60,025 nt of DNA from Alphaproteobacteria bacterium (lineage in GTDB: Bacteria > Pseudomonadota > Alphaproteobacteria > JAPYRI01): assembly GCA_029941135.1 (NCBI GenBank), contig JAPYRI010000006.1, forward strand, positions 1 through 60,025, read 5' to 3'. Both the position numbers and the translations under genes were made by a program. Below the pieces are notes generated by a model. That model ran no database searches and was not told the origin of the DNA. It saw nothing but the letters and a program-made list of their open reading frames with translations. This document shows, piece after piece, positions 1 through 60,025 of the stretch (within the stretch, counting starts at the first letter, position 1; each line of letters opens with the position of its first letter).

Positions 1-268
1 TGCCTTCGAAGTAGTGGTACCAATCGTGACTTTCAGAGCCATCGGCCACCGCTTCCACTCCATCTGCATCCGGACATTCAAAAAATGCCATGCCGTCCCA
101 TTCACCAAACCCGCGGCATTTGTATATGCCGATGAGCTTCACGCCACGTCCGCCCAGGGTGCCTATATTTTCCCGAATGCCATCGAGGAATTTTTCTTTC
201 TCTTCGGCTGACAAGTCGTACCAATTGTCACGCGGTTTCCAATACTCAACCAACCCATACGTCGCCAT
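1..268 (-). CDS. small EthD/DUF3303-like protein, C-terminus cut by window edge
   Basis: The first 89 codons of a minus-strand gene are visible from an ATG at 268, with a GGAG ribosome binding site just upstream. The protein starts MATYGLVEYW and is rich in aromatic and acidic residues, with a central GVKLIGIYKC stretch. That pattern fits the small dimeric alpha-beta-barrel proteins of the DUF3303/DUF6616/EthD kind, but I do not recognise a specific family. It is the last visible gene of a minus-strand operon with two hydratase subunits and an acyl-CoA synthetase, 42 bases after the preceding stop. A role in the same acyl-CoA pathway is inference from position only. Confidence 0.6.
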   Translation of the reverse strand, partial: MATYGLVEYWKPRDNWYDLSAEEKEKFLDGIRENIGTLGGRGVKLIGIYKCRGFGEWDGMAFFECPDADGVEAVADGSESHDWYHYFEG

Positions 269-310
269 GTGTTGCTCCTATTCGATTTGCCGGCAGAGTC
301 GCGCCGGACG

Positions 311-727
311 TTAGCCGGTCGGCAAAGTAACTGTTGCCACGCCCGGGGCGATGATCTCATCTGCCTCGTTCTTAATGTAAATATCCAGCTCGATTTTTCC
401 AGTGTCCGCATCAACCGAAGTAATGGTGCCGCCCGCGCGCAACACTTCGCCAATGTAAGCAGCGGTTCGGTTCGAATACGAAATGCTCGCCAACGTGCCG
501 TCCTCCCCCAGCCATTCGACGACGGCTTGAGTGAGCCAGTCGCCCATCAATGGTCCGTCAATGACAATATCCGGATAGCCCTCGACTCCGGTCGCGTAGG
601 GTGTGTCGTAATGGATCCGATGGGCGTTCCAGAGTGCAGCATTGTACAAGAACAACTGCACGTGATTGGGTTTAAACTCCCGTTCGTGTAAGGCATCACC
701 GGCTTTAACAGTGCTCAATTTTGACAT
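311..727 (-). CDS. MaoC-like hot-dog dehydratase subunit
   Basis: A protein of about 138 residues that looks like a MaoC/R-hydratase hot-dog domain. It has an N-terminal beta strand ending FKPNHVQLFLYNAALWNAHR, then a YPDIVIDGPLMGDWL stretch like the hydratase active-site helix region, and a C-terminal half of short beta strands. Enzymes of this kind hydrate or dehydrate enoyl-CoA thioesters in the cytoplasm. The upstream gene encodes the FAS1-type N-terminal hydratase domain, so the two probably form one heteromeric hydratase. I chose the ATG at 727, preceded by AGGTGA. A GTG at 736 overlapping the upstream stop (GTGA) is the alternative. Confidence 0.75.
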   Translation of the reverse strand: MSKLSTVKAGDALHEREFKPNHVQLFLYNAALWNAHRIHYDTPYATGVEGYPDIVIDGPLMGDWLTQAVVEWLGEDGTLASISYSNRTAAYIGEVLRAGGTITSVDADTGKIELDIYIKNEADEIIAPGVATVTLPTG

Positions 728-732
728 CTGGC

Positions 733-1188
733 TCACCTCATTATCCGTGTAATTTTTTGGGTAATGACGGGCTCACCCGCCGCGGTTTCGATCTTCATGG
801 TGACCTCGCAAAAAATCAACGGTCCTTGGCGGCCCGACTTCTCGAACATGTTCGACAAGATACGGGTCGCGACCAGTTCGTCGCCCGGATATATTTTCCG
901 GTGATAATCGATCACCGAGCCACCGGCCATGGCGCGCTCAAGCGGAAACTTGGGCACCAGGGCATCAACCGGAATGCCGTCCGGCTTCAATTGATCCATC
1001 TCGACCACATCCCAAAAGAGCGCAATGTGGAACATCGGTGGCGCTTCGTCCCCCTCCAGATATTTTTTGAGGCGCTGGTCGGTCGAGATTGAATATTTCC
1101 GGATGTCCCGCCGGGTCACGAGCTCTTCTCGCGGTGACGAGGCATTACCGATGTGCGACAACAGCTCGGGCGTCAGTAGCGCAGTCAT
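733..1188 (-). CDS. MaoC N-terminal (FAS1-like) dehydratase domain protein
   Basis: A protein of 151 residues matching the MaoC_dehydrat_N/FAS1-like hot-dog pattern: an early RRDIRKYSIST segment, APPMFHIALFW in the middle, then AMAGGSVIDYHRKIYPGDEL and a final strand series. These half-hydratases pair with a separate MaoC subunit, here the next gene. An AGGAG site lies eight bases before the ATG. The start overlaps the stop of the acyl-CoA synthetase by ATGA, so translation is probably coupled. Expected role: cytoplasmic hydration of an enoyl-CoA made from the acid activated by that ligase. The exact substrate cannot be read from sequence. Confidence 0.78.
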   Translation of the reverse strand: MTALLTPELLSHIGNASSPREELVTRRDIRKYSISTDQRLKKYLEGDEAPPMFHIALFWDVVEMDQLKPDGIPVDALVPKFPLERAMAGGSVIDYHRKIYPGDELVATRILSNMFEKSGRQGPLIFCEVTMKIETAAGEPVITQKITRIMR

Positions 1189-2741
1189 ACTTGTTTCTCC
1201 TGTTGCTCCCAGTAGGGTGCTCTTAATTCGCGCTTCAATATTTTTCCGGTTGGGGCTTTGGGCAAACTTTCAACAAATTCAACCGAGCGGGGTTTTTGAT
1301 AGGACGCCAAATGCTGCTCGGCGGTATCAATGATTTCCTGCGCACTAGCCGTATATCCTGGCTTTAAAACAACGATGGCTTTAACGGCTTCACCCCATTC
1401 ATCGTCCGGGACGCCAATCACGACGGCCTCCAATACAGCTTCGTGTTTATGCAGAGCACTTTCGACTTGGATGGAATATATGTTCTCGCCGCCGGAAATG
1501 ATCATGTCTTTCGCCCGGTCGACAATAGTAACATAGCCGTCTGGGTCCCATGTGGCGACGTCACCAGTCCACATCCAGCCGTCCCGGATGGTTTCGGCGG
1601 TAAGCTCCGGTTTGCGCCAGTAGCCAAGCATGTTGGCGTCCGAACGCACAATGATTTCACCCGAGGTTTGGCTGTCCCGGGGGACCGGTACCCCGTTTTT
1701 GTCAACCACACTTACCGAAGTTACAAAACCCTCCCGGCCGCAAGACCCAAGCCGTTCAGGGTGAACGCCGTCAACGGCGTTCTGATGATCCTCTTGCCTG
1801 AGGAACGTCATGGTCATGCCTTCGGTCTGGCCATAGCCTTGTACCAATGTGCAGGGAAAGTTTTTCAGTGCGGCTTTGACAACCGTCGCCGGCATGGGCC
1901 CGCCGCCATACTGAATGTTCCGTAAGCTGCTTAAATCATAGGAGTCGAAGTTCTCCACCGCCATCATCCAATTGAGCATGGTGGTAACTCCCAAAAAAGA
2001 GGTGACCTGGTGTTCCTCAATAACCTCGAGCGCCAGTTTTGGGTCGAAGTTGATCATAACGATAGGGCAACCATGGGCCATGTAATTCATCGCTAAGCCC
2101 ACCGGAATGTGAAACATCTGCCCAGTGAGCATGTAGACGTCAGACGGCACAATGCGCTCGGCTACGGTTTGATTGAGCATGCCCATGGAGAAGCTCCTGT
2201 GGGAATGGAGCGCCCCCTTCGACTGACCCGTGGTGCCGCCGGTATAAAGAATGAGAAACGGATCATCATCCCCCACGTTATTGGACTGGGGTGGTTCTTC
2301 CGCCGATGCCGCCGCCAATAATGCCTCGTAAGAACCATCGGCGCTGTCGCCAAATTCAAGCCAATGGGCTGCATCGACTTTCTTTCGGAGCGCTTGCCGC
2401 TGTCCACCATATTCTGATGACGTGATCACCGCCACCGGTTCACCGTCCTCAATTATGCGCGCCATTTCAGATGCGCCAAGGCGCCAGTTGAGAGGTTGAA
2501 CGATCAATCCAACCTGTGCGCAGGCAAAATAAATCTCGAAATATTCGATGCTGTTTTTTGACAGAACGGCCACCCGATCGCCAAAACCTAAACCCAGACC
2601 TTGGCGCAAGCCATTGGCGAGCTGGCAGACGCGCGCGTCCAGTTCGCCAAAATTGATCCGGCGATTGTTGGGAATGTCAATAATCGCCGGTCGGGCTGGA
2701 TTAAGTGCCGCCCACTTTGCCGGAATTAGCCCAAGGTTCAC
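1185..2741 (-). CDS. acyl-CoA synthetase (AMP-forming, FadD-like)
   Basis: 518 residues, the usual length for a class I adenylate-forming acid:CoA ligase. The P-loop YTGGTTGQSKG lies near residue 165, the YGQTEG adenine-binding motif near 300, the TGD hinge-region aspartate near 390, ISGGENIYS near 412, and the catalytic lysine in PTGKILKREL near 500. It activates a carboxylic acid to its CoA thioester with ATP. Translation starts at GTG, sharing GTGA with the stop of the upstream TPR gene, and its own stop overlaps the next hydratase gene, so the four genes look co-translated. The chain length or aromatic nature of the substrate is unknown. Confidence 0.9.
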   Translation of the reverse strand: MNLGLIPAKWAALNPARPAIIDIPNNRRINFGELDARVCQLANGLRQGLGLGFGDRVAVLSKNSIEYFEIYFACAQVGLIVQPLNWRLGASEMARIIEDGEPVAVITSSEYGGQRQALRKKVDAAHWLEFGDSADGSYEALLAAASAEEPPQSNNVGDDDPFLILYTGGTTGQSKGALHSHRSFSMGMLNQTVAERIVPSDVYMLTGQMFHIPVGLAMNYMAHGCPIVMINFDPKLALEVIEEHQVTSFLGVTTMLNWMMAVENFDSYDLSSLRNIQYGGGPMPATVVKAALKNFPCTLVQGYGQTEGMTMTFLRQEDHQNAVDGVHPERLGSCGREGFVTSVSVVDKNGVPVPRDSQTSGEIIVRSDANMLGYWRKPELTAETIRDGWMWTGDVATWDPDGYVTIVDRAKDMIISGGENIYSIQVESALHKHEAVLEAVVIGVPDDEWGEAVKAIVVLKPGYTASAQEIIDTAEQHLASYQKPRSVEFVESLPKAPTGKILKRELRAPYWEQQEKQV

Positions 2742-3349
2742 TGATCGGTCCAGCGGTCTAGTTGATCTGGGGCAAAGTTTGCTTTCCAGAATTCAGGGTT
2801 CAGATTTCCAGGTCCCTGGGCATAGACCCGATCGTCAACTCGGGTATCGAGCGGTAGGCTAAATCGGTTTCGCAACAACAGTTGGCTCCTAGTCATTTCC
2901 GGTCCAATGAACGGATTGGATTTAAGAAATTCGTAAACGGGCAATAGGTTTGAGCCGGCACAGAGTGAAGAAAAATGTACATTACGCAAGTAAGCCTCGA
3001 TTATACTCGCGACAAACCAATCAGAGATTTGGCCCAACGGGTCGAGACAAATGGCTTGATCAAGTTGTCTCGCCGCCTCTTCTTTCTGATCCAATGACAG
3101 TAGTGCCGCGCCAAAGTTTGTGTGACAGGAGGCGCTATCGGGTGAGGCGTCAATGGCTTGCTGCAAATATCGTATGGCTTCCGTGTCGCGGCCGGTTTTG
3201 TACAACAACACGCCTAATGTGTGCAGGGTTTCCGAATGTTCCGGTTTCGTAAGGAGTATACCACGACATATTCGCTCGGCTTCGTCGAACCGCCCTGCTT
3301 TGAGGTGCGCGACACCTTGCTCCAGTACTTCATTAACCCGTGCTGACAA
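2738..3349 (-). CDS. TPR-repeat protein
   Basis: 203 residues beginning at a TTG with a strong AAGGAGGGG site six bases upstream. Residues about 5-105 contain three tetratricopeptide repeats, visible as AGRFDEAERICRGIL, TGRDTEAIRYLQQAI and LDQKEEAARQLDQAI at 34-residue spacing. The C-terminal half (from about 115) is a globular segment I do not recognise, with NPFIGPEMTRSQLLLRNRF. TPRs bind partner proteins. It is the first gene of the acyl-CoA synthetase/hydratase operon and overlaps the ligase start by GTGA. Related sequences are often the N-terminal part of larger TPR sulfotransferase or glycosyltransferase proteins, so it might be a truncated member. I see no frameshift to prove that. Confidence 0.7.
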   Translation of the reverse strand: MSARVNEVLEQGVAHLKAGRFDEAERICRGILLTKPEHSETLHTLGVLLYKTGRDTEAIRYLQQAIDASPDSASCHTNFGAALLSLDQKEEAARQLDQAICLDPLGQISDWFVASIIEAYLRNVHFSSLCAGSNLLPVYEFLKSNPFIGPEMTRSQLLLRNRFSLPLDTRVDDRVYAQGPGNLNPEFWKANFAPDQLDRWTDQ

Positions 3350-3607
3350 TGCAGACCCCTCCTTGGGCGAGTAGAAGCTCTTTTAGTCGATACCGCCAGG
3401 ATCGTTGAATAATTATGCCCGCTGCCGAGAACCCCCGTTCATCAGCCACTCTTAACGGCATTCAATGTTACAACCGCAATCCGCCGGTGACGAATTCTTT
3501 GCACTTACCGCGCCTGCCTGATATCCATAATATTATTGTGATGTAATGATATTGCGACTTAATATTAAATCCACGTAATTACCCACACTCCAAACGAGCC
3601 TTACTCC

Positions 3608-4735
3608 ATGAAATTCTGGTTTTCTTTCTGTACGGCCGGTTGGCTGGCGACCCTGGTTTTGCTAATTAGTTCAAGCGGCACCCAAGCCACCGAGCGGCTC
3701 TATTTTGTCGCAGCAGATGAAAACCCGTGGGATTACGCACCCCTCGGCCGCGATCACATGATGGGGGCGCCTTTTCGCGAAGATCAGAATGTTTTCGTCA
3801 AAACAACACCCAGCGCGGTTGGTAAAACTTATCTGAAAGCGCGATTTCGCGAATACACAGACGCAACATTTGCCGAATTAAAACCGATTGCGCCCGAATG
3901 GGAACATTTGGGCGTCCTCGGACCGCTCATCCGTGCTGAAGTCGGCGACACCATCAAAATTGTGTTTCTCAACAATGGAAGCCGTGCCTACAGCATCCAC
4001 CCCCACGGTGTCTTCTACGAAAAAAATGCTGAGGGAGCGGTTTATAACGATGGCACCACGGGCACTGATAAAAATGACGACCATGTGAAACCCGGCGCCA
4101 CCCATACCTATCACTGGCGAGTTCCCGAACGCGCCGGGCCGGGTCCAGCCGACCCGAGCTCGATTGCGTGGACCTACCATTCGCATGTGGATGCGGTGAA
4201 AGATTCCAACAGCGGCCTCGTGGGCGCGATATTGATTACTACTAAAGGTCAAGCGCGGCCAGACGGCAGCCCTAAGGATGTGGACCGGGAGTTTATCACT
4301 CTGTTTAACGTGTTCGACGAAAACCAGAGCTGGCTACTCGACGCCAGCATCGCCAAATTCGCTGATCCGGATAAAGTCGATCTTGAGGACGAAAATTTCG
4401 TTGAGAGCAACCTAATGCACGCCATTAATGGGTTTGTATTCGGCAATTTGCCGGGGCTCGACATGAAGCTGGGGGACCGTGTGCGCTGGTACGCGTTTGC
4501 GCTCGGCACCGAGGTTGACCTCCACACCGCCCACTGGCACGGAAATACGGGATTGGCGACCGGGCGGCGACTGGACGTCGTCGGGCTACTGCCGGCAATG
4601 GCCGAAGTGGTCGATATGCAACCGGACATCGCGGGTACTTGGATGTACCACTGCCATGTGAATGATCATATAACCGCCGGCATGACAGCCCTTTACCGGG
4701 TGCACCCTAGCGAACCACAGCTTGGTGATAACTAA
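3608..4735 (+). CDS. ceruloplasmin-like two-domain multicopper oxidase, exported
   Basis: 375 residues with a Sec signal peptide (hydrophobic core about residues 9-22, likely cleavage after SSSGTQA). All four HxH copper motifs are present: HPHG near 129, YHSH near 192, HWHG near 308 and YHCH near 346. The last has a complete type-1 site (Cys, His at +5, Met at +10), while the first domain carries Ser instead of the type-1 Cys. Two cupredoxin domains with one type-1 copper imply a trimer with trinuclear clusters at the interfaces. The surrounding text (WDYAPLG, REYTDATF, LGPLIRAEVGD, NGFVFGNLPGLDM) closely follows ceruloplasmin/hephaestin domains 1-2. Likely a periplasmic oxidase of Fe(II), Cu(I) or phenols. 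It is monocistronic and followed by a hairpin. Confidence 0.88.
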   Translation: MKFWFSFCTAGWLATLVLLISSSGTQATERLYFVAADENPWDYAPLGRDHMMGAPFREDQNVFVKTTPSAVGKTYLKARFREYTDATFAELKPIAPEWEHLGVLGPLIRAEVGDTIKIVFLNNGSRAYSIHPHGVFYEKNAEGAVYNDGTTGTDKNDDHVKPGATHTYHWRVPERAGPGPADPSSIAWTYHSHVDAVKDSNSGLVGAILITTKGQARPDGSPKDVDREFITLFNVFDENQSWLLDASIAKFADPDKVDLEDENFVESNLMHAINGFVFGNLPGLDMKLGDRVRWYAFALGTEVDLHTAHWHGNTGLATGRRLDVVGLLPAMAEVVDMQPDIAGTWMYHCHVNDHITAGMTALYRVHPSEPQLGDN

Positions 4736-4763
4736 AGCGCCGCGCGCCCAAAAGGTATGAAAA

Positions 4764-4790
4764 ATCTGCCGCCCGGCAGATAATTTCTTA
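4764..4790 (+). terminator. hairpin after the multicopper oxidase gene
   Basis: A perfect seven-base-pair stem ATCTGCC/GGCAGAT with a GCCC loop lies 29 bases after the oxidase stop, followed by AATTTCTTA. The minus strand has a run of T on the other side, so it may act in both directions. The T-tract on the plus side is poor. Confidence 0.5.
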
Positions 4791-4913
4791 TATTCCAACA
4801 TGTTATGATGCCTTCATCATTGGCACATTGATTGCGGAATAATACGCATAATGCCCGCGCCGTGAAGTTGCAGGTGGTTGTGTCTGATGCCTTTGGATGA
4901 AGAGGTACGCATT

Positions 4914-5630
4914 ATGAGTGTTGAAAACCTGCAAAACCCCGGTTTCGTCGATCCTATCCGCAATCCCCGTGTCAGCCGCTTTGTGAGCCTGTTGCAACGG
5001 TTGTACCGGCGATCCGTGCGAACCATCGATCTAGACCGCTGGCGTGCCGTCGAAGAAGTATTGTTGTATGCAGCCGAAGCCGAGCGGCGGCTGGCAGAAA
5101 TGGACCGCCAAGTAAAATACTTGGAAACGCTTTCTGAACTGCATTCCCTAACCGGAGTTGCCAATCGGCGGGGTCTCGAGAAATTTCTCGATCGCACTTT
5201 GGCCGATGCCCGGCGTCACAAAGAGACAGGCGTCGTCATTTTCGTCGATTTGGACGACTTCAAAAGCATAAATGACGTCCATGGGCACGACACTAGGGAT
5301 CGTATGCTGGTTGGTGTGGCCGACGTGTTCAGCCGCAACACCCGGGCGGCGGATTTTGTCGCCTGCCTAGACGGCGATGAATACGTGATTGTCATGCCCC
5401 GAACCAACTCAATTGACGCTGAGTCTCTGGCCTACAAGCTTCAAGACATTCTGGAAAACACCTTATTTCCCATGGGTGATAAGAACTTGAAAATTCGTGC
5501 GAGCTTTGGCGCCGTTGCCTATGACCATACATCCAAGCGGAGCGATTTGATGTGTGCGGCAGATCAGGCGATGTATGTGCAGAAACGCAACCGTGCAACC
5601 GTCGTTAATTTGTTCCGTAAAGCGCGCTAA
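4914..5630 (+). CDS. GGDEF-domain protein with altered signature (DGDEY)
   Basis: About 238 residues from the ATG at 4914, preceded by GAAGAGG. An earlier ATG at 4878 lacks such a site. Residues 1-85 are helical with no membrane segment. A GGDEF domain follows: FVDLDDFKSINDVHGHD is the metal- and substrate-binding half, but the signature loop reads LDGDEYV, with Asp in place of the first Gly. An RxxD inhibitory-site motif (RAAD) sits five residues before it. It may be a weak cyclase or a c-di-GMP/GTP sensor. It is cytoplasmic, monocistronic, and not obviously linked to its neighbours. Confidence 0.85.
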   Translation: MSVENLQNPGFVDPIRNPRVSRFVSLLQRLYRRSVRTIDLDRWRAVEEVLLYAAEAERRLAEMDRQVKYLETLSELHSLTGVANRRGLEKFLDRTLADARRHKETGVVIFVDLDDFKSINDVHGHDTRDRMLVGVADVFSRNTRAADFVACLDGDEYVIVMPRTNSIDAESLAYKLQDILENTLFPMGDKNLKIRASFGAVAYDHTSKRSDLMCAADQAMYVQKRNRATVVNLFRKAR

Positions 5631-5708
5631 CCAGTTATAGGGGCGTGGCTGCCTGATCAAAGTTTGTGATATGTTGCGGCAGCAGAAGGCAATGCGAACG
5701 GAGGCACC

Positions 5709-6176
5709 ATGAGCAGACTAGTTGACGCACGTCTTGAGAAATTAGAGATCAAACTGCCCATACCTGCGGCACCAGTTGCCAATTATGTGCCGTTTGTCGT
5801 GACCGGCAATCTGGTTTTCGTGTCTGGCCAAGGTGCGGTCGGACCAAATGGCTTGGTGTATTTGGGCCGGGTCGGCGATGGGATCAGTTTGGAAGATGGG
5901 CAGAAATCTGCCCGCATGTGTGCGCTCAACCTGATCGCGCAAGTGAAGGTCGCGTGCGGTGGCGACTTGGATCGGGTGGTCCGCTGCGTGCGACTGGGCG
6001 GCTTCGTCAATTGCACGGACGAATTTACCGATCAACCCAAAGTGATTAACGGCGCATCCGACCTGATGGTTGACGTATTTGGCGATGCCGGCCGCCACGC
6101 CCGCACGGCAGTGGGGGTAAACGTTCTGCCCCTCGGTCTGTCGGTCGAAGTGGACGGGGTGTTTGAAATTAGCTGA
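5709..6176 (+). CDS. RidA/YjgF-YER057c-like protein
   Basis: 155 residues that follow the RidA-family pattern: NYVPFVVTGNLVFVSGQG near the N-terminus, GRVG, a long helix with ARMCALNLIAQVKVACGGDLDRVVR, and a C-terminal HARTAVGVNVLPLGLSVEVD stretch. RidA proteins are trimeric and hydrolyse reactive enamine/imine intermediates. The Arg of the HARTAVG segment aligns with the position usually holding the carboxylate-binding Arg. Longer members like this (about 150 residues) often have unassigned substrates. A GGAGG-type site precedes the ATG. The glycerophosphodiesterase gene follows after nine bases, so they may be co-transcribed. Confidence 0.87.
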   Translation: MSRLVDARLEKLEIKLPIPAAPVANYVPFVVTGNLVFVSGQGAVGPNGLVYLGRVGDGISLEDGQKSARMCALNLIAQVKVACGGDLDRVVRCVRLGGFVNCTDEFTDQPKVINGASDLMVDVFGDAGRHARTAVGVNVLPLGLSVEVDGVFEIS

Positions 6177-6185
6177 CGGGTTCCA

Positions 6186-6914
6186 ATGGACCGGACACCC
6201 CAGATGGAATGGCTGTCTACCAGCCTATACGCCCATCGCGGATTGCATGATTTGGCGAAGGGCGTACCGGAAAATTCACGTGCGGCTTTCGACGCTGCAG
6301 CGGAAGCCGGGTATGGCATCGAATTGGACACACGCCTCAGCGCCGACGGTGAACCCGTGGTTTTTCATGACCGCACTTTGGACGCGCTGACCGACAACAC
6401 CGGACCGGTTGCCGCGCTGACCGCCGAGGAACTTGGGCGCTGCCATTTACTGGAAACGGCCGAAACCATTCCCCGACTGCAAGACGCTCTGCAAGTGGTC
6501 GCGGGCCGGGCTCCCGTGCTGATCGAGATCAAGAGCCACATTCAATCCATTGGCCTCCTTGAGCAGGCGGTGCGCGATGTCATCGACGCTTATGATGGTC
6601 CTTGCGCCATATTGTCATTTAATCCCTATTCTGTGCGGTGGTTTTGCAAATTCGCCGCCCATATTCCCCGCGGGCGCACCATCATTGGCTTGATTAGCAC
6701 CAGCGGCGGGATGCCTATTTGGCGGCGGCTGCTGCTTCGGTCGAGCGCGGCGATGGTTCGCTGTGACCCCCACTTTTATGCCTATGACTTGCCGGCTTTA
6801 CGCCGGGGGCCCAATAGAGTCCCGGTCATCGCCTGGACCGTGCGTAGTAGCCACGAGCAGGGTATTGCCCAAAGACGAGCGAATAGTTTCATCTTTGAGA
6901 ATATGAAACCCTAG
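6186..6914 (+). CDS. ugpQ: glycerophosphodiester phosphodiesterase
   Basis: 242 residues with the GDPD hallmarks: YAHRGLHD near residue 14 (catalytic HR), PENSRAAF, the metal-binding ELD near residue 48, VVFHDRTLDALT near 60, and the later LIEIKSH strand. It hydrolyses deacylated phospholipids (glycerophosphodiesters) to sn-glycerol 3-phosphate and an alcohol. No signal peptide is visible, so it should be cytoplasmic like UgpQ. The N-terminal GDPD motifs are intact. The gene lies directly after the RidA gene and 32 bases before the DUF482 gene, suggesting a three-gene transcript. Confidence 0.88.
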   Translation: MDRTPQMEWLSTSLYAHRGLHDLAKGVPENSRAAFDAAAEAGYGIELDTRLSADGEPVVFHDRTLDALTDNTGPVAALTAEELGRCHLLETAETIPRLQDALQVVAGRAPVLIEIKSHIQSIGLLEQAVRDVIDAYDGPCAILSFNPYSVRWFCKFAAHIPRGRTIIGLISTSGGMPIWRRLLLRSSAAMVRCDPHFYAYDLPALRRGPNRVPVIAWTVRSSHEQGIAQRRANSFIFENMKP

Positions 6915-6946
6915 CCGTCAGGCGCCCAGGGATTTAGAATTGTCCC

Positions 6947-8110
6947 ATGGGCGACGCCGAACAAATTGTGATCAAAGTTTTAGATGGGATCGGACATATT
7001 CCGGCGGCGGAATGGGATGCCTGCGCCGGTGACGAAAATCCATTTGTGCGGCACGCCTTTTTGCACGCGCTGGAAGTGAGCGGCTGCGCCTCGACGGAAA
7101 GCGGTTGGGCGCCGTGCCATGTCATTCTTGAAAACCCGGCCGGCGAGGTGATTGGCGCCGCGCCCTTGTACCTCAAAAATCATTCCTACGGTGAATACGT
7201 GTTCGATCACGGGTGGGCAGCGGCGTTTGAACGCGCAGGCGGCAACTATTACCCGAAACTGCAGATGTCAGTGCCTTTCACGCCGGCAACCGGGCGGAGA
7301 TTTTTGGTGCGCCCTGGCGAAGACACTCAGCGCGTAGAAACAGCTTTGCTGTCGGGGTGTCTTCAGCTCGCCAAGCAGTTCAATGCGTCATCCCTCCACA
7401 TCACGTTTATGACCGAAGACGAGTGGCGGCATATGGGCGACGCGGGTTTGTTGCAGAGAACCGACCAGCAATTTCACTGGGAGAACAGAAATTACGCGTG
7501 TTTTGACAATTTTCTCGCCCACTTGTCATCGCGCAAACGAAAGGCCATAAGAAAAGAACGCGAGGGCGCACGCGCCCACGATATCGACATTGAGATTGTC
7601 ACCGGCAGCGACCTGACGTCCGAACATTGGGACGCCTTCTTCCACTTTTACATAGACACCAGCAACCGCAAGTGGGGACAAGCGTATCTCAATCGTGAGT
7701 TTTTTGGCTTGCTGGGCGAAAGCATGGCCGATCAGGTCGCACTGATCATGTGCAAACGGGACGGCCGCTATATCGCTGGCGCACTTAATATGATTGGGCG
7801 CGACACCTTATTTGGACGAAACTGGGGATGCATTGAGGACCACCGGTTCCTGCATTTCGAGGTTTGCTATTATCAGGCCATAGAATTCGCCATTGCCCGC
7901 GGTCTCCAGCGGGTTGAAGCGGGGGCCCAGGGAGCGCACAAATTGTCTCGCGGCTACATGCCAACCGCCACGTATAGTGCCCATTGGGTCGCGAACCTAG
8001 GGTTACGGGACGCAATCAACCGCTATTTGACAGAAGAGCGGCGAATGGTGGATCAGGACATTGACGCGCTTGCCCGGCATACCCCTTTTAAGCGCGGGCC
8101 GGAAGGTTAG
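6947..8110 (+). CDS. FemAB-like GNAT-fold protein (DUF482)
   Basis: 387 residues of the DUF482/FemAB-like family that is widespread in alphaproteobacteria. The opening WDACAGDENPFVRHAFLHALE is followed by the first GNAT-like half, then FDNFLAHLSSRKRKAIRKERE (near 195-215), YIDTSNRKWG, and VEAGAQGAHKLSRGY near the end, which are the conserved blocks of this family. FemAB relatives transfer aminoacyl groups to peptidoglycan precursors, but the substrate of DUF482 proteins is not established. It is probably cytoplasmic. It is convergent with clpA, with 20 bases between the stops. Confidence 0.85.
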   Translation: MGDAEQIVIKVLDGIGHIPAAEWDACAGDENPFVRHAFLHALEVSGCASTESGWAPCHVILENPAGEVIGAAPLYLKNHSYGEYVFDHGWAAAFERAGGNYYPKLQMSVPFTPATGRRFLVRPGEDTQRVETALLSGCLQLAKQFNASSLHITFMTEDEWRHMGDAGLLQRTDQQFHWENRNYACFDNFLAHLSSRKRKAIRKEREGARAHDIDIEIVTGSDLTSEHWDAFFHFYIDTSNRKWGQAYLNREFFGLLGESMADQVALIMCKRDGRYIAGALNMIGRDTLFGRNWGCIEDHRFLHFEVCYYQAIEFAIARGLQRVEAGAQGAHKLSRGYMPTATYSAHWVANLGLRDAINRYLTEERRMVDQDIDALARHTPFKRGPEG

Positions 8111-8130
8111 AGGCCGGCTAGGTCCCGACT

Positions 8131-10494
8131 CTACTCCACGTATTCGTTGATCTTGCGCTCTTCGTCCGGACCCGGGTCTTTCGGGCCCTTCTTGCCCTTC
8201 GGCTTCTGCTTACCGCGCGGCTGATTGGGCACAATATCGAAAGCGAGCTTGTCGTCTTCCATTTTGACCGCGATCGCACCGCCGTTAACCAGCTTGCCAA
8301 ACAGCAATTCTTCGGCCAACGGCTTCTTAATATGATCCTGAATGACACGGGCCAAGGGCCGGGCGCCAAACATTCTGTCATACCCCCTTTTGGCCAACCA
8401 GGCGTTGGCTTCGTCGGTCAATTGGATAGAGACGTCACGATCCAGCAACTGCGCTTCCAGTTCAAACACAAATTTATCGACAATCTTGGCGATAACCTTG
8501 GGGCTGAGGTGGGCGAATGGAATGGTTGCATCCAAACGGTTGCGGAACTCTGGCGTAAACATGCGTTTGATTGCTTCCTCGTCATCGCCTTCGCGAACTG
8601 ACTTGCCAAAACCAATCGCCTCTTTGGCGAGCTCGGTGGCGCCTGCGTTTGTAGTCATGATGAGGATGATATTGCGGAAGTCGACATGCTTGCCATTGTG
8701 GTCGGTCAATTTTCCGTAGTCCATGACCTGCAACAGAATGTTGAACAGATCCGGATGGGCTTTTTCAATTTCGTCCAGCAACAATACCGCATGGGGGTTT
8801 TGATCGACGGCATCAGTCAGCATGCCACCCTGATCAAAGCCTACATATCCCGGCGGCGCCCCAATTAGCCGCGACACCGCGTGCCGTTCCATGTATTCGG
8901 ACATATCGAAGCGGATCAGCTCAACCGACTGGATATCAGCCAACTGGCGAGCAACTTCTGTTTTACCAACACCGGTGGGGCCCGAAAATAAGTAGCAGCC
9001 AATAGGTTTCTGCGGCTCGCGCAAACCGGCCCGGGCCAGTTTTATCGCGCTGGTCAGGGCGGTGATAGCCTTGTCTTGACCAAACACCATGCGCTTGAGG
9101 TCATCTTCCAGGGTGCGCAAACTTTCTTTGTCGTTTTTCGACACATTTTTCGGAGGAATGCGGGCGATTTTGGCGACCACATCTTCAATTTCCTTGACCC
9201 CCAGAGTCTTACGGCGACGGCTCGCGGGCAACAGCATTTGTGACGCGCCGGCCTCATCGATCACGTCAATGGCTTTGTCCGGCAATTTGCGGTCATTGAT
9301 GTAGCGGGACGACAATTCGACCGCCGCCTTAATCCCATCGGACGTGTAGCGGATTTTGTGAAACTCTTCAAAATATGGCTTGAGACCAAATAAAATCTTG
9401 ATCGCATCTTCTTCCGAAGGTTCGCTCACATCGATCTTCTGAAAGCGGCGCAACAATGCCCGGTCTTTTTCGATATAACTGCGAAACTCTTTGTAGGTGG
9501 TCGAGCCCATGCAGCGCAGGCTGCCACTGGCCAACGCGGGCTTCAATAAATTGGACGCATCCATAGCGCCGCCACTGGTCGCGCCCGCACCGATGACGGT
9601 GTGGATTTCATCGATAAATAAGATTGCGCCATCAAGTTCTTCAACTTCCGCGACCACGGCTTTCATGCGCTCTTCAAAGTCGCCCCGGTACCGGGTGCCG
9701 GCCAGCAGCGTGCCCATATCGAGCGAGTAGATGGTCGCGTCCTTCAGAACATCGGGTACTTTACCTTCAACAATCTGACGCGCGAGGCCTTCGGCAATAG
9801 CGGTTTTACCGACCCCCGAGTCGCCGACGAACAGGGGGTTGTTTTTCTGCCGACGGCACAAAATTTGGATGGTGCGTTCCAATTCAGCCGTCCGGCCGAT
9901 CAAAGGATCGATACGGCCATCGAGCGCTTTCTGATTGAGATTTACGCAATAGGTTTCGAGTGCCTCGGTGCCTTGCTTCTCGGCACTTTCCTGCTCTTCA
10001 TCACCGGTGCCGTCGCCGACAGTTCCTTTTGGCGTTTTAGGCGCACCGCCGCCGGGCGCCTTGGCGATACCGTGCGAGATGTAACTGACGGCATCAAAAC
10101 GGGTCATGTCCTGTTCTTGGAGGAAATAAGCCGCATGACTTTCGCGCTCCGCAAATACCGCAACCAGGACATTGGCGCCGGTGACACTTTCCCGGCCCGA
10201 CGATTGCACGTGAATAACCGCCCTCTGGATAACCCGCTGAAATCCAGTTGTCGGTTTGGCATCCCCATCTTCTTCAACGATCAATCCGTTAAGCTCTTCG
10301 TCAATGTAGGTCACGACCGTCGTGCGCAAACTGCTGATATCCACATTACAGGCATGCATGACTGCGGTGGCGTCCTGATCATCAATAAGGGCGAGCAAAA
10401 GATGCTCTAAGGTCGCATACTCGTGATGACGCTCGCTGGCCAGACTAAGAGCCCGGTGAAGTGTTTCCTCTAACTGGGGGGAAAATGAAGGCAC
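8131..10494 (-). CDS. clpA: ATP-dependent Clp protease ATP-binding subunit ClpA
   Basis: About 787 residues from a GTG at 10494. The site GGAG lies eight bases upstream and the GTG shares its first base with the clpS stop (TAGTG). A longer reading from 10515 is less likely. There are two N-terminal Clp repeats, then AAA+ module 1 (Walker A GDSGVGKTA, Walker B LFIDEIHTVIGAG) and module 2 (Walker A GPTGVGKTE, pore loop in GAPPGYVGF). The tail is lysine-, glycine- and proline-rich, as in alphaproteobacterial ClpA. ClpA unfolds substrates and feeds them to ClpP. clpP is not in the window. ClpS just upstream supplies the N-degron adaptor. Confidence 0.97.
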   Translation of the reverse strand: MPSFSPQLEETLHRALSLASERHHEYATLEHLLLALIDDQDATAVMHACNVDISSLRTTVVTYIDEELNGLIVEEDGDAKPTTGFQRVIQRAVIHVQSSGRESVTGANVLVAVFAERESHAAYFLQEQDMTRFDAVSYISHGIAKAPGGGAPKTPKGTVGDGTGDEEQESAEKQGTEALETYCVNLNQKALDGRIDPLIGRTAELERTIQILCRRQKNNPLFVGDSGVGKTAIAEGLARQIVEGKVPDVLKDATIYSLDMGTLLAGTRYRGDFEERMKAVVAEVEELDGAILFIDEIHTVIGAGATSGGAMDASNLLKPALASGSLRCMGSTTYKEFRSYIEKDRALLRRFQKIDVSEPSEEDAIKILFGLKPYFEEFHKIRYTSDGIKAAVELSSRYINDRKLPDKAIDVIDEAGASQMLLPASRRRKTLGVKEIEDVVAKIARIPPKNVSKNDKESLRTLEDDLKRMVFGQDKAITALTSAIKLARAGLREPQKPIGCYLFSGPTGVGKTEVARQLADIQSVELIRFDMSEYMERHAVSRLIGAPPGYVGFDQGGMLTDAVDQNPHAVLLLDEIEKAHPDLFNILLQVMDYGKLTDHNGKHVDFRNIILIMTTNAGATELAKEAIGFGKSVREGDDEEAIKRMFTPEFRNRLDATIPFAHLSPKVIAKIVDKFVFELEAQLLDRDVSIQLTDEANAWLAKRGYDRMFGARPLARVIQDHIKKPLAEELLFGKLVNGGAIAVKMEDDKLAFDIVPNQPRGKQKPKGKKGPKDPGPDEERKINEYVE

Positions 10495-10841
10495 TAAGCT
10501 TTCTCCATCGTACATTGCAGGGGATGCTGATTTTTCCGCGCGTATTCGGTTACCTGATTGACCTTAGATTCTGCGACCTCATAGGTAAAGACACCACACG
10601 TTCCCACACCGCGTTGATGCACATGAAGCATGATCTGGGCGGCCTTTTCCCGCGACATGTGGAAGTACCGCTCCAGCACAAGAACGACAAATTCCATGGG
10701 CGTGTAGTCATCGTTCATCAACAGGACGCGGTACATGGACGGTTTGGCGGTTTTCGCACGAGTCTTGGTAACGACCCCAATCTCGGTGTCGCCATCCTGT
10801 TCATTGTCGTCAGGGCCCAGAAATTCTTTCAACACATTCAC
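10494..10841 (-). CDS. clpS: ATP-dependent Clp protease adaptor ClpS
   Basis: 115 residues: a disordered acidic/lysine-rich N-terminal extension of about 30 residues, then the ClpS core [20 protein letters not shown] with the substrate-pocket residues, the helix [18 protein letters not shown] and [15 protein letters not shown]. ClpS binds N-end-rule residues and docks on ClpA's N-domain. Its stop overlaps the clpA start codon by one base, so the two are translationally coupled. Confidence 0.96.
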
Positions 10842-10894
10842 TGCTCCAACTTGTCGTCCATTAAATATGATTTGTGACCCCTTTTTAAACCCTT

Positions 10895-10929
10895 AATAAA
10901 AAATGGCCCGATGATTTAATCACCGGGCC
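10895..10929 (-). terminator. rho-independent terminator of the phasin gene
   Basis: Read on the minus strand, GGCCCGGTGAT pairs with ATCATCGGGCC across a TTAA loop with one mismatch, followed by ATTTTTTATT. It lies 115 bases after the phasin stop and before clpS, so it separates the two transcripts. Confidence 0.8.
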
Positions 10930-11044
10930 TTGTATAGATGGCCGACCATGGCCGCAGGGAGGGAGGGAGGAGCTAAACCACGGTCGGCGCCACATCCCAA
11001 TTGATCGGCCCTTGGACCAATCAACGGGCGGGGCAATTGTTCAT

Positions 11045-11440
11045 TCAGAAGCGAAGCAACCCTTTGGGCGTTGTTTTTGTTACTGATTCGCTCAAATTAG
11101 TCCAATAATCAAAGGTTTGGTGCCATGCTTCAGTCAAGCACCGGATCTGCGCATTGACCAAATCATCGAGGCTACGCGCATCAGCCACGGCATTTGCCGC
11201 AACCACAGTTTGCTCGAAAGCCTGATTTGAATAAGTCAGAGTTTCGGCACTCACTGCTGCCAGGGACTGGCTAATTGATTCGCGCGCACTGGCGGCGATT
11301 TCAGCCCCGTTACCGATCAAATTACCCCATGGCAATTGAGTCCCAACCTTGTCCCTGGCCATCTTTTTGGGCGTCGACGACTTTTTCCTGGCCGCCGACG
11401 GCTTGGACTTGGAATTCTTAGCTTTGTTTTGTTCACGCAT
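11045..11440 (-). CDS. phasin family protein (PHA granule-associated)
   Basis: 131 residues. The first 30 are very basic (Lys, Ser, Ala and Pro repeats). They are followed by one long amphipathic helical region (GAEIAASARESISQSL to WTNLSESVTK) typical of phasins, with the LDDLVNAQ segment seen in the family. Phasins coat polyhydroxyalkanoate granules. The lysine-rich N-terminus may also allow DNA or polyphosphate contact (inference). The gene is monocistronic with its own promoter, its own terminator and upstream TTGC-N3-GCA boxes that suggest PhaR-type control. Confidence 0.8.
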   Translation of the reverse strand: MREQNKAKNSKSKPSAARKKSSTPKKMARDKVGTQLPWGNLIGNGAEIAASARESISQSLAAVSAETLTYSNQAFEQTVVAANAVADARSLDDLVNAQIRCLTEAWHQTFDYWTNLSESVTKTTPKGLLRF

Positions 11441-11457
11441 GACGACAGCTCATTTTA

Positions 11458-11468
11458 TTGCATTGCAA
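11458..11468. promoter_or_regulatory. TTGC-ATT-GCAA palindrome in phasin leader
   Basis: A perfect inverted repeat TTGC-N3-GCAA lies between the predicted transcription start and the phasin ATG. The same motif occurs upstream of the -35 box. TGC/GCA inverted repeats with a three-base gap resemble the sites described for the PHA-responsive repressor PhaR of other alphaproteobacteria. Confidence 0.5.
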
Positions 11469-11498
11469 CAATACAATGCACTACTGAATATATAGCTA

Positions 11499-11526
11499 AA
11501 AATAAGAGTTTCAAGAGCAGTGTCAA
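11499..11526 (-). promoter_or_regulatory. sigma-70-type promoter of the phasin gene
   Basis: On the minus strand a consensus TTGACA (11521-11526) is followed after 16 bases by TATTTT (11499-11504), about 60 bases before the phasin ATG. It is flanked on both sides by TTGC-N3-GCA boxes. Confidence 0.55.
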
Positions 11527-11533
11527 TATTTTT

Positions 11534-11557
11534 TTGCGATGCACTATTGCGCTGCAA
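11534..11557. promoter_or_regulatory. two TTGC-N3-GCA boxes upstream of phasin -35
   Basis: TTGC-GAT-GCAC (11534-11544) and TTGC-GCT-GCAA (11547-11557) lie back to back just upstream of the predicted -35 element. Together with the box at 11458 they give three copies of one palindromic motif around a single promoter. The rest of the 11441-11874 stretch holds nothing else I can support. Confidence 0.5.
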
Positions 11558-11874
11558 TAAACTAAAAGTGGGCGTTTAAACGGCCCATGGACAGACCCGA
11601 GACAAATTTCTAAACTTGATCTGCGGCTGACCTGGTGCCTGCTTTTTTTTGCAGCCCCGTTTTTTCTTGCAGAATGATCGGTTCTCGCCGCGATGGGGAA
11701 TAGAAGTGCGACAATTACGGCCTGGAAGGCGACTGCGATTCGGTAATTTGGGCGACGCCTGTGCGTGGCCCCTTTGTCTATTTGAATACGCAGCTGCTAC
11801 TTTTTGCTCTTGGCCGGACAATTGGCACGTGGAACACCAGCAGAACGATTTAATGCCTGTGTTGCGTTGACCAA

Positions 11875-12798
11875 TTGAGCCCGCAGCTAGAAGCGGACAC
11901 AACACTTTTGTTCGTATCAGCCCATGCGGCCGCGCAACCGCGCTCTCACTTGGGACTGAAGGCCGGCGACACGGTGTCGGTACGCGCGGCAATCCTCTCC
12001 TTGGTTACCAAGTCGGCCAACGATGTGGCTATCGTGCTAGCGGAAGCCATCGCTGGCGATAAAAGCGCATTTGTTGAGCAAATGAATGTAAAAGCGCGCG
12101 ACATTGGAATGGCCAAAACTGAATTTTGAAATCCCTCTGGCCTCCACGACCCCGCGCAATCAACCACTGCCCGCGACATGACTATTCTTGCCCGCGCGCT
12201 CATGCACAGCTTTCCAACCGAGTATGCGTATTTCTCCGTCATTGAGTTCGAGTACAGCGGTCAGACTTATACCAATCACAATCGAATGCTGAGTAACTAC
12301 GCCGGCACCGATGGCATCAAAACCGGCTATGTGCGCGCGGCCGGTTTTCATCTGGCGGCTTCAGTGCATCGGCAAGGACATCATTTGGTTGGGGTCATTA
12401 TGAGCAGTCGCAGTGCCAAGGCGCGTGACCTCAAAATGATCTATCTGCTGGAGAGCGCTTTTTCTCGTTTACGCCCAGTGGAAGCCGGTATCGCCCCCAA
12501 TAGGGCCGATCAAATGGGTGCCGGAATAACCCTTCAGTGGGGGGTGCAGGTTGGCGCCTATCGCAAGTCCGCGTCAGCCCGGCAGTCGGGAGATGCTGCG
12601 GCGCATATGATGATGGGATTGTCCGCGCCAACCACTGTGTCGGTGATTGAAGTGGAGAATCAGGGCCGCACGCTCCACCGGGCGCGGGTCGTGGGCATGA
12701 GCCAGGATGATGCCTGGCGGGCGTGTGCCCAATTGCATGCCGTTAGCATGGCCTGTCTACCGGTAAAGCCGGGCGGCGGATTCGTCACTTTTAACTAA
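11875..12798 (+). pseudogene. broken SPOR-tailed D-alanyl-D-alanine carboxypeptidase (DacF-like)
   Basis: The reading frame continues the S11 carboxypeptidase pattern: VSAHAAAQPRSHLGLKAGD, the SAN active-site motif (SxN) near 12010, then AEAIAGDKSAFVEQMN. An in-frame TGA at 12127 follows KTEF. The next codons read NPSGLHDP, as in intact enzymes, which usually have Arg there, so CGA to TGA is likely. The frame then runs on through TDGIKTGY (the KTG motif) to a C-terminal SPOR domain beginning WGVQVGAY. The signal peptide and the SxxK nucleophile block are missing; upstream codons carry stops and no recognisable remnant. The enzyme cannot be functional as encoded. Confidence 0.85.
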
Positions 12799-12852
12799 CG
12801 CCCAGGACCGTTACTCTCACCCTAGAGAGCATAGCAATGGGAGGGAGCTCGC

Positions 12853-13839
12853 GTGCAAATAATCAACCGGGGAGAAGTCACCAAATATGCGTTCGATGCG
12901 CGTGATGAACCGTGCCTTAAGGTGGCGCAGGGAGAAACTTTCCAAGTCGAGACCGACGACGCCCTAACCGGTTTGATCGTCGATGACAGTGATACGCCGC
13001 AGGTGCACAATTTCACCGGTGAGCATATGGCCAAGCTGCAAGAGGCGTGGCCGCCGCTGTACAATCCGGTGGTGGGGCCGATTTACGTTGATGGCTGCGA
13101 GAACGGTGATGTCCTGGCCATCACCATCGATTGGATCGATCCTTGGCGTTACGGGTTTTCCGGCATCCTGCCGAGCATTGGGCCCCTGGGTGATTCACTG
13201 CGCTACAAAGATTGTGCAGAGCCTCATGTGCAAGTGATCGAACATTTTCCCGGGCCCAGCGGTCACACCCGTGACGGCACCGGCAAGTATTCGGACAAGC
13301 TGACCTGGGACCTGCAGCCGTTTTGCGGCACACTCGCAACCGCACCCGAACGCGAAGTGTTCACGTCGCTGCTCGGCCAGGGGCCATTTGGCGGTAACAT
13401 TGACTGCCGCGACATTTGCGCCGTGCACACGATCTATTTGAATTCTTATAACCAGGGCGGTCTTCTCTATATTGGCGACATGCACGCCGGACAAGGTGAC
13501 ACCGAGTTCACCGGCATCGCCGACGAAACGCGCGCGACTGTCCAGCTGAGCTGCACGGTCATTAAAAACAAACGCCTGCCGTGCGTGCGCATCGACAAGC
13601 CGGACAGTGTAGTCGCCGTCGGCATCAACCTGCCCATGGAGCAAGCCCTATATGATGCGACCCGTAATTTGATGGAATGGCTCGAGGAAGATTATGGCGT
13701 GCCGCCCAAGGACCTGTATATCCGCATGTCATGCGACCCGGCATTCCGCATTCGCACCTACCAAGTGGTACGGGCGCTCACCCTCCAACACGTGGTCGGC
13801 GCCGAATATCCGAAAGACCGCCTGTTCAATGCTTTATGA
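12853..13839 (+). CDS. acetamidase/formamidase family protein
   Basis: 328 residues starting at GTG with GGGAGGGAG upstream. It has the FmdA/AmdA layout: N-terminal beta strands with GETFQVETDDALTG, a VVGPIYVDGCENGDVL block near residue 75, FGGNIDCRDICAVHTIYL near 180, and LLYIGDMHAGQGDTEFTGIA near 205, which contains the DMHA(x)QGDGE-type signature of the family. Members hydrolyse formamide or short amides to ammonia and the acid. The Glu usually following GDG is present as GDTEF. It is cytoplasmic. The SDR gene follows after 66 bases and may be co-transcribed. Confidence 0.88.
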   Translation: MQIINRGEVTKYAFDARDEPCLKVAQGETFQVETDDALTGLIVDDSDTPQVHNFTGEHMAKLQEAWPPLYNPVVGPIYVDGCENGDVLAITIDWIDPWRYGFSGILPSIGPLGDSLRYKDCAEPHVQVIEHFPGPSGHTRDGTGKYSDKLTWDLQPFCGTLATAPEREVFTSLLGQGPFGGNIDCRDICAVHTIYLNSYNQGGLLYIGDMHAGQGDTEFTGIADETRATVQLSCTVIKNKRLPCVRIDKPDSVVAVGINLPMEQALYDATRNLMEWLEEDYGVPPKDLYIRMSCDPAFRIRTYQVVRALTLQHVVGAEYPKDRLFNAL

Positions 13840-13905
13840 ACGGAGCTACACACCATCATTAACTTAACACCGCCAGGGCGGTAAATATCCCAGAGGGAGG
13901 AAAAT

Positions 13906-14700
13906 ATGGATTTAGGACTTAAGGATAAAGTGGTCGTTGTGTCAGCGGCAAGTTTGGGGCTGGGCGAGGCGATTGCCATGGAGCTTGCCCAGGAAGGCGC
14001 CAATTTGGCGATCTGCGCACGTCGGGAGGGTCCTTTGGAAGAAGCCCGCGCCAAAATGGCAGCCAAGGGTGTCGACGTATTGGCCCTCCAGGCCGACATG
14101 ACCAAGCCGAAAGACATCGAAATGTTTATCTCCAAGACCATGGAAAAATATGGGCGCATCGATGTGCTGATCAACAACGCGGGCGACGCGGCGTTTGGCC
14201 ACTCGATCGAAACCCCGGACGAGGAATGGGCCAAAATCTTTGACATCAATTTGTGGAGTGTCATTCGCATGTGCCGCCTCGTTGTGCCGATCATGCGGGA
14301 GCAAGGCGGCGGCATCATTTTGACCAACGCGTCCACTTCGGGCCATACGCCACTACCGGGCTCGATCGATTACAGCGCTGCCAAGGCTGCGGTGATTAAC
14401 ATGACCAAAACCATGGCCATGGAACTTGCCCCTGACAACATTCGCGTGAACGCGTTCAACCCGGCTCTGGTTCGCACACCGCTGTGGGAAAAAGTCGCAG
14501 AAGAGACACTGGTCGGAGTTTATGGCGATACCGTCGATGAAGTTTTTGAGACTCTCGCCAAGCAGTATTTGCTAATGCCCCGTTATGGCCGGCCGGACGA
14601 AGTTTCCGGTATCGTGGCGCTCATGGCATCCGAGCGGGCGAGCTTCATCACCGGCGCCTGCTGGAACATTGATGGCGGCCTCACGCGCTTCATGGTGTAG
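13906..14700 (+). CDS. SDR family oxidoreductase
   Basis: 264 residues of the classical short-chain dehydrogenase fold. The nucleotide-binding loop reads SAASLGLGEA, a variant of TGxxxGIG in which the first Gly is Ala. NNAG is near residue 89, the catalytic Ser is in TNASTSG, the Tyr/Lys pair in YSAAK, and the C-terminal end ITGACWNIDGG is typical of 3-oxoacyl-ACP-reductase-like members. The CARRE stretch after beta 2 suggests NADP(H) preference (inference). GGGAGG precedes the ATG. Substrate unknown. Confidence 0.88.
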   Translation: MDLGLKDKVVVVSAASLGLGEAIAMELAQEGANLAICARREGPLEEARAKMAAKGVDVLALQADMTKPKDIEMFISKTMEKYGRIDVLINNAGDAAFGHSIETPDEEWAKIFDINLWSVIRMCRLVVPIMREQGGGIILTNASTSGHTPLPGSIDYSAAKAAVINMTKTMAMELAPDNIRVNAFNPALVRTPLWEKVAEETLVGVYGDTVDEVFETLAKQYLLMPRYGRPDEVSGIVALMASERASFITGACWNIDGGLTRFMV

Positions 14701-14780
14701 ATGGTTTGTTTTCGCCCGCACCAGCACGCCTACAGTGCGTAGCTGCGCGGGCGCGGCGGACGAGCGTGATCGATATAATC

Positions 14781-15322
14781 TCAACTCATGAGTTGCCACG
14801 CGCCGTCGGGTTGACGGCATGCGGTACCGTAGGTTTTTTCCGAGTGGCCATTGATGTTCGCGGTTGACGTGTATTCGCGGCAATAGCGACCGTAGTTGGT
14901 TTCGTATGTGCGGGTTGGTATCACTTTGTAACTGACATCTTCATCTGGGTTCTGCCAGGCTACTTCCTAGCCATCGAGGGTGTGCTCCAGCACCTGACCC
15001 ACACAGTTTTGATCAATCCGATCCATGCTGCCGCCGATTAATACACCGAGCTAGGTGCCACCAATGATCGCTACGGTGCGGCCATCGCCTTTGCCCATTG
15101 TAGAGCCCAATACCGGCCCAAGCGTTCCCGGTTGCATCTGCCCATATCCAGACCAAAGGGCGCCACATAAGGCGCGACATTCCTCGCCTGCCTATATCTG
15201 TGCTTGTTCTTATACTTGGCCTTGCCGTGCGCACGGGCACCCCAAGCAGGCGCCCAAGGCGGTGGGTCAGCAAAGACGGGCGCCACATTAGTGGTCATAA
15301 ATCCGCAGGCGATGATGGCAAT
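14781..15322 (-). pseudogene. decayed glycine-zipper (17-kDa surface antigen-type) outer-membrane protein
   Basis: On the minus strand a secretion signal-like stretch ending VFA is followed by DPPPWAPAWGARAHGKAKYK, a shift to another frame near 15150, then a glycine-zipper segment (LGPVLGSTMGKGDGRTVAII). A TAG follows at about 15051, then GVLIGGSMDRIDQN, a second TAG at about 14969, and an intact C-terminus with AWQNPDE, PTRTYE, YCREYT and TACRQPDGAWQLM. This is the RT0821/Lpp0805-type surface protein pattern. Two nonsense codons plus a frameshift make it a pseudogene. No ATG or GTG exists at the 5' end; GGAGGAG is followed by ATT GCC ATC. Confidence 0.85.
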
Positions 15323-15391
15323 CTCCTCCGCAGCCCCTAAGCCCGTCTGGTCATGCGGCGGTTGTTTTACAGAACAGCCCTCGAAAACTGG

Positions 15392-16837
15392 TTAACGCTT
15401 CATCATAACTTTGAGCATGAAATCGGTAAATTTGCCGTAGGGTGGATTGAGCAACCCGGCCCCGTTCAGCTTACTTTGCCTAAATACTGATTTTGCATGG
15501 GAGAATCGGGTGAATCCATAATGGCCGTGATAGCCGCCAGTGCCGCTGGGCCCGACCCCGCCAAATGGCAACTCTTCGACCATGACATGCAGCAAGGTAT
15601 CGTTTTCGCACATGCCACCGGCTGTGGTTTGTTCGCGTATGCGCTGCTTTGCGCCAGCATTATTGCTGAAGTGATAGAGCGCTAACGGACGCGGGTGATC
15701 ATTCACGTAGTCAATCACCTCGCCCAACTCTTTATAGGGTTTGATCGGCAAGACCGGCCCAAAAATTTCCTGCTCCATCACGTCCATTTCATCGGTCACG
15801 TCGAGAAGGAGCGTCGGTGGAATTTTGCGCTGATTACTGACCGTCTCCGAGGCGGGGTTGATCTCGATCACCCGAGCGCCTTTTTGTTCGGCGTCTTCGA
15901 TTAGATTTTGAATACGGGCGTAATGGCGGTCGGCAACAATGCTGGTGTAATCCGAATTGTCGGCCAGCGATGGATACATACTGGTCGCCTGCTCGGTCAC
16001 GAGATCAACGAATTGATCGACTTTGCCTTCCGGCACCCAGCAATAATCGGGCGCAATACATGTCTGGCCGGCGTTCAAGAGCTTGCCGAAGGTGATCCGG
16101 TTAGCCGCATGCTTCAAGTCGTAGTCAGGGCCAACAATGGCGGGCGATTTACCTCCCAACTCGAGAGTTACCGGCACCATGTTCTCGGCTGCTGCCATCA
16201 TGACCTTACGCCCCACCGGAGTGGATCCGGTGTAGAGTAAATGATCGAAGGGCAATCGGCTAAATGCCGCCGCGACGTCAGGCCCACCCAGCACGACGGC
16301 GACTTCCGTGTCATCAAATCCCTCTGCCAACATGTCCTTTATCAGTTGCGACGTGCGCGGTGTGAGTTCGGACGGCTTCAACATCACCCGGTTACCCGCC
16401 GCCAACGCTCCGATCAGTGGATTTATGGTCAGATAAAACGGATAGTTCCACGGGGCCATGATGCCGATCACCCCCAAGGGCTGATAATGGATCTCGGCGC
16501 GCGCCGGCATCAATTCCAACTCCATCGGTTTGCGTTCCGGCTTCATCCAACGCTTGAGGTGCTTGCGAGCGTGTTTGATCGGTTTGATGGCGCCAATTAT
16601 TTCGGCCAAAAGAGTTTCGTGCGGCGAACGATTTCCAAAATCCTCAGACACGCTCTCGACCAGACTGTCCTGATATTTGAGGATAAGAGCAAGTAACGCG
16701 TCCAATTTGCGCACCCGTTGCTCCCGCCGAGGCGGCCCATCACGCAAAAACGCTCGCCTTTGTCTATCCAATATTTGCATCAAATCGCTGTCTTGATTGC
16801 GGCTTTCGGCGGTAAGGTGGGATGTGAGTACAGCCAT
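15392..16837 (-). CDS. calB: coniferyl-aldehyde dehydrogenase
   Basis: 481 residues, aldehyde dehydrogenase superfamily. The catalytic Glu lies in LELGGKSP (near 245), the nucleophile Cys in GQTCIAPDYC (near 280), the NAD-binding APWNYPF near 128, and EIFGPVLPI near 375. The GQTCIAPDYCWVPE stretch, the start DRQRRAFLRDGPP and the membrane-proximal tail PPYGKF are characteristic of coniferyl-aldehyde dehydrogenases. It oxidises coniferyl aldehyde (or similar medium-chain aldehydes) to the acid with NAD(P)+. It is divergent from the cobalamin-binding-type gene. It fits with the vanillyl-alcohol-oxidase-type flavoprotein at 53 kb, because such enzymes make coniferyl alcohol from eugenol. Confidence 0.88.
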   Translation of the reverse strand: MAVLTSHLTAESRNQDSDLMQILDRQRRAFLRDGPPRREQRVRKLDALLALILKYQDSLVESVSEDFGNRSPHETLLAEIIGAIKPIKHARKHLKRWMKPERKPMELELMPARAEIHYQPLGVIGIMAPWNYPFYLTINPLIGALAAGNRVMLKPSELTPRTSQLIKDMLAEGFDDTEVAVVLGGPDVAAAFSRLPFDHLLYTGSTPVGRKVMMAAAENMVPVTLELGGKSPAIVGPDYDLKHAANRITFGKLLNAGQTCIAPDYCWVPEGKVDQFVDLVTEQATSMYPSLADNSDYTSIVADRHYARIQNLIEDAEQKGARVIEINPASETVSNQRKIPPTLLLDVTDEMDVMEQEIFGPVLPIKPYKELGEVIDYVNDHPRPLALYHFSNNAGAKQRIREQTTAGGMCENDTLLHVMVEELPFGGVGPSGTGGYHGHYGFTRFSHAKSVFRQSKLNGAGLLNPPYGKFTDFMLKVMMKR

Positions 16838-16933
16838 AACGTCCTCCGCTCACAGAAGTGAGTGCGTCCAAAATTCAACGGGCCGGTGTTCCTTGGGGTA
16901 TGGTAAGCAACCCCAACTCATCAAGCTAGTATC

Positions 16934-17911
16934 ATGACAATGACCGACGTCCTTCCCCTACGCATCGCCTCGCTGTTGCCCAGCGCGACCGAAATTGTGG
17001 CCGCCTTGGGATTCGCCGATTGCCTGGTCGGGCGATCCCATGAATGCGACTTTCCCCAGGGTATCAAAAATTTGCCAGTACTCACTCATTCGAAAGTAAG
17101 AACGGACGCCACCAGTGCTGAAATTGATCGGGGAATTAAGGATTTAGTTGAAGAAGCGTTATCGGTTTACGAAGTGGATGCAGCGGGTTTAAAGGCAGCA
17201 GCTCCTGATTTTATTGTGACACAAACTCAATGTGAAGTTTGCGCCGTAAGCGAAGAAGATGTTGCCTGTGCGATTGCAGAATGGACCGACAGCCATGCCC
17301 GAATTGTGAGCCTGACCGCCACCGATCTCGATGGTGTGTGGGAAGACATCCGATCTGTGGCAAGGGCATTGAACGCCGATGTCGCGGCGGACGCCCTGAT
17401 CAATCAGCTGGTTGCGCGCTGTGCCGGGATTGAAGATATTGCGACTACCTTGCCCGCAAAGCCCCGGGCCGTAACGCTTGAGTGGATAGACCCATTGATG
17501 ACAGGCGGCAATTGGATGCCAACCCTAGTCACCATGGCAGGGGGTGAGAATCTCTTCGGCACGGCAGGTACGCATTCGCCGTGGCTAGACTGGGAGCAAC
17601 TCCTGGACGCCGATCCGGATGTGATTTTAGTAATGCCTTGCGGTTACGATATTCCCCGCGCCTTGGAAGACATGACGCTATTGTCTGACCTTGCCGGCTG
17701 GACGGATTTGAGCGCCGTACGATTAGGCCAGGTCTTTATCACCGATGGTAACCAGTATTTCAATCGTCCCGGGCCTCGACTTGTCGAATCACTCGAAATC
17801 CTTGCGGAGATATTTCATCCGAACCAATTTTTGTTCGGCCACGAAAGATCGGGGTGGGTGCGGTTGCCAGGATATCGGCCCGCGGTTCGGCCGACCGGAA
17901 TTATGCTTTAA
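16934..17911 (+). CDS. cobalamin-binding/BtuF-like periplasmic-binding-fold protein without signal peptide
   Basis: 325 residues with the helical-backbone binding-protein fold of BtuF: RIASLLPSATEIVAALGF at the start, LVGRSHECDFP, TQCEVCAVSE near 100, WIDPLMTGGNWMPTLVTMAGGENLF near 190, then DPDVILVMPCGYD. The first residues (MTMTDVLPLR) contain no signal peptide, so the product should stay in the cytoplasm. Such signal-less members exist and may chaperone or salvage a corrinoid or another metal chelate rather than feed an ABC importer. No BtuC/D genes or cobalamin riboswitch lie nearby. It is convergent with the MASE1-GGDEF gene. Confidence 0.8.
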   Translation: MTMTDVLPLRIASLLPSATEIVAALGFADCLVGRSHECDFPQGIKNLPVLTHSKVRTDATSAEIDRGIKDLVEEALSVYEVDAAGLKAAAPDFIVTQTQCEVCAVSEEDVACAIAEWTDSHARIVSLTATDLDGVWEDIRSVARALNADVAADALINQLVARCAGIEDIATTLPAKPRAVTLEWIDPLMTGGNWMPTLVTMAGGENLFGTAGTHSPWLDWEQLLDADPDVILVMPCGYDIPRALEDMTLLSDLAGWTDLSAVRLGQVFITDGNQYFNRPGPRLVESLEILAEIFHPNQFLFGHERSGWVRLPGYRPAVRPTGIML

Positions 17912-17928
17912 AGACCGGTCCTCGTGCA

Positions 17929-19422
17929 TCAGCCTATTACTTTATTGCGTCCGGCTTCTTTCGCCTGGTAGAGGGCAATATCGGCGCGCTTCAGTAATTG
18001 CTCGTATTCGACTGTAGCTTCTGAGATAACTGCCACCCCAATGCTAACAGTCATCCCAACCATCCCCCCGTTGATTTCAACTTTGCGGTCTTCCACTGCC
18101 TGGCGCAGGCGTTCCGCCACTTCCAGCGCGCCAATAAGATCGGTATCCGGCAACGTGGCGGCAAACTCCTCACCTCCAATGCGGCCGAAGATATCACTCG
18201 CCCTCAGCACTTCCTGACAGGTTTCGGTAAGCACCTTAAGAACTTCATCCCCCGCGGCGTGACCATACGAATCGTTGATGTTCTTAAAGCGATCACCGTC
18301 CATCATTAGTACCGCTAGTTGCCGCTGGTAACGCCGGGCGCGATAAAATTCCATCTTCGACATTTCGAGAAAATATACTCGATTGCTGGCTCCCGTCAGA
18401 TCGTCAATGGTCGATAAATTACTCAGTCTCTCCTCGCTTTCCCGCAGAGCCTGCGTACGCTCGTCGACCCGCTCTCCCAGACGGCGATTAGCCTCGACCA
18501 GAGTCTGCTCGATACGCAATTGTGCGGTGGCAATGGCGCCAGCGGTCAAAGTCGTAATGGCGATCAGGAATACAGCGAATTGTAGACCCGGTAATGGGTG
18601 CTCGACCGATACAGCATTAAAGGCCCCATACCCTTGTCCGGTTCCCCAAATGACCAGCAGCGACACCAACACCGCCCATAGTGACGCCCGCGCAGCACCG
18701 AATCTGAGAGCTCCCCAGGCCAAGGGTAAAGCGAGAATGAGCGGGTGACTGGCAACCGATCCGGCAAATTCAGCCAATGGACCCATGGCGATGAGGGCGA
18801 ATAAGGAAAGTAGGATTGTGAGAAACAGTGCCTCCGTGCGCCGCTCGCCTGAGTATGGAACATCGGCGCGATGCAGCCAGGCAAGAATGGCCGGTGTCAG
18901 TACAAGTGCTCCCAAAAAATCAGCAATAAACCAGGCACGCCATACGCCGACCAACTGCTCACTTTGACCAGCCATTGCGAAACTCATCGCAACGATCGAA
19001 CCCGCGATGAGGCCATTTAAGACCGCACCAAATCCAATGAAGACCAAAAGGTCTGCGACTTTCCCGACCGGCGTTTCAGCCTCGACCATTCGCCGGACAA
19101 TACCGCCAGCGGCGATTGCACCCAATGTGATGCCAAGAGCGCCGCCCACTGCCATAATACCCTGAACATAAATACTGGCATCATGCCGGGCGAGGAGTAA
19201 AAGTATTAGTGAACTACTGAGAATAGCGGGCCATATGCGCGCGCCCTCCGACAGCAACGCCGCCAAAGCAACGCCCGATGCCAGGGACAAGGGCCGGGGC
19301 GCCATCACCACGGATTCCATGAAATAGTCGGCCGCACCGGCCGCCAAATAGGCGGAAAACCAAATCGCTGACCGATTCATAAACACGGCTGAATCTGGAC
19401 TTTCGGCTTCTGTCGCGTCCAC
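17929..19422 (-). CDS. MASE1-domain diguanylate cyclase
   Basis: 497 residues. Residues about 15-300 form a MASE1 membrane sensor with eight or more hydrophobic helices, including the typical PLSLASGVALAALL and ADFLGALVLTPAILAW blocks. A short coiled coil (EQTLVEANRRLGERVDERTQ) leads into a GGDEF domain with an intact GGEEF signature, an RASD inhibitory site five residues before it, and DGDRFKNINDSYGH. It should make c-di-GMP from two GTP with product inhibition. The start is GTG, with an ATG at 19380 as alternative. It is monocistronic. Confidence 0.92.
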   Translation of the reverse strand: MDATEAESPDSAVFMNRSAIWFSAYLAAGAADYFMESVVMAPRPLSLASGVALAALLSEGARIWPAILSSSLILLLLARHDASIYVQGIMAVGGALGITLGAIAAGGIVRRMVEAETPVGKVADLLVFIGFGAVLNGLIAGSIVAMSFAMAGQSEQLVGVWRAWFIADFLGALVLTPAILAWLHRADVPYSGERRTEALFLTILLSLFALIAMGPLAEFAGSVASHPLILALPLAWGALRFGAARASLWAVLVSLLVIWGTGQGYGAFNAVSVEHPLPGLQFAVFLIAITTLTAGAIATAQLRIEQTLVEANRRLGERVDERTQALRESEERLSNLSTIDDLTGASNRVYFLEMSKMEFYRARRYQRQLAVLMMDGDRFKNINDSYGHAAGDEVLKVLTETCQEVLRASDIFGRIGGEEFAATLPDTDLIGALEVAERLRQAVEDRKVEINGGMVGMTVSIGVAVISEATVEYEQLLKRADIALYQAKEAGRNKVIG

Positions 19423-19593
19423 TAGAAAACCATATGCCGCCCATGCGGTCTAAAAAAACGTGGGACAACCGAACTAAGACGTTCACATTACAGACTAATT
19501 CGCCCCACCCATCAACAGTGGATTTACTTTAGCACCAGCGCACTTGTCATTCTAGTTAACCGCGTCCAACCGTTGGTTTATATCAATATGAGA

Positions 19594-20994
19594 TCAGTCA
19601 AGGTCCGGCGGGGTGATACCGCTCGCTTCCAATTCGGTGACCAAAATTGCCTTTAGACGACCGAGAGCCTCTTGATCCGTGGCTTCGCAACGGGCAACCA
19701 AGACATCCTGTGTGTTGGACGCCCGAAGCAACCACCAGCCATCAGCGTTGGACACCCGCACGCCATCGATGTCATTCACCTGGGCCCCATTGGCGGTGAG
19801 GCGTGCACGCACTTCTTCAACGACAGAGAACTTACGATCATCCGCGCAAGGAAACCTAAGCTCGGGGGTATTCACGACCTTGGGTAATTGGTCAAACAGC
19901 GCGCTGAAACTTTCGCCGCTACGGTTTACCGCAGACAGCAATCGAATTGCCGCATACATGGCATCGTCAAATCCGTAGTAGTTATGCGCGAAAAATATAT
20001 GGCCGCTCATTTCACCGGCCAGCGGCGCACCGGTTTCCTGCATTTTGTTTTTTATAAGCGAATGGCCGGTCCGCCACATGATCGGGTCGCCACCGAGACT
20101 GGCAATATGATCAAAGAGCACCTGGCTCGCCTTCACATCGGCAATGATGGTTGCGCCAGGCAACTCCTTGAGTAAATCACCGGCAAGGAGGGCCAAAATC
20201 TGATCCCCCCAAACCACACCTCCTCGACTGTCAACGACCCCGATCCGGTCACCATCGCCATCGAATGCGAATCCCAAATCCAGATTTTGCGTACGCACAG
20301 TTTGCTTCAATTGATCTAGATTTTCTTCGACCGTAGGGTCCGGATGATGAGACGGGAAGGTGCCATCTATTTCACCATTCAACACAATGTGTTGCCCCGG
20401 CAACCGTGCCGCCAGTTTTTGGACCACCTCGCCACTGGCGCCGTTGCCCGGGTCCCAGGCCACTCTCAATCCTGACGAATTTCCAGCGGCATCGTAGTCC
20501 TGCAACAGTCGTTCCAGATAGAGCGGTTCGATTTCAACAGATTCTACAGAGCCATACCCGTCTTCATAATCTCCAGCACTAGCGATTTCAGCCAAGTTCA
20601 ATATCTGCTCGCCATAGAATGGCTTCTTGCCGATCATGAACTTGAAACCATTGTGTTTTGGTGGATTATGAGAACCCGTGACCATGATGCCGCCGTCAGC
20701 GTCATAATGGTGAACCGCGTAGTAGAGCATGGGCGTGGGTCCCAGGCCGACGCGCACAACATCAATTCCACCCTTAGCCAATCCATCTATAAGAGCCGCT
20801 TCCATTTCCGGCGAACTCAAGCGGCCATCTCGTCCAACGCAGATCTTTTTGCCACCCTCTCCCGCGCGGCAAATAATAGTGCCGAATGCACGTCCAATGG
20901 CGTGGGCATCTTGTTCGCCGAGGGTTTCGCCAATGACACCTCGAATGTCGTATTCCCGGAGGACAGTAGAATTGAATGTATGAGAATTTGTGAT
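19594..20994 (-). CDS. phosphomannomutase/phosphoglucomutase, non-canonical start
   Basis: About 466 residues. The alpha-D-phosphohexomutase signatures are all present: N-terminal REYDIRG, the phosphoserine loop TGSHNPPKHNGFK, the metal loop DGDGDRIGV, the sugar-binding GEMSGH and the C-terminal RASNT phosphate-binding loop. It interconverts hexose 6- and 1-phosphates for nucleotide-sugar synthesis. The REYDIRG block lies upstream of the first TTG (20820), yet the open frame there holds no ATG, GTG or TTG. The candidates are ATC at 20994 (giving MTNSHTF-like) or CTG at 21000, three bases after the ugd stop. It is the third gene of galU-ugd-pmm. Confidence 0.88.
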   Translation of the reverse strand: MTNSHTFNSTVLREYDIRGVIGETLGEQDAHAIGRAFGTIICRAGEGGKKICVGRDGRLSSPEMEAALIDGLAKGGIDVVRVGLGPTPMLYYAVHHYDADGGIMVTGSHNPPKHNGFKFMIGKKPFYGEQILNLAEIASAGDYEDGYGSVESVEIEPLYLERLLQDYDAAGNSSGLRVAWDPGNGASGEVVQKLAARLPGQHIVLNGEIDGTFPSHHPDPTVEENLDQLKQTVRTQNLDLGFAFDGDGDRIGVVDSRGGVVWGDQILALLAGDLLKELPGATIIADVKASQVLFDHIASLGGDPIMWRTGHSLIKNKMQETGAPLAGEMSGHIFFAHNYYGFDDAMYAAIRLLSAVNRSGESFSALFDQLPKVVNTPELRFPCADDRKFSVVEEVRARLTANGAQVNDIDGVRVSNADGWWLLRASNTQDVLVARCEATDQEALGRLKAILVTELEASGITPPDLD

Positions 20995-21001
20995 GCCCAG
21001 A

Positions 21002-22327
21002 TTACTCTTGGTTGGATGTCAGCCCACCGAGGCCGACGCAATAATATTCAAAGCCCGCGCGCAAGTGTTCTTCGCGCGCGTAAATGTTGCGCAAATCGAC
21101 CAGAATGGGCTGGTTCAACAGCTGCTTTACCCGTTCCATATCAAGTGCGCGAAACTCGTTCCATTCGGTGATAATGGCGAGCACATCGGCGCCCTCGAGG
21201 GTGTGGTAGGCGTCGGAACAAAACTCGACGTCGCTCAGTAATGTCGCCGCTTCGTCCATACCCGCGGGGTCATAGGCACGCACCCGCGCACCCGCTTCCT
21301 GAAGGGCCGGTATAATACTGAGACTGGGCGCCTCACGCATGTCGTCTGTGTTGGGCTTAAAAGTAAGACCCAAAACGGCGATGGTTTTACCGTCGACCGA
21401 GCCACCACAAGCTTCGATGATTTTATCCGCCATATGTTTCTTACGGGCATCGTTCGCATCGACCGCCGCTTCAATTATACGCAAGGGTAAGCCAACTATT
21501 TCGGCCGTGCGCAACAATGCAACCGTGTCCTTCGGAAAACAACTGCCGCCGTAACCCGGTCCGGCATGGAGGAACTTTCTCCCAATGCGACCATCCAAAC
21601 CGATGCCTTTCGAAACTTGCTGTACGTCAGCGCCGACTTTCTCGCACAAATCGGCGATCTCGTTGATAAAAGCGATCTTGGTAGCGAGAAAGGCGTTGGC
21701 AGCGTATTTGATCAGTTCCGAGGTTTCGAGGTCAGTAAACAGGACCGGCGTTTCGTTTAAAAATAAAGGCCGGTAGAGGTCACGCATCACATGTCGAGCA
21801 CGTTCGCTGTGGGTGCCTACCACTACTCTATCCGGATGGACAAAATCTTCGATGGCCGATCCTTCGCGCAGAAACTCTGGGTTGGACGCCACATCAAATT
21901 CCGTACCGGACCGTCGTTCGCTAAGGAGTTTTTCAACCTTTCGACCGGTACCTACGGGCACCGTCGACTTGGTGACGACGACGGTATAACCCTTGAGCGC
22001 GTCCGCCACTTCTTCCGCCGCCGCGAACACATAGCTAAGGTCCGCGTGACCGTCCCCGCGGCGCGCCGGAGTGCCCACCGCAATCAAAACCACATCCGCG
22101 TCCGCGACCGCCGGGCCGATTTCGGTCGAAAATTTAATCCGTCCGGCATCAGCATTGGAATGAACCATCTGCTCAAGGCCGGGCTCGTATATGGGTATAC
22201 GACCTGCCCGCAGCTCGGATATTTTTGTCAAATCCTTATCGACGCAAGTGACCGTGTGGCCAAATTCCGATAGACAAGCTCCGGAGACCAACCCCACATA
22301 TCCCGCGCCAATTACCGCAACATGCAT
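21002..22327 (-). CDS. ugd: UDP-glucose 6-dehydrogenase
   Basis: 441 residues. The NAD-binding GAGYVGLV is at the N-terminus, TKSTVPVGTG near 125, the catalytic block GPGYGGSCFPKD with the nucleophilic Cys near 262, and AVLGLTFKPNTDDMREAPS near 315. It oxidises UDP-glucose to UDP-glucuronate with two NAD+, an intermediate for acidic exopolysaccharide or lipid modification. It lies 61 bases after galU, which makes its substrate, and directly before the hexose-phosphate mutase. Confidence 0.96.
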   Translation of the reverse strand: MHVAVIGAGYVGLVSGACLSEFGHTVTCVDKDLTKISELRAGRIPIYEPGLEQMVHSNADAGRIKFSTEIGPAVADADVVLIAVGTPARRGDGHADLSYVFAAAEEVADALKGYTVVVTKSTVPVGTGRKVEKLLSERRSGTEFDVASNPEFLREGSAIEDFVHPDRVVVGTHSERARHVMRDLYRPLFLNETPVLFTDLETSELIKYAANAFLATKIAFINEIADLCEKVGADVQQVSKGIGLDGRIGRKFLHAGPGYGGSCFPKDTVALLRTAEIVGLPLRIIEAAVDANDARKKHMADKIIEACGGSVDGKTIAVLGLTFKPNTDDMREAPSLSIIPALQEAGARVRAYDPAGMDEAATLLSDVEFCSDAYHTLEGADVLAIITEWNEFRALDMERVKQLLNQPILVDLRNIYAREEHLRAGFEYYCVGLGGLTSNQE

Positions 22328-22388
22328 TTTTTGACCTTACTTAGACTGTTATAAAAATTCTTGCCTTGCTCCGCCAGTAAGGCGGCAA

Positions 22389-23261
22389 CTACAAATCCAA
22401 TGCCTTCAGAAAAGATACGACGCCCTCCCGTAATTCTTCGCGTTCGAGGGCGAAGGCAATGTTGGCTTGGAGAAAACCTATTTTATCACCACAATCAAAT
22501 CGCACGCCCTCGAATCGATGGGCGTGAAAGGGCTGATGGCCGATCATTTGCGCCATGGAATCCGTCAATTGAATTTCGTTGCTGGCGCCACGTTCCCCTT
22601 TCGACAAGTGCTCAAATACTTCCGGCATCAATATGTAACGACCAATAATTGACAGGGTTGATGGTGCTTCTTCCGGCGCCGGTTTTTCGACCAAGCCGCG
22701 TATTTCTACGCAATCGCCATCGACCGCGCCAGGATCAATCACCCCATAACGGGATGTGTGTTCGCGCGGCACATCCATTACGGCGACAACATTACCTTTT
22801 GTGCGTTGGTGCACTTCAACCATTTGGGCAAGACATGGCGTGTCGGACAGGACTAAATCATCCGCTAACAGCACGGCAAAAGGTTCATCTTCAATAAAGT
22901 GGCGCGCGCACCACACAGCATGACCAAGACCCAAGGGCTCTTGCTGGCGCGTGTAAGCGGTGTGACCGGCGGGTGGTATCCATGCTTTTTGTGCTTCCAG
23001 TTCGTCGATTTTGCCACGTTCCTTCAACAGCGTTTCCAACTCGAAAGAATGGTCAAAATGGTCTTCAATGGCGCTTTTGCCTCGACCCGTCACAAATATG
23101 AACTCTTCGATCCCCGCAGCTTGGGCTTCTTCGACCGCATACTGAATCAACGGTTTGTCCACAACCGGCAACATCTCTTTGGGCATTGCTTTGGTTGCCG
23201 GTAAAAACCGGGTTCCCAAGCCACCAACGGGAAAAACGGCTTTTTTGATAGGTTTCGCCAT
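22389..23261 (-). CDS. galU: UTP-glucose-1-phosphate uridylyltransferase
   Basis: 290 residues. It has the nucleotidyltransferase signature VGGLGTRFLPATKAMPKEMLP, then LLADDL near residue 130, VEKPAPEEAPS near 200 and FDCGDKIGFLQAN near the end. It makes UDP-glucose from UTP and glucose 1-phosphate. First gene of the galU-ugd-mutase operon. A run of 12 cytosines lies 63-74 bases upstream of the ATG in the otherwise unremarkable 103-base gap. Confidence 0.96.
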   Translation of the reverse strand: MAKPIKKAVFPVGGLGTRFLPATKAMPKEMLPVVDKPLIQYAVEEAQAAGIEEFIFVTGRGKSAIEDHFDHSFELETLLKERGKIDELEAQKAWIPPAGHTAYTRQQEPLGLGHAVWCARHFIEDEPFAVLLADDLVLSDTPCLAQMVEVHQRTKGNVVAVMDVPREHTSRYGVIDPGAVDGDCVEIRGLVEKPAPEEAPSTLSIIGRYILMPEVFEHLSKGERGASNEIQLTDSMAQMIGHQPFHAHRFEGVRFDCGDKIGFLQANIAFALEREELREGVVSFLKALDL

Positions 23262-23323
23262 GTCGCGTGTCCTTTACTTATGTACTCACGGGGTCACTCC
23301 GCCGCTGTTTGCGACCCGGCATG

Positions 23324-23335
23324 CCCCCCCCCCCC
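23324..23335. repeat. poly-C tract (12 C) upstream of galU
   Basis: An uninterrupted run of twelve cytosines in the gap between the DnaJ-like gene and galU, in the region expected to hold the galU promoter. Homopolymers of this length can slip during replication. Confidence 0.9.
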
Positions 23336-23364
23336 TCAAGGGGTGTAAGATCAAATGAATCCTT

Positions 23365-24123
23365 TCACGCAGATGGACCCTGATTGATTGAGTCGAGGAG
23401 TATTTCCTTCGCACGGTTAATTTTTGATGCAAGATATGTGGATCCACCCTGATCCGGATGCATTTTTTTCATTAATTTCTTATGCGCCACCTTTATTTCC
23501 ATGACCGTCGCCCGACCCCCCAGGCCCAATATACTGCGCGCTTCCTCGGGCGTCATGGCGCCTTCTGACCCGGAATACGACTGGCCTGAACCGCTCCCGG
23601 GTGCTCCTGCTGAGGTATTCCGAAAGGCACTCCATTCGGCCGCGTGAACGCGTTCCAAGTAAGCCACGAGGAGGGTAGTGCTCTCTCCGTCGTTCTCTTC
23701 AAATTCCTTATATATTTCAGTAAGTTGAGAGAAATTCAACGTCTCCAATCCGACCCCTTGATAAGCGCCCTCAAGAATGGTTCCGGTCATCTCGCCGCTA
23801 TCATGGTCGAGCACCATGCGGAGAAATCGGGTCGAGATTTCAGAGTGCTGGCCGGGGCTTGGTTTGTGCCCACCCAGGCCGGGAAATCCGGAGAAAGGTG
23901 ACCGCCCCCCACCCCGCAGAAAAAGAGTTGCGAGAATGGCCAAAGGACTGGCAAGCGCTAAACGGCCCGTAAGCGCAAAAAAAGTCGCAATCAAGCCAAA
24001 AATCGTTGCGCCACCGATGCGAAGCCCCTTGGCGAGCGCTTTTGGGTCGGCATTGACCAGGACACGCCCTACCAACAACAAGGCAATAAGCAAAAATAAA
24101 CCGAGAACGATCCACCCGATCAT
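23365..24123 (-). CDS. membrane-anchored DnaJ-domain protein
   Basis: 252 residues. The N-terminus is a transmembrane helix (residues 2-22) followed by a hydrophobic stretch at about 38-68. A middle region with FLRMVLDHDSGEMTG is followed by a Gly/Ser-rich linker, and the C-terminal J-domain (about 190-250) contains ARSILGL and the catalytic HPDQGG (a normal HPD motif). It should stimulate an Hsp70 ATPase at the membrane. Its start overlaps the VWA gene stop by ATGA, so the two are expressed together. Known only as a DnaJ-like membrane protein; the client is unknown. Confidence 0.85.
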   Translation of the reverse strand: MIGWIVLGLFLLIALLLVGRVLVNADPKALAKGLRIGGATIFGLIATFFALTGRLALASPLAILATLFLRGGGRSPFSGFPGLGGHKPSPGQHSEISTRFLRMVLDHDSGEMTGTILEGAYQGVGLETLNFSQLTEIYKEFEENDGESTTLLVAYLERVHAAEWSAFRNTSAGAPGSGSGQSYSGSEGAMTPEEARSILGLGGRATVMEIKVAHKKLMKKMHPDQGGSTYLASKINRAKEILLDSINQGPSA

Positions 24124-24896
24124 TCTGCGCCCTCTCCTGCTTCGACGTCAGATTTAGCCGATGTGAGGCGGCGCGTTAACAGCTGCGCATTGCCGCCTAA
24201 CTTTTCGCTCAAATCAGTAAGCGCGCGCAACCCGCCCGCCGCATAGACCGCCACCGCGCGCAGCAAATCGCGCAATTGATCGGCGCTACTGCTATCGAAA
24301 CGGCAATAAGCGCCCGTGGTCAACCGCGCGATTTCCCGGAATGTACGCTCGACCGCGGGATCATGACCCTCTTGAAACATAAAAGCCGGCACCCCCAAAA
24401 GTCCAAGCTCGCCGGCCAAAGCGCACAGGTCGTCGGCCGACTCTTCCATGCAATCGCCCACATATATAAGCGCGTCAACTTTAGTTTGTTTCGTTTCCGC
24501 GAGCGCATTGTGCAAAATCCGCGCAATTTGAGTGTGCCCGCCTCGGCAGCGCACTTTTGTCATGAGATTCAGCAGAGCGCTTGCGCTGTTGACCCATTTA
24601 CTGTGCCGACATTCGCCAAATCCCCGAAAATAAACCATCTGCACATCAAGTCCTCCAATTGCCGCGGTTTCCATGAACATGTCGCCTTGAATTTGGCACG
24701 CCTGGTCCCAAGTCGGCTCGCGGCTGAGGGTTGCATCCATAGCAAAGATTAATCGGCCCCTGCGGCCGCCCTTGTTGGGCGGTGGCGTGGCCGCTACTTT
24801 TTCCAGAAAGGCATTCAGCTCCTGCTCCCGGACTTCAGGCTTTTTTGACTTCGCTGTTTCGATGGGTTGCTTCACGTCACGGGTCCCGGTTCCCAA
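24120..24896 (-). CDS. VWA-domain protein
   Basis: 258 residues with a von Willebrand A fold: LIFAMDATLSREPTW (a MIDAS-like DxTxS) near residue 50, VYFRGFGECRHSKWV near 90, the TKVRCRGGHTQIARIL helix (Thr of the MIDAS) near 112-127, then ALIYVGDCMEE (distal MIDAS Asp) near 140. It is cytoplasmic with no signal peptide. It overlaps the membrane DnaJ-like gene, a pairing that suggests a chaperone-linked function. What it binds is not evident. Confidence 0.83.
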   Translation of the reverse strand: MGTGTRDVKQPIETAKSKKPEVREQELNAFLEKVAATPPPNKGGRRGRLIFAMDATLSREPTWDQACQIQGDMFMETAAIGGLDVQMVYFRGFGECRHSKWVNSASALLNLMTKVRCRGGHTQIARILHNALAETKQTKVDALIYVGDCMEESADDLCALAGELGLLGVPAFMFQEGHDPAVERTFREIARLTTGAYCRFDSSSADQLRDLLRAVAVYAAGGLRALTDLSEKLGGNAQLLTRRLTSAKSDVEAGEGAE

Positions 24897-25049
24897 TCCT
24901 GTATACCGTTACTTATGTAGGGTGCAAATTGTCTTACACCAAGATCGCCAAAGTCAGTATACACCGTCATTGACTTACGATGGGATGCCGGATCTTAGGG
25001 TCATATTTTCGTATAGTCGAATTGGAATTGATCTGAAAAGGAACCATAC

Positions 25050-25688
25050 TTGACCATGACTTTCGACGACGTACCTCTTGTGGATCGGCGTTCCGCTCCG
25101 GCGGCCCTGCGCAACCGGGAACCCATCCTCGGTGTTCTAAAATCGGTTCTGCCCGAGTTAGGCGCTGTCCTTGAAGTGGGCAGCGGCACCGGCGAGCATG
25201 CCGCGTGGTTTGCACCTCGCCTGCCGCACCTCGTGTGGCAACCTACTGAAGCCAATCCGGATATGCACGCCAATATTTCCGCATGGACGGCGGACTCCGG
25301 CGCGAACAATATTCTGCCCCCGCAAGATCTGGACGTTCAGAACGAAATTTGGCCGCCGGCCGAAAACCTCGACGACCTGATCGCAGTTTATGCAAGCTGT
25401 GTCGTGCATATTGCGCCTTGGGACGTGACCGAAGGACTGTTTCGGGGGGCTGAGAAATACCTGCCCAGCGGCGGCTTGCTCATCCTGTATGGGCCTTTTG
25501 CCATTGACGGTGAACACACAGCGCCCAGCAACGCGCAGTTCGATATGTCCTTGCGCTCAAGGGACCCGTCTTGGGGTGTGCGCGACCTGAATGATGTGAC
25601 CCTATTAGGCGAAAGTCATGAGTTTGAGCGCAAGGCTATTATAGAAATGCCGGCGAACAATCTGTCGCTGGTGTTTCGGCGGATCTAA
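25050..25688 (+). CDS. DUF938 class I SAM-dependent methyltransferase
   Basis: 212 residues. After an N-terminal block (SAPAALRNREPIL) comes the SAM-binding motif LEVGSGTGEHAAWFA near 42, then LVWQPTEANPDM, ASCVVHIAPWD near 115 and LYGPFAIDGEHTAPSNAQFD near 148, all characteristic of DUF938. The substrate of this family is not established. The start is TTG at 25050, eight bases after AAGGA; an ATG lies two codons on. The 3' end overlaps the convergent MFS transporter gene by four bases. Confidence 0.87.
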   Translation: MTMTFDDVPLVDRRSAPAALRNREPILGVLKSVLPELGAVLEVGSGTGEHAAWFAPRLPHLVWQPTEANPDMHANISAWTADSGANNILPPQDLDVQNEIWPPAENLDDLIAVYASCVVHIAPWDVTEGLFRGAEKYLPSGGLLILYGPFAIDGEHTAPSNAQFDMSLRSRDPSWGVRDLNDVTLLGESHEFERKAIIEMPANNLSLVFRRI

Positions 25689-26863
25689 TCGGGCGCGTTG
25701 CGCAGAAGAAACACCGCCCCTACTGTCGCCACCACTGCCATACCCGCCATCCAATAGTAGGCGCCGCCACCAATGGCCGCATACAAGGGACCCGACGCAA
25801 ACATGGCAATGCCCATAAACACGCCCATGGAAGTGGACGCATAAACGCTTTGCGCTGTGGCCGAAAGATCGGCTGGCGTCGTGCGTTGAATTATGTGCAT
25901 GGCGGCCAAGTGTGACGCGGCATACGTCATCGCGTGGAGCAATTGAATGGCAAACAGAACCGCAAGCGAACTGGCCTCGCTCGTGACCAGCCAACGCACA
26001 ACACCCAGGGCGCAGGCGATAAGCAGCAAACGCTCAGGCCCCACCCGGGCAATCACCCGATTGCTGACAGCAAATAACAAAATTTCCGCAACCACTCCCT
26101 CGGCCCACAGGACCCCAATCATGGTTTTGCTGTAGCCTAGCGACAGCCAATGCAAGGTGGCGAAGCCATAATAAACCGCGTGGCTGGCTTGAATAAGACC
26201 CGCCACCAGCAGAAACAGTAAAAAGCGTCGTTGGAACACCAATTGTTGTGCCCGTGCCCAGGCGTGCGTGCCTTCGGCAGGTGTTAGTTTCGGTTGTTGG
26301 TCATGGGGTAGAATAAATGTGGCGAGAAAAACCACGATCGCCGCGCCGATGATCATCCACCACACAAAGATGACACTCTTGCCTTCCAAAAAAAGCCCGC
26401 CCGCAATCGCCGTCAGAATGAAAGCGACTGAACCCCACAGACGAATGCGCCCGTAGTCGAGTTTTTGATCATAGGTTGCGCGCACCGTCAGACTTTCCGC
26501 CAAAGGCATTAGTGCTGGAAAGAAGCAGGCCGACAGCATGGCGACCGGCAGCACGGTCCAAAAATTCCACGTCAGACCGTACAGTAGATAGGCTCCCACC
26601 ATACCTGCGGCCAAAAACGACATTGTCTGGTGGCGTTTGCCGCGCAAGTCGGCGAAATGAGCGGCAAGAGGCGATGCAATCACGCGAGTCAGCAAACCGA
26701 CCGCCAGCACAGTGCCGATTTCAGTCGCATCCAAGCCGCGTGCAGTCAGCCACACCGGCCAAAACGGCATCACAATGCCAACGACGAGAAACAACGCGCC
26801 GTAAAATACAGAGAGACGTATTGCCACCCACTTTGGCGGCGAAGAAGATACGGTTTGAGTCAT
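25685..26863 (-). CDS. MFS transporter, HcaT/phenylpropionate-permease-like
   Basis: 392 residues with twelve predicted helices. The N-terminal helix (LSVFYGALFLVVGIVMPFWP), the loop ADLRGKRHQ between helices 2 and 3, and YGRIRLWGSVAFILTAIAGG match the MFS_1_like/HcaT subgroup that includes 3-phenylpropionate permease. It is an inner-membrane importer driven by proton motive force. An aromatic-acid substrate would fit the phenylpropanoid genes in this window, but that is inference. It is transcribed away from pgi's end with 27 bases between them. Confidence 0.83.
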   Translation of the reverse strand: MTQTVSSSPPKWVAIRLSVFYGALFLVVGIVMPFWPVWLTARGLDATEIGTVLAVGLLTRVIASPLAAHFADLRGKRHQTMSFLAAGMVGAYLLYGLTWNFWTVLPVAMLSACFFPALMPLAESLTVRATYDQKLDYGRIRLWGSVAFILTAIAGGLFLEGKSVIFVWWMIIGAAIVVFLATFILPHDQQPKLTPAEGTHAWARAQQLVFQRRFLLFLLVAGLIQASHAVYYGFATLHWLSLGYSKTMIGVLWAEGVVAEILLFAVSNRVIARVGPERLLLIACALGVVRWLVTSEASSLAVLFAIQLLHAMTYAASHLAAMHIIQRTTPADLSATAQSVYASTSMGVFMGIAMFASGPLYAAIGGGAYYWMAGMAVVATVGAVFLLRNAPD

Positions 26864-26890
26864 AGATGTTCTGCGCAGGAAGATCCGCGC

Positions 26891-28186
26891 TCAATCTTTC
26901 ATGCGCGACAAATACGCGCGCGCCAGTACTTTACTGTCCTCGACGGCCGGTTGGTCATAGGGATCAACACCCAAAAGATCGGCGGCAATGATGGTCTCAA
27001 GCATAAAATGCATCATCAGAGCTCCGAGCGTTTTTTCGTTCAATTCATCCATTTTGAACACCCGCGTGGGCAATTTGGCCTCAATTAGAGTGTTTGCCGT
27101 GGCGCGCTGTTCGGCATCCATCAGGTCACCCATGCGCCGGCCGCTCAAATAATCGAGGCCGATGCTGCCGGCAAGTTCGGCATCAATGCGTCCGCCGGTT
27201 CCTTGGGTATCGAGCATCAGAAAAGTAAACATCTTGTCCCGCGGGCCATCCAGGTAAAGTTGGAGCTGACTGTGTTGATCGACGGTGCCCATGGCGCGAA
27301 TGGGTGTGGTGCCCTTGCCGCTTTTGCCCAGGCTCTCAGCCCACAACTGGCGATACCACAGACCAAACGGCGCGAGGCGGTCGATATAGGGCAGTAATAC
27401 TGTCGTGCCATACCCTAGTGCCGACAAGCCGACACTGACCGCAGCGCCAATCGCCGGCGCCGAGGCCGCACCGGCGGCCAAGGTTGTGTCCAGCACATGA
27501 GCTGCGCCCAAACGTATTTCTTCCGCCCTCAAACCGCGAATCATGGCCGGCAAGGCGCCAACAACCGACAAAACGGAAAAGCGCCCACCGACGTCAGGAT
27601 CATGGTCAATGACCGGAAGTCCGAAACTTTCCGCCAATTGACGCAATGGCGATGAGCCCGGCTGCGTAACGGCAATCGCATGCGCGGCCAACCCGCCATC
27701 GCCGAGGGCCCGGGTGAAGGCAGCGGCCAGCACGAGAAACTGAGCGAGTGTTTCAGCGGTGCCGCCCGACTTCGAAATAACGATGAGACCCGCGCGCTCG
27801 AAATTGAGAGCCTTGGCTAAGACATCCAATGTATGCGGGTCCACATTGTCCATGAAATGAACCCGGGGTCCCGAAATTTTAGCGAATGAATGCGTATCGG
27901 TGAGGGCGAGGATCGCCTGACCGCCTATACTTGAGCCGCCGGTGCCGAGCACCACCACGTCATCGAAATCAGTGGCAAAACGCTTAGCCAAAGGCGCAAT
28001 TAACTCCAGATCATCCCGCCGATCAGGCAAGGCGAGCAAGGGCAAACCATTTTCGGCTTTGAGCGTGGCCAGGCGTTCGACCGATGCACTCGCCCGCATG
28101 ATCAGTTGGTCGAATATTTGACGATCCAACAACCCGTCATCCACCTGCCAGGACAAACAGTCGTCCACAGTCTGTTCGTAACTCAT
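26891..28186 (-). CDS. pgi: glucose-6-phosphate isomerase
   Basis: About 431 residues from the ATG at 28186 with GAGGA upstream; the ORF extends to 28210. The phosphosugar-binding block GTGGSSIGGQAIL is near residue 90, ISKSGGTAET near 145, DVGGRFSVLS near 205, and PIRAMGTVDQHSQLQLYLDG near 300 with the catalytic His. It is shorter than E. coli Pgi and resembles the compact bacterial forms. It interconverts glucose and fructose 6-phosphate. It is divergent from a phosphofructokinase gene, so the two consecutive upper-glycolytic steps lie back to back. Confidence 0.93.
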   Translation of the reverse strand: MSYEQTVDDCLSWQVDDGLLDRQIFDQLIMRASASVERLATLKAENGLPLLALPDRRDDLELIAPLAKRFATDFDDVVVLGTGGSSIGGQAILALTDTHSFAKISGPRVHFMDNVDPHTLDVLAKALNFERAGLIVISKSGGTAETLAQFLVLAAAFTRALGDGGLAAHAIAVTQPGSSPLRQLAESFGLPVIDHDPDVGGRFSVLSVVGALPAMIRGLRAEEIRLGAAHVLDTTLAAGAASAPAIGAAVSVGLSALGYGTTVLLPYIDRLAPFGLWYRQLWAESLGKSGKGTTPIRAMGTVDQHSQLQLYLDGPRDKMFTFLMLDTQGTGGRIDAELAGSIGLDYLSGRRMGDLMDAEQRATANTLIEAKLPTRVFKMDELNEKTLGALMMHFMLETIIAADLLGVDPYDQPAVEDSKVLARAYLSRMKD

Positions 28187-28375
28187 AGATCCTCGCTTGG
28201 TCTTCCGCACTCAATACCGCCCACAATATCAGTCTGACGGGAGCATAAAGGCTTTAATCGTCACGGGACATGGTGGCGTTGCCCGCGATATAGTAAGACC
28301 TATGCAATCCTCGTTGGCGCCGGGTCTGAAAACTCCGGCTCTGGAAACAAGCCTTGTTTCGTCGGAATTTCTGTC

Positions 28376-29446
28376 ATGCCCCAATCGCCATCGCCTTCTT
28401 CAATCAAACGCATCGGCGTGCTGACCAGCGGTGGCGATTGTTCGGGCCTGAACGCGGTTATCCGGGCGGTGGTATTCAGAGCCACTCAAACCTATGAATG
28501 GCAAGTGTATGGCATTCATAGCGGCGCACTGGGGTTGATGGAGCGTCCGCTGATGTATGAGGAGCTGAATTTAAGCCGGTTCCAGGGTCATATGTTGCGC
28601 ACCGGCGGCACCATGCTGGGCACTACATCCAAGGGAGATCCGTTTCACTATCCCATGCCTGACGGCAGCTTTAAGGACCACTCGGGAGATTTCGTCAGGG
28701 GTTTTCAGGAACTGGGACTGGATGCGCTCATCGGCATAGGTGGCGATGGCAGTCTCAACTTACTGAGCCAATTGACGACCCAAGGCGGTATCGCTTTTGT
28801 CGGCATCCCCAAGACCATCGACAATGACGTGGCACTGACTGAATTCGCCGTCGGTTTTGCGACCGCAGTTAGCCATAACCGAGTGATGATCCTCGAAGTG
28901 ATGGGTCGCGATGCCGGACACATTGCGATCAGTGCTGGGCTGGCGGGCGGCGCGGACGTCATTCTGCTGCCTGAAATTCCGTATTTGGAAGAGGGTGTCA
29001 TCACTAAATTGAAATCCCTCATTGCCAGGGGCCAGAACCACGCGCTCATGGTAGTCGCCGAAGGTGTCGAGCCGACCGGCGGCAACAAAAACGACAACCG
29101 TAACGGCATTGGCGATTACCTCGGCGACGTGCTTGGCCGCCGACTCGACGCGGTTGTACGGGTCACCGTCCTTGGCCACTTGCAGCGCGGCGGGGCGCCG
29201 TGTTCCCAAGATCGTATACTGGCGCAAACCTTCGGCACGCGCGCCGTAGACATGGTTGCCGAAGGCAAACTCGATCGCATGGTGGCGTGGCGGGAACGGG
29301 GGGTGGTTGATGTTGCTCTGGACAAAGTCGTGCGCCAAGGCGAGCGTAAAGTTCTGACCGATGGCACCTACATTAGGACCGCCCGCGCGCTGGGCGTTTA
29401 CGTGGGCGAAGACCATATGCAAACGACTGCGGAGCGCGTTTCCTGA
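28376..29446 (+). CDS. pfkA: 6-phosphofructokinase (Gly104/Lys124 type)
   Basis: 356 residues. GVLTSGGDCSGLNAVIRA opens the chain, GIGGDGS is near residue 123, PKTIDNDV near 143, EVMGRDAGHIA near 175, and VLGHLQRGGAP near 260. GGDG keeps the Gly expected of ATP-dependent enzymes, whereas the Lys of PKTIDND is the residue usual in pyrophosphate-dependent ones. Such mixed-residue enzymes form a separate group, so the phosphoryl donor should be regarded as open. Many alphaproteobacteria lack phosphofructokinase and use the Entner-Doudoroff route. The stop overlaps the ATG of the oppB-like gene (TGATG). Confidence 0.92.
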   Translation: MPQSPSPSSIKRIGVLTSGGDCSGLNAVIRAVVFRATQTYEWQVYGIHSGALGLMERPLMYEELNLSRFQGHMLRTGGTMLGTTSKGDPFHYPMPDGSFKDHSGDFVRGFQELGLDALIGIGGDGSLNLLSQLTTQGGIAFVGIPKTIDNDVALTEFAVGFATAVSHNRVMILEVMGRDAGHIAISAGLAGGADVILLPEIPYLEEGVITKLKSLIARGQNHALMVVAEGVEPTGGNKNDNRNGIGDYLGDVLGRRLDAVVRVTVLGHLQRGGAPCSQDRILAQTFGTRAVDMVAEGKLDRMVAWRERGVVDVALDKVVRQGERKVLTDGTYIRTARALGVYVGEDHMQTTAERVS

Positions 29447-30369
29447 TGCTGCGATACGGTCTGAGCCGGGTGCGCAACGCCGTGCCCACCCTGTTGATCA
29501 TAGTCACCATTGCCTTTTTCATGGTGCGACTAGCGCCCGGGGGACCGTTCGACGCCGAGCGCTCGTTGCCGCCGGAAATCGAGAAAAATCTCGCCGCCGC
29601 TTATCACTTGGACGAACCCCTACCCGCCCAGTACGTGCGCTACTTGAGTAATATCGTACGTGGAGACTTTGGGCCCTCGTTTAGATATCGGGACCATACG
29701 GTTAGCGAGCTGATTGCCATCGGTTTTCCGGTGTCGCTCAAACTAGGGATCGCAGCGATAGTGCTCGCCCTAGTTTTCGGCACTCTCCTTGGCAGTTTGG
29801 CGGCACTGCGGCAAAATTCTAGTGTCGATTACGGCGTTATGGGTACCGCTATGCTGGGGATTGCCATACCGGGTTTTGTCGTCGCCCCCCTGCTTAGCCT
29901 CGTGTTCGGCGTGCATTTGGGGTGGTTGCCTGCAGGCGGCTGGGAGGGCGGCGCGGTGCGCAATATGGTTTTACCGGTCACCGCGCTTGCGCTGCCGCAG
30001 ATTGCAGTGATCGCGCGCCTCACACGTGGAAGCATGATTGAAATTCTGCATTCAGATTTTATTCGCACGGCACACGCGAAGGGATTGCCCGCGCGTCTCG
30101 TTGTTTTTCGTCATGCACTGCCGGGCGCCCTGATGCCGGTGGTGTCTTACCTGGGGCCGGCGGTTGCCGGCATTGTCACTGGCTCGGTGGTCATCGAGCA
30201 AATTTTCGGGCTGCCAGGAATTGGGCGCTTTTTCATTCAGGGGGCGCTCAATCGGGACTACACTCTGGTTACTGGCGTTGTCATCTTCTACGGATCATTA
30301 CTCATTACCGCCAATTTGATTGTCGACCTGGTCTATGGCTGGCTTGACCCGCGGGTGCGCTATGAGTGA
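29446..30369 (+). CDS. oligopeptide/dipeptide ABC transporter permease (OppB/DppB-like)
   Basis: 307 residues with six membrane helices. The N-terminus LRYGLSRVRNAVPTLLII is typical, followed by PGGPFDAER, the family motif LDEPLPAQYVRYL, and the EAA loop IRTAHAKGLPARLVVFRHALPG near 215. With the following permease and two ATPases it forms an importer for peptides or related solutes. It starts inside the pfk stop codon (TGATG), so the transporter is read with the glycolytic gene. Confidence 0.92.
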   Translation: MLRYGLSRVRNAVPTLLIIVTIAFFMVRLAPGGPFDAERSLPPEIEKNLAAAYHLDEPLPAQYVRYLSNIVRGDFGPSFRYRDHTVSELIAIGFPVSLKLGIAAIVLALVFGTLLGSLAALRQNSSVDYGVMGTAMLGIAIPGFVVAPLLSLVFGVHLGWLPAGGWEGGAVRNMVLPVTALALPQIAVIARLTRGSMIEILHSDFIRTAHAKGLPARLVVFRHALPGALMPVVSYLGPAVAGIVTGSVVIEQIFGLPGIGRFFIQGALNRDYTLVTGVVIFYGSLLITANLIVDLVYGWLDPRVRYE

Positions 30370-31255
30370 GAGCGACGTCGCCGTTCAGGAATTAGCCAAA
30401 GCAGGTGGTGGGCGCAGCTTATGGCAGGATGCCTGGCGCCGGCTGTTCCGCAACCGGGCTGCGGTTGCGAGCATGGCGGTTTTGACACTGATCACGTTGG
30501 CATCTGTCTTTGGACCGCTCTTGAGCCCCCACCCAGTCGACAAAATTTATTGGGACTTGATCGGCTCACCCCCGGATTGGCAAAACGGCTTCTACTTTGG
30601 TGCTGATGCAAATGGCCGGGACTTACTGGTGCGAACCCTGTACGGCGGCCGTATATCTTTGCTGGTCGGCTTGGTTGCAACCCTGGTCGCCCTGCTGGTT
30701 GGTGTCAGCTACGGCGCGATTTCGGGCTACGTAGGAGGTCGCATCGACAACCTGATGATGCGGTTTGTCGATATCCTGTACGCCATTCCGTTCATGTTTT
30801 TTGTTATTCTGCTGATGGTGTTTTTTGGCCGCAACATTATCCTCATCTTTCTTGCTATCGGCGGAGTCGAGTGGCTTGATATGGCCCGCATTGTGCGCGG
30901 CCAAACTCTCAGCCTGCGGGAAAAAGAATTTGTCGAAGCCGCGGTCGCGTCGGGTGTGCGCGGTGCCGCCATTGTGCGCCGCCACGTGATCCCCAATACC
31001 CTGGGACCGGTGATGGTTTACATGACGCTCCTGGTGCCCAAGGTCATTTTGGTCGAGAGTTTCCTGAGTTTCCTTGGCTTAGGGGTTCAGGAACCGATGA
31101 CCAGTTGGGGCGTGTTGATCAGCGAGGGCGCCCGCCAAATGGAAGAAGCGCCGTGGATGATGGCGTTTCCGGCGGCGATTTTGGGGGTCACTTTGTTGTG
31201 CCTTAATTTTATTGGCGACGGATTGCGCGATGCGCTCGATCCTCGTGACCGCTGA
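30362..31255 (+). CDS. oligopeptide/dipeptide ABC transporter permease (OppC/DppC-like)
   Basis: 297 residues from the ATG at 30362, overlapping the upstream stop by eight bases. N-terminal OppC region (WRRLFRNRAAVASMAVL), then GADANGRDLLVRTLYGGRISL, five to six helices, and the EAA loop FVEAAVASGVRGAAIVRRHVIP near 195. Partner of the preceding permease. The long upstream extension of the frame (to 30320) lacks a ribosome binding site. Confidence 0.92.
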   Translation: MSESDVAVQELAKAGGGRSLWQDAWRRLFRNRAAVASMAVLTLITLASVFGPLLSPHPVDKIYWDLIGSPPDWQNGFYFGADANGRDLLVRTLYGGRISLLVGLVATLVALLVGVSYGAISGYVGGRIDNLMMRFVDILYAIPFMFFVILLMVFFGRNIILIFLAIGGVEWLDMARIVRGQTLSLREKEFVEAAVASGVRGAAIVRRHVIPNTLGPVMVYMTLLVPKVILVESFLSFLGLGVQEPMTSWGVLISEGARQMEEAPWMMAFPAAILGVTLLCLNFIGDGLRDALDPRDR

Positions 31256-31272
31256 TGGCGCGAGGGGACACC

Positions 31273-32295
31273 ATGGAACCGCTTCTTGTGGTCGACGATT
31301 TGCACACCTTGTTCACCAGCCCCGGGGGCGACGTGACGGCGGTAAACGGCGTGTCGTTCGAGATCAAACCCGGTGAAACCGTGGGCGTAGTCGGCGAGTC
31401 AGGCTCGGGCAAAAGTCAAACATTTATGTCGATTCTTGGACTTTTAGCCGCCAACGGTGTCGCCACCGGCAGTGCCCGTTTTAACGGACAGGAACTGATA
31501 GGCGCGTCAAATAAGGATCTCAACAAAGTCCGTGGACGTGCCATTGGCATAGTGTTTCAAGACCCTATGACTTCGTTGAACCCTTACCTGACTATTGGCC
31601 GACAATTGACCGAAATGTTGATGGTGCACCGAAATACATCCGCCAAAGACGCCCGCTATGCCGCCGCACAGGCGCTCAGTACTGTTGGCTTACCGGGTCC
31701 CTCCGCTCAATTGAGCCGTTACGCCCATGAGCTGTCAGGCGGCATGCGCCAAAGGGTGATGATTGCCATGGCCCTGATTGCTGATCCGCAATTGCTCATT
31801 GCCGACGAACCCACAACGGCCTTGGATGTCACCGTTCAGGCGCAGATATTGGAGTTGTTGCGCAATATCGGCCGGGACCGGCAGCGCTCGATCATCCTCA
31901 TCAGTCACGATTTCGGCGTCGTTGCCGGCCTCGCCGACCGGATATTGGTTATGTATGCGGGCACAATCGTCGAAGAAGGTCCTGCGGCCGACGTGTTCCA
32001 ATCGCCGCGTCATCCTTACACTCAGGCGCTTATGGCGTGTACACGCGGTCTTGACCCTGAGTCAAACGAGGCACCTAATCCAGAACTTCCGACCGGACAT
32101 TTGCCAACCATCCCCGGTCAGCCACCTGACCTACGACGTCTGCCTATGGGGTGTGCTTTTCAACCCCGGTGCAGCCAAGCCCGTGCCCGCTGTTTATTGA
32201 GCGCGCCCGAAAGTTACCCAGTTGGAGACGAGCGCCGTTCCTCATGTTTTCTCGAACGCGAAGGCATGGCACCCTCCTTGGTGCCGTCACCATGA
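31273..32295 (+). CDS. oligopeptide ABC transporter ATP-binding protein (OppD/DppD-like)
   Basis: About 340 residues from the ATG at 31273, chosen for its GAGGGG site; an ATG at 31255 overlapping the previous stop is the alternative. Walker [12 protein letters not shown]-loop [11 protein letters not shown], signature LSGGMRQRV, Walker [13 protein letters not shown] and the H-loop ISHD are all intact. The C-terminal oligopeptide-type extension has the Cys cluster [14 protein letters not shown] expected for an iron-sulfur or zinc site. It overlaps the next ATPase gene by ATGA. Confidence 0.93.
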
Positions 32296-33251
32296 GTGAT
32301 CAATTACTTGCCGTGCGCCACCTGCGGGTGCTGTTCCCGCTTAAAGGGGGCCAGAGCGTGCATGCGGTGGACGACGTATCGTTTGGATTACGCGACCGTG
32401 AGTCCCTAGGCATTGTCGGCGAATCCGGTTGCGGCAAGTCGACCCTCGCCCGCGCGGTGATGAACCTGCAAGCACTCACCAGCGGACAAATTATATGGCG
32501 CGGCGTGTTTATAGATACGCTCAAACGGCGTGAGCTGCGCGACCGGCGCCGCGAATTTCAAATGATCTTTCAAGACCCGCTCGCATCCCTCGACCCGCGT
32601 ATGACAGTGGCGAAATTAGTGGCCGAGCCCCTGCGCGCCCTGCGTCCCAATTTGCGGACTGAGGAAGTGCGCAGCATGGTCAATTCGATAATTGATCGCG
32701 TAGGATTGGATGTGTCGGCCTTGGACCGTTATCCCCACGAATTTTCCGGCGGGCAATGTCAACGCATCAGCATCGCCCGCGCCCTGGTGGTTGAACCCAA
32801 ACTTTTGGTGTGCGACGAGCCGGTCAGTGCCCTCGATGTTTCGGTACAGGCGCAAATTCTCAATCTACTCAAGGAGTTGCAGGAAAGCTGCGACCTGAGC
32901 CTGATATTCATTTCACACGACCTGTCGGTGGTACGCCACATGAGCGATCGGGTGATGGTGCTCTATTTAGGTAAGATTATGGAGTTGGGTGACCGGGATC
33001 GGTTGCTCAACAATCCGCGCCACCCTTACACCCGTGCCCTCATAAATTCCGCGCCGGCTCCTGACCCGAACAAGGAGCGCGACCGCCTCGCACCACTTCT
33101 TGAAGGCGAAGTGCCGTCTCCCATCAACCCACCGTCAGGCTGCGTGTTCAGGACGCGCTGCCCCAAAGCGGCAGAGCGTTGCGCCAAGGATGTACCCGAC
33201 CTGCGCCCCATCGGCCCCGGCCAGAACGTCGCCTGCCACTTTCCGGAGTAA
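32292..33251 (+). CDS. oligopeptide ABC transporter ATP-binding protein (OppF/DppF-like)
   Basis: 319 residues from the ATG at 32292 (ATGA overlap). Walker A GESGCGKST, Q-loop IFQDPLASLDP, signature FSGGQCQRISIARAL, Walker B LLVCDEPVSALD, H-loop ISHDLSVV, and the C-terminal Cys-rich tail (GCVFRTRCPKAAERC). It completes an oppBCDF set. No substrate-binding protein gene follows; the next gene is a decayed monooxygenase, so the transporter must borrow a binding protein encoded elsewhere or be impaired. Confidence 0.93.
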   Translation: MSDQLLAVRHLRVLFPLKGGQSVHAVDDVSFGLRDRESLGIVGESGCGKSTLARAVMNLQALTSGQIIWRGVFIDTLKRRELRDRRREFQMIFQDPLASLDPRMTVAKLVAEPLRALRPNLRTEEVRSMVNSIIDRVGLDVSALDRYPHEFSGGQCQRISIARALVVEPKLLVCDEPVSALDVSVQAQILNLLKELQESCDLSLIFISHDLSVVRHMSDRVMVLYLGKIMELGDRDRLLNNPRHPYTRALINSAPAPDPNKERDRLAPLLEGEVPSPINPPSGCVFRTRCPKAAERCAKDVPDLRPIGPGQNVACHFPE

Positions 33252-33283
33252 TCGGTTTTTTTGGTGGCGAGATTTAGGTATTA

Positions 33284-33304
33284 TCAGGTCATTCATTGAC
33301 CTGA
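33284..33304. promoter_or_regulatory. 8-bp inverted repeat upstream of the monooxygenase relic
   Basis: TCAGGTCA and TGACCTGA flank a TTCAT spacer immediately before the AAGGGG ribosome binding site of the decayed monooxygenase. Its place suggests an operator or a leader hairpin that once controlled that gene. Confidence 0.45.
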
Positions 33305-33314
33305 AAAGGGGTGA

Positions 33315-34357
<1,043 letters not shown>

Positions 34358-34364
34358 GGCGAGC

Positions 34365-36266
34365 CTACTTCTCTTTCGCGTAACCCAATTCTTTTAAGGC
34401 ATCGCTAATTTCGTCGAGGATGACCGGGTCATCGATGGTCGCGGGTATTTTGAAGCTTTCGCCGTCGGCGATCTTGCGCATGGTGCCGCGCAAGACCTTG
34501 CCCGAGCGCGTTTTGGGCAGGCGTGCAACCACGGTCACTATCTTGAACGCTGCCACCGGGCCGATGGTATCACGCACCAATTGTACGATTTCGACGCAAA
34601 TCTCATATTCCGGTCGGTTAACGCCCGCGTTTAAGACCGCGAAGCCCAACGGCACCTGGCCCTTCAACGCATCGGCCACGCCAATGACCGCGCATTCGGC
34701 CACATCCTGGTGGCTCGCCACCACTTCTTCCATACCGCCGGTGGACAGGCGGTGCCCGGCCACGTTGATGATGTCGTCGGTACGGCTCATCACATAAAAG
34801 TAACCGTTTTCATCTTCGTAACCCGCATCGGCAGTTTTGTAGAAGCCGGGGAATTCGCTGAGGTACGATGAAATATAGCCATCGTCGTTGTGCCAAAGCG
34901 TTGGCAAACAGCCAGGCGGCAAGGGAAGTTTGACCGATATGGCGCCAATGTCGCCCGCCGCAACCCGGTTGCAGTTCTCATCCAGCACTTGAATGTCGTA
35001 GCCCGGCACGGGCTTCGTGGGCGAGCCGTGTTTGACCGGCAAAGTCCCCAGGCCGACGCAATTCGCCAAGGCTGGCCAGCCGGTTTCGGTTTGCCACCAG
35101 TGGTCGAGCACCGGCACTTTCAGTTTATCCTCGGCCCACTGGATGGTGTCCGGGTCGGCGCGCTCACCGGCCAAAAACAAGGTTTCGAATTTGCTGAGGT
35201 CGTATTTTTTCAAATACTCGCCCTTGGGGTCATCGCGTTTGATGGCGCGGAACGCGGTCGGCGCCGTGAACATGGCCTTGACCCCGTGTTCTTCGATCAC
35301 CCGCCAATAGACGCCGGGGTCTGGGGTGCCGACGGGCTTGCCTTCAAACAGAACGCTGGTCGCACCGTGTACTAAGGGGCCGTAGACGATGTACGAATGT
35401 CCAACCACCCAGCCGACATCAGATGCCGCCCACCACACGTCGCCGGGGTCGATGCCATAGACATTTTTCATGCTCCATTTGAGCACCACCATATGACCGC
35501 CGTTGTCGCGCACCACGCCTTTGGGCACACCGGTCGTGCCCGAGGTGTAGATAATGTAAAGCGGATCGGTTGCCGCCACCGGCACGCATTCAGCGGGCTC
35601 TGCGTTGGCCACTGCATCGTTCCAGTCGATATCCCGTCCCAGCACCATGTCCGCCACTTGCTGCTCGCGCTGATGAATGATGCAATGCGTCGGTTTCTCG
35701 GTTGCCACCTCGATTGCCTGATCCAGGAGCGGCTTGTAGGCAACAATGCGGCCCGGCTCGATGCCGCACGAGGAGGCGACAATCACTTTCGGTTTGGCGT
35801 CGTTGATGCGGGTGGTGAGTTCGTTTGCGGCAAACCCGCCGAACACAACCGAGTGTATCGCGCCCAGGCGCGCGCAGGCGAGCATGGCGATTGCCGCTTG
35901 CGGCGACAGCGACATGTAGATGAGCACCCGGTCTCCCTTCTCGACGCCCAAGTTGCGCAGGGCACCTGCAAACACCGCCACCTGATCGCGCAGCTCGCGA
36001 TAGCTGAATTTTTCGATCTTGCCGGTGATTGGGCTGTCGTAGATGAGCGCGGTCTGGTCGGCGCGGCCGCCATCCACATGACGGTCCAAAGCATTGTAGC
36101 AGGTGTTGACCACGCCGCCGGTGAACCAGCGATAGAACGGAGCGTTGCTGTCATCCAGCACCTTGTCCCAAGGCTCATACCAATCGATGTCCCTTGCCGC
36201 TTCGGCCCAGAACCCCTCGGGGTCATCAAGCGAGCGCCGATAAACTTCATCGTAGCGGTTGGTCAT
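34365..36266 (-). CDS. prpE: propionyl-CoA synthetase
   Basis: 633 residues of the acetyl/propionyl-CoA synthetase family. It has PFYRWFTGGVVNTCYNALD at the N-terminus, the P-loop YTSGTTGVPKGVVRDNGGH near 240, the adenine/acyl pocket DVGWVVGHSYIVYGPLVHG near 285, WWQTETGWP near 405, and the catalytic Lys in KTRSGKVLRG near 590. The TGVPKGV-RDNGGH block is typical of PrpE rather than Acs. It converts propionate, CoA and ATP to propionyl-CoA. It is downstream of two acetoacetate-decarboxylase-family genes on the same strand, with a 100-base gap. Confidence 0.93.
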   Translation of the reverse strand: MTNRYDEVYRRSLDDPEGFWAEAARDIDWYEPWDKVLDDSNAPFYRWFTGGVVNTCYNALDRHVDGGRADQTALIYDSPITGKIEKFSYRELRDQVAVFAGALRNLGVEKGDRVLIYMSLSPQAAIAMLACARLGAIHSVVFGGFAANELTTRINDAKPKVIVASSCGIEPGRIVAYKPLLDQAIEVATEKPTHCIIHQREQQVADMVLGRDIDWNDAVANAEPAECVPVAATDPLYIIYTSGTTGVPKGVVRDNGGHMVVLKWSMKNVYGIDPGDVWWAASDVGWVVGHSYIVYGPLVHGATSVLFEGKPVGTPDPGVYWRVIEEHGVKAMFTAPTAFRAIKRDDPKGEYLKKYDLSKFETLFLAGERADPDTIQWAEDKLKVPVLDHWWQTETGWPALANCVGLGTLPVKHGSPTKPVPGYDIQVLDENCNRVAAGDIGAISVKLPLPPGCLPTLWHNDDGYISSYLSEFPGFYKTADAGYEDENGYFYVMSRTDDIINVAGHRLSTGGMEEVVASHQDVAECAVIGVADALKGQVPLGFAVLNAGVNRPEYEICVEIVQLVRDTIGPVAAFKIVTVVARLPKTRSGKVLRGTMRKIADGESFKIPATIDDPVILDEISDALKELGYAKEK

Positions 36267-36366
36267 TTCTTAGAGACTCCCGTCCTATTATTCGCCCTCA
36301 ATAACCCGTGCCGTTGCGGGCGTATCTCCTGCCACGACGCGTTCTAAATTTGGCCCTCGACCGTGT

Positions 36367-37137
36367 TCAGAGATAGTCTTTTATAATTTTTCCGTAGGGA
36401 AGGTAACCGTTGAAGAAGCCATAGAGGCAGTTATCAACCTTTTCGACCGCCAATTTGTACCAGGGGTCGTTGATGGACGGGCTGTCGTAGACGAGGGAGC
36501 CCGGCCCCTTCCACAATTCGGTGAGACCATCGGTCGCAATAATCGGCTTCACATCGAAGTCACACGAGACAAGTTGCGCGAGCGCAGGACCCGCATTTTC
36601 ACCTCGATCTTCGGCATCGGGAATGACCTTCAATGAAACAATCGGCAACATGGTAAAATCGTCGGCGGGCACATTGTCAACCGTGCGCATGATGCCGGTT
36701 GCGATGCGGTTGCCCTTGGGCCTCTCGATAATGCCCATGTACTGCTCGCTCTGCTGGGTAATCTCGATAAGGCCAAGCTTTTTGGGATAGCCCCAGATCT
36801 CACGTCCGCCAATGAGCGGCGCTTCCTGATCAACAAAAAGATTGGGTACATAGGTCATCGGTTGACCTTCGAAGCTGCAGTTAATGCCCAGAATGGCTTC
36901 GTGATAGGGCCCAAATGTCGAGAAATGATAGTGGGCAAAAATGATCGTCGCAGTTGCCGGTTCGGTCAGTTCAAGACCCTCCGGCAGGATATCAAGCGCT
37001 GCCTCCGGGTCGGTCTTATAGGTGATGAACATCATCTCCATATTGCGGTAATAATACGGCGGCGATTGCACCGCCGGTGCGGTCACCGGCATGCTGGCGC
37101 CGAACTGATCAGCCGTCAGTTTCCCCATCTTGCCCAT
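36367..37137 (-). CDS. acetoacetate decarboxylase family protein (copy 1)
   Basis: 256 residues. The ADC Schiff-base motif GREIWGYPKKLG (catalytic Lys near 118-119) and the preceding NLFVDQEAPLIGG are intact, as are the N-terminal ILPEGLEL and FAHYHFSTFGPYHEA blocks. The founding family member decarboxylates acetoacetate to acetone; homologues act as aldolases or dehydratases, so the reaction is open. It lies 56 bases downstream of a paralogue with the same layout, so the pair arose by tandem duplication. Confidence 0.87.
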   Translation of the reverse strand: MGKMGKLTADQFGASMPVTAPAVQSPPYYYRNMEMMFITYKTDPEAALDILPEGLELTEPATATIIFAHYHFSTFGPYHEAILGINCSFEGQPMTYVPNLFVDQEAPLIGGREIWGYPKKLGLIEITQQSEQYMGIIERPKGNRIATGIMRTVDNVPADDFTMLPIVSLKVIPDAEDRGENAGPALAQLVSCDFDVKPIIATDGLTELWKGPGSLVYDSPSINDPWYKLAVEKVDNCLYGFFNGYLPYGKIIKDYL

Positions 37138-37193
37138 GCGTGCTTACTCCCCTTCAATTCGTACATATTTTGTTATTGGCTGTGGTGCCCGGT

Positions 37194-37958
37194 TCAATAC
37201 GTCTTGATGACTTTTCCCTTGGGCAAATAGAAATTGAACTTGCCAAAGGTGCACGCCATAACCTCACGCACCGGCAGTTCATGCCACGGATCATTGGCAG
37301 TTTGGGCTTCGTAAACCAGTGAACCGGGGCCGGTCCACATTTCGGTAAGGCCATCGGTAGCGACAACAGGGGCGATATTATACTCGGTCCGGACCAGTTG
37401 AGAGATAGCCTGACCCCGATTGCCGTTTGGCTCCGCGTCCGGGATCATTTTGAGCGAGATTGACGGCGCCGCGGCGAAACCGTCCCCGGGCACGTTATCG
37501 ACCGTGCGCATGATGGCGGTCAGAATCCGATTGCCTTTGGGCCGCTCGACGATCCCCATGGTTTGCTCTGACTGATTGATAATCTCGATATGAGCGAGCT
37601 TTTTCGCGTAGCCCCAAATCTCGCGGCCCGCAATCAGTGGCGCTTCCTGATTGGTGAACAAATAGTGTGTATAGCTGACCGCCTCACCGTCCAACAGGCA
37701 GGGAATGGCGAGAATGGTCTCAGGATAAGGCCCGAAAGTCGAAAAATGATAATCGGCAATGGTGACCACGGCGACCGGATCGTCTTGCAGCTCCAAACCC
37801 TCGGGCAGGATGCGTTGGATGGCATCCGCGTCCGTGCGGTATTGGACGAACATCATACTGACGTCCCGGTACCAGAATTGTTTATCCTGAATAGCCGGTG
37901 CCGTTACCGGCATGGTTTCTTTGAATTTATCGAGGGTAAGCCGTCCCATTCTACCCAT
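37194..37958 (-). CDS. acetoacetate decarboxylase family protein (copy 2)
   Basis: 254 residues, similar throughout to the next gene (shared MPVTAPA, ILPEGLEL, HFSTFGPY, NQEAPLI-GREIWGY-KKL, ERPKGNRI, MRTVDNVP, VATDGLTE). The Schiff-base motif reads GREIWGYAKKLA with the Lys kept. Differences cluster in the N-terminal region and the last 60 residues, as expected for a shift in substrate. It is the first of the ADC pair and is divergent from a small secreted protein gene. Confidence 0.87.
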   Translation of the reverse strand: MGRMGRLTLDKFKETMPVTAPAIQDKQFWYRDVSMMFVQYRTDADAIQRILPEGLELQDDPVAVVTIADYHFSTFGPYPETILAIPCLLDGEAVSYTHYLFTNQEAPLIAGREIWGYAKKLAHIEIINQSEQTMGIVERPKGNRILTAIMRTVDNVPGDGFAAAPSISLKMIPDAEPNGNRGQAISQLVRTEYNIAPVVATDGLTEMWTGPGSLVYEAQTANDPWHELPVREVMACTFGKFNFYLPKGKVIKTY

Positions 37959-38141
37959 GATGTCTCTCCTCCCGGTTATCGTGGCTACACGAAATTTCTG
38001 TTGGTAAAACGGTAGCGATTACGGGCGCGCGGGACAAGTCGATTTCCAAAAAACCACCTGCTAGAGGCGAATCGATGTAAGGTAAGCCGCTCGCGCCAAC
38101 GAATACACCCTTCAGGCGCTGCAGCTAAGGAGATGACGATC

Positions 38142-38396
38142 ATGATCAAACGACTTTTTGCAGTTGCCGCCGTAGCGGTATTGTTTTCCGGACCGGCACT
38201 CGCCGGTGGTTGTCCGATGGCCGTAAAGGCCGCTGCTGACGGCCTCGCCCAAAACACCTCGCTCAGCGCGGAACAAAAGACCGAAGTTCAATCTCAGATC
38301 GACCAGGGCGCCAAGCAGCACGCGGACGGCGACCACAGCGCTTCCATGGCGACACTTAAAATGGCGCTGCACACCCTAGGTCTGGATAAGAGCTAA
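38142..38396 (+). CDS. small secreted protein of unknown function
   Basis: 84 residues from the ATG at 38142, nine bases after AAGGAG; an ATG at 38133 abuts that site and is unlikely. Residues 1-21 form a clear Sec signal peptide (MIKRLFAVAAVAVLFSGPALA), leaving a mature part of about 60 residues starting GGCPMAV. This part has one Cys, a predicted helix pair (LSAEQKTEVQSQIDQGAK and ASMATLKMALHTLGL) and the His/Asp-rich stretch HADGDHS. I do not recognise a family. It stands alone on the plus strand inside a long minus-strand block. Confidence 0.72.
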   Translation: MIKRLFAVAAVAVLFSGPALAGGCPMAVKAAADGLAQNTSLSAEQKTEVQSQIDQGAKQHADGDHSASMATLKMALHTLGLDKS

Positions 38397-38533
38397 ATTT
38401 ACCGCCAGTAGACAATGCGCTCACGGCGGCGGACCAAACGGTTCGAGCCAAGTTGACTTGCCGCGCTGCGCGCCGGCGGGAGAGCGGGCGCACTAAATAA
38501 CTGGCGGACCGTAGTCGCGGTCTGGATTGCACA

Positions 38534-39700
38534 TTAGTAAGATTTGGGCAGACCCAGTACTTTTTCGCTGATGTAGTTGAGGATCATCTCGCTGCTCACC
38601 GGCGCTATTTTCGCGATCATAATCTCGCGGAAATAGCGTTCGACGTGATATTCCTTAGCGTAACCCATGCCGCCGTGGGTGAGGATCGCGCGCTCGCACG
38701 CTTTAAATCCGGCTTCCGAAGACAGCAATTTGGCGGAGTTAGCCTCGGCACCGCATTCTTCGCCCGCGTCATACAGCGCTGCCGCATGAAACGCCATCAG
38801 GTTTGCGGCTTCCAGTTCGGCCCAGGATCTTGCGAGTGGGTGCTGGATGGATTGGTTCTGACCGATCGGCCGGTTAAACACCACACGTTCATTGGCGTAG
38901 GCGACCGCGCGGCTGAGCGCCAACCGGCCGATGCCGACGGCTTCCGCCGAGATCAGCACACGCTCCGGGTTAAGCCCATGCAGTAAATAGCGAAACCCCT
39001 TGCCCTCTTCACCGATCAAATCTTCCTTGGGCATGTGCATGCCATCGAAAAACAACATGTTCGAATCGACCGACATGCGGCCCATTTTCTCGATCTCCCT
39101 CACCTCTACTTTGGAGCGGTCGAGATCGGTATAAAACAAACTGAGGCCATCCACCGGACGCTTGGTCTCTTCGATGGGAGTAGTGCGGGCGATCAGCAGC
39201 ATTTTATTGGCGGACTGGGCCGTCGTGGTCCAAATCTTGCGGCCATTGACAACGTAGTCCTTGCCGTCCCACGCAGCGCGCGTGGTCAGCCGCGTGGTAT
39301 CAAGACCCGCGTCAGGCTCAGTCACGGCAAAACACGCCCGGTCCTCACCTTTGATCAAGGGCGGCAGCATGCGCTTTTTCTGCTCTTCGGTGCCAAACTT
39401 AACAATCGGGTTGGGACCGAAAATATTCAGATGCACGGAGCTTGCGCCAGCCTGGGCCGCGCCGGACTCAGCAATCGCCTGCATCATAATCGATGCTTCT
39501 GTGATCCCAAGACCCGAGCCGCCGTATTCTTCCGGCATGGAAATGCCCAGCCAGCCACCGGCAGCGACATCTTTTACGAACGCTTCGGGGAACTCGCCGT
39601 CGTGATCCCGGTCGAACCAATAATCATCGTCATACTTGGCACACAAGCGCAATATGCTGTCGCGAATGGCCTGCTGATCGTCGGTTAGTCTGAATACCAT
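38534..39700 (-). CDS. acyl-CoA dehydrogenase
   Basis: 388 residues with the three-domain acyl-CoA dehydrogenase layout. GISMPEEYGGSGLGITEASIMM is near 53, the flavin-binding CFAVTEPDAGLDTTRLTT near 130, and KIWTTTAQSANKML near 160. The C-terminal helices include AILTHGGMGYAKEYHVERYFRE near 345. It oxidises an acyl-CoA to the 2-enoyl-CoA and passes electrons to ETF. It follows two reductase-like genes and an SDR in the same direction with gaps of about 30 bases, suggesting a beta-oxidation-like catabolic operon. Confidence 0.92.
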   Translation of the reverse strand: MVFRLTDDQQAIRDSILRLCAKYDDDYWFDRDHDGEFPEAFVKDVAAGGWLGISMPEEYGGSGLGITEASIMMQAIAESGAAQAGASSVHLNIFGPNPIVKFGTEEQKKRMLPPLIKGEDRACFAVTEPDAGLDTTRLTTRAAWDGKDYVVNGRKIWTTTAQSANKMLLIARTTPIEETKRPVDGLSLFYTDLDRSKVEVREIEKMGRMSVDSNMLFFDGMHMPKEDLIGEEGKGFRYLLHGLNPERVLISAEAVGIGRLALSRAVAYANERVVFNRPIGQNQSIQHPLARSWAELEAANLMAFHAAALYDAGEECGAEANSAKLLSSEAGFKACERAILTHGGMGYAKEYHVERYFREIMIAKIAPVSSEMILNYISEKVLGLPKSY

Positions 39701-39730
39701 CTTGTCCTCTTCTCAATCTTGTCGCCTGAC

Positions 39731-40762
39731 TTAAGCGAGCGACGGGTCGTCCTGAACCTTGACAATCAACTTACCCTGATTGGTGCCAGCGTACAGTGTG
39801 TGAAGGGCGTCAACCGCGTTCGACAGATCATCGACCACATCGACCCGGTATTTGAGCCGCCCGTCGTCAAGCCAGGTGGCCAAGTCGGCATAACACTGCG
39901 CCATTTGATCCATGAAGTCGAAAACAATGAAGCCTTCCATCTTGATGCGTTTGACGATGATGTTGAGCAATGCGCGTGGACCTGCCGGCAATTCAGACAA
40001 ATTATAGGCCGAGATCCAGCCGCACATGGATATCCGGCCGTTTTGGTTCATGAGGTTCAACACGGCGTCCAGAATGTCAGAGTCACCGACTTGCTCGAAA
40101 TGGCAGTCGATGCCATCGGGACATAATTTTGCCAGCGCTGCCGGAACGTCCTCGGTTTTATAGTTAATCGCTGCATCGAACCCGAGCTCTTCAGTAATCC
40201 ATGTGCACTTCTCGTCCGAGCCAGTAATGCCGATTACCCGGCAGCCTTTAGTTTTGGCGATCTGACCGACAAGCGAGCCAACCGCGCCGGCGGCCGTGGT
40301 CACGACGACGGTCTCACCTGGCTGGGGTTTGCAGATATTTAATAGCCCGAAATAGGCGGTCGGCCCAACAATCGCATAAATGCCCAAGTGCGCGCCAAAC
40401 GCCTGCTTGTTCAGATCCGGCGATTTTGCCCAGCCTTCACCGTTGGTGACGCTGTAATCTTCCCAGTGGCCAAAACCACTGACGGTGTCGCCCACGGAAA
40501 AACCGGGGTGCTTGGATTCTTCGACGACACCAACAGTGAAACCCTCCATGACCCCACCCAAGGGTATGGCCGCTTTGTATGTGTCACCCTCGTTCATCCA
40601 CGCGCGGTTGGCGGGATCGAGAGAGAGATGAAGGTTTTTTACCAAAATCTCGCCATCGCCAGGTGATTTGATTGGCTCCTCGCCAAACGCCATCACGCTG
40701 TCGAAGTCTTCTCCGACCGGACGCCCGGTGAGACGCCATTGTCTGTTCATATTGCTCATCAT
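39731..40762 (-). CDS. NADP-dependent MDR oxidoreductase (LTB4DH/CurA-like), copy 2
   Basis: 343 residues of the zinc-independent medium-chain reductase group. The start NMNRQWRLTGRPVG, then LSLDPANRAWMNE near 48, the VVTTAAGAVGSLVGQIAK nucleotide-binding loop near 150, KTKGCRVIGITGSDEKC, and KMEGFIVFDF near 290 are the typical blocks. Members reduce alpha,beta-unsaturated ketones or aldehydes with NADPH. Its neighbour is a close paralogue. AGGA lies five bases before the chosen ATG; an ATG at 40750 is possible. Confidence 0.9.
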   Translation of the reverse strand: MMSNMNRQWRLTGRPVGEDFDSVMAFGEEPIKSPGDGEILVKNLHLSLDPANRAWMNEGDTYKAAIPLGGVMEGFTVGVVEESKHPGFSVGDTVSGFGHWEDYSVTNGEGWAKSPDLNKQAFGAHLGIYAIVGPTAYFGLLNICKPQPGETVVVTTAAGAVGSLVGQIAKTKGCRVIGITGSDEKCTWITEELGFDAAINYKTEDVPAALAKLCPDGIDCHFEQVGDSDILDAVLNLMNQNGRISMCGWISAYNLSELPAGPRALLNIIVKRIKMEGFIVFDFMDQMAQCYADLATWLDDGRLKYRVDVVDDLSNAVDALHTLYAGTNQGKLIVKVQDDPSLA

Positions 40763-40788
40763 CGAATTCCTACCTAAAACCCTAGTGT

Positions 40789-41817
40789 TCAGCCGAGCAG
40801 CGGGTCGTCTTGCACTTTGACGATCAATTTACCCTTGTTGGTGCCGGCATAAAGCGTGTGCAACGCCTCGACCGCGCCGGAGAGATCGTCAACCACATCG
40901 ACACGGTACTTGAGTTTCCCATCTTCGATCCATTGGCGCATGTCAGTGTGGCTTTGGGCGATGCGTTCGGGAAAATCGAGCACAATAAAGCCCTGCATTT
41001 TGCCGCGCTTCATGACCAGATTGGCTAGACCACTCGGCCCGGCAATTGGCGCCGTCGCGTTGTAACCCGAAATCCAGCCGCACAATGAAATGCGCCCATA
41101 TTGATTGAGCTGGGTTAAGACCGCGTCCAACACTTTGGCGTCACCCACTTGTTCGAAATGACAGTCGATCCCGTCCGGACAATGTTTGAGGAGTGCCTTA
41201 AAGACGCTTTCGGTTTTGTAATTGATTGCCGCGTCGTAGCCGAGTTCTTGGGTCATCCACGTGCATTTTTCGTCGGACCCTGTGATCCCCACCACCCGGC
41301 AGCCTTTGATCTTCGCGATTTGACCCACGAGTGAGCCGACCGCTCCGGCCGCCGTGGTAACCACCACAGTTTCGCCCGGTTGCGGATCACAGACGTCAAG
41401 CAAACCCACGTAGGCAGTGGGGCCAACGACGGAGAACACACCCAAGTGAGCACTGAACGGCGCAGCGCCAATGTCCGGCGCCGGCTCCCAGCCCGCGCCA
41501 TCGGTCACGGTGTAATCTTCCCAATGGCCGAAACCATAGAGCACGTCGCCGACAATAAAATCGGGGCTTTTCGATTCCGCCACAATGCTCACGCAAAAGG
41601 CTTCCATGACCCCGCCCAAGGGAATGGCAGCCTTATAGCTGTCGCCCTCGTTCATCCACACCCGATTGGCCGGATCGAGGGAGATATGAAGGTTCTTGAC
41701 CAAGATTTCATCGTCGCCAGGGGTGCCAATAGGTTCTTCCCCAAACACCAGGCAGTCGTCGAAATCTTCGCCGACCGGCCGTTTCGTCAGGCGCCACTGC
41801 CTGTTCATATTTCCCAT
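40789..41817 (-). CDS. NADP-dependent MDR oxidoreductase (LTB4DH/CurA-like), copy 1
   Basis: 342 residues from the ATG at 41817 with GGGGAG ten bases upstream; the frame is open to 41883 but without a good site. The same blocks as the next gene appear: NMNRQWRLTKRPVG, ISLDPANRVWMNE, TTAAGAVGSLVGQIAK, ITGSDEKCTW and MQGFIVLDF. The two proteins are near-identical in these segments and differ in the substrate-facing stretch around residues 95-130. Likely an enone reductase. It is preceded by an SDR gene and followed by its paralogue and an acyl-CoA dehydrogenase. Confidence 0.9.
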   Translation of the reverse strand: MGNMNRQWRLTKRPVGEDFDDCLVFGEEPIGTPGDDEILVKNLHISLDPANRVWMNEGDSYKAAIPLGGVMEAFCVSIVAESKSPDFIVGDVLYGFGHWEDYTVTDGAGWEPAPDIGAAPFSAHLGVFSVVGPTAYVGLLDVCDPQPGETVVVTTAAGAVGSLVGQIAKIKGCRVVGITGSDEKCTWMTQELGYDAAINYKTESVFKALLKHCPDGIDCHFEQVGDAKVLDAVLTQLNQYGRISLCGWISGYNATAPIAGPSGLANLVMKRGKMQGFIVLDFPERIAQSHTDMRQWIEDGKLKYRVDVVDDLSGAVEALHTLYAGTNKGKLIVKVQDDPLLG

Positions 41818-41892
41818 GGACAAACGTCTCCCCTTTTTCCGAGTGGCGCGCCGCTGGTTGAATGGCCGGACGCGGAACTTCAATGATCGGCT

Positions 41893-42657
41893 CTAAAGAT
41901 AAACCGTACCGCCATCAACCATGACTGTTTGGCCAGTGACGAATTTGCTTTGATCGCCCGCCAAATAAAGGACGGTCCCTGCCAAATCCGCTGCCTCAAG
42001 ATTGCGATTGAGACTTTGCTGGCTGGCAATGATCTGTTTGCCTTTCTCCAACTTATCACCGAAGAATTCAACGGTCCCTTCGGTCATCACTGCCGACGGA
42101 CCGATGGAGTTTACCCGGATCCAATCCCGGCCCAATTCGCGGGCAAGGCCGCGTGTGATCCCGATCACCGCCGCTTTCGACACCGTGTAATGAAGTGCAT
42201 AGGCGAGACCATAAACTGCCGCCAGCGACGTGATGTTGATAATGCTACCGCCACCGACTTCGCGCATGGCAGGCACCACGGTTTTGCAGCACTGCCAAAT
42301 GCCGGTCACGTTTACATCCATGGTCCGGTTCCATTCATCCGGGTCAAGGCTGTCGAAGCGTCCCCCCTTGAGGCCGCCATACAGGGCCGCATTGTTGACT
42401 AGAATGTCAATGCGGCCAAATTCCGCGATCGCTTTGTCCGCCGCCGCTTGGCAACTGTCCATATCGGTCACATCTTGACGAAGGCCCAGTGCCCGCCCAC
42501 CGGCGTTGGTGACCTGGCCCACGGTTTCGTCGCAGTCCCGTACGTCAGTTGCGACAACGCAGGCACCTTCGGCTGCTAAGCGCACCGCAAATTCCTGACC
42601 TAACCCGCGCGCCGCCCCAGTGATGATGGCTACTTTACCGTCCAAACCCGTATCCAT
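41893..42657 (-). CDS. SDR family oxidoreductase
   Basis: 254 residues with an intact classical SDR core: TGAARGLGQ near residue 13, NNAA near 89, the catalytic Ser in NITSLAAV, Tyr-Lys in YTVSK, and the C-terminal FVTGQTVMVDGG. An Asp at the end of beta 2 (VVATDVRD) indicates NAD(H). Probably the alcohol- or hydroxyacyl-oxidising step of the operon containing the two MDR reductases and the acyl-CoA dehydrogenase. Substrate unknown. Confidence 0.9.
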   Translation of the reverse strand: MDTGLDGKVAIITGAARGLGQEFAVRLAAEGACVVATDVRDCDETVGQVTNAGGRALGLRQDVTDMDSCQAAADKAIAEFGRIDILVNNAALYGGLKGGRFDSLDPDEWNRTMDVNVTGIWQCCKTVVPAMREVGGGSIINITSLAAVYGLAYALHYTVSKAAVIGITRGLARELGRDWIRVNSIGPSAVMTEGTVEFFGDKLEKGKQIIASQQSLNRNLEAADLAGTVLYLAGDQSKFVTGQTVMVDGGTVYL

Positions 42658-42711
42658 GAAAAGATCCCCGTTGATAAATGAAATCGAAACGCTACCCTAC
42701 AGGGCCCTGGA

Positions 42712-42755
42712 CCAAAGGTTCAATACCGGAAAGCCCAAAGGTTCAATGCCGGAAA
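42712..42755. repeat. two 21-base direct repeats, 20/21 identical
   Basis: Copies at 42712-42732 and 42735-42755 (core AAAGGTTCAATACCGG) differ at one base and are separated by two bases. They lie in the 117-base gap between the apbE stop and the downstream SDR gene. Confidence 0.85.
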
Positions 42756-42774
42756 AGACCGACGCCAGCGCCAA

Positions 42775-43806
42775 CTAAATATTGGTAACGCTTCCATCGT
42801 CAGCGGTCACGATCGCTGAAACTTGATCAAGTTCCACAACAACGGCGCGGACACCATCCAACGGCATGGCCGAAAATCCGGTCGATAGGGCATCTGCCAA
42901 TGTGGCCGTGGGGGCAACGACGGTAACACCGGCATGGAAGTTTGCGCTGGACCCGGAATTGGGATCAAACAAATGGTGAAACCGACCGTCGCCGCCAAAC
43001 CGCGTCCCGTAACCGCCTGAAGATGCGACCGCACGATTGTCCACGTTGATGATTTGCGAGAATTTGTCTGTAGAGAGGGGATTGGTCAGACCTACACGCC
43101 AGGGCCGCCCGTCCGGGTGCCGCCCCAGTCCGCGCAGTTCACCCATATTCACAAGCACTTGATCGACACCCCCGGCTTTCAGCATATCGGTGACGCGGTC
43201 CGTAATAAAACCCTGTGCAATGCCATTTAGAGTAATCGCCATTCCTTTTTTCAATAGGTTAATTTGGCGTGCGCTCACACTAATTGCACTGTAATTCACC
43301 AGCCGTCGGGTCCGGTCGACGGCAGTGGCGGGAGGTCCCTCAGGATCTGCACTTAATTGCGAAAAATGATCCACAAAAAGCCGCCACAAGGGTTGCACAG
43401 TGACATCAAACGCGCCGTGGGTTATATCGCCAACATTTCGACTTTGGGTGAGAAGAGCCCCCAACTCCGCCGGCGGATCGACTAAAAATCCCAACTGATT
43501 GAGCTCGGACAAAGCTGATCCAGGATCGAATATGCTGAAGATGCTTTCCAGCCGACGTACTTCCTTGACGCATGCCTTTACTATTTGCGCGGCGGCATTC
43601 CGGTTCGGATGATAAAGGGTGATCGACGCATTGGCACCCAACGCCCTGCCGCGCCAGATTACCGGCAATGCAGTCACAGCCAGCGTTGTGCCCGGCAGGG
43701 CGACAAACGCGCTGGTCGCCCCGACGATCCGCAACATCCGGCGGCGGGAAATCAAATCACTTTTTATGGGAGTTTTGGTCACGCCCTGACCCGTTTGGAT
43801 TCTCAA
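42775..43806 (-). CDS. apbE: FAD:protein FMN transferase, Tat-type signal
   Basis: About 335-343 residues. It starts at TTG 43806 or GTG 43782, and both include a twin-arginine signal (SRRRMLRIVGATSAFVAL). The ApbE fold follows: LSELNQLG near residue 105, FDVTVQPLW near 140, ITLNGIAQGFITDRV near 208 and GRPWRVGL near 245. The metal-binding C-terminal part keeps a Ser/Thr-rich ATLADALSTGFSAM block, as in active enzymes. It transfers FMN from FAD to a Thr in SGAT motifs of exported proteins. The divergent FMN-binding protein two genes away has exactly such a motif, so it is the likely client. Confidence 0.9.
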   Translation of the reverse strand: MRIQTGQGVTKTPIKSDLISRRRMLRIVGATSAFVALPGTTLAVTALPVIWRGRALGANASITLYHPNRNAAAQIVKACVKEVRRLESIFSIFDPGSALSELNQLGFLVDPPAELGALLTQSRNVGDITHGAFDVTVQPLWRLFVDHFSQLSADPEGPPATAVDRTRRLVNYSAISVSARQINLLKKGMAITLNGIAQGFITDRVTDMLKAGGVDQVLVNMGELRGLGRHPDGRPWRVGLTNPLSTDKFSQIINVDNRAVASSGGYGTRFGGDGRFHHLFDPNSGSSANFHAGVTVVAPTATLADALSTGFSAMPLDGVRAVVVELDQVSAIVTADDGSVTNI

Positions 43807-43827
43807 GTGAGAACAGTTCTATTTAAT

Positions 43828-43842
43828 TGCAATTAATTCGCA
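43828..43842. promoter_or_regulatory. palindromic box A (TGCAA-N3-ATTCGCA)
   Basis: A 15-base imperfect palindrome lies between apbE and the porin gene, matched at 12 of 15 positions by a second copy at 43892. The extended form (43825-43845) looks like an alphaproteobacterial Fur-type site. It sits 22 bases upstream of the apbE start codon. Confidence 0.5.
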
Positions 43843-43891
43843 TTAGCACTTTATTTCACAGTTTATATGAGTATCATGCCGTTCTTCTATC

Positions 43892-43906
43892 TGCAAACGA
43901 TTCGCA
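43892..43906. promoter_or_regulatory. palindromic box B (TGCAA-N3-ATTCGCA)
   Basis: Second copy of the 15-base box, 64 bases from the first centre to centre and 95 bases before the porin ATG. The arms TGC-A-A / T-T-GCA are symmetric. The pair would allow one regulator to control both divergent transcripts. A possible -10 (TAATAT) follows near 43934. Confidence 0.5.
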
Positions 43907-44001
43907 AAAATTTTCCATAAATTAACTACGGTTAATATGGGTCAGCCTCCTTAAGCGGGGTAGAGAACTGCCACAACCCGTCTAAGAAAAGGACAATTGA
44001 T

Positions 44002-45300
44002 ATGCCGAAGAGAAAAACTAAACCGTGGCAGTATGCAAGCACGATCACCATTGCTGTTGCACTAGCGTGCATGTTGGTGCCGCAAACGGTCGCGGCTGCC
44101 GAAAAAATGCCGAGCCCAGAAGATATGTGGGCGGTTATCCAAGCACAGCAGCGGCAGATCGCAGACTTGATTAAAAGATTGGATATCACTGACGGGAAGA
44201 TTGAGGCAACCGAGCATAAAGTGGAGGTCACCGAACAGAAAGTCGCCGAAACCGAAGAAAAAGTTGAAGCCGCAGGCGCAATGATCGAAGAAACCCACGC
44301 GCAAAACGCTTCTGGCGGCGATGGCTGGTGGCAGCGCACGTCTTTGGGCGGCTACGGCGAGATGCATTACAACGGCGGCAACGCGGACGAAATCGACTTT
44401 CACCGCTTTGTCTTGTACGTGGGCCACGAATTTAACGATCGCATTCGGCTGAAGTCAGAGATTGAACTGGAGCATTCGATCGCAGGGGAGGGCAAAAACG
44501 GCGAAGTGGAGCTGGAGCAAGCGTTCGTCGAGTTTGACATCAATGATCAGAATACAACCCGTGCAGGACTGTTTCTAATCCCAGTAGGAATCATGAACGA
44601 AACCCACGAGCCGCCCACTTTTTACGGGGTCGAGCGCAATCCGGTCGAGAAGAATATTATCCCCACCACCTGGTGGGAAGGCGGTGTATCCTGGGCAACC
44701 CGATTTGGCTCAGGCTTTAGTGTGGACTTGGCTGCGCATTCGGGGCTGGATGTACCCGACACCGGCGGCAACGCCTACAAAATCAGAAGCGGCCGCAAGA
44801 AAGTGTCGAAAGCACCGGCCAAAGACTTGGCATACACCGGCCGCGTGAAGTGGAGCGGAATGCCGGGCGTAGAAGTTGCCGTCACGGGCCAGTACCAAGG
44901 TGACATCACCCAAGGAAACACAGACACTGAGGCCTTTTTTATCGAGGCGCACACCAATATTCAGCGCGGCCCGTTTGGCCTTCGTGCCCTTTATGCCCGC
45001 TGGGACTTGAACGGCCCCGAGCCCAAAATGCTCGGTCGCGACGAACAATATGGCTGGTATGTAGAGCCGTCCTACCGCACAGAGGTGCCAGGGGGCGAAG
45101 CGGGTATTTTTGTCCGCTACAATGAATACGACATGGCGGCCGGTGGCATGGGCGACAGCAAGTACACGGAAACCAGTTTTGGCATCAACTATTGGCCGCA
45201 CCCGGACGTAGTGTTGAAGTTCGATTATCAATTCCAAAACGCACCTCAGGGGGAAGCCGGAGATGACCGCGCCAATCTTGGGGTCGGCTTCCAGTTCTAA
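44002..45300 (+). CDS. outer-membrane porin with N-terminal coiled coil
   Basis: 432 residues with AAGGA eight bases before the ATG. A signal peptide ends near residue 33 (QTVAAAEK). It is followed by a coiled coil with heptads (EATEHKVEVTEQKVAETEEK, about 60-90), then a beta-barrel of alternating strands ending in GVGFQF with the C-terminal Phe needed for outer-membrane insertion. The GYGEMHYNGG start of the barrel and the FERNPVEKN-like constriction text resemble OprO/OprP-type or uncharacterised porins. It is the first gene of the FMN-binding/PepSY operon, so its solute is probably linked to that redox pair. Confidence 0.85.
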   Translation: MPKRKTKPWQYASTITIAVALACMLVPQTVAAAEKMPSPEDMWAVIQAQQRQIADLIKRLDITDGKIEATEHKVEVTEQKVAETEEKVEAAGAMIEETHAQNASGGDGWWQRTSLGGYGEMHYNGGNADEIDFHRFVLYVGHEFNDRIRLKSEIELEHSIAGEGKNGEVELEQAFVEFDINDQNTTRAGLFLIPVGIMNETHEPPTFYGVERNPVEKNIIPTTWWEGGVSWATRFGSGFSVDLAAHSGLDVPDTGGNAYKIRSGRKKVSKAPAKDLAYTGRVKWSGMPGVEVAVTGQYQGDITQGNTDTEAFFIEAHTNIQRGPFGLRALYARWDLNGPEPKMLGRDEQYGWYVEPSYRTEVPGGEAGIFVRYNEYDMAAGGMGDSKYTETSFGINYWPHPDVVLKFDYQFQNAPQGEAGDDRANLGVGFQF

Positions 45301-45312
45301 GAGGACAGAAAA

Positions 45313-45846
45313 ATGCAATTTTGCTTGCGGCATTGCATCTTGGCTTGCGTGATGTTGACATTGGCGCTTCCTGCCGCAAGCGCTAAGGACGTCTATCAAG
45401 ACCCCTCGGCGTTTGTGGCAGATGCCTTTGGCGGCGCGGCGCCGGAGCCCAAATTGCTTTGGGTCACCCGCAAGCTAAAACCTCGGGTCCGCGAAATTCT
45501 GGACCGTAACTTGGGGCAATTGCGTATCCGCTATTGGGCGCGCGAAAGCCGAACCGTGTGGATTTTGGACGAGATCGGCAAGACCAAACCGATCACCACC
45601 GGCATTGTCATCGACAATGGTCAGATCGCGCAACTGAAGCCCCTTGTGTATCGGGAAAGCCACGGGTGGGAGGTGCGTTATCCGTTTTTTACCGATCAGT
45701 TCATCGGCTTAACCCTCAATAACGACAATAAATTGAGCGAACACGTAGATGGTATATCGGGGGCAACTTTGTCGGTGAGCGCTTTAAAGCGCGTTGCCCG
45801 CCTCGCTCTTTATTTTGATGCCCAAGTGAGCGCGAAGCATGACTGA
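45313..45846 (+). CDS. exported FMN-binding-domain protein with flavinylation motif
   Basis: 177 residues with a signal peptide (cleavage near AASAKD). The C-terminal half is an FMN-binding domain whose DGISGATLS segment near residue 155 matches the D-G-x-[ST]-G-A-T-x-[ST] acceptor of ApbE flavinylation, with Thr in the SGAT core. A GIVIDNGQIAQLKPLVY strand pair precedes it. It should be a periplasmic one-domain flavoprotein carrying covalent FMN and shuttling electrons. GAGGACAG precedes the ATG 12 bases after the porin stop. The 3' end overlaps the PepSY gene by eight bases. Confidence 0.9.
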   Translation: MQFCLRHCILACVMLTLALPAASAKDVYQDPSAFVADAFGGAAPEPKLLWVTRKLKPRVREILDRNLGQLRIRYWARESRTVWILDEIGKTKPITTGIVIDNGQIAQLKPLVYRESHGWEVRYPFFTDQFIGLTLNNDNKLSEHVDGISGATLSVSALKRVARLALYFDAQVSAKHD

Positions 45847-46618
45847 GTTGTCCCCAAACCATATTGAACGGCGCCGAAACGGCGACCGGCGCAAAATTGG
45901 CAAGCGGAAAAAATTGATCCTCAAGTGGCACCGGACACTCGGGTTGGTCTCCGCTTTGTTCCTGGTGTTTTTGGCCATAACCGGCGTGATTTTAAACCAC
46001 GGCCCGGCACTCGGCCTCGACGGACGCACCATCGACAGCCCGTGGCTACTCGACTGGTACGGCATGGAACTTAGGGATGAAATCATCAGCTATCGCGCAG
46101 GCGACCATTGGCTGAGTTGGTCGGACGACCATCTGTTCCTCGATGGCCGGGCAGTGGTAGAGCGCGCGGCTGAATTGAATGGCGTCGCTCGGACTGAGGA
46201 CGTGATCGTCGTCGCGACCCTCGACACCGTCTATCTGTTGACCCGCGAAGGTGATTTGATTGAGCGCCTGACCGGTGCAGCCCTCCCCGGCCCTATTGTC
46301 CGCTTGGGAGAAACAGCCGATAACCAATTGATCGTTGAGACCGAGGCGGGCAGATTTGCTGCCAAGGCCGGTTTTATGGGCTGGGCCCCGACCGAATTGA
46401 ACGCCCTGTGGTCTGTGCCAACTCCCACATCTGATCCCATTCGCCAAAAAGTCTTGGTGGATTACCGCGGTGAAGGCCTACCCTGGTCGCGGGTACTACT
46501 GGATTTACATTCCGGGCGATTGTTTGGCTCGTGGGGTCCTTATGTAATGGATGCCACCGCGATCATCCTCGTGATCCTCGCCCTTACCGGCTTGATCAAT
46601 TGGAAACGCCGGCGCTAG
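45839..46618 (+). CDS. PepSY-associated transmembrane protein
   Basis: 259 residues. A basic N-terminus (RRRNGDRRKIGKRKK) is followed by a helix at about 28-50 with KWHRTLGLVSALFLVFLAITG, the PepSY_TM pattern whose His can bind haem. The periplasmic domain (about 55-230) is rich in beta strands, and a second helix (ATAIILVILALTGLINW) lies at 235-252. Such proteins are proposed to pass electrons from the cytoplasmic side or the quinone pool to extracytoplasmic flavins. Its gene overlaps the FMN-binding gene, so the two are partners. Confidence 0.85.
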   Translation: MTELSPNHIERRRNGDRRKIGKRKKLILKWHRTLGLVSALFLVFLAITGVILNHGPALGLDGRTIDSPWLLDWYGMELRDEIISYRAGDHWLSWSDDHLFLDGRAVVERAAELNGVARTEDVIVVATLDTVYLLTREGDLIERLTGAALPGPIVRLGETADNQLIVETEAGRFAAKAGFMGWAPTELNALWSVPTPTSDPIRQKVLVDYRGEGLPWSRVLLDLHSGRLFGSWGPYVMDATAIILVILALTGLINWKRRR

Positions 46619-46627
46619 CTCTCAAGC

Positions 46628-48016
46628 TCAAACAACCCCATGTTCGCGGCTTGCCCAGTCGAGCGTGTCGGCGAGCGCCAAATCAAACCGGCGGAAGAGT
46701 TCGTCGATTTCGTTCGCCGTGATCACCAGGGGCGGCGCCAAGACAGCGCACTCGCCGGTCGCCCTCACCATGAGGCCGTGAGCCAAAGCGCGTTCGCCGA
46801 AAAACCCAGCGATAGAGCCCGGTTTGTCCGCCCGGCGCTTGGTCGCTTTATCGAGCACAAACTCAACCGATCCGGCGAGGCCCACGTGACGTACCTTACC
46901 GACGAGGGGGTGATCCGCGTATCCCGCTAGCTTGCTACCCAGAACCGCCCCCATGGCCCGCGCATTCCCGAGCAAATTTCGCTTTTCGATGATTTCGATG
47001 GTCTTCAGCGCCACCGCCGCACCCACCGGGTGCCCGGCGTATGTTCCCGCATGCGCAAAGGTGCCAAGTGCGTCGCTACCTTTCTCCAAACCCTCATAAA
47101 ATTCGCCCGACATGGCCACAGCCGAGACGGGGAAATAGGCCGACGTAATCGACTTGGCCATGGTCATGCAATCGGGATCGATGCCATAGGTCTCTGCGCC
47201 CCAGAAATTGCCTGTGCGGCAAAACCCGGTGACCACTTCGTCATCCAAATAACGAATGCCATAGCCCCGAAGCAGCGCTTGCAACTTCTGAAAATAGGTG
47301 GCGGGCGGGGTCAGCAGACCGCAAGAGAACGACACCGGTTCGGTAATGAATGCGGCGAATGTTTCCGGGTCTTCTTTTTGCAACAAAGTGTCCAGATCGG
47401 CGACCAGGCGGGTGGCGTACGCGTCCTCGCTCTCGCCCTCATATGCCTGATTGTAATGATCCGGCTGCGCCACATGAAAGATACCGGGCAGGGGCAGGCC
47501 AAACTCCGCATGATGATCAGTAAAGCCAGTGAGGCTGCTGGCGACCAGGGTGCCACCGTGGTAACTGCCCAGACGCGCGATCACTTTGGTACGTTTTTCT
47601 TCCCCATTCATGATGTTCCTGAAATGCACGAATTTCAGCAGGAACTCGTTCGCTTCTGAGCCGGTGGCACCAAACGCCACTTTGGCGTTTTCCATCGGCA
47701 CCAAGGCCGCCAGCTTATCGGCGAGCTCCAATACCACCGGTACTGATTTTTGCTGGGCGGAAATATAAAATGGTAATTTTTGGTACTGCTCAACTGCGGC
47801 GTCGATCAATTCGGGTTCGCTGTACCCCAATGCCGCGCAGTAAAACGAAGAAGTTGCTTCCAGGTAATCTTTGCCCTGTTCGTCAAAAACAAAGATGCCT
47901 TCGCCCCGAGTCTGGACCAGAGTCTTGCTGCGCACCCCGTCGGATAGGTTTTGGAACCCGAACATCAGGCTCAGTTCGTCCGAGTTTCGCAATTGATCTT
48001 CAACTCTACGCACCAT
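46628..48016 (-). CDS. class III (omega) aminotransferase
   Basis: 462 residues from the ATG at 48016 with GGGGAGAG upstream; the frame is open to 48040. Fold type I, class III blocks are present: FGATGSEANEF near residue 115, GSYHGGTLVASSLTGF near 150, the PLP-binding DDEVVTGFCRTG near 255 (Asp), and the Schiff-base Lys in MTMAKSITSAYFP near 283. It transfers an amino group between an omega-amino compound and a keto acid. The amine donor cannot be inferred. It is divergent from the acyl-CoA synthetase at 48152. Confidence 0.9.
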   Translation of the reverse strand: MVRRVEDQLRNSDELSLMFGFQNLSDGVRSKTLVQTRGEGIFVFDEQGKDYLEATSSFYCAALGYSEPELIDAAVEQYQKLPFYISAQQKSVPVVLELADKLAALVPMENAKVAFGATGSEANEFLLKFVHFRNIMNGEEKRTKVIARLGSYHGGTLVASSLTGFTDHHAEFGLPLPGIFHVAQPDHYNQAYEGESEDAYATRLVADLDTLLQKEDPETFAAFITEPVSFSCGLLTPPATYFQKLQALLRGYGIRYLDDEVVTGFCRTGNFWGAETYGIDPDCMTMAKSITSAYFPVSAVAMSGEFYEGLEKGSDALGTFAHAGTYAGHPVGAAVALKTIEIIEKRNLLGNARAMGAVLGSKLAGYADHPLVGKVRHVGLAGSVEFVLDKATKRRADKPGSIAGFFGERALAHGLMVRATGECAVLAPPLVITANEIDELFRRFDLALADTLDWASREHGVV

Positions 48017-48151
48017 CGCTCTCCCCCTCACTTTCCGCATGGTAGCGTGCCCCGGGCACCAAACACCACTCCCCTTGCGCTCTCACGGGTTTCCACGGCA
48101 CAATGCGCGGCCGGAAAGGGACCAGTGACTTAAAATTTGGGGGCAAACTTA

Positions 48152-49687
48152 GTGGCAGGCGGGATTATATCAGGCGCACGTGACGTATCGATGGAATCTC
48201 TGGCCGTGCGGGTACAACAGGCTGCTCAGGGGCTCAAAGACATCGGCGTCGGCCCCGGCAGCGTGATTGCGCTTTTTATGCGCAACGATATTGCTTTCTT
48301 TGAAGCGTCACTTGCGGCTGGGGTATTGGGGGCCTACTCAACCCCGGTCAATTGGCACTACAACGCCGAAGAAGCCGCCTACATTTTCGACAATTCAGAT
48401 GCTAAGGCAATTATCGTCCATGCGGACCTGCTACCCGCCATTGAGAACGGCCTGCCCGACGGCGTCGCTGTTTTTGTCGTCCCGACTCCGCCCGAAGTTC
48501 AAGCGGCCTACGGCATCGCTCCAACCCAATGCACCGTGCCCAAGGGCCGAACCGATTGGAGCATTTGGATTGATGGCAACGACCCGCTGCCGCCAACCGA
48601 CAAGATCCCTCCAGGCAGCATGATCTATACTTCAGGCACTACCGGTCGGCCCAAGGGCGTGCGCCGTGCCTCCCCCACACAGACGCAACTGGATGCGCGC
48701 TTCGAAACCATTGGCCTGGCCATGGGTCTGAAGGCCGGGGATCAGGCGCGCACGGTGGTGACCGGCCCCATGTATCACTCGGCACCAAATGCTTACGGAT
48801 TATTGGCTTTACAAACCGGGGGGACGGTTGTTTTACAACCGCGATTCGATCCTGAAGAATTGTTGCAGATGATCGAAAAGCACAAAATCACCCATGTGCA
48901 TATGGTGCCGACCATGTTCGTGCGCCTGCTTAAATTGCCGGACACTGTCAGAAACAAATACGACCTGTCTTCGCTCAAATTCGTCGTGCACGCGGCCGCC
49001 CCTTGCCCACCCGATATCAAGAAACGCATGATCGATTGGTGGGGACCGGTGATCAATGAATACTACGGCTCGACAGAAGTTGGACCGGTGTCGTTTTGCA
49101 CGTCGAAAGCCTGGCTCAAACATCCGGGCACTGTTGGCACCCAGGTAGCGAACGTAAAATTGCGCGTCCTCGATGATGACGGCAACGATGTTCCACAAGG
49201 CGAGCCCGGCGAGATTTTTTGCGTCAATACTGGTTTTGGCGATTTCACCTATCACAAGGACGATCAAAAACGTCGGGACTCGGAATATGCCGGGCTCATC
49301 TCGGTCGGCGATGTAGGTTACATGACCGAGGATGGTTTCCTGTTTTTGTGTGACCGCAAGAAAGACATGGTGATCTCGGGTGGGGTTAATATCTATCCGG
49401 CCGAAATTGAAGCCACGCTCCATAATTTGGCGGGGGTTCGGGATTGCGCCGTATTTGGTATTCCCGACGACGAATACGGCGAGAAATTGTGTGCGGTGAT
49501 CGAACTGGAATCGGGGGCCAACCTTTCCGGCGACAACGTACGGGCCTTTACACGTGAACATCTGGCCGGATACATGGTGCCCAAGGTGGTTGAATTTCAG
49601 ACCGGCCTGCCACGGGAAGATTCAGGAAAAATATTTAAACGCAAACTGCGCGATCCTTATTGGGAGAAAGCAGGCCGCCAGATATGA
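48152..49687 (+). CDS. acyl-CoA synthetase (AMP-forming), second copy
   Basis: About 511 residues from GTG 48152, eight bases after GGGGG; TTG 48137 is the alternative. The P-loop YTSGTTGRPKGVRR is near 165, the adenine motif YYGSTEVGP near 305, GDVG near 395, ISGGVNIYPAEIE near 420, and the catalytic Lys in EDSGKIFKRKL near 500. The short N-terminus starts directly in the fold. It activates a carboxylic acid (aromatic or branched; unknown) to the CoA ester. A decayed Rieske oxygenase gene follows after ten bases. Confidence 0.9.
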   Translation: MAGGIISGARDVSMESLAVRVQQAAQGLKDIGVGPGSVIALFMRNDIAFFEASLAAGVLGAYSTPVNWHYNAEEAAYIFDNSDAKAIIVHADLLPAIENGLPDGVAVFVVPTPPEVQAAYGIAPTQCTVPKGRTDWSIWIDGNDPLPPTDKIPPGSMIYTSGTTGRPKGVRRASPTQTQLDARFETIGLAMGLKAGDQARTVVTGPMYHSAPNAYGLLALQTGGTVVLQPRFDPEELLQMIEKHKITHVHMVPTMFVRLLKLPDTVRNKYDLSSLKFVVHAAAPCPPDIKKRMIDWWGPVINEYYGSTEVGPVSFCTSKAWLKHPGTVGTQVANVKLRVLDDDGNDVPQGEPGEIFCVNTGFGDFTYHKDDQKRRDSEYAGLISVGDVGYMTEDGFLFLCDRKKDMVISGGVNIYPAEIEATLHNLAGVRDCAVFGIPDDEYGEKLCAVIELESGANLSGDNVRAFTREHLAGYMVPKVVEFQTGLPREDSGKIFKRKLRDPYWEKAGRQI

Positions 49688-49697
49688 GGAAGTGCTA

Positions 49698-50524
49698 GTG
49701 ACAATTGTTGAACCGGAGTGCGTTGAATCCATCGATGTGCTGAGCGCAGAACAACAGATTGAAAGCTTAATGCCGGACCTTAGAAAAACCGGAATTCATC
49801 CAAATTATTGATACCCCTTGGCTCGGTCAAAGGATTTGAAATCAGGTAAATTGCTGGGTGTCGCGTTTGCCGGTGAGCCGATTGTCTTGGTGAGCACGGT
49901 AAGTGGCCTTTTGTACGCGCTGGAAGACCGATGCGCCCATCGCCAAGTACCGCTCAAAGCCGGCCAGGTGACGGGTGATCTTTTGCAATGCGGATATCAT
50001 TGCTGGACTTACGACAAAACCGGCCGCTGCGTGAGTATCCCGTATTTGGATAAAGACAAGAAGGTGCGCAATGGCGTACGCAGCTACCCGTGCCACGAGG
50101 CCTATGGTCTGATTTTCGTCTATCCTGGCGATATTCAATCGCTGAGTGAGGCCACATTCCCTGACATACCTTCATTTTTTAACGGACGCTATAAAACACG
50201 TTTCCTAAATCGCTAGGTGAAATGCCACTACTCGTTCATGCACGAGAATTTGATGGATATGAACCATCAGTTTCTGTAACGACGTTTGATGGGCCGAATT
50301 CGCTCAACATTGCTGGACACCCGCAAGGGAAACGGCTGGATCGAGGCCGGCTACACATTTACCCGGGCGAGCGGAAGGCAGCCAATTGGCGAAAAAATCA
50401 TGCTCGGCCGCGGGGCGGAGCCGACAGCGGCGCGGACTGGAACAAGGAAGTATTTCCCGTCATTCAGGATCTTCGCGATGTCCTCATAAATGAAGGACTG
50501 CCGATAACCGAAAGCCAGTCCTAA
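49698..50524 (+). pseudogene. decayed Rieske-type ring-hydroxylating oxygenase alpha subunit
   Basis: It starts at GTG with GAGGAAG upstream. A TGA at 49809 stands where homologues have Trp (PNY-stop-YPLA). The Rieske [2Fe-2S] domain then follows with both halves intact: CAHRQVPL and CGYHCWTYD. Further stops are a TAG at 50214 (before the iron-binding CHYSFMHENLMDMNH stretch) and a TAA at 50277. A frameshift with loss of about 100 codons follows, after which another frame gives the normal-looking end EVFPVIQDLRDVLI. Three nonsense codons and a shift: not functional. It followed the acyl-CoA synthetase as part of the same operon. Confidence 0.87.
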
Positions 50525-51468
50525 TACCCTCGGTCGCGGGGGATTTCGGTCGGCACCGGCTGACCGGCTTCAATGCGCTCAACATTGGCGGCAAAAAACA
50601 ACGCAATTTCTTCCATGTAAGTCGGGAACACTCCGGCGATATGAGGCGTCATCACAAGGTTTGGCGCATGCCACAGCGGGCTGTCTTCAGGCAGTGGCTC
50701 CTGCTCCATCACATCGAGGGCGGCGCCGGAAAGGTGGCCATCCTCAAGCGCCCGGCACATGGCGGCTTCGTCAATAATCCCCCCTCGCCCCATATTGACA
50801 AGTGCACTGCCCGGCTTCATGGCGCGAATGACAGTCTCGTCGATGAGCCCGTGGGTATCAGGAGTCCAGGGCAATAGGCTTATCAAAACGTCCGATTGTG
50901 CCGCGACTTCTATGGTTTGATCGGGTGGGTAAATTTTGTCCACATGCTCGACCGTCTTCGGTGTGCGTTGCGTGCCAATCACGCGCATGCCCATTTGAGC
51001 GGCCCGGCGGGCAAGGGCGGCACCTATTTGGCCGAGACCGAGAATACCGAGCGTTGATCCTTCGACGTTCAAGGGCGAATATCTTTTCCAGGTCCGGGTC
51101 CGTTGTTGACTGATTGCCCGGTCGATCCGCTTGCGCACAATGAGGATAAGAGCCAAGCCGAACTCGCTCATGGGCTCGGCCACCAAGCCGGACGCATTGG
51201 CGATGATGACACCTTCCGGCAAGCCTTTGAGGGGCCACATATGATCGATGCCCGCGCCTATACTGTGAACTAATTTAAGCTTCTTCGCTTGCGGCCAATA
51301 GTCGGGCGGTGGAGAGAGGGCTAGTAAGTATTCGATCTCGCCAATTTCCGACGCAAACTGATCTTCATTCTCCAGACTGACGATCTCGCGCCCCGGGAAC
51401 GCGGCTTCCATTGCCGGAATTTGGCTCTCTCTGAACATAGGTAAATGGATATGAATCCGCCGGCTCAC
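50521..51468 (-). CDS. D-2-hydroxyacid dehydrogenase (NAD-dependent)
   Basis: About 315 residues if it starts at GTG 51468; the frame is open to 51561 but the extra 31 residues are unlike the family. N-terminal catalytic half with LVHSIGAGIDHM near 75, the NAD-binding loop GILGLGQIGAALARRA near 135, the catalytic Arg in SLLPWTPDT and MGRGGIID, and the His in PHIAGV near 280. It reduces a 2-keto acid to the D-hydroxy acid or the reverse; the glyoxylate/phosphoglycerate-type subgroup is likely. Its 3' end overlaps the end of the Rieske relic by four bases. Confidence 0.88.
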   Translation of the reverse strand: MSRRIHIHLPMFRESQIPAMEAAFPGREIVSLENEDQFASEIGEIEYLLALSPPPDYWPQAKKLKLVHSIGAGIDHMWPLKGLPEGVIIANASGLVAEPMSEFGLALILIVRKRIDRAISQQRTRTWKRYSPLNVEGSTLGILGLGQIGAALARRAAQMGMRVIGTQRTPKTVEHVDKIYPPDQTIEVAAQSDVLISLLPWTPDTHGLIDETVIRAMKPGSALVNMGRGGIIDEAAMCRALEDGHLSGAALDVMEQEPLPEDSPLWHAPNLVMTPHIAGVFPTYMEEIALFFAANVERIEAGQPVPTEIPRDRGY

Positions 51469-51717
51469 AGAACGATTCCCACAATTTCTCCCACTGCATC
51501 GTCTCGCCGATTGCCCAACATATTTGATACCTCTCTTGTATGAGTGGCGGGAGGCTACCATTTCCGGGAGCCCAAATCAGCCCACTGATCGCGTGTCGCT
51601 TGCAACTGAAATCCGTAAGAACAAACTACAATCGTAGTTCGGTTTGCGATTGGCCACGATTGTATTTCGGAGCTGGAAAAAGTACTTTGTTTTTGACGTC
51701 GCGATGGGAAGCGTAGG

Positions 51718-52230
51718 TTGGATTATTACACGCTAGCTAAGATTAAAACCCATTGCCGCAAAAAAACCACGGGCGCGTGGATTTCAAAATATTTATTGTG
51801 GTGGCCGGTCTCTCCCTACCTGACATGGGCATTTGCCAACTTACGCCTCACGTCGGTGTTTACTGTCGTCCTCAGCATCTTCTTTATAAGTACCGCAGCG
51901 TTATTGCTGTTCTCGAACGCACCAATACTGCTGGTTGTTTCGGCATTGTGCATCGAAATATAAGCCCTGCTAGACCATGTGGGCGGTGAGCTGGCGCGAT
52001 TTGAAATGAGCTGCCTCGGCCGGAACAACAGCCGGGTGGATCATTTTTTAGATTTATTCGCCCATGAGATCTCCGTTATCGCCATGTTTGCGATCGGCTG
52101 GGCGGTGGCAAATTCGACCGGAAACGAACTTTATTCCGTCGCCTCATTTGCGCTGTGCTTTTTCATTATGCGCCCAGTCAATGAATCGGCAAATCAAGTT
52201 GTTATTGAAGAAGCGAAACAATCCTCATGA
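51718..52230 (+). pseudogene. broken CDP-alcohol phosphatidyltransferase-like gene
   Basis: It starts at TTG. Residues 1-80 carry two hydrophobic helices and a WWPVSPYLTWAFANLRLT stretch as in CDP-alcohol transferases. A TAA at 51961 interrupts, and the same frame then runs through ALLDHVGGELARF and SRVDHFLDLFAHE. This is the signature D-x2-D-G-x2-A-R...D-x3-D with the second Asp changed to Gly. More helices follow to 52230. A nonsense codon plus a changed metal ligand argue for a pseudogene. The short membrane protein gene behind it may be its displaced end. Confidence 0.72.
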
Positions 52231-52526
52231 GTTCAGCCTTCGCTAAACTGCAGGCTTTCAAAGTTACTAAGAACGAAGAAGCCGATAATGTCCGGCCATT
52301 GGGCGTATTATTGTTTTTCAACGAGCTGTTTGGTTTTCCCGGCTGGCTGCATTTGATAGCTATCGCCTGCCTGTTGGATGCTTTCATCGCGCCGTTATCT
52401 GTGATGGGCGACGTTTATCTGTATCGCGAAGCCCTCATTATTGGGCTGTTGCCCATTTATGTGGCCAAGTTTCTCTTTGCGTTGCGCTGGTATCTGAAGG
52501 TGATGTTATCGATCCGCCACGGATAG
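52227..52526 (+). CDS. small membrane protein, possibly the displaced end of the preceding relic
   Basis: 99 residues whose ATG overlaps the previous stop (ATGA). Two to three hydrophobic segments are seen: PLGVLLFFNELFGFPGW, LHLIAIACLLDAFIAPLSVM and ALIIGLLPIYVAKFLFALRW. No family recognised. It could be a separate two-gene partner of the CDP-alcohol transferase relic or the frameshifted C-terminus of the same protein. The clean overlap favours a distinct gene. Confidence 0.5.
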   Translation: MSSAFAKLQAFKVTKNEEADNVRPLGVLLFFNELFGFPGWLHLIAIACLLDAFIAPLSVMGDVYLYREALIIGLLPIYVAKFLFALRWYLKVMLSIRHG

Positions 52527-52586
52527 TCGACGAAAAAAACATGAGTTAAAAGCGCTGCAGTTGATCCTTGAGCACCTGTTTTACGC

Positions 52587-53033
52587 TCAAACCACTGTCG
52601 GGATCAGAGCCCACGACATCCATTTAGCCGACACGGGAGTACCCGTGCCTCGGCCCAAATGTGAGGGCGCATTGATGGTTTCTATAGAATCTAAGCGCAG
52701 CCCATTTGACCGGCCAAGCTCAGTGAACACCACCTGAGCCGAGGGTTGGGTGAGGCCAACCAGAGGAAAGGGCGCAGTCCGCCAGCGTGATCTGATGCTC
52801 ATCCATGCTTCATCGATATCATGGGTGATGTTGATCACTTCTATCCCGCGTGCGCAACACTGCGAAAAGAACTCCTGGGAGCCATCAAATCGGATATCGC
52901 AAATCGCCACTTTAGGCAAAAGGTTTGCCAACACAGACATCGGGACAAGCGTCGTAGCCACTCCCAATCCAACAACGGCGCCTGCTTTTAAAGCTTCGCG
53001 GCGGGATAATATATGGCTCATGGTTTGCTTCAT
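52587..53033 (-). CDS. Tat-exported protein of unknown function in flavocytochrome operon
   Basis: 148 residues with a strong twin-arginine signal (SRREALKAGAVVGLGVATTL, about residues 9-30). The mature part starts near LPKVAICDIRFDGSQEFFSQC and includes WRTAPFPLVGLTQPSAQVVF and RSNGLRLDSIETI. I do not recognise a family. It overlaps the cytochrome c gene by ATGA and is the third gene of the operon led by the vanillyl-alcohol-oxidase-type flavoprotein. Its position recalls the small third protein of 4-cresol dehydrogenase clusters, but I see no sequence proof. The last 20 residues (from about RGTGTP) look less conserved and the gene could be truncated. Confidence 0.65.
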   Translation of the reverse strand: MKQTMSHILSRREALKAGAVVGLGVATTLVPMSVLANLLPKVAICDIRFDGSQEFFSQCCARGIEVINITHDIDEAWMSIRSRWRTAPFPLVGLTQPSAQVVFTELGRSNGLRLDSIETINAPSHLGRGTGTPVSAKWMSWALIPTVV

Positions 53034-53353
53034 TTTTCGCCGGCGAGAAATTTGGCCAGTGCGTCGAGGTCGGTATCCGAAATTTCTGTCGGCCGAAAGG
53101 ATGGCATTTCCAAACGTCCGTTTCGGACCACTTGTGCGATGTAGTCAGCACTCAAGTCTGTGCGATCCTTCAGTACCGCCCTGTCCTTACCAAAGCTCCA
53201 TTCCAGCCGTTGCGTTCCAGGATGCCCAATGCCCGGTGCGTGACAATGACTGCACCATTTCTGGTAAACCTGTTCGGCCATTGTACCCGCGCTTTCTTCG
53301 CCGAAAGCTGGCGAAAAACCGGCAATGACAAATAATGCGATAACGACCCTAAT
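53030..53353 (-). CDS. c-type cytochrome partner of the flavoprotein, apparent ATT start
   Basis: 107 residues if started at ATT 53353. The haem motif CSHCH is near residue 33, with a distal Met in EMPSF near 81, and the small class I cytochrome fold ends at LAKFLAGEK. Upstream of the first ATG (53281) the frame encodes a good signal peptide (RVVIALFVIAGFSPAFG) but has no ATG, GTG or TTG. ATT overlaps the flavoprotein stop as ATTAG, seven bases after GGGGA, so translation is likely coupled. It should accept electrons from the flavin in the periplasm, as in 4-cresol dehydrogenase and eugenol hydroxylase. Confidence 0.82.
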   Translation of the reverse strand: MRVVIALFVIAGFSPAFGEESAGTMAEQVYQKWCSHCHAPGIGHPGTQRLEWSFGKDRAVLKDRTDLSADYIAQVVRNGRLEMPSFRPTEISDTDLDALAKFLAGEK

Positions 53354-54920
53354 TTTTCTGTCCCCGCAAATGCTTTGGCCATATTCCCTGTTTGCCCGGT
53401 GCCAATATACCTTTGGGGTCGAGCGCGTCTTTTATGCGCTCGTTCAGCTTTAGCAGCGCGTTGTCGTTCCAGTTGTAGCTGGCGGCGATTTTGTCCATGT
53501 ACGCCAAGTGCGTCCGGTATTCGCCATACCCGGCTTTCGCCGCCTCATCGATCAAGACCGAAAACAATGCTCGGGCTTGTGTCTTTTGTGATTCGTCTTC
53601 GCCGTCGAACAGCAACATGAAGATGTGGTGCATCTCGCGCCAGCCGATGATGAACTCGCCCAGATAATCGAAGCCAAATTCTGCACAGCGGTCGCGGATC
53701 ATCGAATATTGCTTCATCGCGTCCGCCCCGGTGATCGGCGATATGGGTGAAAAATCCACGTGCCCGCCACCGCCGGTCCAATTGATCGAGTTGAACTCGG
53801 CCAAAGTCGGCTCGCCTGACATGAGTTTTTTGCGGTATGCCATCACAGGATCATTGGGTCGGTCCTCGGCCAAATAAAACCTGGCTCCCGGCACGGCGGA
53901 CAGGGCATCGCGGATCACACCCCAAGTCGCGTCCATAATCGGCTCAGGTCCGTACAAAGCAGAATAGAAATTCCACATGCCAATCTTTTGATCAGTCATG
54001 ATTTTTGTGAGCACACTCGGTGGCAAGGGGCCGTCGCCGGTGTAATACTGGGAGCGCGTACCGGTAATGCAGGCGTCCAGTAAGATATTGCTGATGGTGG
54101 CCGCGTTTTGGATAACCAGGCTCACTTTCAAAGGCCGCAGAATTTCGATCACCTGCTCGATATCTTCTTCACGGGGAAAGGTGATCAAATAGGGTCGATA
54201 ACCGGGCGGTTCCGGCATCAACCAAATACCCATTTTCGTGATCACGCCAAAGTTTGATTGTGTGAATATGCCGTCCAAATAGGGCCCAAACCCGTATTTG
54301 AACAATTGCCAGGTGTTGCTGTTGGGCAGCGCCCCCATGCCGGTGCGCACGAGGGACCCATCGGCCAAGACCACTTCCATCCCGCATTGCATGGCAAAAT
54401 GATCGCCGTAAGGGGTGTAGCCGACGCCCCGATCCGCCGTGTTGCCGACAATACCGCCCATGGCATTGCTGGCTGGATCGATCCACAGTTTGGATCCGGT
54501 TTTCTGCAGATGCTCGTACAAATCCAGATAACTGACCCCAGGTTCGACCAAGGCATAGCCGAACTCTTCGTTGACCTCGATCACTTTATTCAGGCGCTTA
54601 AGGTCAAGCACCACTGATCCCGGAAGCCGCGGCGCGGGGCCGCCATATGCAAGGTTCTTGCCCGTCGAGATCGGCCACAAGGGGATCTCAAAGTCGCCGG
54701 CAATGCGAACGATGTCTTGAACCTGCTCGACATCCGCAGGCGCAACTGCCGCCGATGGCTCGAAATGGTCGTCGTCAACAATGGCAAAAGGGTCGCGATA
54801 GCTGCTAACACCGGCGGACTCGTCGGCAAACACCCATTCAATGCCAATGGCTTCGGCAAAGGCTGCCAAAGCCCCCTCAAACTCGGTGATATCTATCCCG
54901 GGCGGTAGCTTTCGCGCCAT
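53349..54920 (-). CDS. FAD-linked oxidase, 4-cresol dehydrogenase/vanillyl-alcohol oxidase family
   Basis: 523 residues from ATG 54920 (GGGAG upstream; TTG 54923 possible). The FAD-binding PCMH domain spans about 55-270, with PLWPISTGKNLAYGGPAPRLPG, the strand VVLDLKRLNKVIEV and the GGIVGNTADRGVGYTPYGDH loop. The C-terminal substrate domain includes the GGGGHVDFSPI block near 410, where the family often carries its covalent flavin ligand, and ends LDPKGILAPGKQGIWP. These enzymes oxidise para-alkylphenols (4-cresol, eugenol, vanillyl alcohol). The overlapping cytochrome c gene indicates a dehydrogenase rather than an oxygen-using oxidase. Confidence 0.9.
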   Translation of the reverse strand: MARKLPPGIDITEFEGALAAFAEAIGIEWVFADESAGVSSYRDPFAIVDDDHFEPSAAVAPADVEQVQDIVRIAGDFEIPLWPISTGKNLAYGGPAPRLPGSVVLDLKRLNKVIEVNEEFGYALVEPGVSYLDLYEHLQKTGSKLWIDPASNAMGGIVGNTADRGVGYTPYGDHFAMQCGMEVVLADGSLVRTGMGALPNSNTWQLFKYGFGPYLDGIFTQSNFGVITKMGIWLMPEPPGYRPYLITFPREEDIEQVIEILRPLKVSLVIQNAATISNILLDACITGTRSQYYTGDGPLPPSVLTKIMTDQKIGMWNFYSALYGPEPIMDATWGVIRDALSAVPGARFYLAEDRPNDPVMAYRKKLMSGEPTLAEFNSINWTGGGGHVDFSPISPITGADAMKQYSMIRDRCAEFGFDYLGEFIIGWREMHHIFMLLFDGEDESQKTQARALFSVLIDEAAKAGYGEYRTHLAYMDKIAASYNWNDNALLKLNERIKDALDPKGILAPGKQGIWPKHLRGQKN

Positions 54921-55119
54921 CAAACTCCCTGCCTTAAAAAGGTCCCTGCGCTAACTATTTTAACATGCTCTAAATTCCATGTGACCCAAGAACCACTTCA
55001 TCACCAATTGGAGTCGTCAACACAGTGCAAAAATTAAAGCCGCCTGACTTGATCCTATACTCATTTGTGAGAGGCTGGTAAGCCATTAAAGTAAGTATGG
55101 ATCATCAAGGAGTTTAGTT

Positions 55120-55953
55120 ATGCAAGCCGGCGCCGTCATGTTCATGACCGATTATTCAATGCCGCCCGCAGACCTTGCCATCGCTTTGGAAGAGCGTGGG
55201 TTTGAGTCGGTTTGGGTGCCGGAGCACTCGCACATTCCGACCTCACGCAAATCCCCGTGGCCGGGCGGACCTGAATTGCCCAAAATGTACTACGACGCCA
55301 TGGACCCGTTTGTGAGCCTCGCCGCCATGGCCAGTGTCACCAAGAAATTATTGCTGGGGACCGGCATCTGCCTGGTGGTGCAGCGCGATCCCATTCAGCT
55401 CGCCAAAGAAACCGCGAGCCTCGATCAAATCTCGGGCGGGCGTTTTCTGTTCGGCATCGGCGGCGGTTGGAACGCGGAAGAAATGGCCGACCACGGCACC
55501 GAATTTAAGACGCGCTTTAAGCTGATGGGCGAGCGCGTGGACGCGATCAAAACCATCTGGCGCGACAGTAAAGCCGAATACCATGGCGAGTTTGTTGATT
55601 TCGACTCGATGATGACCTGGCCCAAACCGATTCAGAAGCCCAACCCGCCCATCCACGTGGGAGGCGGGTTTCCCCATGGCGCCCGGCGGGCGATCGAATA
55701 CGGAGAAGGCTGGATGCCCATTGGCGCCCGCTTTGACGTTTTGGACAGCGTGTCCCGTTTCCGCCAAATGGCCGCCGAGGCCGATCGCGATCCAGATACA
55801 ATTGAATTGACGGTTTTTGGCCTCAACCCCAACGACGATTTGGAGCCCTATGCGGATGCTAATTTTGGGCGGATTGTGTTTAACCTGCCGTCCGAGACCG
55901 CTGATACCATCCTGCCGCTGCTCGACAAATACGCGGAAATGGTAGGACTCTAG
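55120..55953 (+). CDS. LLM-class (luciferase-like) flavin-dependent oxidoreductase
   Basis: 277 residues, TIM-barrel LLM family. Blocks: SVWVPEHSHIPTSR near 32, LLLGTGICLVVQRDPIQLAKETASLDQISGG near 72-104, FLFGIGGGWNAEEM near 108, PPIHVGGGFPHGARRAIEYGEGWMP near 178. They typify the F420-type members, often annotated as TIGR03619. The cofactor could be F420 or FMN. AAGGAG lies eight bases before the ATG. Followed by a cupin gene 106 bases later. Substrate unknown. Confidence 0.9.
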   Translation: MQAGAVMFMTDYSMPPADLAIALEERGFESVWVPEHSHIPTSRKSPWPGGPELPKMYYDAMDPFVSLAAMASVTKKLLLGTGICLVVQRDPIQLAKETASLDQISGGRFLFGIGGGWNAEEMADHGTEFKTRFKLMGERVDAIKTIWRDSKAEYHGEFVDFDSMMTWPKPIQKPNPPIHVGGGFPHGARRAIEYGEGWMPIGARFDVLDSVSRFRQMAAEADRDPDTIELTVFGLNPNDDLEPYADANFGRIVFNLPSETADTILPLLDKYAEMVGL

Positions 55954-56059
55954 CGCACATCACCGAAAATGCGATAAACTGGAACTAGAATTGACGCATT
56001 AAAATCTAATCCGCCGAGACCCGGGGAGAAACCGGGGTTGGCTATGAGGGAGATATTAT

Positions 56060-56518
56060 ATGGCACTGCCCCAAGACGTATCACCGCTAAACTCGGAATT
56101 GATGGACACCTTGTTCCGCACCGATCACGAAGACTGGATCCCCCAGGAAAACGACCCGGAACGGGCGTTCATGAAGGTCCTGTTCACAGGATCGGAATCC
56201 GGCGTTTGGGTGTGCAAATTCCGCTGGCTGAAAGGCTATACCGCACCCCAGCACAAGCACCTGAGTTCGTCACATACATTCATATTGAGTGGAAAGTTGC
56301 AGGTTCGGGACGGTACCTTGAACGCGGGCGATTATGTGTACGAGCCCGATGGCATGCTGCACGGTGAAACCAAGGCCATGGAAGACACCGAATATTTGTT
56401 CATCTGCACCGGACCGGTAATTTTCTATGACGACGATAAATTCACTGGTTACATCAACTGGGAAACCCTTCGGCAAGCCAAAGAAACCTATTACGCCCAA
56501 AAGGAAGCCGCCGAATAA
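56060..56518 (+). CDS. cupin-domain protein (ChrR/dioxygenase-like)
   Basis: 152 residues with one cupin: the first motif YTAPQHKHLSSSHTFILSG near residue 58 (three metal-binding His) and the second motif DYVYEPDGMLHGETKA near 92-106 (fourth His). The N-terminus and the C-terminal INWETLRQAKE are as in the 2,4'-dihydroxyacetophenone-dioxygenase/acetylacetone-cleaving-like cupins. A small Fe-dependent dioxygenase is likely. A strong terminator follows the gene. Confidence 0.85.
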   Translation: MALPQDVSPLNSELMDTLFRTDHEDWIPQENDPERAFMKVLFTGSESGVWVCKFRWLKGYTAPQHKHLSSSHTFILSGKLQVRDGTLNAGDYVYEPDGMLHGETKAMEDTEYLFICTGPVIFYDDDKFTGYINWETLRQAKETYYAQKEAAE

Positions 56519-56541
56519 GTTCAGGCACCTTAGAGTACGGA

Positions 56542-56577
56542 AACGGTCATTGGGTAAATACAGTGGCCGTTTTTTTT
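56542..56577 (+). terminator. rho-independent terminator after the cupin gene
   Basis: AACGGTCATTG pairs with CAGTGGCCGTT (11 base pairs with two G-U pairs) around a GGTAAATA loop, followed by eight T. It lies 24 bases after the cupin stop. Confidence 0.88.
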
Positions 56578-56589
56578 GCCCGACCGCCG

Positions 56590-57165
56590 CTACCGTCCAA
56601 TGCGGCAAAAGCCGGCGTCGCCCACTTCGTCGGCTGTGCTTTGATCGAGGTCGGTATGAAATGTCGCATGCATGCGATTGACGAACCCAACCAAGCCCGC
56701 GGCCACTGACAGTTTGACCAGCTCTTTTTTAGGAAAGCGCGCTTCCAGTTCGGCATAGAGCGCGCCGTCAACCTTGTTGTCCCGGGTCAGGACCTCGGTG
56801 TAGCGCAGCACAAGGCGATCTCTGTCATCGAACAAGGCGCTGCTTTCCCAATCCGCCATGGCGGCCATCTCTTCGTCCGTTATCCCAACACTCCGACCGA
56901 GCATCGCATGGGTGGGTATTCAGTAATGGCACGCGTTGAGCTGTGAGGCCCGCAGCCATGCAAGTTCCCGATAGCGCGGCTGAAGGGGCGAGTCATCGGC
57001 GTAGAGCGAGCTGATCATAGCAACGAACCCGCCAAGAAATCCGACGTCGTTCCCGAACAATTTAAAGACGTTGAGTATTGGGAAGCCCAATTCTTCAACC
57101 TGCCCGTAAATCGCCTTCACTTCGTCCGAGGCGTCTTCAAACTCAACCAGTGGAATACGCGCCAT
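56590..57165 (-). CDS. candidate selenoprotein of the AhpD/carboxymuconolactone-decarboxylase family (UGA-encoded Sec82)
   Basis: Read through the single in-frame TGA at 56922-56920, this gives about 191 residues starting MARIPLVEFEDASDEV (earlier ATGs at 57186 and 57225). It has the standard CMD layout: YRELAWLRASQLNACHY, then TGA, then IPTHAMLGRSVGITDEE, FDDRDRLVLRYTEVLT and AAGLVGFVNR. Intact homologues have Cys at the TGA (a CxxCxxxH motif), so the active-site pair becomes Cys79-Sec82 with His86. A stem-loop with a GGUC apical loop starts 15 bases after the UGA. Nothing else in the frame is broken. Such proteins are peroxidase or disulfide-reductase types. The alternative is a pseudogene or a sequencing error; selA/selB/selC are not in the window. 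Confidence 0.65.
56888..56904 (-). promoter_or_regulatory. SECIS-like stem-loop after the in-frame UGA
   Basis: On the minus-strand RNA, AUGCUC pairs with GAGUGU (four Watson-Crick and two G-U pairs) closing a GGUCG loop whose first G lies 22 bases after the UGA. An outer CCCA/UGGG pairing flanks it. Bacterial SECIS elements sit inside the coding sequence just after the UGA and have a G at the loop start. The E. coli fdhF loop also contains GGUC. Confidence 0.5.
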
Positions 57166-57405
57166 AACCTCACTTTTATCTTTCATTTTCCTAACCGGAA
57201 TGAATATATCGTAAGCGCCTGTCACTTTTTACCATTCATCTGGATGCATAATCAACTTTAGTATGAAATTATTCGTCTGTACTCCGTTTTTTGCGTCTCG
57301 CGTAACTAGTTCGATTAAACACTTCATATATCTGCGAGTTTTATGACGTTAGGCAGGTGCTTGTATTCGACAGTTGTCGGTCGGGTATGCGGCGCCAATC
57401 TCATG

Positions 57406-57428
57406 TCTGCTTATGGGAGCAAAGCGGA
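57406..57428. repeat. short inverted repeat TCTGCTT / AAGCGGA
   Basis: Seven-base arms (one G-T pair) around a nine-base spacer in the 57166-57458 non-coding stretch. A further TCCGCT occurs at 57452. Nothing else is recognisable in this 290-base gap. Confidence 0.4.
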
Positions 57429-57458
57429 AGCTCAGCGACGTCGCCAAAAAGTCCGCTG

Positions 57459-58091
57459 TTAGCCAATACCGGACATCGGGGCCATGTCGTACACCTTTGA
57501 CCAGTCCAGCCAGATTTCGCTCAGGCTGTCGATCTGCCGGTCGATCATCGCGCCAAATTTGCCGGTCGAGTCCCGGATGCCCATAAGCTGCTTGGCACGT
57601 TCTTCAAGGTTCGTTTGGTGGGCGATCTATGCGCTCTGTTTGAGCATGTAGTCGTTCAGTGGTTCCCAAATTCCTGTCCAACGTTGTGCAAATCCCAGGA
57701 AGGCGACAGTCGAGATCAATTCACCAATTTGCGGGCCGGTAAAATTATTTGACAGCTCATAGACCAGTTGACCTGGAATGACATTCGGATACTCAATGGA
57801 GCATTCGGCGAAACGGATTACCAAAACCTCGGCTTCGTCAAAATCAATCAGATCGGAGATATCCCGGCTTTTGGCGAAGGCTTCCACCTGGGCCAGCTTT
57901 CTTTCGGCAAGGGCTGCATCAACGGCGGTTTGAAGAGCGAGACGTTTTTCTTCAGTCGCTAGATTTGGATAACCGCTAGCGTGAGTGACGAGATAGGTCC
58001 CCAAGTGTTTAAGACTCGCGGGAAAACCGTCATTCTCGAATGCCGCATAATAAAGATAACTGGCGCCGTTGATCATAAACTCATCTGGCAA
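57459..58091 (-). pseudogene. CMD-like gene interrupted by TAG
   Basis: From TTG 58091 a 154-residue frame encodes SYLYYAAFENDGFPASL, ATEEKRLALQTAVDAALAER and a C-terminal helix pair (FTGPQIGELISTVAFLGFAQRW) that recalls the end of carboxymuconolactone-decarboxylase proteins, without a CxxC motif. A TAG at 57627 ends it. The same frame then continues for 55 codons (IAHQTNLEERAKQLM, RQIDSLSEIWLDWSKVYDM) to a TAA at 57459, and this stretch is protein-like. Also upstream of the TTG the frame is open for 16 more codons without ATG. Probably a recently inactivated gene; a functional truncated protein of 154 residues is possible. Confidence 0.55.
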
Positions 58092-58160
58092 ACTGTGAAG
58101 ACGGCCGTTTAGGCTGCTGCGCCTTTGGGACTGCCGTTGCCTTCGCTCAAGTTAATTTGA

Positions 58161-58373
58161 CAAGCCCTAAAAAACTATGGCGGGAAGCCGATTGCTCGGG
58201 ACCCGGAGGCCGTCACGCTCGAAGGCGATGCCCTACCTGGCCTGGTCGCGGTGTTCGAATTTCCCGACCGGGAAGCGGTGGTTAATTTCTATAACGACCC
58301 GGCGTATCAAGAGCTAAAAGAATCACGAAAGAAAGCAGGTTCTCTGCATTTGGTTGCGGTAAGTGGCGTCTAA
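58161..58373 (+). pseudogene. C-terminal remnant of a DUF1330 protein
   Basis: A 70-codon frame with no start codon of its own, right after a TGA: LKNYGGKPIARDPEAVTLEGD, LVAVFEFPDREAVVNFYNDPAYQELKESRKKAG and a terminal VAVSGV. These are the second half of the DUF1330 dimeric alpha-beta-barrel pattern. The N-terminal 30 residues or so are missing, so it is a truncated relic, though its terminator remains. Confidence 0.72.
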
Positions 58374-58408
58374 AAAAAGCCGTCCCTTGGGGCGGCGGCT
58401 TCTTTTTT
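58374..58408 (+). terminator. rho-independent terminator after the DUF1330 remnant
   Basis: AAGCCG pairs with CGGCTT (with inner C/G pairs around CTTGG), followed by CTTTTTT, immediately after the remnant's TAA. Confidence 0.8.
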
Positions 58409-58570
58409 GAGCCTCAAACCGTTGCGTTACCGCAACATCCCCTAATGACAAATGCCCGCCATATCCATGAATTTCCTGCCCGGATTTACAGTATTCGTCT
58501 AAATTCTCCACCTTGTACTCAAGAGAAGTCAGGAGGCATACGGCGCAGCATCCACGCGCCAAGTAGACCA

Positions 58571-59803
58571 ATGGGGACCAAATGGAAGTCAGCGGCCCTA
58601 GTGGTCGCCGTCAGTAGTGTCGCGTTCTCAGTGACCGCGTTGGCACCGCGCCCAGCGCAGGCACAGTTTTTTGGCATGCTCGCCGGGTGCACCGGGGCCA
58701 ATAGTTGTGGCATGGCGGGCGCCGGCATTGCCATGCCGCTGGACGTTGCCGCCGCGATCGCGAACCCGGCGGGCCTCGCGCGGCTGGATAACCAATATTA
58801 CATCTCGCCCGGATGGGTCAGCGGCCACCGCAAAGTCGGGCCCGCAGGAAACCCGGCTATCGTCAATCAGAACGACTTTTTGAATAGTGCCAAAAATGAA
58901 TTCCCGCTCTTCTCAGGTGGCGTCAACTGGCGGCTGCGCTCGGACCTGGCGGTTGGCATTATAGTGTCCGGCATCGGCGGTATTGGATCCAAATTTCAGG
59001 TGAGCCGCACGGTCGCCGGGCAGGCGGGCGGTTATGATCGCAAACTAATGTATGCCTTGGCCCACTTAATGCCGACCGTCGCCTGGAGCCCGCGGCGCAA
59101 TGTCAGCTTTGGCCTCAGCGGCATTTTGGGTTTCTCGCGCTTGCGCACCGACGCGGCGACCGCAACCCTTGCCCGCCCGGCAAAGGGTAATCGACAGGAT
59201 ATCGCGTTCGGCGTCGGCGCCAAGGTCGGCACCATCTGGGACATCGACGAAAGGTTTTCAGTCGGGGCGTCGTTCCAGTCGCCAGTGTGGTTTCAGGATT
59301 TCAAGAAATATAGAGACCTTTTGATCGGCTCACTGGATACCCCTTGGCAGGCACAAGTGGGTGGCGTTTGGCGTGTCCTGCCGACAACGGAACTTGCCCT
59401 CGATTTACGTTACGTTGGGTACAGTCACGTCGAAGTCCTCGGCAAAACACCGGCGGCCGGCGGGTTCGGCTGGGATGACGTTAAGGCCGTCATGATCGGC
59501 GCCCAGCATCGCATTGGGCGTCGGTGGACGACCCGGGTCGGTTTCTCGCTATCGACCTCGGCCGTTCCCAAGGAAAATATCTTTGCCAATCACTTCACCG
59601 CTGCAGTGTCGCAAAAAGCTGTCACCGGCGGCCTGGGATACCGAATCAACGACAGAACTGAACTCAGCTTCAGCGGCGGGTTCACCTTCCGTGAGAACAA
59701 AACCAACGATGGCGGCGGCGACGCCATTAGTCAATTCTCGAGCGGCACCCATGGGCAAATCTATTTCTATGAAGCCAGCTTTGGGTTGCTGCGCCACTTC
59801 TAG
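58571..59803 (+). CDS. OMPP1/FadL/TodX-family outer-membrane transporter
   Basis: 410 residues from ATG 58571, giving a signal peptide that ends PRPAQAQ; the frame is open 42 codons further up but that stretch is not protein-like. GAGIAMPLDVAAAIANPAGLARL near residue 50 is the FadL-type NPA segment of the lumen plug, followed by about 14 beta strands and a C-terminal Phe (LLRHF). FadL/TodX channels move hydrophobic molecules such as fatty acids, toluene or other aromatics across the outer membrane. This fits the aromatic and acyl-CoA catabolic genes of the window. Confidence 0.88.
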   Translation: MGTKWKSAALVVAVSSVAFSVTALAPRPAQAQFFGMLAGCTGANSCGMAGAGIAMPLDVAAAIANPAGLARLDNQYYISPGWVSGHRKVGPAGNPAIVNQNDFLNSAKNEFPLFSGGVNWRLRSDLAVGIIVSGIGGIGSKFQVSRTVAGQAGGYDRKLMYALAHLMPTVAWSPRRNVSFGLSGILGFSRLRTDAATATLARPAKGNRQDIAFGVGAKVGTIWDIDERFSVGASFQSPVWFQDFKKYRDLLIGSLDTPWQAQVGGVWRVLPTTELALDLRYVGYSHVEVLGKTPAAGGFGWDDVKAVMIGAQHRIGRRWTTRVGFSLSTSAVPKENIFANHFTAAVSQKAVTGGLGYRINDRTELSFSGGFTFRENKTNDGGGDAISQFSSGTHGQIYFYEASFGLLRHF

Positions 59804-59976
59804 GCGTCGACGATTTGATCTTCAATCTGCCGCTTCTGTCAAGGGCGACTGATTCTCGACCGTTACCTTAAGGCCGTGCCGGGGCCGCAACGTATGACTT
59901 GCGTGTTTCGTTTCGTTCGGGATTGGCGGCGAAATCAATTTACGGATGCTTTTCCATCCATCCGCGCGCCAGTTTT

Positions 59977-60025
59977 TGGGGGGCGATGGGGGGCTCGAAC
60001 CCCCGACCCGCTGATTAAGAGTCAG
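59977..60025 (-). tRNA. tRNA-Lys (CTT anticodon), 5' part outside the window
   Basis: The 3' half of a tRNA on the minus strand: anticodon stem-loop CTGA-CTCTTAA-TCAG (anticodon CTT), variable loop GGGTC, T-arm GGGGG-TTCGAGC-CCCCC, acceptor strand ATCGCCC and an encoded CCA at 59977-59979. It continues past the window end. Confidence 0.93.

Follow-up and report, generated by a model that had tools for sequence, protein, structure and literature searches.

The AhpD/CMD-family gene on the minus strand of the window (the whole stretch of 60,025 nucleotides that was analysed) is, on sequence evidence, very probably a selenoprotein gene in which the in-frame TGA at codon 82 is read as selenocysteine (Sec); we put the probability at about 0.96. 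This reading, which had been proposed from the window sequence alone, was supported by the selenium machinery of the genome, by conservation of the TGA, by selection on either side of it and by a downstream hairpin. The features are as follows.

56590..57165, minus strand: AhpD/CMD-family candidate selenoprotein gene, 191 codons plus TAG, placed by the ATG at 57165, the Pfam CMD match and the orthologue starts.

56920..56922, minus strand: in-frame TGA, codon 82, the putative Sec of the CHYU motif; TGA in 9/9 orthologous genes.

56929..56931, minus strand: TGC codon of Cys79, the CxxU partner of Sec82, read from the sequence and invariant in the alignment.

56886..56906, minus strand: bacterial SECIS-like hairpin, RNAalifold consensus of nine genes, with the loop at 56894-56898.

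The sequence-only reading had given the interval with the strand unstated. The frame was found on the minus strand; a plus-strand frame for 56590-57165 was rejected, as translation there shows no such frame. The TGA is the only one in frame, with the frame otherwise open for 81 codons on its 5' side and 109 codons on its 3' side, and its context is NAC79-H80-Y81-[TGA82]-IPTH, the second position of the CxxC pair. The earlier description of a single TGA at the second CxxC residue of a frame of about 191 codons thus agrees with the minus-strand frame and with eight orthologues. An alternative in-frame GTG lies upstream of the ATG, at 57225; all orthologues have an ATG start equivalent to 57165 (M-x-RIP).

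The gene passed the Pfam CMD model PF02627 (4e-13, 49.6 bits, cut-off 23). The match bridged the TGA, covering residues 67-144 of the longer frame with the parts on both sides of it, and the AhpD core domain was likewise matched across the TGA. TIGR00778 was also passed (43.5 bits, cut-off 27.8); the score against TIGR01926, peroxidase-related enzyme, was 42.9 bits, below the cut-off of 81.8. The best NCBIfam match, over residues 1-153, was NF053654, YciW-related (seleno)protein, to which the window protein is a relative that scores too low for membership (61.5 bits against an equivalog cut-off of 310). NF041238, AhpD_rel_CFYUT ('hypothetical protein 1' of the Sargasso Sea), is AhpD-related and CxxU-bearing like the window protein, which scored 20 bits against its cut-off of 175; this model is 357 positions long. 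None of the specific selenoprotein models had its cut-off exceeded by the window protein group.

The genome of the window is a fragmented 3.02-Mb draft of 178 contigs, estimated to be 95% complete. selA, selB, selD and the tRNA for Sec were all present in it, clustered on a single contig, C29, so that an absence of selB and tRNA-Sec, named beforehand as the result that would speak against a selenoprotein, is ruled out. selB scored 420 bits, above the curated family cut-off, selA matched PF03841 at 1.4e-156, and tRNA-Sec scored 68 bits and was called by ARAGORN as tRNA-SeC with anticodon tca. selD was found as an Ndh-SelD fusion of 757 residues (L017:341-2614), which adjoins selB, selA and tRNA-Sec and shares a 6-kb cluster with selA; this fusion is also known from marine selenoproteomes (PMC2398784). 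The tetranucleotide signatures of the window and C29 correlated at r = 0.958, compared with 0.61-0.76 for the Binatia loci. The window gene and the Sec machinery therefore probably belong to one organism, and a bin from the wrong organism is unlikely. A tRNA-Sec with anticodon tca was also present in each of the three orthologue-bearing genomes tested.

Scanning genome contigs turned up three relatives, 59-63% identical and each with TGA at codon 82. A search of 148 genomes of the Binatia record's class brought the total to eight orthologues, 56-63% identical and each with exactly one internal TGA. Read codon by codon, position 82 was TGA in all nine genes, the window gene included, and Cys in none. 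The TGA-bearing orthologues come from independent assemblies, among them contigs MPMI01000026, SYOC01000290 and OX638322. A more distant gene (L078, 34% identical) reads CHY-TGA-VPTH, again with one TGA within the frame, and in the tree it joined the Sec set at 100/99 support, apart from two Cys homologues. Homologues at a greater distance, such as L021, L024 and PA0269, have Cys in this column, so the alignment holds the Sec/Cys pairs that the sequence-only reading had looked to. No further orthologues were found among 299 genomes of the window's own phylum, and the branching point of the window gene among the Binatia copies was not resolved by the tree. The distribution, taken by itself, suggests horizontal transfer of the AhpD/CMD gene.

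Purifying selection was equally strong before and after the TGA. For the close pair of orthologues L018 and L020, dN, dS and dN/dS were 0.014, 0.148 and 0.097 before it and 0.027, 0.304 and 0.089 after it. dS was saturated between the window gene and L018, and the 110 base differences downstream of the TGA were distributed as 21, 23 and 66 over the three codon positions. The dN/dS values and the downstream third-position bias together indicate that the part beyond the TGA is translated in the same frame.

RNAalifold on the nine genes returned one hairpin, 21 nt past the UGA, with an 8 bp stem and the loop GGUCG (GGUCA in one gene). In each of the nine genes the whole stem of eight pairs forms, and each of the 72 pair cells is standard. 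Five of the eight pairs vary with pairing kept; the changes are all one-sided (G-C, G-U and A-U swaps), none being a two-sided compensation. The energy in the window was −8.9 kcal/mol, and of 553 segments of that size in the gene just 4 fold as well; a competing fold over the first 45 nt of the window's gene (−10.2 kcal/mol) was a little more stable than the consensus structure. Since a search of the window gave no Rfam family, the hairpin was judged on published limits for bacterial SECIS elements, namely a loop of 3-9 nt with G in its first two positions, a stem of 4-16 bp, a spacing of 16-37 nt and an MFE of −7.5 or below (PMC13188914). It lies within every one of them (5 nt, GG, 8 bp, 21 nt, −8.9 kcal/mol). 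Fourfold-degenerate positions were compared in 30 columns whose first two bases are unchanged. Only two were identical in all distinct orthologues, in the adjacent codons +7 and +8 (CTC GGT), which fall in the stem and loop; the chance of both fixed columns lying among the hairpin's four such columns is about 0.014, and the fixation could partly reflect codon preference. Because the hairpin overlaps a conserved peptide (MLGRS), its conservation is in part that of coding sequence.

The same genome encodes at least two further CxxU proteins of the CMD family, each with TGA in this column.

C7:31620-32147 (L053:3567-4127, minus strand): second CxxU CMD gene, CNL-TGA, followed by a hairpin.

C48, about 9052-9348 (L054:2373-2966, plus strand): third CxxU CMD gene, CHF-TGA, followed by a strong hairpin.

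Over 45 nt the hairpins reached −15.0 (C7) and −17.3 kcal/mol (C48). Both paralogues score best against NF053654, yet far under its cut-off. Several other TGA flags were rejected as Sec and proved to be terminal stops. A CMD-family gene of another genome (G055:C3:49189-49683; L060:1999-2346, minus strand) reads CPF-TGA-ID at the same column and is a candidate selenoprotein.

A neighbouring ORF at 57627-58091 on the minus strand resembles CMD proteins weakly and matches no Pfam family, and the fragments upstream of it, to about 58450, have stops in all frames. Together they look like a decayed CMD paralogue, which fits the earlier remark that neighbouring genes are decayed, as far as this one neighbour was examined. 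Positions 49818-56518 of the window, which the selenoprotein gene adjoins, carry genes for a Rieske protein, a 2-hydroxyacid dehydrogenase, a cytochrome c, an FAD-linked oxidase, a luciferase-like monooxygenase and a ChrR-type cupin. By eye, an apparent luciferase-like gene lies 1-2 kb from the Binatia orthologues L018 and L020.

Given that decayed-looking neighbour and its fragments, the TGA might be taken for a nonsense mutation in a pseudogene, of the same kind as the lesions close by. The identical TGA in eight orthologues at 56-63% identity, despite saturated synonymous sites, and the purifying selection on the codons downstream of it make this very improbable. A sequencing or assembly error in place of TGC or TGT, conceivable in a fragmented draft assembly, is extremely unlikely when the same TGA stands in orthologues of several independent assemblies; a private error or lesion at codon 82 is ruled out by its fixation in the eight orthologues of other genomes. 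If the TGA were a true stop, the locus would yield two polypeptides, one of 81 residues and one of about 104 residues from an ATG six codons past the TGA, and the downstream part is indeed listed as an ORF. Such a division would break the CxxC pair between its two redox residues within one helical hairpin; moreover, orthologue L076 carries GCG in place of this ATG, and there are both Sec machinery and a SECIS-like hairpin. We consider two separate products very unlikely. Reassignment of TGA to Trp or another amino acid throughout the genome would also leave the frame open. It has almost no probability, as TGA ends both selA and a second gene on that contig, the residue falls at an active-site position that is Cys in distant homologues, and a tRNA-Sec is present.

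Read as a selenoprotein gene, the locus would encode a full-length AhpD-like protein of 191 residues, with UGA codon 82 decoded by SelB and tRNA-Sec(UCA) under the direction of the hairpin 21 nt downstream. Sec82 would stand in for the more C-terminal of the two cysteines in the AhpD CxxC pair and form an AhpD-type proton-relay site with Cys79, Glu67, Tyr81 and His86. The relay comprises Glu118, Cys130, His132, Cys133 and His137 in AhpD of M. tuberculosis and Glu36, Cys48, Tyr50, Cys51 and His55 in PA0269 (PMC3141380). In the window protein E67, C79, Y81, U82 and H86 have identical spacing and are conserved; they follow the five-residue pattern Glu-x11-Cys-x-(His/Tyr)-Cys-x3-His, with Sec for the second Cys and the other four positions kept. 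An AlphaFold2 model from a four-row alignment was of only moderate confidence (pLDDT 77.5, pTM 0.75). Its best fold matches were PA0269, Atu0492, other AhpD-like proteins and the debrominase Bmp8; sequence profiles concurred, the nearest solved structures being AhpD-like.

The relay residues, the fold and the sequence profiles together point to a redox enzyme of the thiol/selenol peroxidase type; the main rival is that its substrate is another electrophile. The product is thus most likely a CxxU enzyme of this type, and we regard peroxidase-type chemistry as fairly probable, with activity, substrate and reductant all putative. The selenolate of Sec82 would reduce a hydroperoxide or another electrophile, Cys79 would resolve the oxidised Sec by forming a selenenylsulfide, and the Sec may be regenerated by a cellular thiol or by a system of the thioredoxin type. 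Non-peroxide chemistry is compatible with the selenoprotein reading and concerns function only. It could be a Bmp8-like, thiol-dependent reductive dehalogenation, or the protein could serve as an adaptor that exchanges disulfides. Bmp8 turns up among the full-length matches by fold and among the profile matches (E = 1.3e-5), an adaptor role in the AhpC system has been ascribed to AhpD itself (PMC3141380), and the neighbours include the luciferase-like monooxygenase, the FAD oxidase and the cupin. Against this stand the nearest relatives, which are AhpD-like peroxidase-related proteins, and the intact five-position relay. We regard such chemistry as possible and clearly the less likely alternative to peroxidase-type chemistry.

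Annotation with TGA as a stop would label the window gene, its orthologues and the two paralogues as truncated or broken. With Sec read at this codon, a known selenoprotein family gains a subfamily that current models miss and in which Sec appears to be invariant; Sec at the second Cys of an AhpD site also offers a clean test of what selenium contributes. A more far-reaching view, which we think improbable, is that of a distinct obligate-Sec AhpD/CMD subfamily (CHYU-[IV]PTH), found in Binatia and one unrelated lineage and using its selenol for specialised reactions, for instance reductive dehalogenation or peroxide reduction linked to xenobiotics, not for general antioxidant defence.

AhpD-like/CMD-domain CxxU selenoproteins were described from the Sargasso Sea in 2005 (PMC1088965), are among the commonest selenoproteins of the GOS data (PMC2398784) and appear in a 2026 review (PMC13188914). 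A literature search on YciW or Binatota together with selenoproteins gave nothing specific. What is modestly new is a subfamily that lies below the cut-offs of existing models, is invariably Sec in the sample and occurs in a genome with at least two CxxU paralogues. Among solved structures, PA0269 of Pseudomonas aeruginosa (2IJC, 2O4D, 7XW1) is the best match in both sequence and fold and has the same relay spacing; it is a shorter protein, and its Cys51 stands where the window protein has Sec82. The Sargasso Sea and GOS AhpD-like selenoprotein, COG2128/YciW (PMC1088965, PMC2398784), combines a CMD/AhpD domain, Sec at the second position and a downstream SECIS, as is predicted here. Compared with those proteins through the current models, the window group falls well below the specific cut-offs.
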